Positions 1 to 64,000 of a stretch of 64,000 nt of DNA are shown here, one piece after another. The stretch lies in the NCBI RefSeq assembly GCF_052324685.1, contig NC_135219.1, positions 22,357,758 through 22,421,757 on the forward strand, given 5' to 3'. Positions within the stretch are counted from its first letter, which is position 1. Every line of letters begins with the position of its first letter. Source of the DNA: Brachyhypopomus gauderio. Lineage: Eukaryota; Chordata; Actinopteri; Gymnotiformes; Hypopomidae. The notes under the pieces were generated by a model. It worked only from the letters and a program-made list of their open reading frames with translations, was not told the DNA's origin and ran no database searches. The position numbers and the translations under genes were made by a program.

Positions 1-3000
1 GCAGACCAGTAATAGAAGATCAGCATGGATGAGCAACATGAGACCCAACAAGGGACCCGAGCAATAAACGAAGTATTTCATAATGTCCAATAAAAAGGTA
101 CATTGTCGCTCTTGTAACACCATTAACAGATGCTTGTCAACACTAGCTAGCATGCTAGCTTGAAGCTTGATGTGTACAGATTTATGCCTCTTTTAGAGAT
201 TATGTTCAGGAATAGATGTTCAGTTCCCTGGGCTCCCATAACTAGATGGAGAGAAACTCACAGCTCATAGAGACCAGATGAAATTCAAGGTTTTTAAATC
301 ATATTTATGGCATGTCACATTTATTTAAGTGTAAGTCCATTAGCCAAAATGTAAGAGACTACAAAGGAGCTTCACCCATCCTATTACAATAAATAAAATA
401 TATAAAACAGCATCCAGTATACTGATTACATATTTTTCTTAACATTATTTTTGAAACAGCTTTATAACAGCAAATGTATGTTTTAAAACATCTCTCTTTA
501 AAACTTCTCAAACATCTCGTTATACCTAACATCTTGCATGTATGCTAGTCTGCAAAATCAGGAGTCCATGCCAAACATCGTGTGCTGGAACATCAGGGAG
601 TCTCATGGCAGGACCCAGGCACCCATCCACAATGAATACACACATCTCAGCCTTGGAGGGACAGCTAGTCACTGGCAATAATTATTAGACATGACATCTT
701 AATCAACCTTCTCCAAATAATTCAGAACACTGCTTTTGCCATGATTCTAAATGCACAGCACTCCAAATGAACTATTTATTATAAAATTGTCAAAATGTGC
801 CTGTGAGGATTTGTTATTTAATACAGGATCTTGGCATTTGGAATAAATTATTTTATTACCCTAAATTAATGAAATACAGAGAGTGACAATATCCAAATGG
901 AAGACAACGTCTGTAACATAAGCTTTCATACTTTCTTTTGTAAACTCCCACCTTTAATTATGGAGTCTGGACTATTGTGAGTGTCTCACTATAAGACTCT
1001 GAACTATACACTGGTTTGATAATTGGAAGCCATGCATGTGTTATGATTTAAAAATGAATGGCATGAACCATTTTTCTAAACCAATGTAAAATTATACATA
1101 AATTAAGGTATATCTGCAGGACCAAGATAAAGGGACATTACTGAAACTGGTCCTCAGGAGGTTGACAGCCCAGTAAATACATTCATAAAAGTACATTTAT
1201 AAATGGTGTCCTATGAATGCTGTTTAACTAAACATTTATACAACTAATATCTCTTGCAAAACATGCAAGTAGTGTTATACCATGGAGCAGCCATTAGACT
1301 ACGGAAGTAAGAGACAAAGTTTCACTTAACCACTTTCTAAATTACAACTTTGGATGAACCTTTAAAGTTGCGACATACAGTTAATTTAGTGGGAACAAAT
1401 GCAGCTGTGTTAGCATTTTGAAAAATAAAATAGCCTTTCTCATTATGTGAGGAGGTAATGGCATTGATAAGACTAATTACATTTCTGTGCAGCCCTTCAC
1501 AATTTTATGTTTCCTTATATCCAGAATGTTAAACACTATGGCCAGTCTTAAAACCTACCAGCAACTGAAATGTCACGGTAGGCCGGCCCAGCCCCACAGG
1601 GGAGCCGCCCACTTCACATTCCACAACACAACCACTCCCCCTTTCCAATTCACCTACCTACACCCTCATCACCGGCACCGGTCTCACCCCCTACCTCAGC
1701 CCACAGGTCCAACATGCCATTGCTGTGCACAGAGGTGGGCATTCCAGGTTCAGAAATTAAAAGTCCTCACCAAGATTTTGCTCAGGCTTCCTGGATTGTG
1801 TTGATTCCACTAATTTTACCTGCCTTGCACTAATTCAAAAATCCAGCAAGTAAAATCCTGGGAAGGACTTTTACTTTCTGAACCTGGAATGCCCACCTCT
1901 AGAGGAGCGAGCCTGCCTGGGTCGTCTTCCGCTGCCTTCCTCCTGGCTGCCGAGTTACAGACTTTGCGCCTTAAGCACCTCTGTCTCTTGACTAACGCTG
2001 TGTGCGTGTGGCGTTACTTCACTTGAGTGTGATTGTTATTGCTGTGCTACGGACATTAATGTCTGCACGGCACCGTACTCCATGTCTGCTGCTTCTGTCA
2101 CCCTGTTACATGAAACAATATATACAATACGATGAGAAACATTCTGGGGCCAGTTTAACAAGACAAAAAAAAAAAACATTCATATACATTTGCTGTATCT
2201 GAAATATTTTCCTAATGCACCACTCCATACCGCAGTGGAGAAACTGATTCACTTGTTGAAGGCGCTAAATCACTGCCAAGCAGAAGCACAAGGTGGAAAA
2301 GTCGATTTGGCAATAGGATGTAAAGTTTATTCTGGCAGCGACGACCTATTAATCAGACTAGAACTCCCAGAAACCTGACAGTTTGAGCCCCTAGATTCTG
2401 ATACTGACATCAATTTGAAACTTCTCAGTGAAACAAACTGTAGTGCCAAACATACCAATAAAAATGTGAATATTGGTTGGACTGTAAAGAGAATGTAGTG
2501 TCTAATGAGTATAAAGAACACATTTTCTATTTTTTAACCCATACTCCCATATTGTATGTCTGAGTTGTCATTTGTTAAAGCCTCATGTGAATTGTATGTG
2601 TAATCCTTCACCATCTAAGTAAGAGTTTTTTTTATATAAGCTTCCCTCTTACGAACAGGCAAAGGGGTACGTACATTTATTTTCTAGTTATACATTTCAG
2701 ATGTTTTTGTGTAAATGAAAATGTTCTGGTAGTCTGTCCTCCTTGTGCTTCTTTTTAGTTATACGATGCAACAATGTTGGTGTAATGATGCCGTGAAAGT
2801 GCAAAAATGTCTGTTTACTGAAGCCCAGAATTAAATATCAGTGAAAGGAGCCAGAGCCTTCCGTGTGGTGACTAAAGGAGGCACATGTTGTTGGTTTCCA
2901 TCATTTACAGGCATGTACAGCCCAAAATACATCTGTGTACCACAACTCTTTCAAGCTACTTACACTGGAACAAGTCACCACATGATGCCACCTCTGATGA

Positions 3001-4486
3001 CCAACCTTGACCAAGATTAAAAGAAAACAAAAAAAGAAGAATCACCTTCATTTCAAACTGTTGACATTAACTGTTCAATTTTATTTCCTAGAGGGAAAGT
3101 TCTAGATCGAGACAGACACCACTCCAGAGGTCCAGGATGACACTTCCAGGGCTTTCTGACTGCCAGAAGCATCAGACCCACCTCAACATCTTAATCTTTT
3201 ATACGCACCCATTCGTCCTTCATTCACACGTTTTGTCTTCTTTCAGATGTACATTTATGAGTGGAAAACACTTACAGCTCAATTTCTCCTCAGGTAAACA
3301 GAGCAGTGGTTCACTTGGTTCACTTGGTGTTTGTACTCTTCAGCACTGTTGTTATTTCCTAGATAGTTTTTCTCCAGAAGTGAATGAATTTTCCAAACGA
3401 TGGTTCACCTCAGCCACACACAGAAAACCTGTCAAAATTCACCAGATGAGACATAATTTACAATTTTAAAAGTTCACTCCAGGGGCCTTCGCTAAGCCAA
3501 GTCTCCATTAAACAGCAGAGCATCTGTGCTTCCCAAATCACACAAATAAAAAAATCTGACAGAGAAACTCAGCACAAATTAAAACAAAGTATTTTCATGC
3601 CATTCTTATGTAATATGTTTGCTCTTTCCATGCATACACATCGTGATAATAAGCACTGATATCAGGTAACACATTCTTCCAACCGTTCTCCCACTAACAC
3701 GTCTTCCAAACACACGATAAGACCCGTCCACGCAGATCTGACAGACGCCAGGTAATTATTATGTGCTTAGGCAAGACAAGATCTGCATGGATACAACAAA
3801 GGAACATGCCAAAAAAGGGGGCTTTTGCCACTTTTTTACGTTATATAAAACAATTATTGGGGGAGGGGGACATGTGAGGACAACTTTAACAGTCTATTTA
3901 TGTCTTAAGCTCCTTCTGAGTTTCTTGCACTAAGCCGTAACATGAGACACAAGGGCCTGTGGGGCCTGTGCTGCTTCTTTACGGGGCAATAAAACGAGGT
4001 ATAAAACAAACATTTTATAAAACAAACGTGTCCTGCTGTGGCTTCATCTGTGTGCTGCTCCTTGTTTTCCACCAGATTATCACCCTGTTCCATCTACATT
4101 CACAAAATAAAGACTTTGCAAGAATAGAATAATATAACCTGAGTATGGAGCTAAAGAACGGTGATTTATGAACTGGTGCACAAGGGACAATGAAAGAGAG
4201 CAGTTAAACGGGTCATCTTTTTATGTACGATACACTGTGATAGCTTATTCTAACTTCCTTTACATAGGAAAATACCTCTCGCCATAACCACTTCTCCTGA
4301 TTTCCTCTTGCATTAACTCTTCCTAATGGCTACTATGAATCAACAGGAAGAAATGACAGTTGTACACTAATGAGGCCTAACCCAGTCCAGAAATGTTATA
4401 GTACCTGTCCTTAACCTCACACAAGTAGATGTAAGCTGAACCCTCCAAACGTCCCTTTTTGAAATGGATTATTTCAATAATGTATT
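1..4486. other. gene-free AT-rich spacer
   Basis: No exon with recognisable protein similarity is visible on either strand. Open frames are short (about 110 codons at most) and look random. The only clear structure is the long inverted repeat at 1731-1900. Part of this stretch could be the 3' untranslated region of a gene lying to the left, but nothing proves it. Confidence 0.5.
1731..1900. repeat. long inverted repeat, probable fold-back or MITE
   Basis: The outer 37-38 bases on each side are near-perfect reverse complements. The left arm starts AGAGGTGGGCATTCCAGG and the right arm ends CCTGGAATGCCCACCTCT. Complementarity continues weakly into the centre, where GATTTT and CACTAATTTT blocks recur. 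No clean target-site duplication is visible, so the class is open. A non-autonomous DNA transposon (hAT-like ends) is the simplest reading. Confidence 0.7.
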
Positions 4487-5050
4487 TTGGCTTTATTTTT
4501 ACTTTATTTTTTCAGTTTTTCATTTTCTCCCCTGCGCTCAGCGCTTCTGACAGAAGCTTGGGAGTCTGAGGGTGGGCACTGGTATTTTTTGATGCTCTTT
4601 GGACCGCTCTCTTCTGAACCGAGATTGATGTTGTCGTTCCTGAGATCTTACGGAGCCACTCCTGCATTTTAGGGGTCATAACCCCCCAAGTGCCTCATTA
4701 CCACTGGGATAACTTACGTGTCAGCTTTACATTCTCTCTTTCCTCTTTCAGTCCTTGGTATTTCTCCAACTTTTTAGCTTTCCTTCCTTTTGATGTTTCC
4801 CCTCGACTTGAAATTGCCAGATTTATTACCACTGCTGTTTTCTGCATATCTTATATCACAGTGTCTGGTTGGCTGGCCATTGTTTGCTTGTCTGTCTAGA
4901 TCTGGAGGATCTAGAGGATCTTAGCCTTGTTATTTTCCACCACTCTCTGTAGCTCCTCCCCTTTGGACTTAGTGTGTCTAGCCCATATGCCCTGCATATG
5001 GTCCGGTGTAACTCGGTTATGATCCCTGCAACTCGGTTGCGTCTCTCTGT
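4487..5050 (-). mobile_element. LINE fragment, 3' end with restriction-like endonuclease remnant
   Basis: Read on the minus strand, the segment encodes broken pieces such as MASQPDTVI, KTAVVIN, LEKYQGLKEE, VMTPKMQEWL and TSISVQKRAVQ. These match the C-terminal part of a fish non-LTR retrotransposon family that carries a restriction-like endonuclease (R4/Dong/Rex6 type, from memory). Stops and frameshifts interrupt the frame, so the copy is dead. It resembles the larger copy at 14.0-15.9 kb. Its left and right limits are approximate. Confidence 0.7.
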
Positions 5051-6590
5051 GTTTATCCTTGTGTCCTAATGATTAACTCCCCTTCGCCATTCTTCAGTCC
5101 TGCCCTCTCCAGCCACTGGTGGCGCTGTCTTACATTATCCTGTCTCACTGCATTCCATATACCACCTATCCTGCTGTGGTCTCTCCCTCATCAGCGTCTC
5201 CTTGGGGCCCACTGCTCGCACATATTCATGGATTCTTGGACACCCATATTCTTGCTGGCGTACGTGGAGAAGGACTGGTGCCATAATAAAGGTCAAGTTA
5301 ATGTGGCTTTTGAAAAGTACAAGATATGCAGCCACTAGCATCTTGGATCTTGGATCCCCATCCAGTCAACACGTTTGATCTGTTCCAGCTCCCACACACA
5401 CCTGAGCCTGAGGTAATCAAGTTCTTTACCTGGTTGAGGCATGTTGAGAGCTTGAATAAATCACAAATCTGGATTGGGGTCTCAAAGTTCTCATGACCGA
5501 GAACTTCTGCTTTAGATTAATCTCGCTGATGGCTGATATCTGTCAACATTAATCCAACATGCTATTCACAGTCAATTTTAACTTACTTAAACAAGATTTG
5601 ATGATTACTGTTTCTTTTTTGTCCTTTTTCACAACTTTGTGTGGGTATTCTTTTACACTTAATAAAACACATGTGACATTTTACATGTGTATAGTTTGTC
5701 ATCACCCCCCTCTACTGAACCAATTCCTTTCTTGCATTTGACTTAAAACAGTGCTATTCCACTTCAAAACATAGTGCTCTCACACTTTTGCTACCTAAAC
5801 AGATATGTAATTCCAGACTCAGCTAATTCATCTATTGTAGTTTTTCTCCTGCAGCGCTCTACCCATTTATACAAATTTGGTCTGGCTGATCTAGCAGTAT
5901 ATGAGGTTTCAAATAATGAAACTTTTTTGGGTCTTTGTAAGGGGAGATGAAGGAATAATCCCCAGGCTGCCTGCTTTCTGCCGCGCTCTCGGTAGATGAA
6001 GAAATGGGGTTGACGGACGTCCGGCCACGGCTCAAATGCACTGCAGGTGGAATATCAGCGTTAGTGCTGAGGAATTCAGGCCACCCCTCACTCCTGCAAC
6101 CCCTCACTCCTGCATACCAGTGTGGAGCGTGAGTGGAGCTCCACACACCCTGTAGAGCTGCTCCTCTGTTTCATGCAGGACGTGAACTCACAGATGTTAG
6201 AACATGAGTGAGCCTGATGAGGTTTTGAGGTGTTAGACGGTGAATTAATTTAAAATTACAGACATGTTTAAAATCTGCTCTTGAAGTAACTAATGAAGTA
6301 ATATCTAGTATTATAATCCAACATATTTGCTACAACAATTATTGCGAAATTAATTTTGCAAGCTGCTGAGTTTATATATGCATGAAATGAGCATGATTAT
6401 AACATTTTTTCACAGACATATTTGATTTCACTGGCCTCCAGTGATTCTCAAGGATAAGATTTTAGAATGTTTTAATTTAGCTGCTGTGCCCTTGAGATGC
6501 TGAACAGAACATGGTGTTTGCAGACACTGGTGTGTCACAAATGTGTAATAGCCTGGAACCTGGAAAACATTTAATAACCAGTGAGGAACA
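5051..6590. other. spacer without recognised gene
   Basis: I see no exon, RNA gene or clear mobile element here. The open frames at 5069-5338 (+) and 5859-6146 (-) have no recognisable motif and are of a length expected by chance. Confidence 0.4.
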
Positions 6591-6599
6591 GGTACTGGC

Positions 6600-7130
6600 A
6601 GCCTATCTGAGAGGAGGGTGTAATAAATGGTGTAATAGATGGAGAAGGGTGTGATAGAGGGGAGGAGGGTGCAATAGAGGGTATAATGGAGGAGGGTGTA
6701 ATAGATGAAGGAGGGTGTAATAGAGGGTATAATAGAGGGGAGGAGGGTGTAATAGATGGAGGAGGGTGTAATAGAGGGTGTAATAGAGGGGAGGAGGGTG
6801 TAATAGAGGGTGTAATAGATGGAGGAGGGTGTAATAGAGGGTGTAATAGATGGAGGAGGGTGTAATAGATGGGGGGAGAGTGTAATAGAGGGTGTAATAT
6901 ATGGAGGAGGGTGTAATAAAGGGTGTAATAGACAGAGAAGGGTGATATAGGGTGTAATAGATAGAGAAGGGTGTAATAGAGGGTGTAATAGAGAGTGTAA
7001 TAGATGGAGGAGGGTGTAATAGATGGTGTAATAGATGGAGGAGGGTGTAATAGAGGGTGTAATAGATGGAGGAGGGTGTAATAGATGGTGTAATAGATGG
7101 AGGAGGGTGTAATAGAGGAGGAGGGTGTGA
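6600..7130. repeat. minisatellite (GGAGGGTGTAATAGA-type units)
   Basis: Short units built from GAGGGTGTAATA and GATGGAGGAGGGTGTAATA alternate irregularly for about 530 bp. Strong purine bias on the plus strand leaves two overlapping minus-strand frames open (239 and 193 codons, rich in Thr-Pro-Ser and Tyr). These frames are by-products of the repeat and are not proposed as genes. Confidence 0.9.
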
Positions 7131-7617
7131 GAGAAAACATGCCCCACTGCACTAGGGAAACTAATGCTTCAGATGAAGCTAACTGAAAAAAAAAAACATT
7201 TGTTTATTAAAAATAAACTAAAATGTGATAAATCATTCAGAGACAAAACTGGTAGAAAATATGATAGGTTAACAACGTATTTATTTCTCTTGCATCACCT
7301 AATGAAAAAAACATTGTGTTCTCTAGATACACATGCTAAATGATACTGCTAATCCCGATCCGTCAACAACAGAGGAAACCAGATGCCGGAGCAGACGTAG
7401 AGAAAGAGAAAACATCTGGACAGACAGGCGCAGTGTAGCGCAGACATTAGTCTTATCTGCATGACTGCACAGTCATCAGACACCATGAATTATATTTTAA
7501 TGTTTTCCTTTGGGATTTGCTTCTGTGCCAGGATTACCAGCACATGCTTAGAGACAGATAGACCAAGACAGACAACACCAAGGAGTAACTTGGAAGGAGA
7601 ACGCAGATGAGGAGGGT

Positions 7618-8540
7618 GACTAAATGACAGACAGGTCAACAGACAGAAGTGACTAAATGACAGACAGGTCAACAGACAGAAGTGACTAAATGACAGACAG
7701 GTCAACAGACAGAAGTGACTAAATGACAGACAGGTCAACAGACAGAAGTGACTAAATGACAGACAGGTCAACAGACAGAAGTGACTAAATGACAGACAGG
7801 TCAACAGACAGAAGTGACTAAATGACAGACAGGTCAACAGACAGAAGTGACTAAATGACAGACAGGTCAACAGACAGAAGTGACTAAATGATAGACAGGT
7901 CATCAGACAGAAGTGACTAAATGATAGACAGGTCATCAGACAGAAGTGACTAAATGACAGACAGGTCAACAGACAGAAGTGACTAAATGACAGACAGGTC
8001 AACAGACAGAAGTGACTAAATGACAGACAGGTCAACAGACAGAAGTGACTAAATGACAGACAGGTCAACAGACAGAAGTGACTAAATGATAGACAGGTCA
8101 TCAGACAGAAGTGACTAAATGATAGACAGGTCATCAGACAGCAGTGACTAAATGATAGACAGGTCATCAGACAGAAGTGACTAAATGATAGACAGGTCAT
8201 CAGACAGAAGTGACTAAATGACAGACAGGTCAACAGACAGAAGTGACTAAATGACAGACAGGTCAACAGACAGAAGTGACTAAATGACAGACAGGTCAAC
8301 AGACAGAAGTGACTAAATGACAGACAGGTCAACAGACAGAAGTGACTAAATGACAGACAGGTCAACAGACAGAAGTGACTAAATGATAGACAGGTCATCA
8401 GACAGAAGTGACTAAATGATAGACAGGTCATCAGACAGCAGTGACTAAATGATAGACAGGTCATCAGACAGAAGTGACTAAATGATAGACAGGTCATCAG
8501 ACAGAAGTGACTAAATGATAGACAGGTTAACAGACAGAAA
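7618..8540. repeat. 33-bp minisatellite, about 28 units
   Basis: A direct tandem repeat of period 33 bp contains GACAGAAGTGACTAAATG followed by ACAGACAGGTCAACA. Two main unit types differ at linked positions: GACAGACAGGTCAAC and GATAGACAGGTCATC. A rarer third type carries GCAGTGAC. Units are contiguous with no unique spacers. Because 33 is divisible by three and the unit has no stop on the minus strand, a 362-codon frame runs through it, which I regard as an artefact. Confidence 0.95.
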
Positions 8541-9615
8541 TGAGGGATGTCTCGTGTGCTCAGACAATTGGCTCTCACCTGGTGAGCCTACCACTTGTTT
8601 GAAGGCAGGTGAAGACTGAATCGACCTTGGTAACATCGGCCAACGTAATAGTGTTTCAAAAATAGAAGTGTCACAGAGCCTAAGTTAAACAGGCACATAT
8701 GAAACTGTGTTGTTTAATGACTTGAGCTTTCATTAATGTATCAGAACAATATAATCGCTAAACATACAAGAAGAGCAAAGTTCTTTTTCCTCTTTCTCTT
8801 GGCTATAGTTTAATGTCATTAAATTTGAAAAATTCCTTTCAGAAATAATACATCTTGAGAAGTCATTATGTGTCAGAGACGTCATAGGCTACATGGAAAA
8901 ATATAAAAGTGTCTCATATTCATTTAGTTTCTCTGCAACAGGCTTTCCAAGGTAATATATATAGTCTAGTAACTGTTAGCCACACATTAAAAACCATCCT
9001 GAGGTGATGGCGGAGAATGTGGCGTGACTGAGCAGGTCTTGCTCCCGCTGGCCAGCCACAACACCATAGGGCAGAACAATGACGTCACGAGTAACTAGAA
9101 GCGATGGTGCACACGAGGAGCAGCTGAAGTTACAGGAGCAGAAGTGAAGAAAGACCTACTGCTTAAAATCAGATGAAGAGGCTAGAACTTCTTGCTGAAA
9201 ACACATGTCCATTTGGTCCTCCTGCCAGTCGCTTAAATAGTTCAGTACTTCACAGTACTTCACATACACTTGATATTGTATTACACTTTTTTAATAAATT
9301 GTTGTGATTACAAGGTCATTTGGACCTCTACATCCTGGTACTTAGGAAGTCAATTTGGGTGTCAGCGTCAATAATGTAAAGGCTCCCGTCAGTGCAGTCT
9401 TTAGTGTCTCTGGTTGTCTATGCAATAACCGTTGTTTGACACCACCAACTTGTGTATATGGTCAATCAGGAAAACTAAAACGACAACACTGGTGAGACAA
9501 CTACAAGGTGTTTTGTTTAACTGGTCTCAGAACAGCCTGAGATTAACAGCTGCACATGTCATGGGTGTAGGTCAGACTGAAATTAACCTGCAGACATGGC
9601 TGTTGGAAAATCACC
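8541..9615. other. spacer without recognised gene
   Basis: AT-rich sequence with no exon or mobile element that I can support. Confidence 0.4.
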
Positions 9616-9700
9616 TGCACTGGGGCCTGCACTGGGGACCTGCACTGGGGGCCTGCACTGGGGCCTGCACTGGGGACCTGCACTGGGGGCCTGCACTGGG
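9616..9700. repeat. short GC-rich minisatellite
   Basis: Tandem copies of CCTGCACTGGGG with variable numbers of G, about 13-15 bp per unit and six or so copies. Confidence 0.85.
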
Positions 9701-9908
9701 TAACTGGATGAAAAACCAGCGCCAAGTGCTCACATTAAAACCACACAGTTCTTCGTCCAACAGCTTTGGAAATTGATCTATATTATGATCTATATTATAT
9801 CTGAAATTGGATGAATTGAATACAGGCAATAATGTTGGGGAGCTGCAGAGTAGTAACATTACTACTAAAGCCACACTATCCACTAAAGCCACAGTGTAAA
9901 AGATAATG

Positions 9909-9911
<3 letters not shown>

Positions 9912-9961
<50 letters not shown>
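9912..9961. repeat. (TA)n microsatellite
   Basis: An uninterrupted alternation of T and A of about 50 bp. Confidence 0.97.
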
Positions 9962-9965
<4 letters not shown>

Positions 9966-10499
9966 GTCCCACAGGTGTGATTTCAACTTAACATAGAGCT
10001 TTGTGAGAGCTGACAAGCAGCACACACTGAAATTAAACATGGGGCCCAAGACCTGTAATGAGTCATTTAGCAGGTGGAGCTGTGAAGTATTTTTCTCCAA
10101 CACATCTGGCTTCCCCTCATGCTACAGCTCAAACTGTGTGCTGGATGGTTTGCACAACCAAAACTGGAAAACTGGTAATATTAACTTATAGACATATAGA
10201 TATAATGCAAACCCAAAACAGAAATTCTCACAGATAGGAAGGACGTTGTGCTCCACAGGACAGAGATTACAAGAGCAAATTGTAGTGGATCAAGTAGACA
10301 ATAGACAACTCAAATAGACAATGAGTGTAACCAAAATGAAATGAAGAAAAAGAGGGAGATTTAGGAATGCGTTAAAAAGTTATTTTGATGCTCTACTCTA
10401 GTCTCCTGGCTTTGAGGCCAGTGAAGCATCTGTTTCTGTCTAAATCTCTGCTGATGGAAAATCCCCTGGCAGTGGAGAAGAATCTCTAACACTTGTGCG

Positions 10500-10540
10500 C
10501 ACACACACACGCACACACACACACACACACGCACACACTC
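10500..10540. repeat. (CA)n microsatellite
   Basis: A CA repeat with occasional GCAC interruptions. Confidence 0.95.
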
Positions 10541-11174
10541 ATACACAAGTAGACAAACACACAAAGTTATAACAAACGAGAAGCACAAACCTGATAATAA
10601 ATCAGCCTAAGGTCTGTGATCTGAACCTTGACCCCAAATTTCTTAAGGCCTGTGAACTGAACTTTGACCCTAACATTCTAAGCTGAAGAGTAAGTGTGAG
10701 GACATCAACAGTAACTGTTAATGTCCTCACACACTGGCATTGTTGTGAGTGAAATTTGAATGTTGCTCTGTGGACAAGTTTTTCCTTGGGGAGTATGACT
10801 TTTTTAAGTGTTGGATTCAACCTGCCATCTGTGTCTCTAAACCTAGAGTTGGAGCTATAGCGACTCGCACAGACCAATTTCACGTCTAAATCAGTCCAAT
10901 TCTTTCACCCAAGGAATGATCTCTCTGAATCTTTGTTTGATTTGGGAGAATCGTTACCCCTTCAACAACCAAGGTCCTGGCTCTACCCTAATTGTTTCTC
11001 TGAATCTTTACCAAAAAGACAGTACACAGATAAAGCAAATGAAATCATGATAAAGTATGTTTTGCTCAGTCTATGACTGTATGGTTTCAATTTACCAGGC
11101 AGTTTTATTCTCATCACCCAATACATTAATGTGTGACTCTTTCCTTGGCTCCTCTCTAATATTACACATATACA

Positions 11175-11177
11175 GAA

Positions 11178-11217
<40 letters not shown>
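11175..11217. repeat. (GA)n microsatellite
   Basis: A GA dinucleotide run with one AAAG interruption near its left end. Confidence 0.95.
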
Positions 11218-11219
<2 letters not shown>

Positions 11220-11719
11220 TAACATAACAGGTAAATGTATTTGGGAGATCAGACTGTTTTCCCACCGTGTGAACACTCCTGAGGGCCATCTGAACTAATT
11301 CCAGAAGGTCTTTGGAAAAAGTACATTTTTTAATCTGGACTGACAGTAAAATTTATAGCCACTGTCAAATTCAGTGGAAAAGAAGGGGGGGCATAGTGGT
11401 TGGTGGGCAGCTCTGCAAACAGGCTGTCTGGTTCTGGTGACAATAAAGGACAAATAGACATGAATGACTTCAGCTGTTTATTCACATTGGGATCATTCTG
11501 AACATTTTCATGAGCTATCGCCATCGTTCTTCCATCGACAGGCTCTGCTGCTTCTTGACAAGGTCACTGATGTTACAGAGATCAGCAACTGACGTTCAGC
11601 TGACATTCTTATATATAAAGCTCTTCTCACTCTAACATGCTTTTCATGAAGCTGACCTGCAAACTCCAGTGTTGTTATTTTTTTCCCCCCTTCAGGCTGA
11701 GGTTCCTTTTTCCACTTCA

Positions 11720-12680
11720 ATTCATCTGAAGGAAAACTTGGCCCGGCGTCTCATGTACCTTGAAGGAAAATGGAATCATGTGTAACAAGTGATTGTGAAA
11801 GGCTGGCTGCGTGTGCTGGAAGCCTGGCTGAAGGCTGAGTCCGAAGACACTCCAGGTTAATGTCCAAACCGGTTATTATAAACATATCAGAGGAGCAAAG
11901 GTGAATGGGGCAAAGGTCAGTACATAGGCTAATGAGGCGATTTGAGATCAGCATATACAATAAAAATGGTCGCACACCAGGGATCAATTCAGGAACAAGC
12001 CGAACAGATCATGGAGAAACTTGACTGGAAAGGTGACAACGAGTCAAGGCTCAGAAATTCTATGTGTGGCAAACACCAGTGACAAACTGGTGGCAAACAA
12101 GCCCTTATTAGTGTGATTTCATCAAAACTCATTAGAAGTGGCACAAATGTCAGCCCTCATGGCAGGATTGTATAATAAGAGATAACATTTATTATAGAAT
12201 TTTAGTCTGTTTATTTTATTTGTGTTTTATTCTTCCTTACTTTAATGTTTTATTTTATCTTGAATGCTGTAAGTAGTTTGTGGATGTTTCTGATATGTTT
12301 AGTTTGACATATACTGTATCTGTCAGGCTTTGTGGTCATAGGTAAAGTTGCACACAGGTAAAACTCATTAGGTTTAATATATAAGCGCAAAGCCCAGTCT
12401 AAACCCAGTCTAAACCAGACAATGCTCGACCTCAGAACAGGCAAACTAACCTAGAGGTATGCAAAAAGGGACCCAGGGCTGGAACAAGCAGGGGAACATA
12501 AGGGCAGTTAGAAGGGCAAAATGATTTAGACAACCAAGTCAGGGCTTCAGGAGACATCGCAAAGACAAACAGGAACAGGAAGACATTTATAGACAGAGAC
12601 ATGGGGATCAACTAAACACAGATTAAACTAATAATCGCTGGAATGGGAATGGATAGCAGGGTTCTGGTGGATGTAGTATT
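11720..12680. other. possible dispersed-repeat remnants, no gene
   Basis: The parts near 11760-12060 and 12320-12680 have the purine-rich, low-complexity character of fish non-coding dispersed repeats (many ACAGG, AACAGG and GACAGAGACATGG words). I found no terminal repeats or coding remnants, so this is only an impression. Confidence 0.25.
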
Positions 12681-13939
12681 CACTGAAATGTGTTTGGAGG
12701 CTAATGGCATGGCTACCATACAGAAATATTCTTTATATATGCACTTTATTTTAAAAATATTTTATTAATCAATGTTAACGATACAATGATGACGACATGA
12801 CTTTAAAATGCATCAGAATACAAGAAATGTTCTTGAGCATTTCTGATGGTAGTGACAAATGATTGAATTTGTAGTGATTGCAAAAACAACACCTAAAATT
12901 GAAAAACATGTTATGATGCATGTCTTTCCAAGATCATCACTATTCACAAAGGTCAATAAAAAAGGTTGTTGAAGACTACTGGATTAGAGATCTTCGCACT
13001 CACTGAAGGCATCTTTATGTATCTGCTACTTAGTGATCTAGCACGTAAGGCACTCAAATCATGTTCATAATCTAAGACTTGGAAAATATGAACCTATGTT
13101 TTTATAGAGGATGTCCAACACAATTAATGTGCTCTAAATGTACCTATAGTTGTGATATGATGTTTTCATATGTCCACTGACTGTTGAGTTAACGCCCATG
13201 CTTGGATCACTTCACACATGAGGGATTTTCTAGGCTAGTAAGCGTAGTAGCATACATGGGGAAAAAATGTACTGTTAGTGGTTCCACTCTTCTTTTTATT
13301 TATCTGACTGTTGGGTGTGTCTTGTTAAATTCTGGGATTGATTTAACATCCTTTTTTTGTGGAAAACTGGATCTTGGCCTGTCACAAAACAACAAACCTA
13401 ACGACAACAACAACCAGAAACCTCAGCAGTGATGTGTCTTCATAAATCAAGCAACGACATGGGACATGTAATCGCCTGAAGACAACAAAGATGGAGGAGA
13501 TATGTGCCCAGCAATGAGCTCATTCCACATTCACAGACAAGTGGGGAAAACAGCTCTCGTTAGACTATAAATAACAGTCACAATTCTCTAGCCAAGCTAC
13601 ATATGTGAAAGCTAAAATCGGTGATCTATACTAGTATAGTCTATACTTCCTCCCTCATCCACTAAACATCCATCCTCCCTCAGCCTGCTGACGAGGACCA
13701 CCACTTAGTCACCACCCCATTATCAGTGGCCCCGCCTTGTTACAACCCCCATTCATCAGCCCCGTGTTGTCACCACCCCCATTATCAGCAGCTCTGCCTT
13801 GTCACCACCCCCATTATCATCAGCCCTGCGTTGTCACCACACCCAGTGCTCTAACATTTGTTTCTTAAGAACCACTGGCCTTGGGACTGGTGTGGCACAC
13901 AGTTCCCTAAAGAAAAAACCTTTGAATCAGCTACTGACT

Positions 13940-13973
<34 letters not shown>
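13940..13973. repeat. (GT)n(AT)n compound microsatellite
   Basis: A short GT run passes directly into an AT run. Confidence 0.95.
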
Positions 13974-14029
13974 ATTACCACACCAGTGTGTGGTAAATTA
14001 TTCCAGTTCTTTCTCATTCACATTCACTT

Positions 14030-15900
14030 TGGGTTGTGTGTGAGGTACTAACTAATCACTTCATCACTTAGGGACATCTTGGACCTATTTAGTGGTCTTC
14101 TCACTCTCACTCTATATATATACATTTAATATGAGAACAACTGCTGCCTTCACCTTCCACATCTGTTATAGCTCTTCTCTCAGCCTTTGGTGTTTCTCAA
14201 GCTTTTGTGTTCCTTTTGTGTTGCTATCACTTGGGATTGCTACATCTTTCACTGTTTTTGTGCTGTTTATCCATCACTACTATGTCCGGTTGGTTAGCCA
14301 TTACCAGCCATTGTCGGTCTGCATCTGGAAATCCCACAGGATCTTAGCTCTGCCTTTCTCTACCAGCTTTCGGGGGTTTGTCCCACATTAACCTCAGAAC
14401 TTCCAGCCCATACACGGCACAGATGTTTCTGTATACTATGCCGGTCACTTGTTTATGATGTTCCATGTATTCTCTGCCTGCCGGCATTTGCACCCTGCTG
14501 TCATGTGCTCTCAGGAACATCTTTGAAGAGCCTCCATCTGGAGTTCTACCTGGTGTTGGGTTGTGTGTGGTACTCACTAATCACTTAGGTCCATCTCTGG
14601 CATATTCCTGGTTTAGAGGTCCTCTCACTGGTCCTCATCCCCCTTTTTCCCCCCACTTAGTGTGTAGCCACCGTGTGTTGGAATTGAGATAGAACCCCCC
14701 ATGCATTGTGAGGATTTCCTTGTCAGTGGCCTCTTCCTCTTCCTTTGGAAAGCTTATTATGCCGGTGGGGTATGTGATGACTGGTAGAGCATGGGTGATA
14801 TCCCAGATCTCTTCCCAATCATCTGGCTTCTCAGGACTTGCCTCACTGTATATACATATCTGGTTGTAGCTGCTCGCTTTGTGGCCTTTTCATGATTCCC
14901 ATGTGCCTATGGGATTCCAAGTTACTCGTAGGTGCCCTCAGCATCTGCTATGTTACCTTCAGGTAGCACAATCCCCTCCTTCCTTGTAATCATCCAACCA
15001 CAATGTCCAATGTCATTGCTGTATATCCTAGTGAGACCTGATGTCATCCACGTACAGGAAGTGGCTGATGGCCACTCCATTCCGTAGCTGGTATCCATGG
15101 CCAATCTTGAAGATGATTTCACTGCGGGTACAGAGTATCTCCTTGGTAAATCCTACACTTGATGCCGTGACTTGTGCCGTTGGTCTGAAGTTGGCCTCTA
15201 GGGTCGATTTCCACAGCACCATTGGAGATCTTCATGAAGGCACTTTGAGTCCTGTTGATGTTATACAGCCTCAAGCACTCCAGGAAACATTCAATTGAAG
15301 GCTCCTCTCGTGTGGTGATTCCAGGTAGTTAACAGGTTGGTTAGTTTGTATTATGGTCTCAAGTCACCAACAGCTACTGCTTAGCTCCTCTTACTATCTT
15401 ACCCATTGGCTACTCATCTTAGCCACAATGATGCCTGGTAGGAGGCATTGCAGAAGCAGGTTACCTGGAAGGAAAAAGAAGTACCTTCATTACTACCCTT
15501 AGGGAAATTCCACTCTGCATTTAACCCCTTCGGAGTGAACACACACATACCTGGAGCACTGGGCAGTCACCTGCAACCTGCATTGTCCTTAATGGTCCTT
15601 AATGACCACGACTGTCTAGCCTTCAGAGACAAGACCATTTGGAGTGGGTTCCATCCATCAGCAGATGGTTCATCCATTAGCATCAGAAGTGCAGTTAGCT
15701 GCTATCTTGGACAGCCAGTGATGGTTACCGGATCCTAATCAGAGAGGTTACTGCTGTCAGGTTCAACAGCAATGTAACCTGGCTTCTACTTCTACTACTC
15801 ATATACCTCTCCAAGCACTCCAGTATGGACAGCTTGTTGAACTTCTCTAGTACCACAAGCTTGATCACCTTCACGTCATTCTGGCCGTGTCACCTTTACC
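14030..15900 (-). mobile_element. decayed LINE with reverse transcriptase and restriction-like endonuclease remnants
   Basis: On the minus strand, pieces of one polyprotein appear in order. HFLYVDDI lies near 15036-15075 and is the reverse-transcriptase catalytic YxDD box. A segment reading HALPVI.YP.GII lies near 14741-14800. HHKQVTGIVYRNICAVYGLEV lies near 14390-14470, followed by ANQPDIVVMDK (restriction-like endonuclease PD...D.K type) near 14270-14310. Stops and frameshifts are frequent, so it is not active. This domain order fits R4/Dong/Rex6-like elements of fish. A separate dispersed-repeat fragment may be nested at about 15490-15560. Element ends are approximate. Confidence 0.75.
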
Positions 15901-15957
15901 TTGACCACTAGCTTCTTTCTCCATGGTGCGCATCTCAAGTATCACTGCTGCTGAGGC

Positions 15958-15999
15958 TTTTATATGACGGTCACAGTAGATTGTGACCGTCATATAAAA
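15958..15999. repeat. perfect 18-bp inverted repeat, 6-nt loop
   Basis: The left arm TTTTATATGACGGTCACA (15958-15975) is exactly complementary to the right arm (15982-15999), with loop GTAGAT. It lies next to the upstream side of the LINE remnant and may belong to it. Confidence 0.9.
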
Positions 16000-18900
16000 A
16001 ATTAGTAAATAATAAAAAAGTAAAAATTAAACATAATAAAAAAAATAAGTAAAAATTTAAACATCTCCATAGCGTAGTCGTTTGTATATGTACATGTGGT
16101 GCAATTTGTCAGAGCATATTATTCTCAGAGTATTAATTTTTTCAATGTTGCATTGCTTTTTGTCTGACTTCTCAAGAAGCAGTGTGCAGTAAATATTATT
16201 ACTGAAAAATAAAAGCATTTCTGATTAAATTAGTTTTACCTGTCAACTACCTGTCATTTTACATAGAAAGAATTGTCCGTATGATCAGCAATTTATGTAA
16301 TCACAGCATTAAGTCTTACATCACTGAAATCTGTTTTTGTATGTATACTGATTAAGAATCTAAGGAAGTCTAATGAACTAATCCTTGTGATAGACACACC
16401 CATAATGAAAAATATCATAAATATTTCTTTGGCAGTCATGTCACGTGCATGTGGCATCCTGAGAGCTGTGATATCCTGTTCAGAGATCTTCACTGTGTGT
16501 TTTTGCAAATGATTTTCCTCCACTTGTTTCCCTGCCTTCACCCTGTGGATTCGTTCTGGGCAACACTCCTAACTTGTACTGCTGTATTTGAACGAGTAGC
16601 CAAACACCTCATCTTTCTGATTAAATCGAGTGGGATTATCTGTCAGGATGATTGCAGCTCTAATTCCCAGGATTAAAAAAAATGTAAGATTGGTCCAAGA
16701 ATGTGAGACAAAGGGCTTCTGTGGTTGTTGAACCTCAGCTGTGGAGACTCCCAAACACACTGACATGCGTCCCAAGTGCCAAGAGTCCCAAAACAAGACA
16801 TAAGCATGCCAATGTAGTCACTTCACATTTATAGCCTAAGGTGCTTTCACTATGAAGTATATAAAAATATCCCAGCAAACATTTTAGAATCAACAATCAA
16901 ATAGTATTTTAACATTATAGTTTACAGTCTCAGATTGGTTTATCCTACTGGACGTTCCAATGTGCAGACAATCCAAAATCAACCAGAGCTCATTTGTTTA
17001 GATTTAAATTGAAATGTTTACATTTGTATCAGCAGCAGCTATATTACACGATTTAATGGTTTAGTTGTATTAGGAAACCTTAGTCCCAATCAAAAAATGT
17101 TTTAGAAACGCACAAAGAGAATGACATCTATTATAACACTTTCTTTCCACTATCTCAGACAGTCCAAGAATGACTTAATTCCTTGAAAAACAAAGAAAAC
17201 ATGTTTATGCATTTAAATTTAAAGCAACCATAACAGCACATCTGGTTGTGTAAATATGTCTCGTTTTAAGATGCGAAAATTAACTTACATGTAAGACACA
17301 ACGCAGACACACCCATACCGCCAATCCCCCCCAACACAACACTCTGGGGAAATACTCAGTGTGCAAGTAGCTCGTCGCTATATTGGTATCATGTGCTGGA
17401 ACTTTAGTTTACGGCAGTACTTTCTACAGTACAAGACATGCTTACACAAATGCGTTATCGCTACTGTTATGTTTTGACTCAACATCATACTGGGGTTTTG
17501 GTTTGTTTTCATCTTTAGGAACTGGAGTCAGACCCATTTCCTTACCAGAGCAATTCAGGAGCAGTCTGGAAAAAGAGGCTGAAATCAAAATATGACCTAT
17601 ATTCAAAACAGCCCTTTTTCCATTGGTTTCCTAAATGAAAGAACATTTCCAGTCACTGAAATGTTGTGCATTCCAGCCTCCTCCTGGCTCCTTCCTTTAT
17701 TATAAACGAATGTGAACGATTAGTAGCAAGTAATAATGACAACGGTAAAATACACTAATAAAGAATATAGCATTGCACAAGAACATAAGCGGCGGCTCTA
17801 ACGTCAACACAAAGTTCGTGTATTCATCACAAAGGACAGAGGGAAGGTGGAGGTGTAACAGGCCTGTGAAATGAAACAACGTACACGTACACTTCTCCCC
17901 ATCTTCACGGTTGTGGGCCTTCATGTCATCGTCAGTGTTTCTCAGCACAGCTGTTTTAGTCACTGTACTCAGGTGCTGTAATGCATGCAGCAGGTGAGCA
18001 AGATCCCTTCTCAGACCATTTCTACTGTGATTTCTTTCTGGCCTTTTGTGCCATGAAAGGATGAAGCTGCTCTCATATCCAGGACAGATGTTTCCTTTGG
18101 TCTGCTGGAGGGGTGAGAGAAAAGGAGAAGAGAAGCGAGGGACAGACTGAGGGACAAAAGAGAAATCCAGTACAGAATGGTAAGCAGATGGATAGTAGAC
18201 ACTCAACAGCAATTAAAACGGTGATGCTGTGGGTGCACAGAGCTGTAGAGATTTTTACATACTAAACATGCAAAACACGCTTGTATAAAATGGTGCAAAG
18301 TGGCATAGAAAGGGAACCACTCCAGGAAAAAGTATTGTGAAAGGAAGAATCAAAGTAGCACAGACTGGTACAGAAACGGAGGACTTAGCTTGGGGAATAG
18401 ACGCTGGTATTTTCCTTCTCCTTTTCCAGAAGATGAAGAAACGCTGCTCTGAATGCTAGCCCCTCTCTAGTTTATGAGCTGTGGTGGAAGGAAGCAAATT
18501 CTGGCACACTGAATTTAGAGGGAATGACTAGGCCACATCGAGACATGCCATTGGTTTGAACAGGAAAAGGCTACTGTTAAGCGCTTTCTTTCCCCTAAGA
18601 GTCAGGCAAAATCAAGAACAAAATCTATGACATTAGTCTTGTATCCAAATCCCACGTTCTATTTGTAAAGCATATGGAAACCACAGAATTCAGTGTGTCT
18701 TGTGGAGATTCGATTATGTGAGAGAAGTATCCCAGCATCCATCTGCTGTCAGCCTTGTATCAGCTGCTGATGGATCAGGTCTTATACAGAAGTATGAAGT
18801 GGTGTTCTCTTTCCATTTGGAAATGGTTATTGAATAACCCTGGTCAGGACATTGTTTGCTCCAGTATAATAGTGTTTGCAGAGCTTATAAAAGTTAAAAA

Positions 18901-20643
18901 TATACTTATTTTGCAGAGCACTGCAAATGATCAAAAAGTACAAAAACATTTAAGTATCATAAATCTCTTCATGTGCTAATTCACCACAGGGTCAACTTAT
19001 AACACATAATTCCAAAACAACAACACTTACCAGTCAAGCCAGAATAAAAAACACATAAATAACTAGAGGAAGAGTATGGTATGTGTGTTGGGATGGTCTT
19101 TGAAGAAGCCTGCTTTGACCAAACCCTGTTCTGCATTTAGAACTGGCTTTTTCATTCACAAGTCCACAAAATAAACATTTCTTGAAAAGCAGCACCAAGA
19201 TCTTATCCCATACAAATAAGTCAAATGTCCAAGTCAATCAGTGGAGCTCCTGCAAGAAGCTTTTGGTGAGAGAGGGTTATGGATTTTTGTGAGACAGTAA
19301 ATGGATCTTTTTGGCTATGCGCAACCCATGTGGCATACCACACTAGAAAAATATAAGAAAGATCATACTGAATATGGGCCAGTGAATAAGATGTGATTTC
19401 TCTTGTATACCATAATTGTCAATGGGGTGACTTGGCTATGTATTGAGCATCTGTTTGTAGTTTGCCCATTTTTAAACATTGTCCAATAAAAAAAATCTAG
19501 TTTTTTAGCAATTAAGCAGTAGTTGATGGGTAATTATACGTCTGCCAGGCATTCCTTCTCTCTGACTTCAGTGGAAGGAACCTGTGCTGGGACCATAATT
19601 GCTATTCTAATGAAGTAAATAAAGAGCAATAAATGTAAAAACTAAATTAACAGGAATATCACCATTTATAAATGCTACTTGGGAGTGTGATAACATTGAA
19701 AACCCACAAACTAACCAAATTAAATTGTGTCTTTGCATCCTGAGTGTAATCCATTGTCTTGATTAGTAATTGTATTTTTATGTCATTATTTACTAGAAGT
19801 ATAATGTACATGGATATTGAATCCACATGCTGAACCTGGAGCATCAAGCTATCCAGAATGCCATGGAAAGGTGTACTTACAGGTAAAAGAAAAAGGAAAC
19901 AGCACCCTCTAGTGGGATATTACTACTTCTTCCGTGACACTGAAGTCTAAATATGAGAAATTAGTAATCGCTTCAGTTATTAGCAGGTCAAGTCCTTTTT
20001 ATAAGAACATTGAGTCTTTAACCAGTATATCAAAGCAGAAGGCAGCAGGGAGTAGAAGAGGCAATGACTAATTACACAACTGTCCACATAACTGAGATCA
20101 AATCCCTTGCAGCAATTCAAAGTTCATAATCATCCCTTATCTGCCAATAAATATGAATCCCAGAAGCCAAGTCCCATAAGAAAAATTGTAAGTGGATCCA
20201 CAATAGGTGTCTGATTAATATTAGCAAGCTTTGGACACAGAGCATAACAAGGGAGGCATGAGATCATGTTTTGAATGTGGTTTATTTTCCAACTCTCTCC
20301 CCCCAAATGATAGTGGGTCTAAGGCATGCAATGATGAAGTCCAAATGTTGAGTTTCTCTACACACAACCCATGAAAGCTCATCATAACACTGGTCCAAAA
20401 CTACATTTCAGCTCATCTGCTTTTAAGTAAGTAAAATCCATCACAATTGTGTCAGTTCAAATAACAGTTTAATGTCATACACTGAAAACACAAACTTGCG
20501 TCATCTTGGGAACTCCATGACATCCACTTCTGACAAACTCCCCTGATCTGGACAAAAGCGCCCCCTGCACTATAACAGCAATTATGGGACTTCATAGTAC
20601 CAACACGGTTGTACATTTTGAAGGCATAAAGGAGTTATAATGT
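16000..20643. other. spacer without recognised gene
   Basis: No exon with known similarity is visible. The longest frame (17700-18212, minus, 170 codons) has no recognisable motif and no supporting splice context. The right end, adjoining the sod2 stop codon, should hold the sod2 3' untranslated region; its polyadenylation site is not settled. Confidence 0.4.
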
Positions 20644-22894
20644 TTACTTTGAGGCAGCTTTAAATCGCTCACTAACATTCTCCCAGTTCACAATGTTCCA
20701 GATGGCCTTAACATAATCCGGTCTGACATTTTTGTACTGAAGATAGTATGCATGTTCCCAGACATCAATGCCCAGAAGTGGGATGAGCCCTAAAAATGTA
20801 AAGAAAAATTTTTTTTAAGGGTACAAGACAAAAATTACACCTAGAGGGTTGATTTAATTCAAAAGAGTTGAAGCATTCCTAACTCCAGCCTACGGCATTG
20901 TACAGTTCCTGCTACTTGAGAAGATGGTCGGACTTAAACCACTACCACAAACGCACTGATCTGTCCCATTTACAAGCAGGACACGAAGGACAAAGGTGCA
21001 CCCTGAAAAATGCTCTTTGCAACTTAATTCTAACAAATTGTGCATACTACTAAAAGTAGTTGCATCACATCCCTTATTATGCTTTTGAACCTCTTACCAG
21101 TGGTTCCTTGCAAAGGATCTTGATTTGCACATGCTGCGATTCTTAGTCTTCCGTTCTCCTTATCGAACCCCAACCAGCCCCACCCAGATCCCTGAACTGC
21201 TACGGTGGCAGCAGACATCCTGTCCTTCAGCTTTTGAAATGAACCAAAGTCACGCTTGATGGCTTCCATAAGATCACCTAGCAGGAAACAAAACATCTAC
21301 TAAATATTTGGGTGAAGTTTAAATGAGTCATTCTGAAGTCAAATGACAGCAACAAGATGGCTTGAGCAAACATTCTATAATACTATAGATTCTACAATTT
21401 CATAATACCACTGCACATATGTCTAGAATGGAGAGCAAAGGCCACGCGCTGAAACACTTACCCTGTGGTTCTCCCCCACCGTGTGGGGACAAGTTTGTCC
21501 AGAAAATGGTGTGATTGATGTGGCCTCCACCATTGAACCTTAATGCGGCCTGAAGGGCCACTTGCCCAGTCACGTCACCTGTAGAGGCAGAAGTGTTATT
21601 ACCAAGAGCAGACAAGGAGGGGAATCAACCAAAACTAATCCGAGGGTATGCAAAATCAAAAATAGTGGCCACATTTTATACTTTTGTACTGGTTGTGAAC
21701 TCAAAGAAAACACAAATTAAGCTAATTTGTGATCTTTCTTTAAATTCCGCATAGAACATCAACACTTCAAAAATGGATCGCTCACCTTTAGCCAAGGCTT
21801 CCTGATACTTTTCTTCAGTAACGTTCAGATTGTTGACGTATGTTGCGTGGTGCTTGCTGTGGTGAAGCTGCATGATTTCTGCAGAGACGTGGGGCTCAAG
21901 TGCACCATAGTCATAAGGAAGGTCAGGAAGTGCATGTTTCTGTCTTGAGGCCAAAATACCCAGGAAAGGGTTCAGGGTCACTGCACATCTAATGTGAGTG
22001 GTGGTTTAAAACCAAGAAGGGAGAGAAAAAGTGATTAACCTCAAAAAGTGAAATAAGGGAAACCAAGAGGCTTAGGATAGGATCTGTACCCACCTTTACT
22101 TTATTAGAAAGGGACATTGGTATAACAATACTACAGAACCACCTGGCCAGTGACACTTTTGCATTGTAATGGGCCACCATACAAATGATAACAAAGGCTG
22201 CATGTCCAGAAACTAACTAGCAATTAGCTAGATAGGACAAACAGTCAGTTTGTAATTCACTGGGCCAATTACACGGGTGTACCAAGCAATTTGGCCAGTG
22301 AGTGTTGGTGCAAAGCAGCTAGCTAGCAGCTAGCATTATGTACGTCCTCCCCAAATTGTCACAGCTACGAAACCTCATTATTGGTTATGTGCAGATTGTT
22401 AAAATGTGATTTTAATGCCACTGGGAGTTTAGGTTTATCTAGTGTGCGTCAGTTTAACCCTGTTAACTAAGGCAGCCACCTGTGTAACATTACCAGCACA
22501 TTTGGAAGCTAGCTTTGCTAGCCAATACTGAAGTGTGGCTACTAAAACAGCTGTTAGAGACCAACACTACATTTAAAACAGAGACCAACACTAAACAATC
22601 TAGCGGATGTGTAGTGAATCATAGTGTCGTAGCTGCTAGCATCCATGTTGAAAGCTAGCTAATCTGCTAGCATCTTGGCTCGTAGCTAACTAGTTACTAA
22701 TGTCATGGAGCTAAACGGATATTTAAGGTTCAGATAACTAGTTCAACTCTCCTTGCTAAATCTGGTAGGCTAACCTCTCCCTCTGTCGTAGTACAAATAT
22801 TAAACGCTAAAGGTGCTGAAATACTTCACTTTTGCTGTAGCTCTTAGCTAAATATCTCATTTTACCTGCGAACATGCCCAACTCTGGCCAACAT
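20644..22894 (-). CDS. sod2: mitochondrial manganese superoxide dismutase
   Basis: Converts superoxide to hydrogen peroxide and oxygen in the mitochondrial matrix, using manganese. Five coding exons: 22866-22894, 21786-21988, 21462-21578, 21098-21277 and 20644-20789. All introns have GT-AG ends and the joined frame gives 224 residues, the size I recall for fish Sod2. The N-terminus ([10 protein letters not shown], then basic and hydroxylated residues) fits a mitochondrial import signal. Metal-ligand contexts are present: [21 protein letters not shown] and DVWEHAYY, the last carrying the Asp and His ligands. [10 protein letters not shown] is also conserved. The start codon is the only Met in exon 1 and sits 29 nt before the donor. 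The gene is head-to-head with wtap, as in mammals. No defect is seen. Confidence 0.97.
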
Positions 22895-23859
22895 GGTCTT
22901 GTGTAGTTTCGACCCTCAAACTTGATACGCAGCTGCCCCTCGGCTCAGTTGAACCTGCCCTTGAAACGTGAACTTGAACTCGGGATTGGGACGAACCACT
23001 ACTGCACATGTGACGATAGGAGGGAGTGGGGGCGTTTATTCTACGCCTCTTGCGCCAAAACAAACGTTACAAACGTGCAAAAATCACATGTTCACCTTTA
23101 AAAGTACGTATTGGGGTATTACTAGGTCTAATCGATACAGGTGATAATACCCCCTCCCCGCATATCAGTTCACATAATCCACAACACTTGACACTCTGGG
23201 TTGCTGTTGTTTTTTTTAAACCAACAAGGTTTTCATGACGTTGTACGGTGATCTGCAGATTAAATTCGAAATAATGTGTGAAAAATATGTTTGGCATCTG
23301 CGTAACTATCTAACGGAGCTCATTGAGACCGTGCCAGAAACGAAATGTGATGTTTAATTGGTGTACCATTTAATTAATGCATTGTGATTTCAACCGACAG
23401 ACACATACCGTCTCTTTTTGGACCACTTAAAATGAGCTAGTAAATTAGACAGTCGGTTAGTTGACTTTATCAAAGCTGAAAACCTACCTACCTCTTCGTC
23501 GTGTTTCTAGGTTATTGTCGCTAGCCAACAAATGTGTTTTGACAAAATGTATTTGGAAGAGCGTTTAATAGTTTTTAAGTAATATTTTTAAATAAACAAC
23601 CTAGAGCTGTCTAACCAACTACGCTCGGCGCAACGCGTAGTCCGCGCCGCCCCTCCGGCCGCCAGCAGGGGGCGCCGCTGTGGCGCGTTGCGGCGGAACG
23701 TCGTTCGCGCGGTGATGGCGGCTACGCTGTGTTCGCTTTAAGATCGAGCTTCTCTTGTTTTTGAAAAAGAAAAATACGCAAATAAAAATTATCCGATTGT
23801 TGACTTACAACACATTAGAAGGAAATTGAGGTCATCTTGGTCTAACTATTTCAGGGCTT
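22895..23859. promoter_or_regulatory. shared head-to-head promoter region of sod2 and wtap
   Basis: Under 1 kb separates the sod2 start codon from the probable first non-coding exon of wtap, which would end at 23859 before a GTAAGT donor. The right half (about 23630-23720) is strongly CpG-rich, unlike the AT-rich surroundings, as expected of a CpG-island promoter. It contains a CTCF-type motif. Transcription start sites are not determined. Confidence 0.65.
23660..23677 (+). promoter_or_regulatory. CTCF-type motif
   Basis: CGCCAGCAGGGGGCGCCG fits the vertebrate CTCF core CCASYAGRKGGCRS with no mismatch. It lies in the sod2/wtap promoter. Binding is inferred, not shown. Confidence 0.6.
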
Positions 23860-24743
23860 GTAAGTATTCCGCGCGGACTCGTGTGGGTTGTTTGTGGCGA
23901 AGAGGGCAAGGATAGCAGCGTTCTCGTCGTGGGGAGAGTCTCTTCCTTTTTTCCGCCATTTTGTGACAATAAACTGATAACACACGGAGCCGGCAGGCAG
24001 TTAGCTAGTCACCAGTGTAAATACACGCGGACGGCGCGACTCTGGTCGAATTTAGCTACGCTGTTTACAGGAAACATGGCCAAAGACGCTGTTCCGTAAC
24101 CGTATTTGGAGCACCATGTTCTGCTGCGCGCTGGCCCTCTAAAACTGCCTTGGACGGTGTTGCAGTACCCACACAGCGAGGCAGCTAGCTAGCTAACGTT
24201 AGCATTGGCTAAATCACCGCGAATATCAATCTATCTTGGGGGGGGATGAACGAAACGTATACGTATTGCCAGTAACCAGCACGCCATAACAAAATAATAA
24301 AAAGGTAGCTAACGCTGTAGTATTGTTACATACTCTTAAGGTGAATGGTAGAGTACAGCTAAGCCTGCTAGCTAGCGGGAAGCCGAGCGTAAGTAGCCGG
24401 CCCGCTCTCACAGGGCAGCGAGGAGGGGAAAGTCGCTAGCGACGGTGTTTCTGTTCAACTGGTTAACTAGAATTAGCTAACGCACCACCAGCTGTCCTCA
24501 CAAACAATTCTTGTAGCAAAAAACATTTTATTCTTAAAAAGGTAGCTTTATTATTATTATTAGGAGCTAAACACGTGTGGTAGGGGACTAGGATACCACG
24601 CATATTTTGTACTGTGGCCATTTTATACATGTAGAATGGCAAATTAATATATGTGTGTATATATGTGTGTGTTGGTGGTTTGAGTTGAATAAAATTAGAC
24701 GAGTATGTGCTTATGTGCTATTTTTCATTTTCCAGAGATCAGG

Positions 24744-27700
24744 ATGACAAATGAAGAACCTCTCCCGAAGAAGGTGAGCACGGTGTCGCAGTTCTGGTAA
24801 TTACACAATGTTAAGAGTATCGCCGCCGTCTGTGTTTATTGATGCTGTCGGTCCCGTTCAGGTTCGCCTTAGTGAATCTGACATGAAGACCCTGACACGA
24901 GAGGAGCTCTGTACGAGGTAGGGCTTCGTTTACCGTTTTGCTGTGTTATTTTTCCTGATATCTCCCGAAATTAATGTTTTTCCCTCAACCTATTGTAGGT
25001 GGAAACAACACGAAGCCTATGTCCAGGTGCTGGAGGCAAAATACGCTGATTTAAATTGTAAGTAATGCCCAATAGTTCATATATCTGCAGTTATTAATTT
25101 GTGTGTGTGTGGGAGAAGCATCTCTAATTGTTTTTGTTGTTTGTTTGTTTTTACAGCCAATGACGTGACTGGTCTTAAAGAATCTGAGGAGAAGCTGAAG
25201 CAGCAGCAGCAGGAGTCTGCACGCAGGGAGAACATTCTGGTGATGAGGCTAGCCACTAAGGAACAAGAAATGCAGGAATGTACAGTAAGTGTTTCACCAT
25301 GTTGTCCCTACATCACCTCAGCATCACCATCACTGGGGTTCACTCAGGCCAATGGGTTAAGTGGGGAAATAGGTTAAGTGTAATGGATGCTTCGGATGTG
25401 GTTTGTAATGAGATGTTTGCTTTACACGTGGCAACTATAGTAAAGGGAAATGAATATATTTTACGTATGAATGTTTTCTTTAAGTAGAAAATGTTTCTCT
25501 TCCACCGTGCTTAATAAATGGTTTACCATAAGGATATGAGTTTTTTGTACAGTTAGGGAGAATGGAATATTTAGATTTCTCAGTGTCTTACATTCCAGAG
25601 TATTCACTGTGTACGAATTAAGGTCTTCTGCATTTGTGCATTTAGAAACAATGGTTTTTGGATGTATTGCCAGATTGGGTTAGGACAATGTAGCTTGCTG
25701 TTGGGTGTCCTGATGTACAAGGCTATTGGCAGCACAAGTTGGTGTAATGCTTGATTTATGGGCAGTGTCCCATCAATGGAGGACTGATCTTGGGTGTCAT
25801 GCACGGCTCTTATTGGTAAGCCTGTGGAGTAGTCCTCCCCAAATTACTTCCATTGTTCCTGCAAGAGCAAAGATTAAACGCTTAACATTCTTCAACACAC
25901 ACTTTCTTTAACCTTTTTTTTTTTTTAATCATTTACCGTTTGTTTAATGAATGTTAGGAAGGCAGGTTAAACTCCTAGTTTCATTATTCAGAGATTTGGC
26001 CATATTGCTACTCTCAGAATGTAGCAGTGACATTCGTTCTTTCATACAGTCGGGTTCTAACATCATTTCCTGTCTTGCAGACCCAGATCCAGTATCTGAA
26101 GCAAGTCCAGCAACCCAGTGCGGCTCAACTCAGATCCTCCATGGTGGACCCAGCCATCAACTTATTTTTCCTCAAAATGAAGGCTGAACTGGAACAGACT
26201 AAAGACAAACTGGAGCAAGCCCAAAATGAACTGAGTGCCTGGAAATTTACACCTGATAGGTAAACTAAAATAACTCCCCCCTCCAAACAAAAGTCAAGAC
26301 TTTCCTGACTCACCCCCTCACTTTCTCCACTGCAGGAGTGCAGATAATGGTGGGGAAGACCGAAATGCATTGTTCACAACGAGGCTCAGACTTAAAAGCC
26401 AAACGCGAAAGACATTTTTTTTTCTCTTGTACTGTGCTGCTATTATCATACCGTAATGTAAAAGAGAACAGACCCTGAAAAGACAGTTTTGGTCAGGTGA
26501 CACTGTTGTTTCAGCTTTCTCTCCCCCCCACACCCCCCTCATGGTACAGAGGCCTGAAGGAATCGGGACCGTTCCTGAAGAGGTGGTCACGGCGGAACCA
26601 ACCCCTCCTTCCAGCCCAAACAACCCATGTTAGACAGTTTGCTGTAATAAATGTTGGCTGCCTTTGAGAAAGACTGGAGCTGATTGAACTTTAGTTTAAA
26701 AATCACTGATTTGAACATTTTAAACACGACCCCATATAAAAAAAAGGGTTGCACAGGAATATCTTCCCTCTTTTACCCCCCCCCATCACCTGTAGAACTC
26801 TTAAGACTGGTAAGACTTTAGACCCATCGTGGGGGAGGGGGACGGTAGTGTGATGTATTGCAATGAGAGGAGTTAACAACCCTAAGACTCTGGGGGAAGG
26901 AGCATTTGTAATAATGTGCTATTTTGAGGAGAGAGTAAGACCCCCATGGTCTTCAGAGACTTTGGTCAATGTCCATCTCACCGGTGCAAGAGACGGTACA
27001 GTGTTTTAACTTTCCTTTTCTCTTTTTTATTTGTGTTCGTAATTATTTTTTGATATTTTTTGCTTTGTTTTTGTTGTTTGTTCTTGGAAATGCTCTTTGC
27101 ACTTACAGCAGTGTGGTTAAAAACAAAACATCGATTGGCCATCTAAACCCACGAGGTTAAATCCTGAGGAATGTGTGATACACTGCTGCAGATGCAATGT
27201 TTTTTATTTCAATGTGAATGCTCATGTGTCTTAGAGATTAACTAAAAAGCTGTTACATGTATGTCTATGCTGTTGTGTCCTTTGATGGCAAGTTAGGGAT
27301 CCAACAGTTAAAAAGATGCAAGCACATCTTGGATTTAGGTTGTTCAATAAGGACTTTCACACATTTTTATTAGCAAGTGTTTTCCTTGTGAAACATTTTG
27401 GTTACATGGATGTTCACTGTCGGTTATTAATTTCCCCACATTTAGACGAAGATGTTGTGCATGGCTACAGTTTTAGAACACAGCCACAGTTACCACAGCC
27501 AATACATAATCTCTTCATGTTCATTAATTAAGCATCTGATTTCCCTTTGGTAATTGGATGTACTACACTAAAGATCACAGGTTTTGTAATTCATCATAAG
27601 CTGCTACCCTTAAGGCCACCAGTGTGTTATAATGTTTAGCAGGTAGTACCCACTGGAGTTTGGGCATAGTTGTTTAGTTTTTTTTTTCTGAGAAGCAGCT

Positions 27701-29526
27701 ATTTGAGTTGTTTGTTTTATTATACTTCATAAACATTCAAAAACGGTAATGAATTGGTTCTCAGTAACTTGTACATACTAACAGTAGTTGTATTCAAACT
27801 CAACATTTGATTCATTGTCTCAGAGTTTGTACATAACTGCATATGAAAGACCTAGAAGCAGACTGCTCATCACCATGCAAGGATTAATCTCCTTTCATCT
27901 CATTTGTTTATTTAAAACTGACTTTGAACTTAATGTGGAAATTAATGGTCCCCTAATGTTCCTGGAATTCTAGCCTTACCGGTTATCAGGATGTTTTATT
28001 GTGGGCTATGGAAACGCTGGCATGGGACATGATTGTGTGGCCAATAACGTCCCAATGCCATTTCATGCCTAATCATATGAGAACAGATGCTTCAAAAGAG
28101 TTTTGCCACAAGCTTGTTTACGATAACCTGATTTGAAGATGGTACAAGCTATATATAATTCTCTGATTACCGATTTGGTACTGAAGTTTGGGAAATATCT
28201 CTATTTGGAGTCTGTTTTTAATTGGTGGTGTCACTTGACTAATAGATTTGCTGAATGTTACCTTGTCAGAGGTTTCTTGCTTTCCAATTCATCTGTAGAT
28301 TAGTTAGTGTTGCTTTTTGTTAGTTTAACTCAATCGATGACTGATATGGTATTTTATAATTGGAACAACTGTCACTGTTAGTTTCTTATTGTTCATTGCA
28401 CATATTTCACTGGGAATGTTCTAGGTCCTCATTTGACCAACAGCCAGTGTGGTCTTAGGGGACAGGCCCCTGCAGCACTGCCCGCGGTTGGCAGGAGCTG
28501 TTGGCATCCATTTTGTGCCCGTGGCTGTGTTCACCATGTGATGTCAGACTTGTCTCCCTTGCAGCCAGACCGGTAAAAAGCTGATGGCGAAGTGTCGTAT
28601 GCTGATCCAGGAGAACCAGGAGCTGGGCAGGCAGCTGTCCCAGGGTCGCATCGCCCAGCTGGAGGCTGAGCTGGCCCTGCAGAAGAAGTACAGCGAAGAG
28701 CTAAAGAGCAGTCAGGACGGTAAGGGGCGGCTCTGGCATCATTACCACACACGCGTTACAGTGTCACGACCGTTTATAGCTCGACATGCTCGCTGATGGT
28801 CCGTCTAACTAATTAGTTTTTGTTTTGTGTTGGTTAGAGCTGAATGACTTTATCATTCAGCTGGATGAGGAGGTGGAGGGCATGCAAAGCACCATACTGG
28901 TTCTGCAGCAGCAGCTGAAGGAGACCAGGCAGCAGCTGTCTCAGCAAGCCCAGTCCCAGGGCACCTCCGGTGGAGCTGGTCCCAGCAGGACTTCCCCCTG
29001 TCCCCCCTCCACCTCAGAGCCACCTGCTCAGACTGATGCAGCCCCCACCACGAGCTCCACTGGGGGGAAAGACTGCGGCAGGGTGTCCAACGGACCTTCC
29101 AACGGAAACTCGTCTCAGAGAGGCGCGTCTGGGTCCAGTCTGTACCGGGAAACGGTGAGCAGCGCGGACGAGGATTACCCTCCATCCCCCTCCATCTCCA
29201 GCCCCGCCCACGGGGCCGTGTCGAAACTCTCCAACCACTCGGAGGACGCGGGGAGCCAGGGGGGGGTCGAGGGCTACGTGACTCAGCTGAGTGCAGGTTA
29301 TGAGAGCGTGGACTCCCCGACAGGCAGCGAGACGTCAGTGACTCAGCATTCAAACGACACGGACTCCAACGCCGACTCCCACGAGGCTGCTTCGGTCTCC
29401 AAGGGCAACAGAACGATGGGAATGCGCCACGGCACCCAGAACGGGCTGGACTCAACAGCAGCGGCCGCTACGGCTACCACCAACTCTTCGGTAGCCTCCA
29501 ATGCCTCTACAGGGTCGGTTTTGTAA
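24744..29526 (+). CDS. wtap: WTAP, regulatory subunit of the m6A methyltransferase complex
   Basis: A nuclear coiled-coil protein that holds the METTL3-METTL14 RNA methylase in nuclear speckles and is linked to splicing. Seven coding exons: 24744-24773, 24862-24917, 24999-25057, 25157-25284, 26081-26259, 28565-28719 and 28838-29526. The joined frame is 431 codons with consistent phases and GT-AG introns. The N-terminus MTNEEPLPKKVRLSESD carries a basic nuclear-localisation-like patch. Residues of about 40-245 are Gln/Glu/Leu-rich coiled coil (KQQQQESARR, LIQENQELGRQL, LVLQQQLKETRQQL). The C-terminal part of about 180 residues is Ser/Gly/Thr-rich and probably disordered. A 5' non-coding exon probably ends at 23859. 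The 3' untranslated region runs to a signal at 30096. Exon 5 can be read through to give a short form (see findings). Confidence 0.97.
26646..26651 (+). terminator. candidate intronic polyadenylation signal of wtap
   Basis: AATAAA lies in wtap intron 5, about 390 nt after an in-frame read-through stop. It could end a short wtap mRNA. A short human isoform of similar extent is known to me from memory. Confidence 0.4.
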
Positions 29527-30095
29527 AAATAAAATTAAAAACACGAAAAAAAAAAACATTTTTTTAAAACCTGTGACAGACAAAAATAAGCCACACATTT
29601 AGGGCCAGTAATTTTTTGCTTGAGAAGAATCATTCAGGTTTTTTTTTTTTCTTTTCTTCCCCAAGTACCACCAAGTCAACTCTTTTGCCACATTTTCAGA
29701 AAGCCAGTTACATTGAGCAGCAACATGAAAATGGATGACACTGTAGATCTGATCGATGAAGTCCTCCGAGACTTAGAATGTTCACTCTGTCCTGCCTCAA
29801 GGTTATTTGAACACCACTGTGTTTGTACACTTCATTTGCTCACTCACTAAAAACAAGTAATTTATCAGTTTTTGTTGTACCGTAATTCTTGATTCATGAA
29901 ACTGCAAATTCTTTCTTCACTTGCTATGCTGGTTTCAGAATGTTCTTATTTTCTTGATGTTAAGCCCTTCACGTTTTCTGTTCCTCCCAATGGCAAGAGA
30001 AGTTTTGTTTTATTTGTGTGTAGTCATTTTTCTGAGATGTATCTTGTTGGATTCATATTCTGATTTCAATTCATTTCATGTACTGACCAAATATC

Positions 30096-30101
30096 AATAA
30101 A
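30096..30101 (+). terminator. polyadenylation signal of wtap
   Basis: AATAAA about 570 nt after the wtap stop codon, followed by T-rich sequence. It is the first canonical signal with this setting after the stop. Confidence 0.65.
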
Positions 30102-30424
30102 GGCTTTTAATATGACACTAGCTTCATTTCATAATTTTCTTAAAAATCAACATTATTGATTTGAGATTTTATTTTAGAATTAATTATGATAAGGTTTTGC
30201 CTACAAAAAGTATGTAAAAGTACATGCCTCAGACATTACCAGATGAATGATGAATTAATTTACATAATTACCATTTATGCATGGTAATGAAGTAAAGGAA
30301 TGCAAAATGGAACTAGTCTTTGTCCATAAATCTTAATATGCATGTGTGGGGAGGCACTAACATCTATTCAAATAAATTGTGTTCAGTTATTAAATAATAG
30401 GGAGAGGTCGTCTGCTCATCCAGA

Positions 30425-30438
30425 CCAGTAGATGGCGC
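30425..30438 (+). promoter_or_regulatory. CTCF-type motif between wtap and acat2
   Basis: CCAGTAGATGGCGC fits the CTCF core with no mismatch and has the same orientation as the motif in the wtap promoter. It lies 163 bp before the acat2 start codon. Confidence 0.5.
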
Positions 30439-30600
30439 TCAAACAAAGTGGAGTTTGGCTTCTGACGTCTCACCAGATCTTCCAGCAGTGTACGATCTAT
30501 TGAATGAATGAAGCAGCATGTTAGCATAATTAGTTAGAACCTCATCTGGTGGCCAGTGAACAGGAACTGGATTGACAGCGAGGACTCTCCGCCGTAGAAA

Positions 30601-34240
<3,640 letters not shown>

Positions 34241-34251
34241 GACTCCCCTTC

Positions 34252-34281
34252 GCTCTCTCTCTCTCTCTCACACACACACAC
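34252..34281. repeat. (CT)n(CA)n microsatellite
   Basis: A compound dinucleotide run at the start of the acat2 3' untranslated region. Confidence 0.9.
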
Positions 34282-35348
34282 TTACTTATTGGTGTTATGG
34301 AGGACTGTATCAATTCTTAGTTGTTATTATTAGTAGGTTTTCAGAATCTGTAAATTCTGTTTTTCTATACCAGTTGTATGTTAATTGTGATATCTTTGAA
34401 GCAATGCTAAGTGGATTGTGTTCATTTGGAGGAAAACACATATTCATAATAGTGAACGAGAGAATGTTGGTGAACAGGGTCTGAGAGAATCTACGCCAGC
34501 GTTCTGTCGAATCCTTCTTTAATATTCATTTACACTGCAGTGTTGGGAATAACATTTCCTTCTTTGTGTTGTGTAAAATGCATTGATTCTGAATACGAAC
34601 AACACGCCCTCAGTCTTACAATAGCTGCTTTGTGAGTACAGATCGCTCCTGCAGTGAACCTCTTTCGACGTGAAGTGTGAATCTGAAACGTGAGCGTGAG
34701 CTCGGCTCCTGCCGCGTGCTTCAACACCTCCCACTCTCCACCTCCGCTCGGAGTCAAGATGAGAGTCCGTGCCTGCCACAGAGAAGCAGGCAGCAGACAG
34801 GGATCTGGGAGGGGCAAAATGCTGTCATGGCCGACTAAAGAGAAGATGAGAACATGTAGTAAGTTAATTAGGAGGGCAAAGGTTACGTTGTTGTCTCTTC
34901 CCCCCGAACTTCAGTCATTGTGTTATTTAATGTAAAAACTAAAGGTTGTTTTAAAGCAACAGTACCTTTAGACCTCACACATTCCACTTCCTGTAAATGT
35001 GACTATAGTCTAATCCTGCAATATTGAACGTTCATTGTACTGATTGATTGTTCAGGGTCACATTGTGTCTGTACCATGCACTGTAAAGCTGTAAAGAAAT
35101 GCTCTGTATACTGGTCTCCAGGTGAAATATACAGCTAGTAGAACTGATCCCAAAACTGTAGACTTGCCTTAGACTACACAGTCACCATGTGCCAAAAGGC
35201 TGAACTAGCCATGTGCTTCCTGTAGATAACCTTTGCAAACTACCGAATGCTGTATAATCCTGTAATATCTATCGGGTATGCTGGTGTATTGCTTAAAATT
35301 ACAAGGGACAACATGTTTACATATCTAATATCATCTGTATATCTCCTC

Positions 35349-35358
35349 AATAAATAAA
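35349..35358 (+). terminator. polyadenylation signals of acat2
   Basis: Two overlapping AATAAA hexamers about 1.1 kb after the acat2 stop codon. Nothing else in between competes as clearly. Confidence 0.55.
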
Positions 35359-35752
35359 GAATGGCATAACGCTTTGGTGACTGTAATTTATAAATTACAC
35401 TGCATTGCCTGTCCAAGCGCTAGTTTACAAAGAGTAGTCAGTAGATGCCGCCAAACTACATGAAATCGATTTGAACTCACTGAATGACAGTCATAAACGT
35501 CTATTTAAATATGTAAATGTATGTATGCATGTATATTTAAGGACAAAAGAGCATGATTCGGTTTTTCATTTTTGTTCAATATATAGCAATAAAAAGCGAA
35601 AAAAAGAGTCTTGCTACGTCCCTGAGAGCGATGGTCCCCAGGAGAATGTGTGTAATCGGATTATGCTCTTGGGATTAAAATAACTAGCGTTAGTCTGCCG
35701 AGGAAATTAGCTACCGGTCGAGTGAGACTTCTTTCGCACCTCGAATTGCGAA

Positions 35753-37655
35753 ATGCAACTTTTTAGTAGCAGAGACCAGATTTTTGCCCATCATATGCAC
35801 CTTCTAGACCAGGGGTAATCAATTAAATCCATTAAAGTCCATTTTTGGCAGATAGCTCAGACCTTAGGTCCGGGTCCGCGGTGTGGAACGAAAGTTGTTG
35901 AGCGGGGGGGGGGGATTTTCACTCGTCTGAAAATAAATTCTCCGGTTTAAAATATAGTCTCCCGTTAAAAAAAAAATTGGCATTTGGGTCCGTATCCAGT
36001 TAATCAGGAATGTGATTGGGTCCGGACAGGACGGCGTTCGGGTCCGGATCCGGACCGCGGTCCGCCATTTGGTGATACCTGTTCTAGACCTTAAACTAAA
36101 CTTAGGGTAAGTGACTTTCGGCAAGAGCTGCGGAGATGAAGGTAGATTCGTTACTCCAGTGGATAGTTAAATAATGTCTTTATTTAAACGTTTAATCATT
36201 AATTAAACTAATTAACATTAATTCATGAATCATTAATCATAATTCACGTCTGGGCATTTGTGTGTTAATTTATGAACTATTTGTTGTAAACAGAGTAAAG
36301 AGGACCGGATTTTGGAACTGCAGACAGAGAACGCTCTTCTACACCTAAGACTTGCTGAGGTAAAATCAGTAAATTGCCTAAATACATTTTAAAACAGCCA
36401 AAGTTGGGATGGTTTCAGGTCATAATAAAGCCCTTGTACTACTATAACATAATAACGTACTGAGATTTGAAATAATATTTGGAGAGTTTATTAGTGAATA
36501 GTGACTAAAGTTCCACCTTTAATATCTAAACCTTTAACACTGGTCAGGACAGCTGCTGCGTAGAATATTAACATAGGTAGATATTTGCTCTAAGGGGTTG
36601 ACCCCAGACTACAGGTGGTGGGTGTACATTTTAATCCCGAGTGATATCAAACTGATTTAGAGGTCAGAAACACGTTTACGTTTCCTCAAAATATCGAACA
36701 CCAGACATTTTGAGAGTTAAATGTGTTTGACACTTCCAAATAAAAGGTTTCAGCGTGAGCTATTTTAACTGAACAGTCATTGACAGACTTTCTTAATTCG
36801 CTCAAGTGTACGAGGCGACCTCGGCGGGATGAAGAAGCGGAGATCTGGACTAAATGGCGCTCGTGCCCCCGTTGCCAGCCTCCTCTCGTCAGTGCAGGTT
36901 AGGCCACAAAAACGACAACCATCCTGCATGTGGCCGTTACTCTCGGTCGTGATGGCTTGTATGTGAAGGCGTTTCCTACACACAAGCCCTCACAACCGAG
37001 ATGAATGTAATTATTCCAATGCCGTGTTCAGTCCCTGAAACAGGATCTGAAGGATATTAGCACTCTGTATGCCTTCTTCGCCACCGAGCTGGAGAGGCTG
37101 AGGAAGCAGGTGTTGCTATGTGTGACCGCTGCCAGCAGGGGCGCCCGAGGGCCGCAGAGTGATGATGCTCATAGTGAGTGTTATTAAACGTTGAATTATT
37201 TATGTAGCTCCATCTCACCAACCTATACCTTCTTTATCTACAAATGGGGTTTATAATAGCGCAAATAATACATTAAGCACAGAACAACAATGTTTGGGCC
37301 ATTTATTCTGAATATACAGTACAGTTTGTTGTTTCATTTGATTTAAGGGTCCATGGTAAGGTTATTTGATTTGATTGTTCAAGACCCTGGACCCTGGAAT
37401 GACCTGTTTCCTTCTCTATAGCTGTCTATCTGAAATCTCTCATTTTTATCTCTGTCCTCGCTGTCTTTCCTTCTGCCCTCCACTCTTTCACTCTGCCTCT
37501 CAAATGTGCAGTCAGTGTGGTGTTGTGACAGTAAGGAAGTTTCAGAGCTAATCCCCCCCAGCCATGATAGAGCTGTTCTCGGCAAGGTCGTGTGTCTGGT
37601 GTGTCACCTGGTTCCATGATGACACATCTCCCACTGCATCTTAGCATTTGTCACC

Positions 37656-37690
<35 letters not shown>

Positions 37691-38776
37691 GTCAGGAATG
37701 ACCTTGTTCTATTACTGAAATGTACTTATAACTTAATTTTCATTCAAATTCAGTTTCATGATTCGACATCGCAGGTCGTTGGGTCATTGGGTTAAGTTTT
37801 TGTTTTTCCTGGATGCGGTCGTGCAGTTTCAGATCACTGCAGAGCCTCATGTGTCTTATGTAATACACACCTTCACTCAGATCCGCACAGCCCAGCGTGG
37901 TATTACATGACAGATCTGTCAGTCATGGAAATCTAACCTCAAACTCGTATCTGACACTGAGGCAGACGAGCGCAGATCTCTGATCGAAGTTGTGTTGGAG
38001 AAATTCCTCTGCGTTTTTTTATCCGATCAGGTCTCAACACAGACAATTAGGTTTAGAGTGCATAGTGTTTTTCATATTAATGTAGCGAGTATAGGTCCGG
38101 TCAATCCTAACTTATGGTAACTGTGACAGTAGCCATAAACAATGACAAGTGCCGAAGATCCATGTCGCTCCTGCAAGATGGTTCAGCACGCGGCAAGTTT
38201 ATGTTGTTTATGCTGTTTGCAGTGCTCCAGGCTCGGCTGGCCGCTCTGGAGAACTCCCTACAGGAGGAGAAGGAGCGATGTAGAGCCGAACGGATGAGGA
38301 GGAGACTGCTTCACAACACTCTGGTTGTGAGTGCCTGAGTTTCTAAAGGATTTTTTTTTATTGTGTTACATAACACATAATTATATCACAGTTAATGCAT
38401 TAATAAATTATACATAGTACAAAATTGGCTTACACAGAATCTATTACCTGTGGGGTAGATTTTGTTTTCCTGTAGTTACTGTGAACACATTTTTATTTTA
38501 AATACTGTTGTTGAAATAATACACTTGACAGTTTTGTCCATCTGACAGTGTCGTTGACCGGTTATGATTGAAGTTGCGTTTACGTAGGGCCTTTGAAAAT
38601 ACCCAAATATGCTTTACAATTAACACACACACGCACGTTTTTTATCCGGTCACACACACTGGGTAGAAGCAGCAGTCAGTTGCACACAGCGTACTCTCAA
38701 CCGGAAACCTTAGCCCCCTGGGGCACTGAATCAGGGGCAGGGAGGGGAGAGAGGACAACACCTAGGACACCATCCA

Positions 38777-38827
<51 letters not shown>

Positions 38828-40613
38828 TCTTCATCATGCTGACATCCTTGTTCCAGGAGTTGAGGGGTAATATCCGCGTGCACTGCAGAATGCGGCCTGT
38901 CCTTCCTTTAGACCTCAGCCCTGACCCCTCACCAGGCGGCCAGTAAGAGCCACCGTGAAGCATTTATTCATGGATATATGTCAATGGACATCGCAAAGCT
39001 AACATATATCTTGAATCTTGTTTTGCTGATCAAGGTCCACATCATCAGACGTAGTGGTTCAAGCTTGCAGTGATGTGAGTTGATTCTTCTAGTTTTTATG
39101 GCCTCTGTGAATGTACCAGGTCCCATAAAGGTCTGCTTCATGATCTGACCCTGTGGTGTGGCTGTGTTTTCAGGACTCCGTTCTTGTGAACTGTGCAAAG
39201 CCTGGGTGTGCAGTGGTGGATAAGGTGTTTGAGTTTGAGAGGTATTGTGAGGCTGCGTCAGGTGCGGGATATTTAATACCTTATGTGTAAAGACACTACG
39301 GACAACAGAAGACATGCACTGCATTGATGCCAAGTCTGGGTTTTACTGTGCATCGCCATGCCATGCTGGGTGTTTGGCAGGGTCCATGGTCCAGAGGACT
39401 CCCAGGAGGCTGTGTTTGAAGAAGTGAAGCCCCTATTAACCTCTCTCTTAGATGGGTAAGCACTCTTTTGGATACATTTTCGATGAGCAGCCGGACGAAG
39501 CCGCACAGACCTCCTTCCAGGTAACCCTGGCAACGCCTCTCACCTAGCTAGGAAGATTTCACCGACGACGGTTGCCTTTCCTGGTGATGAGCCGTGCTGT
39601 GGCTCGTGTCCAGGTACAACGTGTGCGTCATGGCATATGGGCAAACAGGTAGTGGGAAGACGTACACGATGATCGGAGCCCAGTCCGAGGACCCTGCCGA
39701 CCGTGAACCTCATTCCCAGCACGGCATCATCCCCAAAGCAGCAACCGAGTTATTCAAGTAAGCCTCGATGACCACATGGTTGACATCATCTTGTGAGGCC
39801 AAGAAAAATGGAAGGAGGGGGTTGCAGTCATGGCCTCAGAGACCTCCAGCTGGAACCTTTTTAAAAATATTCAGTTACAGCTGTAGCCGTAGGCACAATT
39901 TATTATTGTAATATGATTCCAGTTAGAACGTACTTTAAATGCGTGCTGCTACCGTTTATTTGCAAGGCTGATCTCGGAAAAGCCAGCAGAGAGTCACGCG
40001 GTGGAGGTTTCTGTCATGGAGGTTTATAATAACAACTTGCTGGACCTCTTGGCTAAAGATGAGGAAGGAGAGTCTGTGGGGAAGAAAAGAGAAGTCGTCA
40101 CCAGCAGCTGTGGAACTGAAGTGCCCAGCCTGACCTACGAGTGAGACTGCCACCTCACAACATCCACTCAGCCCTTAGGCAGCATGTCATTACCTTGCCT
40201 TAGCCCTTAGGGCTTTTTTTAAGGTTTGTGCTGTCATGTTTGACATTCGATGCTGGTTAGTATTATGCCTGAGTGGTCATGGATGAGATGGTTTTACATT
40301 TTATTGGCTGTGCCTCATGCTGAGACTATTGATTTTTGCCGCTTATCTTTTTGTGCATTGGACCTTAGTAGGCTGTGTTGTCGTTTAACTCAGGGTGTGT
40401 GTGTGTGTGTGTTTACGGGTGTGCACGTGCGTGCATGTCTGTGTCAGGTCAGTTCACAGCTCTGCAGAGGTGATGCGGCTGGTCAGTGCAGCGTTGAGAC
40501 TGAGGGCTCACTGCTCCACACTGGTGCACACAGACTCATCCAGATCCCACCTCATTGTCATGCTCACCGTCACCTCCAAAAGTCCTCCTGCTCTGGACCT
40601 GGGTATGAGGGGT

Positions 40614-40650
<37 letters not shown>

Positions 40651-42053
40651 AAAAGAATCACTGTCCTACAGCTAGGCTGAACCGAGATACATATACACTC
40701 ACTCATGGTCGTCTTAAGGCATAATCTCTTCTCATATTCTCAGCTAACCTCACACATACACATATACCTCAGCAGCCACAGCGTCCTGGCACAGACAGTG
40801 AAATTGGCTGCACTTTTCACATTCAGTGTGAAAGAAGCTCTTATCTATCTCATGCACAAAGTTAAGGCTCTCCAGTAAGCTCCAATACCTTATCTGGGAT
40901 AGCACACACTTTAACAGTCTTTCTGGTTCCTGTTCTCACACACCCAGCTATTATTTATCTGTACATTTGCACACAGACAGTAATTTATCGGTCTCCACTG
41001 TTAATATATAAAAAAAAAAACGTTTTATGCACCATTCCAAAAGACATTTATACTGTAGCTCACGGAGCAGGAGTGTGAGTGTCTTCCACGGCTGTAGCGG
41101 TGTGTCTCTTCACTTAACGTGCCGCTCCGTGTCCCCCAGCTCACAGGCTGCAGAGTACCAGGCGCGGTACCAGAGTACTTCAGCACATGCCGCGGAGGGA
41201 GTGGTGGAGCCCGCGATGCCGCAGGAAAGGCTCCTCCCTGTCCTCTAGCTCCGCCTCCTCCCCATACAACCCCCCCTGCCACTCACCAGGCCCCTCCCCC
41301 CGGCCCAGCGTCTCTCAGGCGGCCCTCAGAACCAGACTGCAGCTGGTGGACCTGGCTGGCAGTGAGAGCGTGGGTACGCATGGACGTAAACAGACATTCC
41401 ATTCTTAGCTACACGCCAGTTATGTCCAATAGTAGAAAGTCTAACCTGTCTAGAAGTGCGCAAGAACAGCCTGTGGCTCAAACATACCTAGAATGTGTGA
41501 CTGGGTCTGTCCTCCAGACGTGTGTGGAGTGAGAGGCGGCCCGGCTCTGTGGGAGAGCTCCTGTATAAACCGCAGCCTGTCGGCGCTGGCTGATGCTCTG
41601 GGAGCTGTGGCAGAAAACCGTACCCACGTCCCCTACCGCAACAGCAAGCTCACACACCTTCTGCAGGACTCCATAGGTGAACACACACCGTCGAACACAA
41701 GACGTGTATCGCATGCCCGCGTGCATATGTGCACACGAAACACATTGAACGGTGCATGCGGTTTTTCCAAATTATGAATAAAAAAGTTTCTATAATAGAC
41801 TGTGGTGTGTTAAACTGCACAACACCAGCCTGTACTGACGCCACTGTGATGAAGTCGTGTTTCTTAGTGAAGGGATTATCTGTTTCCCTCCTGTCCTGCA
41901 GGGGGAGATGCGAAGCTCCTGGTGATGCTGTGCGTGTCTCCCACCCAGCGCTTCCTCACTGAGTCTCTGCAGACTCTGGGCTTTGGCCCCAGAGCAAGAC
42001 AGGTCCAGAGAGATCCCCCGCGCAGGAAGAACACCACTCTAAACAGGAAGTAA
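35753..42053 (+). CDS. kif25: kinesin KIF25, first coding exon interrupted by a MITE
   Basis: A kinesin-14-like microtubule motor. Human KIF25 is linked to centrosome positioning. Coding parts: exon 1 35753-35809 plus 36090-36106 (split by a MITE), then 36296-36359, 37032-37173, 38223-38326, 38857-38942, 39035-39074 (40-nt microexon), 39174-39241, 39381-39455, 39614-39757, 39967-40140, 40448-40602, 41140-41373, 41518-41676 and 41902-42053. Without the MITE the frame would be 556 codons plus stop. A coiled-coil neck ([20 protein letters not shown]) leads to [14 protein letters not shown], the kinesin-14 neck/motor join. The motor has P-loop [10 protein letters not shown], switch I DSSRSH, switch II DLAGSE and [15 protein letters not shown]. 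The exon 2 acceptor (CAGAG) was chosen by phase. With the MITE unspliced, the first exon stops after 20 codons, so the allele may be damaged or may rely on another start or splice. Confidence 0.87.
35802..36089. mobile_element. hAT-like MITE (272 bp) with 8-bp target duplication
   Basis: The element spans 35810-36081 between direct copies of TTCTAGAC (35802-35809 and 36082-36089). Its ends CAGGGGTAATCAA and TTGGTGATACCTG are imperfect inverted repeats (9 of 13 positions) of hAT type. The interior is GC-rich near both ends with GGTCCGGGTCC words and a perfect palindrome GTCCGGATCCGGAC (36042-36055). It contains no open frame. It lies within coding sequence of kif25. Confidence 0.88.
37657..37688. 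repeat. (CA)n microsatellite
   Basis: CA run in a kif25 intron. Confidence 0.95.
38779..38824. repeat. (CA)n microsatellite
   Basis: CA run ending about 30 nt before the acceptor of the kif25 exon at 38857. Confidence 0.95.
40617..40649. repeat. (CA)n microsatellite
   Basis: CA run just after the donor of the kif25 exon ending at 40602. Confidence 0.95.
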
Positions 42054-42772
42054 AGGAAGGGGAGGGATCTGTAAGAAAGAGGGCATAAAACCTCTGTGAC
42101 AGAGGACGGCTTTTACAGTTTAAGTGATTAGGATATGGGACGTGGTCATGAGACTAGTGAGTGCAAATCACATGATGGACACAAGACTTCAAAACTCATT
42201 TATTATGCGATGGTGTAAAAGATCCAGAACTAAATAATGTTGCATGTAGGCACTGTGTGTGGGGCTTTTTAATTTTTATTTTGTTCAGCCTCTTTAATTT
42301 CTGCGCTGTGCCGATTTGGTGCTTATGTGACTAGCATGAGTAATATTGACAGGTCTAATTACACCGAGAAACCTCCAAGCATCATTCCTCCATGCATTTG
42401 CACATGTTTACTGTTCACTCATTGGCTTGGTACAACGCAGACTTTGTTTGGACTTGTTCATATCAGTTAGCAGATATTTTGTGACACTGTAATACTACTT
42501 TTTTTTAATTGTTTGTGATTGTAAGTATAAAAAATGGTTGCATGAATAGGACGAAGATAAATGGAAAACACGGAGAATCAAGACTTATTTATTTTGACGC
42601 TTTCAAGTGTATTCCTAAATATTGTTTTTTTTTGTTTGTTTGTTTGAATCTAATCTAAATTCTTATCTTAGACATACTATATTTTCTCAAATTATAGAAC
42701 AAAAAAAAGAATTGTTAACTTTTTTTAAATGTGCATAGTAATGTATTCGAAATGTAAAGTATTTCTTGCCTA

Positions 42773-42778
42773 ATTAAA
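42773..42778 (+). terminator. possible kif25 polyadenylation signal
   Basis: ATTAAA about 720 nt after the kif25 stop codon, in an AT-rich tail. It is a weaker hexamer and other sites are possible. Confidence 0.3.
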
Positions 42779-43294
42779 AGTTTACTTATGGCCTTTTTCT
42801 TTGCTGTCAGCAATTCATCAGCCAATCCGACGTGGCGTGTAGAAAACGTCACAATAGTCCCAGTTTGGTCAATGTTTTCGTGAGTTGTTACCAAAGCGGG
42901 CATGTCCGCCCTTGTTTGCCTAGTCATCCTCAGCTGAACGACGCGTTTATTGCCACAACACGACACCGCTGTTGTGTTTTTTACCCTCCGATATCGCCAG
43001 TTTTACCGTCAGTGGAAACGGGTAAGATGTCCAAGTTACATTTTCAACCTGGCTCGCTTGCCTAGTCTGTTATTTGCTATCAGGTTTTCGTTTTTTACAG
43101 GGAGTTTACACTTGACAGGTTAATTTACACTTGTAAATTAGCTTTCGGTATGTGCTTCAAGCTTGCTGTAGTTTGTGGGAGCCGAATTGTTTACTGACTA
43201 GCAAGTGTTTGATTCGTTATGACAAAATAGTTTGCTTTCACTACAGCTATATTAATGTGTATATTTATACACAGTGCCCTTAAATAACAGGAAA

Positions 43295-43820
43295 ATGCTG
43301 AAAACTATTGGCCAAGTGGTATTTTCTACAGGGCTGCAGAACCCAAAGTTTACATCCCAAGACAGCAAGGTTGGTCAGTGAATATGCAACAGTGTTTGCC
43401 ACAGCATATAATATTTAAACTGATCTTTAGACTAAGTGTATTACTTGAGCATGATTGTTTTAAATTCTCTTTAGGGTCAGGACTATGAGATCCGTACGTA
43501 CCACACCACAAACTGGGTCAGTACAACAGTCAGTGGGGCGGAACAGGACGCAGCCTTAAGCGCTGGATTCAAGAGACTCTTCAAATACATCCAGGGCGAT
43601 AACGAAAACAGTATGTTTCACACACTGGTCTGCCAAGGTTATTTAATGTGACTTTAGAAACATTTAATAAGATTCGAATCAGCACAAACCTAATTTGGTT
43701 ACGATTATTGCAAGCAGTGTTATCAGCGTTTCGATTTTTCGCAGTGATGAAACAGCAAACAGCGAAGTTCTGCACCAAACAAGACTATGTTGGCAGTTCA
43801 TGTTCTGCAGTTATAATTAA

Positions 43821-43874
<54 letters not shown>

Positions 43875-45311
43875 CCTGAAAAACAACCCCACACCATAAT
43901 ACCCCCTCTGCCAAATTTTACACTTGGCACAATGCAGCCAGACAAGTACCGCCAAACCCAGACTCATCCATCAGATTGCCAGATGGAGATGCGTGATTCG
44001 TCACTCCAGAGAACAAGCCTCCACTGCTATAGAGTCCAGTGGTGGCATGCTTTACACCACTGCATCTGACTCTTTGCATTGCACTTGGTGATGTATGACT
44101 TGGAGGCAGCTGCTCAACCATGGAAACCCATTCCATGAAGCTCTCTGCACACTGTTCTTGAGCTAATCTGAAGGCCACATGAAGTTTGGACGTCTGTAGT
44201 GATTGATTCTGCAGAAAGTTGGCGACCACTATGCACTTGAGCATTGACTGACCCCACTCGTCAGTTTACGTGGCCTACTACTTTGTGGCTGAGTTGCTGT
44301 CATTCCCAAACACCTCCATTTTCTTATAATAGAGCTGACAGTTAACTGTGGAATATTTAGGAGCGAGGGAATTTCACGACTGGATCTGTTGCACAGAGCA
44401 ACCCATTCTTTCATTTTGTAAAAACAGTCTGCATGCATAGGTGCTTAATTTTATACACCTTTGGCCATGGAAGTGATTGGAACACCTGATTCCGATAATT
44501 TGGATGGGTGAGTGAATACTTTTGGCAATATATTGTATATTGAAATAAAATATGTTAATAGAAATTCAAGCTTCTAAAGTCAAGCAAAATTCAGTAATAC
44601 AATTTTTTACGCTCTACCATAAGTTGTCTTTGTCCACCTGAAGTAGACTATCATCAACTAATAGTCCATGAATCTCATCTTCCATTCTTTCCAGTTGTCT
44701 CCAACTATAACAAAATGGAGACGTCTCCATTAGCATATGCGAAAGATAGTAACAGCTCAGTAGAACCAGGATAGCATTGAATAACAGTCTTTGATGTAGG
44801 TTTTTCAGTGTGTACATGTCCTCTCTGTATCAGAGGCGAAAGTGGAGATGACTGCGCCTGTGACGTGCCTGATAAACCCTGGAGAAGGACCAAGCAGTGA
44901 GAGCTCCTTTACTGTCTCCTTCTACGTCCCCGAGGAGCAGCAGGCCGACCCGCCCAAGCCCAGCACCCCTGAGTTGTTCGTAGAGAGCAGGCAGGAGTTT
45001 ACAGTATTTGTGAGGTATTGCTCAGATGGTCATAAATGGGCCTGACCATTCATTGCGATTTAGATCTTCATTTGCACAAACACTCCACATGTTTTCCACC
45101 ACTTTGATGTTTTTGCTGTAGGACCTTTGGTGGTTTTGCCAACGCGGAGAACACGAGAGAGGAGCTTCTGAAGCTGAGTGAGAGCCTGAAGAGGGACGGG
45201 ATGTCCTTCAAGGAGGTGCCCTACTACCGAGTAGGCTACGACAGCCCTTTCAAACTGATCAACCGCAAGAATGAAGTCTGGCTTTTCAAGCAGGAGGAGG
45301 GGAAGGAGTAA
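43295..45311 (+). CDS. hebp2: SOUL/heme-binding protein, closest to HEBP2
   Basis: A member of the SOUL family of small heme- or tetrapyrrole-associated proteins; mammalian HEBP2 is tied to mitochondrial permeability. Four coding exons: 43295-43369, 43475-43610, 44834-45014 and 45122-45311, giving 193 residues with matching phases. Family features are [15 protein letters not shown] near the N-terminus, [21 protein letters not shown] (a strong SOUL signature), [14 protein letters not shown] and [20 protein letters not shown] near the end. A 5' non-coding exon probably ends at 43021. Fish have several SOUL paralogues, so orthology to hebp2 rests mainly on adjacency to nhsl1, as in human. Intron 2 carries a truncated Tc1 element. 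The AATAAA at 45953 is a likely end signal. Confidence 0.85.
43824..43872. repeat. (TA)n microsatellite
   Basis: TA run at the broken end of the Tc1 element in hebp2-like intron 2. Confidence 0.95.
43873..44536 (-). mobile_element. truncated Tc1/mariner transposon
   Basis: Read on the minus strand it begins with a Tc1-type terminal sequence (TTGCCAAAAGTATTCACTCA, near 44535). Transposase pieces follow: [20 protein letters not shown] (helix-turn-helix part, 44229-44438), then the part around [10 protein letters not shown] and a frameshifted GGGG.MVWG region near 43890. The C-terminal part of the transposase and the far terminal repeat are missing. Stops and frameshifts make it inactive. The break lies at the (TA)n run. 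Confidence 0.9.
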
Positions 45312-45952
45312 GTGAAGCGGTTTCGGGGTGTGATGGATGCAGGTGAAGGCCGTGAACCTACCGTCTGTCCCTCATACGCTTACAAGTGCCTGAAAGTTTT
45401 GCTAAAAATCCTTATTAATCAGTTCATCCAATCAGTGGATACGTTTATATTCAGTTTATGAAATGTTTTACATGTGTTTTCTGAGAGCAGTTACAATGAA
45501 CAATATATGCTACTACAACATGAAGGTCATGAAATAATGTAAAAAGTTTTATGTCAGATGCACATACTGCACACTACAGTGTGACTAAAAGTGTGCACAG
45601 ATATGTATGTTTTTCTTTTCTCGACACTTTTGGGTGAGGGAGAGGGATGTTTTTGTATAATGGCATTAATGAATTGTTAAAGATTTCTGTTGTGATCAGA
45701 AGTAATTTTATTGCTTTGTGGCTATATACAAACTTAGCTGAAAATAATCATATAACCATTCTAATGTGAACACTAACATTCCAAATAACTAGACTTGGGA
45801 ATCTGGGCCTTCATGCAGAATTAGCTTGTATTTGTCAAGAGACTTCAGCTACCTGATTTTGTAAGTGAAATGTTTTAAACTGATTAGGAATTCTGTAATT
45901 AAAGGCAATGAACATGTGCAGGAATTGTGTAACTTTTGTTTACTAATTAAGC

Positions 45953-45958
45953 AATAAA
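45953..45958 (+). terminator. polyadenylation signal of the hebp2-like gene
   Basis: AATAAA about 640 nt after the stop codon, followed by T-rich sequence. Confidence 0.55.
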
Positions 45959-45974
45959 CAGAACTGTCCTAAAT

Positions 45975-48770
45975 AAGCAATTCAAATTTGCTGGATATTT
46001 TTCAATGGGTCCATTTTATTACATTTTTCTGCACCATCAAGATGTATAAAAGATATGTAGGCTGATATGGGGGGGGGGGGGGGTGTAAATATTATTGTGA
46101 CATCAGAGAAAGCGATTTCAAAGCAAGGTTTTGAAGGTTTGATCCCACACAAGGACCTTATGGATTAGGGGAGGGAATGGTGTTTTGAAACTAACAATAT
46201 TTACATATTTTAAAAGTTACATCCATCATCGTGCGGAGGAAATTACCCCCGGCTCCTGGGAAGGAGTCCTCACTGAGGAAAAGGAAACGCACATGCACCT
46301 CCAGGTTCATTTAGAGGTAACTGATGGCTGAATATCATATTCACATGCTCAGCACAAACAGAAGAGGACAGCACATTAAACAACCGCCTCATTTCAATAT
46401 TTGTGCTGAGTCAATATAACAAATGAAGATCTGTTACCTCAGTGGGAGAGCCTTGCCAGATTACTAACATAAACGTGTTACCCAAATGCTTCAATATGAA
46501 TTTTGTTTTTGCTTATTCTCTTTGCGATGTTGCAAGAGACCTCATGACAGAATTTATGGAAGGAACTGGACCTCTGCCAGCACATTTGTGTTGGGCTTCC
46601 AAACCCTCCCGTTCCACACCTGTCCATCTTGGCTCTGTGCACTTCGTAGCCCAAAGCCTGCCAGAGTCCTACATGCATCTACAGTAAGCAATAGTCAATA
46701 CGAGGAAGGCAGTAGATACAGAAGAGTGATCAGCGATGACCTCCCAGAAGCCTTTGCAAATGACAAATGGCTGTGGGTGCCATGGCGACGGCGCTAATGA
46801 GATTGGGGTTTGGACAACTGGCTGACAGGTGGCAGTGAATCAAGACACAGACAGGACAGATGGGCCGTTTTTAAATATCACTAAGTTTTATTACAGAGAC
46901 GTACACAAGAGGGTTAGCAGTCATCTGCATCATCGATCTCTTCCTCCATCTCACCATTTCCCTGATTTGGTTACCTGTTCTAACTCTGTATCGACAATAC
47001 GGTAGTGAGACTTCATGAACGTCCTGCTATAGGAAAAGAAAAACAAATCTCAAAGCCAGAGTGTCATTGATGGCTGAAAGGTAATGTGATGTAGTCTCCC
47101 CATATAACCAAAATAAACTCAGAAGTAGATCTCCCAATTAAATCCCTGCCAACTATTTGAAATCACATTCTAGCTTTTCTAAAATAAATACTCTACAATA
47201 GTAAGCCACTCCCCTCTAACAAGGGCATCTAAAATGTACAAATTCTTTGAAAATAAGTCCAGATGTTATTTCTTAATAATTTTTGTATGTATATACATAA
47301 AAAATATAAAAAACTTCACAAGAAGAGTGTTTATGGAAAAGTACATGAGTTAGTAATTAAGCCTTTAAGTAAAAGCAATTCTTCACCAGACCCTTAAGAT
47401 TTGGCATCTTCAGGCCATACCTTATTGAACTTGTTTCCTAATGATTCCTAATGATGTATATGATAACGTGGCCCACAGATGTTCTTCTGAGAAACGTACC
47501 CCTCATCTGTAGCTCCTCTCCGCTCTGCTTCCACACTCCAGTGGGAAGATTGTTCAAGTCTTCACAAACGTTTTCAAAAGGTGAAATGCGGTACAGCCGT
47601 CTTCGTGTATTTGATGTTTGTTCAGAGCACCTTCAACAGTAGCAGACCTGATATTTTCTATTGCTGCAGTGCACTTTAACCATCTATAAACCTCGAAAGA
47701 GTCTCAATAAAATCGGACAAAGTATGCTCAGAAACCCTTTTCCCCCTCCTCATCCACTGCAGACCAAACCATTTGTGACCAGTTCCTGCCGAATGTCTCA
47801 CTCATACCTGCTTTCACATTCAGTCCTCATCAAACCATTTTGACGAGCTGCACTTGTTACGTCAGACTGGAGATGGAACCCAGACGACAGTAGGGATGGC
47901 TGGCTAAGCTACACTAAGCTGAAGAAGCTACTGAGTGTACAACTGTGTTTCACCTTTACCCAGGTGTTTCAGGGCTTAAACGATTATCCCAGTGAGAAGA
48001 GTCAGCTGAGTGGTAAAAAAAACCCCAAAAAACCCTTAAATCTATCAGTGAGGGTTTGCACATTTCTCATAGGAAATGAGAAACAACCAGCTTCATAAGG
48101 TCTGGGCTGAAAATAGCAAATGTATCCTTTAAAGAACCCTCAGATAAATGCTGTCACCTATCCAGAATCACTCCCAGGGTACATATATATATATATATTT
48201 TACTGTTTAGCTCTTTGGTTACCCAAACCATTACAAACAAAGCAGGTTTGTTAATTGTTTTAAGCAAGTTTTGTCTTTTTTGTGTAAAAAAATTACTCTT
48301 TCTTTGCCAAATGAGTTACAACCAACACAGGCATAATTTCTTAAAATGATCAAACATACAAATAAACAGACACATACACAGTGCAAACCTACACGCTAAA
48401 AATCAAAACAAAGGTCTTTATCCCGCCCGCCTCTTCCGAACCATCTCGCCAGCGAGCCAGTGTCTCCCAGTGTATCCCAGTGTCTCCCAGCTGCTCCAGC
48501 ACTCCTGCAGGTGCTGGGTCTTCACTTCAGGACCCGGTGTGCATGCCTGTCTTCACCACCAACAGGAACGGCGCCTCCCCGGACCTCCGGGACGGGAGGC
48601 AGGAGGTGGTGGTGGCTTGTCAGAGTGGACTGTGATCTGGACGCTACAGGGAGTCTCTGCAGCACTCCGAGCGTTCCACACAAGCAAAGCTCACCCACCC
48701 TCGTCTACAGCCAAAATAGATCACTTAGCAAATCCCGCATCTCTTGCTAATACACGCTGCTTGTGGATCA
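45975..48770. other. convergent spacer between hebp2-like and nhsl1
   Basis: No exon is recognised. It holds a G-run at 46069-46083 and a short (AT) run near 48182. A minus-strand AATAAA (TTTATT at about 46887) could be a distal nhsl1 signal. The rest looks like ordinary spacer. Confidence 0.4.
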
Positions 48771-48773
48771 GTC

Positions 48774-48779
48774 TTTATT
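48774..48779 (-). terminator. candidate nhsl1 polyadenylation signal
   Basis: TTTATT on the plus strand reads AATAAA on the minus strand, about 385 nt after the nhsl1 stop codon. Confidence 0.45.
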
Positions 48780-49161
48780 AACTCATGTTTCCAATCTACA
48801 GTTAGACCTGAAATCCATTAGACTGGAGAAGATAACGAGCACAAACAAGCAGAAGGAAACAGAAGTCAAATGGAGAAGCTTGTTGGAAATGAACGTATTA
48901 GCATGAATGGGAACACAGTTTCCTTAACAAACAACACTAAAAATGACCATTTCTTTCTGTTGTTTTTGGGCCTGGTTTCGTGAACAGCTGATGCAACTGA
49001 AACTCGACCAATACGAATGAGGCACCTCGTGGTCTTGCGCCGTGGTCCTGCCCAGAGCTTGGAGAGCTGCCCGGACCCACACCCCCGGTCTCTGGCTCTA
49101 CTGGCACAGTCTGCAGGGTGGACTCACATCCCCTCATCTGAGGAAAAAGTCTTTTGAACCC

Positions 49162-52100
49162 CTAACTGCTCTCCTCTTCATGTAAAGTGCTGCGGGAGTC
49201 CAGAGGGGCCGCAAGAGGCGTGGCTACTGGGAAAAGAGGGCGTGGCTCATCCCAGCCCTCCCCGCTCTCAGCCAGCTCCCCCTCCCTTTCACAGATGACG
49301 GTCATGGGGCTGCTGAGGATCCGGCTGCGGGCGTTATACTTGCTGCTGGCAGCCGAGGGCGGCGTGCGTGAGCGGCCGTACTTGGGCCCCACCAGCGAGG
49401 AAGGGGACATGGGCGCCGGGGAGCCCAGCGAGTACCGGGAGGGCAGCACGCCCTCGCTCCGGGCCCAGTCCTCTGGCGCCCTCTTGCTGCGACTGGGGGA
49501 AGCGCAGGGGCTGTCGGGGCTGCTCGCGGGCGAGCCCGGGTCCAGCGGGGAGTCGAGGGAGCGGGCCCTCTGGAAGCGTGGGTCCGTGGAGCGCAGCATC
49601 TCGGCGGCCGACATGCGGAAGCTGGTCTCCGAGCGGCTGCCCTTCCTCAGCAGCAGGGCCTTGAAGTTGTCGCTGCTGGTGGCCGTCTTGCGCAGGCTGC
49701 GCTGGATGGAGCCCGACGGCCGGGGCAGGGAGGAGCTGAGGGCGGGGCTGAGGGTGGGGGTGGGGGTGGGGCCCATCCCTGTGGGCGTGGCTGGGGGAGA
49801 GGAGGAGTGGCTTCGAGACCGGTCCTCCTCAGAATCCTTTCGTCCCAGGACCTTCCGCTTAGATCTGTAGAGAGGAAGGTAGAGAAGGTAGTGAGTGAGT
49901 GAGTGTGTGTGAGTGTGTGTCTGGGTCTGCTTTCGCAGGGATGGTTAAAAGGCAGGAGGCAAGTGAAACGTTTATTTTTTAAGTAAAAAAAAAAAAAGCC
50001 TTTTTTCTCTTAAAGGAATGGGACACTTTAAATACAAAAGCAAATAGCATCTTAAAGCCAGCTCTCTGTTCTTAGTGCATTGGCTTATACATGCATTAGT
50101 TTTGTAGCGGGTACCATGGAGGACACATTCTCTACCCATAGTCCTCAGCTAAGCCTGCTTCAGGCCCCTCCCCCCCAGGCTCAACAGACTCAAAGAGTTC
50201 ACTTTGTGATTATTGTTTCAGATGAGCCACCACCCTCTATCAATTTCTCTGCCATTTTTACCTGAGTAACCCAGGAGAGGAGTCCATGCTGCAGGTACAT
50301 CGGAAAAGTAGGAATAACTTAATAGCACTAGATATCAGTGGCAGGTGAAGCACAGACTGCACTCGAGTCTTTTATTCAAATGCAGTCACTTAGAAGCCAA
50401 TGGAAAGGTGAAAACTGCATGGTTTGCGGTTTTGAGGGCTGCTCCTAACGCCAGCACAGGAACGGTGGAATTAATCAACAAAGCCAAGAGGGAAAAGTGC
50501 CCAAAAAGCATTTTAAATGCGACGGCGCACTTCCTCACCCCGCCAGCAGGGGCGCAGGAGGTCCGCTCTGGCCGTCCAATGGCTTCTCTGAGAAATCGCA
50601 TTCATTAGCACTGCGTCACCGCTGCAGATTACTGGAGTGAGGGATTAGCGAGTGAAGAGAGCAGAAACGTATCCCTGCACTGGGATTACGGGGCTAATCC
50701 CGCCCAAGCGTCACAGCATGAGGGAAAGCACCAACGGAAAATTACTTGCCAGAGCGCACCTGGCGTGCTGGGGGGAGGTCCCGCCCCGGGGGGCGTGGCT
50801 GTACGGCGGAGCCCGAAGGAGAACGGGAGGGAGAGAACGACAGACACGAGAGAGAAGGATGCGCTCAAGAGACATTGTAGAATCAACCAATCACAGAAGA
50901 GAAAAACTTGGACCACAAGCAGACAGGACACGAGAGGCTGGAGGACAGGCAGATATGGAGCCGATCGCTTCTATCAGATCCTACGCTTAATCCGACTGGG
51001 ATTACGGCAGCGGAGAAATCAAACTAATTAAAAGGATATGATTAGCAAACTGGAAAAACAACAACGCATAAAATTTCATCTCAATAAAATTACTTAATTA
51101 AAGATAAAACTGAAAACACGAATTCTGAATACACGTAACATAAGGCTAGGTATAACACCTCATCAATGTTGACTTCTATTTCAAGGTTAACAACATTTCA
51201 CTGTTATACTGTTTCTGGGTGAAAGCGCACACACACTCACACTCTCACACACATTCACAGTAGCAGAAAGAACAAATGTCTCGATTGAAATAGTGTGACA
51301 TGGCGTTGATCTTATTTTCCCCCCCTTTCTTTCAAAAAGCTGTTCCCTGCAACAGAGCCAAGAGTGCATTTCTATGGTATGGGAGTGTGGTTACTAATTC
51401 AAAATGGCTGTGAAAGTTTGCGTATATATTTGCACGTGTGCATGCTAAACATATCCAGCATGTGTACCCGGATCGCTAAGCTAAGACCCATCTGACCCTG
51501 TAGCCTCTGGCAATAAGGACGGGGGTGTTGTGCTCCTGAATAATGAATGGCTGAAGGAGGTTTCCTCTCGTGCTTGGCAGCTGCACAACTGGAGGAAGCC
51601 CAGGACACCGTCCCCGTCGGAGACATCCTGGACTAGCCTGTCCCCCTCCGCCTGCTCCGCGCTCCCACTTTGATGGATTTGTCCGAGAGCGGAGAAGACG
51701 GCCTGCTTTAAAGTTACGATAGGACAGGCGAGGGGGCTTAAGGATGGGGGGGGGGGGGGGGGGGGGGCAGGATGGGAGGCACATGAGGAGGAGGAGGAGG
51801 TGGTGCTGAGAGCCAAGGGGAGGAGTACCTGTGAATGGCTGCGAAGAGGTCCTCAGTGGTGCGGGGGCGTGTGGGCGTCACCATGTCCCTGAAGGCGTCG
51901 CCGTTCACGCTGGGTGCCGGCGAGGAGCCTGCCGTGCTGGGCTCGAACACCTCACCTGAGGGACACACAGCAGTGTTACACACACACACCTCACCTGAGG
52001 GACACACAGCAGTGTTACACACACACACCTCACCTGAGGAACACACAGCGGTGTTACACACACACACACCTCACCTGAGGGACACACGGCAGTGTTACAC

Positions 52101-53302
52101 ACACACACACCTCACCTGAGGGACACACAGCAGTGTTACACACACACACCTCACCTGAGGGACACACGGCAGTGTTACACACACACACACCTCACCTGAG
52201 GGACACAGCAGTTTTACACACACACCTCACCTGAGGGACACAGCAGTGTTACACACACACACACACACCTCACCTGAGGGATACACAGCAGTGTTACACA
52301 CACACACACACACACCTCACCTCAGGGACACACAGCAGTGTTACTCACACACTCATCACCTGTGAGACGCATGGCACAGTGTTACATTCACACTCTCTCT
52401 CAACACGAAACCCACATTGGCATTCACAGCAGTGAGAGAGCTATAGCTGTAATGTACTTTGACACGCACTGTTCTTCATGGAGAAGACTACCCACCCACA
52501 TTCTCTTACACTCTGTAAAATATACACTGCATGCATTGTACACATTCCAAAGCCAATCATGGCTAAAAGCCATGCTGCATCTATATATAGTGTGCAGACA
52601 GCGGTCGAGACAAACACACACCCCACATTGTGGACCAAAATAATCAACACACTATAATTTGTACAGCCAAGACCAGAAGTCGGAGATCTTTTAACTGAAA
52701 GACGTGATACCCATAGATGACGGGACAAGCAAAGTCCCCCAACTGCAGTTCCTGCTACAGTCCAACAATTGGCAGTCAGATCCGCTGCCTCATCTAAGTG
52801 AGAAACACATCCTAACATGCAGACACCTCCTTCAGTCTTTGACACGCAGAAGGACAAACAGTCAATCACACAGACCCCTCAAATCAAATAGCTATCAAGA
52901 CGAATGCAAAAGGTCGTGATCTTACATCCTCTCAGATGACTGCGCCTCTCCCTTAGCCGACCTGCTCCGCTCCCACACTCTCTCTCCGTCTCTGCTCGTC
53001 TCCCATCTGCACTTGCCCGAGACGATGCAGGCGAACTCACGTTACGCGCTCCCTTTACTCATCCTCCCTCCCTACCTCCCTCTCTCCCTCCTCCTCTCTA
53101 TCCAGGGCTGGCCCACACTCCTCCCCTCCACTCTAAGTGGTCCTGCCCCAGGGAGACCGGCCCATCCTGCTACCGTGATGAGAGAGAGGGAGGGAGGGAG
53201 AGAGAGGGGGGAGGGAGGGAGGGAGGGAGAGAGAGGGGGAGGGAGGGAGAGAGAGAGAGAGAGAAAGAGGGGGAGGGAGGGAAGGAGGGAGAGAGAGAGG
53301 GA

Positions 53303-53361
<59 letters not shown>

Positions 53362-56300
53362 CGAATGAGGGGAAAGAGGCTCAGGAAGAGCACAGTGAGA
53401 GTCAGGAACAGACTGGAAAGAGTGAAACAGAGTGAGCAACAGAGCCAGTGTGACGGTGGGAAATAAACAAGAAAAAGAGCATTTAAAATATCTGTGAGAG
53501 GAGAGAGATCAGCAGTGAGACAGGGGAGAGAGTTCGACAGGAGGGAGAGTTCGACAGGAGGGAGGGAGAGAGTGTGTTGGATGGTACAAGATAATGACGG
53601 AATAGAGGACAGATGGTGGGAAGGGAGGATGGAATACACAGAACGAGGGAGCTGGAGAAAGAGAGGAGAGCACGAGGTAGAACAAATTCAAATGGCTGCT
53701 GCAGTGGTGTCTCTGCTCACCAGGGCAAGAACAGTGGAGGTAAACCAAACCCTCAGCTGCTACTGACCACAAGGAAAAAGGCAAATTGAGTATCAACAAC
53801 TGCACTACGACACCCCCAGAGAAGAGAAAGTCAAAACCTCCCTAATTACACAGCATAACTAATTCTCAGAATAACCAGCAATATCCGGAGCAATGGTTCA
53901 CTCACAGTTCCATAAAACTGATTAACTACCAGATGACACAATTAACCTTTAGAAAATGAGAAAAGCACAGCTGTTGTAATGCTAACAAAGTTTCTCTTGT
54001 GTGCAATAGGTCTGGACGTTCCCCTTGTTCTTTAAGGAAAGTTAGGGAACATTTATTCGAGTCCCATATTTCCAGCATTTAAAAAAAGACCAGTTATGAA
54101 AAATGTATGCATTTATGTCACCCACATTAACAAATGATGTCTCGCTACAGTGAGCAAAATTAGGAAAGATCTGACTCACCATTTTCATCATCTTTGGAGC
54201 TGACAGATCCTGTAGTGCTACCCACACCATCTTCATCCTCTCCATCAGCCTCTTCCTCCTCTTCTTCCTCCGAAGTGCCCTTCTCCTCATCGGCACCTTC
54301 CTCCTGGAGAACGTCAGGCTGGAAAGGTTCCTCCGCTTGACTAGGAGTTGGAGGTACACTACTTTCGGATTCACTCAGCTCGTCCGGTGATGAACTGTTA
54401 ATCTTGCTTCTGTCGTTCTCTTTCTCCACCACAGAGAGGGATTCCTGAGCTTCTGTGCTGTTGGAGCAAACGGTCAGAAGCTCAGAAGCATCGTTCACAC
54501 CGGCCTGGGTCTGTTCCTCCACCTCCTCCACATTCTCAGGTGCTGCGGCTGGGATGCTGAGGAGAAATTTGGGTTTCTTGGAGACCACAGGAGGCTTTTT
54601 CTTGGGTGTGAGGTTTTGCGACGACAGCCCATCGACTTCAGCCTTAGCAACAACTTCTTTAAGGTCTACAGATTCAACTGAAAGGCCACAAGTCTGTTCA
54701 GAGGGCATTTCTTTCACAGCCTCATAAACTGGCATTGCAGCAAAGCTGCTGTGTGCAGGAAGCTTCTTCTGTGGAGATGATGGTCTTAGTGGTTCTTTCT
54801 TAACTGGAGCAGAGCAAGAGTCCAGAGGCAAAACAGCCGGATGTTCAAGTTTGTTGAACTTCACCGGTGTCCAAGGCTTAGTCGCGATTTGGTCACCCCC
54901 CGTTTCCTGAGACTTGGAACCGCCCTCCTCAGTGTTCTCTGGCCGTTTGACTGATCGGAGCTGCACACTCTGGAGGGCAAAGGGGGTGATTACTGGCATG
55001 GCAGACCTACCAGACTCCTCAGAGTGAATGGAGGTGGTCCTTCTCTCTGAACTCACAGGCTTGAGCCGGTCTTTAATTCCCATTAAGCTGGCCGGTGAAG
55101 GAATAGCTGGTGTTATGGTGGGCAGGGATGGGGGTGTGGGAGGAGTGTAAGCACCGCCAATGGGAGGACAAAGAGGGGGAGGGGGAGGCGGAGGGGGCGG
55201 GGGAGGGGGCGGGGCAGGTGGTCGATGAAGAGTGGGGCTGAAAGAGCAATTAAGTGACATGTCGTCATCATCCAACATCTCTGGTGGAGGGGGTGGAGGA
55301 AACTCAGGAGACGAGTTTGAGGACGGCAAATTTACGGGCGCGTCCCGCAGAGGGGTGGAGAGCAGGGCAGGAGCAGGTGGGGGTGGGAAGGTGGGCGAGA
55401 CAGGGCACGTCGGGGTGGTGTGCGGAAGAGCTGCGGATGTCGAGGAAGGTGGAGGAGGCGGAGGCAGAATGCAGTTTCTAGTGGAATCAGAGGTGTTTGA
55501 GGACAGCGACGTGGAAGAGGAGGAGACGGACACAGAAGACAGCAAAGACGACTTCCTCTCAGGCACACGGGGCTTGGGCTTGCAGCCGGAGGGGGACATG
55601 GACCTCACGAAGGAGGGGACAGGGGTGCCGGCTGTGGGCGTGTTGGACTGACTTGAATAACCACTGGAAGGGGAGGTCAGGCGATGCACCCTGTCAGGTG
55701 AGGAGGCGTTAGCCTGAGGCTTCGCGGACGCGTCAACCTGGGAAGGGGGCACCGTCGCCTGGATACCATGTCCGTTTGCCATGACCACCGGTTGCCCTCT
55801 ACCGCCCCCAGAGTTAGCATGAGGAGACGACGTCGTCTGCTCGCCGTGCGTACGAGGGTACTCCACGTAATAGCCCCAGGACTCCGCGTAGTCCGAGCGC
55901 AGACTGCTGGTGTCACTGTGCGACGGTGTGACGTGACAGATGGAGTAGACGTTAGCGACCCCCGCGGCCGACATCCCACTGCTGCCGCCGCTAACGCTAC
56001 TTTGGCTTCGGGAACGCAGCGGCCAGAGATCCTCGTAGTCGCTGCAGGGGCTGTGAGACGGCGAGGTGGACGAGCCTTTCCCTTTCAGCCCGTTCTGGAG
56101 GGACTGCTGTAAGGTGGCAATGAGCGTCTCGTTCAGCACCGGTCCGCGGTTAGCGTCCGCCGCTCCGTTAGCGCGGCCGGCGAGCTTGGGCCTGCGCCGG
56201 AGCGAATCCGTCCGGGCCGGGGGGAGGGGCGGCTTCTTCGACTTCCGCAGGGAGATGGAGCGGGAGAGCGAGTGGTCGCTGTACCAGGAAGCGCGGTCTT

Positions 56301-57689
56301 CCGGCTGGCTCATGCACTCGTACATGCTGTGCCTGGCGGGCCGGCCTGCCAGGCCGTGACTCTTATCGGTCAGGCCGGAGTCCATGTGCATGGTGGTGTA
56401 GTAGCCGTCGTTGTCCATGGAGTAGAGGGAGCTGGAGTCGGTGCCTTTAGGCGAGCGCTCCGGGCTGTTGTAGAGTTGAGTGACGGGGGTGGAGCGGTTG
56501 GAGGTCAGCGTCCTTATTGACGGCGCGTTCTCGGGAGCGTCGTAAATCCACTGCTCTTCTGAAGACGCCGTCCCAGCGGGGGTCGTGCTGCGGCTGGTCG
56601 AAGTGCCGTCGGACCGACCGGCCTTGAGCGAGTCGTCCCTCGGCGCGTCGGTGCCGGCCACGCCCCCTCCGTTGAGCGCCGAGGCGAGAGGGCCCGCTTG
56701 TGGTTGGTGGCTGGACGCTGGGGCGGCGTGGAGGGCGATGACCTCGGACGAACACGACAGGGTGGCGTTGGGGATGAGCGACGTGGAGTAGGGGGCGTGC
56801 GGAGACACCACGCATGCGGGGCCAGAGATGGAGCCCCACTCTCCCCGAGACCCCCTCACCTCTTGGGACTTGGGCCGGGTCGGCGTGCTGGTTCTGGGGG
56901 CATTCCTCATGTGAACCACGGAGTCGTCGACCTGGAGCCTGCCGATGTGGTGCGGTGGCACGGCCAAGTTGTCGTCCGGCCCGTGCGGGTTGCCACTGCA
57001 GGGGGCGGCTGCGTTTAGAGAGACGCGTGCCCCGCGTGGCAGGCTGTGGCAGCGTTGCAGCTCGCCGTTACAGCGGGGAGCCATGACGCGCACCGGCACA
57101 CCGGCGGAGAGGCCGTCCGGCACTGCCGAGATGTTGCTGGCCGAGGTGGAGATGCCCGCCATCTGAGCGGCGATCCCCTGGCCCCGCTGCGCCCGGATCC
57201 TCCGCACGGACGGCGGGACGATTTTTACCTCCTCCGTCTGGCAACCGGAGTCCCTCTTTTCGGAGCGCGTGGAGCACATGCTGCTGGAGCGGCCCAGCGT
57301 TGAATAGTGCCCGGGAATAAACATGGAGTGCGGTCGGAGTTCCCCTCCGCGTCCTTTAATCGCTGTGGAGCACAACGGTGAGGAGACACGATCATGAACA
57401 TGCCTACCACTGACCCCGCCCCCTCCTCTCCCACACGCCCCTCCCTGACATCAGCGGTCAGTCGGACTGAAGGCTGTGTACTGGGAGAGCTAATTAATTT
57501 GATTAGCTGCAGCTACATCTGACGTGTTAATAACTTCTGGAAACTTTGATTAGTGCTGATAGCCTAAAGGCAGACTGCTGGTTTACTGCCTAGTCCTACG
57601 AGGGCTTGGGTGAATGTACATTTGCTGAGAGGATAGTCTTCCAAGATGAGGGATGAGCAACTGGTATAGTAGCATGGACAGATTCTGTT

Positions 57690-57724
<35 letters not shown>

Positions 57725-58989
57725 AGCACGTTTGAATTTGATAAAACAAAAGCAAGTACGGAATTTAAAAACACACAACACACACCGTTCATCTTTCACC
57801 ATGAAGCTCAATCCCCTTAGCATCATTTTGAATGGGGAAAACAGAAGCCCCGTACAAGAGTTATCATGACATGGAGGCTGTTTGTCAGAGGACGGGTCTT
57901 AAAAGCACAGCTAGCACACCAGCTTTGCTTTGATGTACTGAGAAACGGTGTTTGAATAAACAGTAGAGCGGAGCTTAAGCCACTTTTCTCTGTGCCACGG
58001 TCTCGTGGGCAGGACATCACAGACCCCACCGCTACACCCACACCCGTCTGTCCAAGGTTAGACACGAAGGTTAGGATGGTTAAAAGGTTAGACTCATTCC
58101 CTCATAACTGACAGCAGGTGCTTAAGAAACACCCCACACAGGAATTTTTTTTAACTCTCGGTATCCATTCCAGTGTGGGAGGAAGTGGCATTAAAAGCGG
58201 TGAGATCTTCAGGTCTAAAAATGCATCGTTACATCTACAAACGCGCACAGCATTTCGACTATGGCTGAGGGAGTGTGGCCACGCCCCTGGGCTTCATGTG
58301 GCCACACCCCTGGGCCTCGTGTGGCACCGCCCCTCTGCGGAGTACTCTAGCTACAGCTCCTCCCCCTCCGTATTTGGCCTTCATCGCCTAAGCACAGAAA
58401 CAGGAAGTGATCGGTCCCCCGCGTACCCCGGGGCCGTGACCGGCTGTGGTGGAACGGGGTTCGATCTCATCGCAGGTGCCGAACGCTGACGCTACCTAAT
58501 CAGGAAGTGAGGAGATCTCGGGAGTACGGACTGTGGGAGCCGGTGATGGGTGTTGGGATGTGGGATGATGTCGTCGGCTGAAGGAGACAGACCAAAACTA
58601 AAGGAGCGCAGAGGCGCCGGGGTGATGAAGGTCTTGGAAAAAAGAGTGAGGGTGGGACTGGAGATGCGCTAGGCTATGCTAGGGTAGATGGGAGGCGGGG
58701 TCTAGGTGATGGGGGCGGAGCAGGAGAGACTGGAGGCGGGGACCGACATAGCCATAGCATACCTAGATCCTGCTGGACTTGGTCAGGCAGCCCTGATATA
58801 GTCTTTCTCCGCTTGGCCTTGGTGGGCCGGCGGGCCAGAGTGTCCGTGCTTATGAGCGTGCGGCGGACGCTGGCCAGCCGGTCAAACGTCTCCCCTGGAG
58901 ACCAGGTGACGGGTGGGCAGGTGTGTGTGGAGGAGGAGGCAGACAGGCAGTTAGTGACAAGCATGCAGTCCTCATGCAGAGAACATAAA

Positions 58990-59046
<57 letters not shown>

Positions 59047-59190
59047 AAGCAAACAGACCCAAAAACACCAAAAAATAAAAATAAAATTGAAGTTCCAGTC
59101 ATCTGTGGGAAAGGGGACAATTCATGACGTCTTTGCTGGAAGTACGGGCAGGCCACCATAAGGAAAAATATGATCAAAGTAGAAGCCAGG

Positions 59191-59233
<43 letters not shown>

Positions 59234-59512
59234 TCTGTGAGGGCAGTTCCTTGGTGAGCTGATTTCATTGTACTGCTGGCAGACTGAGCTAGAGAATGCT
59301 ACGACATCTGAGGCACTGGCAGCATCGGGAGACTCGATCAGTGTGTGTGTGTGTGTGTGTATGTGTGTGTGTGTGTGTGTGAGAGAGATGTAGTATTATT
59401 TAATTTAACTGAGTCTTGAAGGAATGCTGCAGAGAATGAGAGTTGAATGAGTTTCCTTCAAACAAACTATTGAGGGAAATAGTTTTATAAGGATTCATTT
59501 AGATGCTTAAAT

Positions 59513-59589
<77 letters not shown>

Positions 59590-60552
59590 TGTCTTGATTT
59601 GTGTTTGACCTTTGACAGTTAATTTTAAAATCAGGGAATACAAAGTCCTCAGTACAGAGGTCAGAGTTGGTGGTGGGGGTATAACCCAAGGATCAGCTGT
59701 TAATGTGTTAGTACATTAAACAGTAAACATGCAATTACCCATATGCTGTGTTTATACACTCAACAGAACCGAAAACAAAACCGACACACCACATAACCAA
59801 GCCAAGCAATAGGCATTCTGGTGTCAGCACTTGGCAATGGCTCAGAGAAGCACTTACAAATGTCTATCTTACACTGGAAGGCGTAGCATCCCGCAAAGCT
59901 GGTGATGGACAGTTCCTTCGAAGCTAACTGAACGTGGCTAGCTGGTTTAGTCTCTGCACACTCCTGACCAGAGATCAGTGTGTGCGTCTTACCTGTGACG
60001 TTGATGGGGACAATGTCAGTCATAATGGCCTGAGCCTGTTGCCTCATCTTCTCTTCGGGGGTAGGAAGGGTCTTGTACCGTGGCTCTTGACCATCGACCT
60101 CTGGCCCCTCCCTCTGCACAGGAGCCTGGGCCCTCATTGGATGGCAGCTCGACTCCTCCTCTCCAGAGGAGGCAGTGGACTGTGGGGAAGGAGGTGCAGG
60201 GAGAGGTGAGAGTGAGCGGAGACGTCCGGTACCAGAGGGGGCATGACCAAAGCACTAATGATCATGGAAGAGAGGAGGGACCCTGATTGGCCCTTGGGCT
60301 GGAGTGTAGGAGGAGGAGGAGGAGGAAGAGGAGGAGGAAGAGGAGGAGGGGGGGTCTCCTCCAACCAAACAGTTTTTACTGCTGCTTTCGTTTGACTGCT
60401 TACGCAACAGCGTCCTTCCTCAGTTCACGCTCAGGCCGAGACTCTATAAACCTGTCTAATCTTCCACCGCTGCAGGAGTAAACCGTGCATTTTCACGGTC
60501 AATCGCACACGAAACGCACGCGTGCACACACACTCACATTCATGCATGCGTG

Positions 60553-60587
<35 letters not shown>

Positions 60588-61899
60588 CCAGACTGCGAAA
60601 GCAGACCCAGACACACACACACACACCCCCAATCAGAAGCGAGGCAGACAGGAGTCAGAGGCAGAGGGAGAACAGAAGTTCAGTCAGACATTACAACTCT
60701 GTTCACACAATGCCAGTCGTCAGTGGGAGCTACAACACACTGCTGCCCGGGTACCCCTGTCACACCTTGCCCACCTGTGCAGGTGTGAGGGCGGGCACAC
60801 ACCCCACAGCTCAGGCTCCTTCTGGGTCATCGTTTGGCCTTCCACAAAACTGAGAAACTTACTAACAAAGCTACATCAAGCTTTTGAATCCGTCTTACCA
60901 TTACAGACACACAACAACAACAAACATTCATACCCTTTCTGATTTCCACATGAATTCCACAGCTGAAGACATGTTACAGATACCCAATTACCCAAACACC
61001 CCAAACTCACCACAAACCTGTCTACCATGGGAAAGAAAAGACTTATAGGACGCTAGTCAAACACCAGTGAGGCCCAGTGAAGACACCAGCGTGGCCGCCC
61101 TCTCTAACCCCTGGCCACAATAGGAATGTGAGGGAACACTAAGGTAGTGGTAACATATAAGACAATAATACAGAGGGAAGAAAAAGCGGGAAACAGAGAG
61201 AAGACTTCACAATGGATCTGGCTGATTTATGGGACCATCTTTGTGCTTCGCCATAGTAACTCATGTCCATAGTAACATGTAGCCTATTGAATGTATAGCA
61301 AGTATGGCTAACGCAGAATGTCTGCGCTAGGCTGAGAGAAGCAGGTGGGGTGGATCTCCAGAGAGCTGGAGAGAGAGATATGGGAGAGGACCACTACAGC
61401 AGCAAAACAACACACTGACCACAAGATGGCAGTGTTGAACCAACTGCTTTAAGCATCTTTATGTCTGTTTAGCACTAACACTACAACTGGACAACCAAGA
61501 CAATTAGACAAAAAATATTTTTGGTGACCACTGGTGTTGTATGAATGTGAAACTGGTTTGGAGAAGCACTCAAACGGGTTGCTTATGTTTGCTTTGACCT
61601 GCAGAGGGCAGCAAACCCAATTTCTTTCCCACTTATCAGTTATGGTATCAGTTACTACTCACAAATCACACAGTTTGCCCGCCAGGCTGAGATCAATGTC
61701 TGGTGTGAAGGGAAGCGCAGGTCCAGGACTGAGGAGAACTCACGCTACCTACAGCGTCTCACCTTGTGATCAACATCATCGCCTTCTGCCTCCTCCTCGT
61801 CCTGTTGGCTGATGCAGGAGTGGGCGGAGCCTGAGAAGGTGGGGCCTTGGGAATAGTACTGGGAGCTGCGGAAGCCATCCTTCCTCAGCTTATCACATT
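49162..61899 (-). CDS. nhsl1: NHS-like protein 1, C-terminal six exons (5' end outside window)
   Basis: A Nance-Horan family protein that regulates actin and the WAVE complex at the cell edge. Six coding exons, in gene order: 61763-61899, 59993-60179, 58763-58894, 54180-57362 (3183 nt), 51829-51955 and 49162-49864. Phases agree and give about 1489 residues, without the N-terminal exons. Signatures are TFDRLASVRRTLISTDTL, AKRRKTISGLPDQVQ, YSTLGRSSSMCS, SCQTEEVKIVPPSVRRIRAQ, KVPERKSSLLSSVSVSSSST, a long polyproline stretch (about 55145-55235), an acidic tract before TEDLFAAIHRSKRKVLGR, and the C-terminal TSSDNFKALLLRKGSRSETS. The very large single exon is typical of the family. The N-terminal WAVE-homology region must lie beyond 64000. 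Fish often have two paralogues; which one this is cannot be told here. Confidence 0.93.
51746..51767. repeat. G22 homopolymer
   Basis: Twenty-two consecutive G on the plus strand, about 60 nt inside the nhsl1 intron that follows the exon at 51829-51955 (poly-C on the transcript). Confidence 0.95.
51951..52345. repeat. minisatellite containing repeated 3' splice sites of nhsl1
   Basis: About ten units of 35-45 bp, each with CACCTCACCTGAGGGACACA and CAGTGTTACAC plus a variable CA tail. On the minus strand most units carry CCCTCAG followed by GTGAGG, the same sequence as the authentic acceptor at 51955/51956. The first two spacings are exactly 39 bp and the third is 41 bp. Confidence 0.93.
53175..53360. 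repeat. (GA)n/(GGGA)n low-complexity tract
   Basis: Long purine tract in an nhsl1 intron. The open frames on both strands through it are low-complexity by-products. Confidence 0.95.
57697..57724. repeat. (CA)n microsatellite
   Basis: CA run in an nhsl1 intron. Confidence 0.95.
58274..58336. repeat. three short GC-box/CACCC-type repeats
   Basis: GTGTGGCCACGCCCCTGGGC at about 58273-58292 recurs in altered form at 58297-58315 and 58319-58335. Each carries a GC-box or CACCC-like core. They lie in the nhsl1 intron before the 3.2-kb exon. Confidence 0.6.
58992..59042. repeat. (CA)n microsatellite
   Basis: CA run about 100 nt upstream (in gene orientation) of the nhsl1 exon at 58763-58894. Confidence 0.95.
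59193..59231. repeat. (GT)n microsatellite
   Basis: GT run in an nhsl1 intron. Confidence 0.95.
59340..59387. repeat. (GT)n microsatellite
   Basis: GT run with an AT interruption, ending in GAGAGAGA. Confidence 0.93.
59515..59584. repeat. (GT)n microsatellite
   Basis: Uninterrupted GT run of about 70 bp. Confidence 0.97.
60309..60352. repeat. (GGA)n trinucleotide repeat
   Basis: GGA/GAA-type repeat in the nhsl1 intron just before the exon at 59993-60179 in gene orientation. Confidence 0.9.
60556..60587. repeat. (CA)n microsatellite
   Basis: CA run in an nhsl1 intron. Confidence 0.95.

Positions 61900-64000
<2,101 letters not shown>

Follow-up and report, generated by a model that had tools for sequence, protein, structure and literature searches.

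Selection usually purges transposons from coding exons. Where a gene is otherwise open, an element in its first exon therefore points to a dispensable N-terminus, to a segregating broken allele, or to rescue by splicing or downstream initiation. Typical traces of hAT elements are a CAGGGGT-type start, CAGGG-like ends and an 8-bp duplication of the target. Their target sites are given as nTnnnnAn or nnnTAnnn (PMC10512250). For maize, Ds elements located in exons are on record as being spliced as introns, in papers cited by PMC3260210, and Gozashti and colleagues recorded introners in 5% of species, with no vertebrate pattern of introner gain reported (PMC9860276). Here we describe a hAT-like insertion in the probable first exon of a kinesin-14-like gene, found in a 64-kb window (the whole stretch of DNA that was analysed). 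The insertion is itself ordinary in kind, and the reading-frame argument originally attached to it holds in part.

Results

The inserted element measures 272 bp and is flanked by perfect 8-bp copies of TTCTAGAC, a sequence compatible with both hAT target patterns. Its termini are CAGGGGT (5') and ACCTG (3'); it opens with CAGGGGTAATCA and closes with GGTGATACCTG. When the window was scanned for CAGG...CCTG footprints 100 to 600 bp long and bordered by perfect 8-bp repeats, this element was the sole match, and 200 first-order simulated windows yielded three such footprints in total, which places the observed one above chance. A second scan that admitted more kinds of termini (80-1500 bp, perfect repeats) again returned this element alone. 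The insertion is genuine. The element is likely a hAT-type MITE, as its target site duplication (TSD), start and length suggest. At 272 bp it is too short for a transposase, and the longest reading frame across it, on the - strand with 100 codons, extends past its edge. We stop at "likely" and leave the family unassigned because the two ends match poorly (a partial and gapped alignment of CAGGGGTAATCA with CAGGTATCACCA), no inverted repeat of at least 12 was reported, and no second copy was found within the 64-kb window. The element's patterns had no match in viral contigs or prokaryote genomes, but fish DNA would not be anticipated in such collections and these negatives carry little weight. 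Its predicted RNA fold was unremarkable (z = -1.34), with 23 of 200 shuffled sequences folding equally well.

With the element removed, a 15-exon model spanning 35753-42053, whose exon borders were picked by hand, encodes 593 residues with every frame open and GT/AG borders throughout. The joined protein matched the Pfam kinesin motor (3.5e-80) and Microtub_bd (3.1e-36) domains, and its closest solved relatives, among the 60 listed of 156 matches, were KIFC3, KIFC1, Kar3 and Ncd. The modelled gene thus carries a kinesin motor with kinesin-14 affinity and is likely kif25, a name that we take from the original prediction. Vertebrate Kif25 N-termini are presumed to resemble the peptide encoded at 35753-35809. 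Short Kif25-like peptides had no match in paper texts, and no relatives of the joined protein were found in the viral contigs or prokaryote genomes, where fish DNA is likewise not expected. Exon 13 (41140-41373) contributes a long Ser/Pro-rich stretch within the motor, and alignment with KIFC3 sets model residues 403 to 476 opposite KIFC3 residues 216 to 225. Upstream of the gene lie thiolase pieces (31811-33309; Thiolase_N over the cut-off, Thiolase_C under it), and downstream are pieces of a SOUL heme-binding domain (44800-45308) and an NHS-like protein (49165-49944, - strand). Frames on the - strand at 43921-44444 are presumably Tc1-like transposase-like; the piece tested, 43921-44265, had no Pfam match. 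The features of the locus are listed in Table 1.

Table 1. Coordinates of the insertion, the presumed first exon and the modelled host gene within the 64-kb window.
Feature	Positions	Strand	Basis
Phase-0 first-exon candidate	ATG 35525 to 35648		Scan
Start of presumed kif25 coding exon 1, 19 residues	35753-35809	+	Open frame; start context -1.2; presumed Kif25 likeness
TSD, left copy TTCTAGAC	35802-35809	+	Sequence
Probable hAT-type non-autonomous element, 272 bp	35810-36081	+	TSDs, ends, footprint scans
Candidate donor at element edge (GGG then GTAATC), score -0.1	35815-35816	+	Splice scoring
TAA closing the 21-codon frame, inside the element	35816-35818	+	Sequence
TSD, right copy TTCTAGAC	36082-36089	+	Sequence
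Remaining part of exon 1 (presumed), LKLNL and two further bases	36090-36106	+	Sequence
Strong donor GTAAGT, score 6.4	36107-36108	+	Splice scoring
Phase-0 first-exon candidate	ATG 36136 to 36142		Scan
Exon 2, with alternative acceptors CAG (phase 0, exon from 36294) or GAG (phase 2, exon from 36296)	36294-36359	+	Scoring, enumeration
Exon 3, containing ATG 36829 (possible alternative start; residue 61 of joined model)	36787-36897	+	Model, start scores
Exons 4-15 (coiled coil, kinesin motor), introns included	37032-42053	+	Gene model, Pfam, solved relatives

When the element is retained, the frame from ATG 35753 ends after 21 codons. Past the right TSD copy it resumes as LKLNL up to the donor at 36107. 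Splice and start scores were computed from textbook base frequencies, and they are uncalibrated and serve only to rank sites; on this scale donor 36107 ranked first of the 38 GT sites between 35753 and 36309, with the 13 other donors of the model at -0.4 to 4.0. A score above all 13 supports a real exon end at this position. As to the original prediction of a hAT-like MITE in the first coding exon, the 8-bp TSDs, the above-chance footprint and donor 36107 support an insertion of this type, with a potential start codon on one side and a strong donor on the other. Both the stop within the element and the continuation to the donor can be read directly, and exons 2-15 proved open with GT/AG borders, as had been stated, within the hand-chosen limits.

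The same prediction held that removal of the element brings exon 1 back to the phase that exon 2 requires. With a length of 74 nt, joined exon 1 ends in phase 2. At the exon 2 border, tandem AGs (ACAGAG, 36290-36296) determine the reading frame. The CAG acceptor at 36294 scored -0.7 and the GAG acceptor at 36296 scored -8.0, lower than all 13 other modelled acceptors, which ranged from -3.4 to 8.0 and comprised 11 CAG, two AAG and no GAG. Spliced to 36294, joined exon 1 runs into a stop inside exon 2. Among the one-intron routes enumerated for the empty site, the single in-frame solution joined 36107 to 36296, and no two-intron route that passed the score limits was in frame. The claim of a restored phase thus stands only by way of the GAG acceptor and fails by way of the usual-type CAG acceptor, which gives the wrong frame. 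Exon 1 is therefore misassigned, or had already lost its frame, or relies on a poor acceptor. A possible frameshift in exon 3 was rejected: acceptor 36787 leaves the reading unbroken, even though its score (-3.4) is the lowest of the 13 acceptors modelled outside the exon 2 border.

This phase clash with the usual-type acceptor speaks for one alternative, namely that 35753-36106 belongs to the 5' UTR or to no exon at all, that the normal start lies elsewhere (e.g., at 36829) and that the protein is unaffected by the insertion. The weak start context at 35753 would fit as well, and open runs of 24 codons are probably frequent by chance. Set against this are the strong and correctly placed donor, the promoter-like CpG-rich sequence immediately upstream and the presumed similarity to Kif25, and on balance we consider a misassigned exon unlikely. 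We also scanned 34300-36289 for other first exons (donor score of at least 1.5 and an open ATG). Eight candidates were obtained, two of them in phase 0 (Table 1), and none was recognised as Kif25. An ATG-led frame at 34759-34859 (MRVRACHREAGSRQ...) reaches a GTAAGT donor in phase 1; it is a possible upstream exon that is mismatched to both exon 2 acceptors.

A second alternative is that a functional exon 1 has been disrupted by an insertion that is recent or still segregating, in which case the empty allele would give a full-length protein through GAG 36296 and this haplotype would be a loss-of-function or reduced allele. The strong donor and the existence of an in-frame route at the empty site are in line with it. 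So are the identical TSD copies and the CpG content of the element, which is not depleted (1.15 of expectation vs 0.50 for the window). However, the flank directly upstream (35500-35749) is also CpG-high at 1.25, so that a young insertion is no more than a possibility. The broken-exon explanation also needs the GAG acceptor two bases past the CAG acceptor, a type used by none of the 13 others, and we regard it as rather unlikely.

We then consider how an element-retaining transcript would be translated. Just three ATGs precede 36829 in the modelled transcript: 35753, 35795 in frame with it, and 36010, where a TGA comes directly afterwards; ATG 36829 is the next one in the motor frame. Its start context scored 0.7 vs -1.2 for ATG 35753. 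Our preferred reading, to which we give a probability of roughly 0.45, is that the insertion turns codons 1-21 into an upstream ORF, that the motor is initiated at ATG 36829 and that the coding role of exon 1 may be dispensable. In this tentative scheme, a non-autonomous hAT-type element would have inserted by cut-and-paste into the presumed first exon of kif25, duplicating TTCTAGAC and leaving the footprint observed. The first frame of element-retaining transcripts would be the 21-codon upstream ORF, and translation of the motor would start at the exon 3 ATG, 396 nt past the TAA. The predicted product is a 533-residue protein lacking the first 60 residues and keeping the motor and the sequence just ahead of it. 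The coding role of exon 1 may have been dispensable even before the insertion, since at the empty site, too, the poor GAG acceptor is the sole in-frame connection to exon 2. Against initiation at ATG 36829 stands the presumed likeness of vertebrate Kif25 N-termini to the exon 1 peptide, which would make exon 1 important. The strong donor at 36107 also means that exon 1 is probably in the mRNA, and the allele may be disrupted or a segregating null.

Finally, the element could be treated as an intron, with donor 35815 spliced to exon 2 either in one step or via a small exon derived from the element, altering the N-terminus in frame. The score of this donor (-0.1) falls inside the gene's own donor range (-0.4 to 4.0), the score limits admit nine in-frame routes that use it, four of them ending at the CAG acceptor, and splicing of exonic Ds elements as introns is on record in papers cited by PMC3260210. 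When the whole element was randomised, however, an in-frame route arose in 272 of 300 inserts and one with the CAG acceptor in 246 of 300. A CAG route with an element-side exon of at least 30 nt (or one intron) occurred in 229 of 300 fully random inserts, and in 149 of 300 when the first nine element bases were kept and the rest randomised; the route with a 1-nt exon (35815-36106/36107-36294) is present in every insert keeping those nine bases. Since random inserts yield such routes as often, the routes are no evidence for splicing and carry no weight by themselves. Moreover, the exons demanded by the four CAG routes are 1, 4, 34 or 64 nt long, the two longer ones relying on weak second donors, and the direct route requires the GAG acceptor. 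Treatment of the element as an intron is thus improbable. The further idea that the element acts as an incipient intron, or lengthens an existing one, so that a splice site in its left end would replace the native donor, bring exon 1 into frame with exon 2 and rewrite the Kif25 N-terminus while leaving the motor unharmed, had a low probability from the start; the random-insert control lowered it, and we hold it to be highly improbable.

Discussion

Initiation at ATG 36829 behind an upstream ORF, the reading we prefer, would leave the motor intact. Like KIF25, a kinesin-14-like motor and the likely identity of the gene, the modelled protein has a C-terminal kinesin motor with a coiled-coil-like stretch ahead of it. 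With hAT non-autonomous elements and MITEs, the insertion shares an 8-bp TSD fitting nTnnnnAn, the CAGGGGT start and a length of 272 bp without room for a transposase; it differs from them in that its ends pair poorly and the 64-kb window holds one copy. Introners (PMC9860276) are likewise DNA-transposon-like elements with a TSD inside a gene, whereas the present evidence is one insertion, seen in a single copy and known from its sequence, and that study reports no pattern of gain for vertebrates. The maize Ds elements are similar in being exonic hAT elements whose end carries a candidate donor. Here, by contrast, the candidate routes occur at chance level and are deduced from DNA letters, and the host is animal-like. 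If rescue were true, this locus would parallel maize Ds splicing in a vertebrate-like setting.
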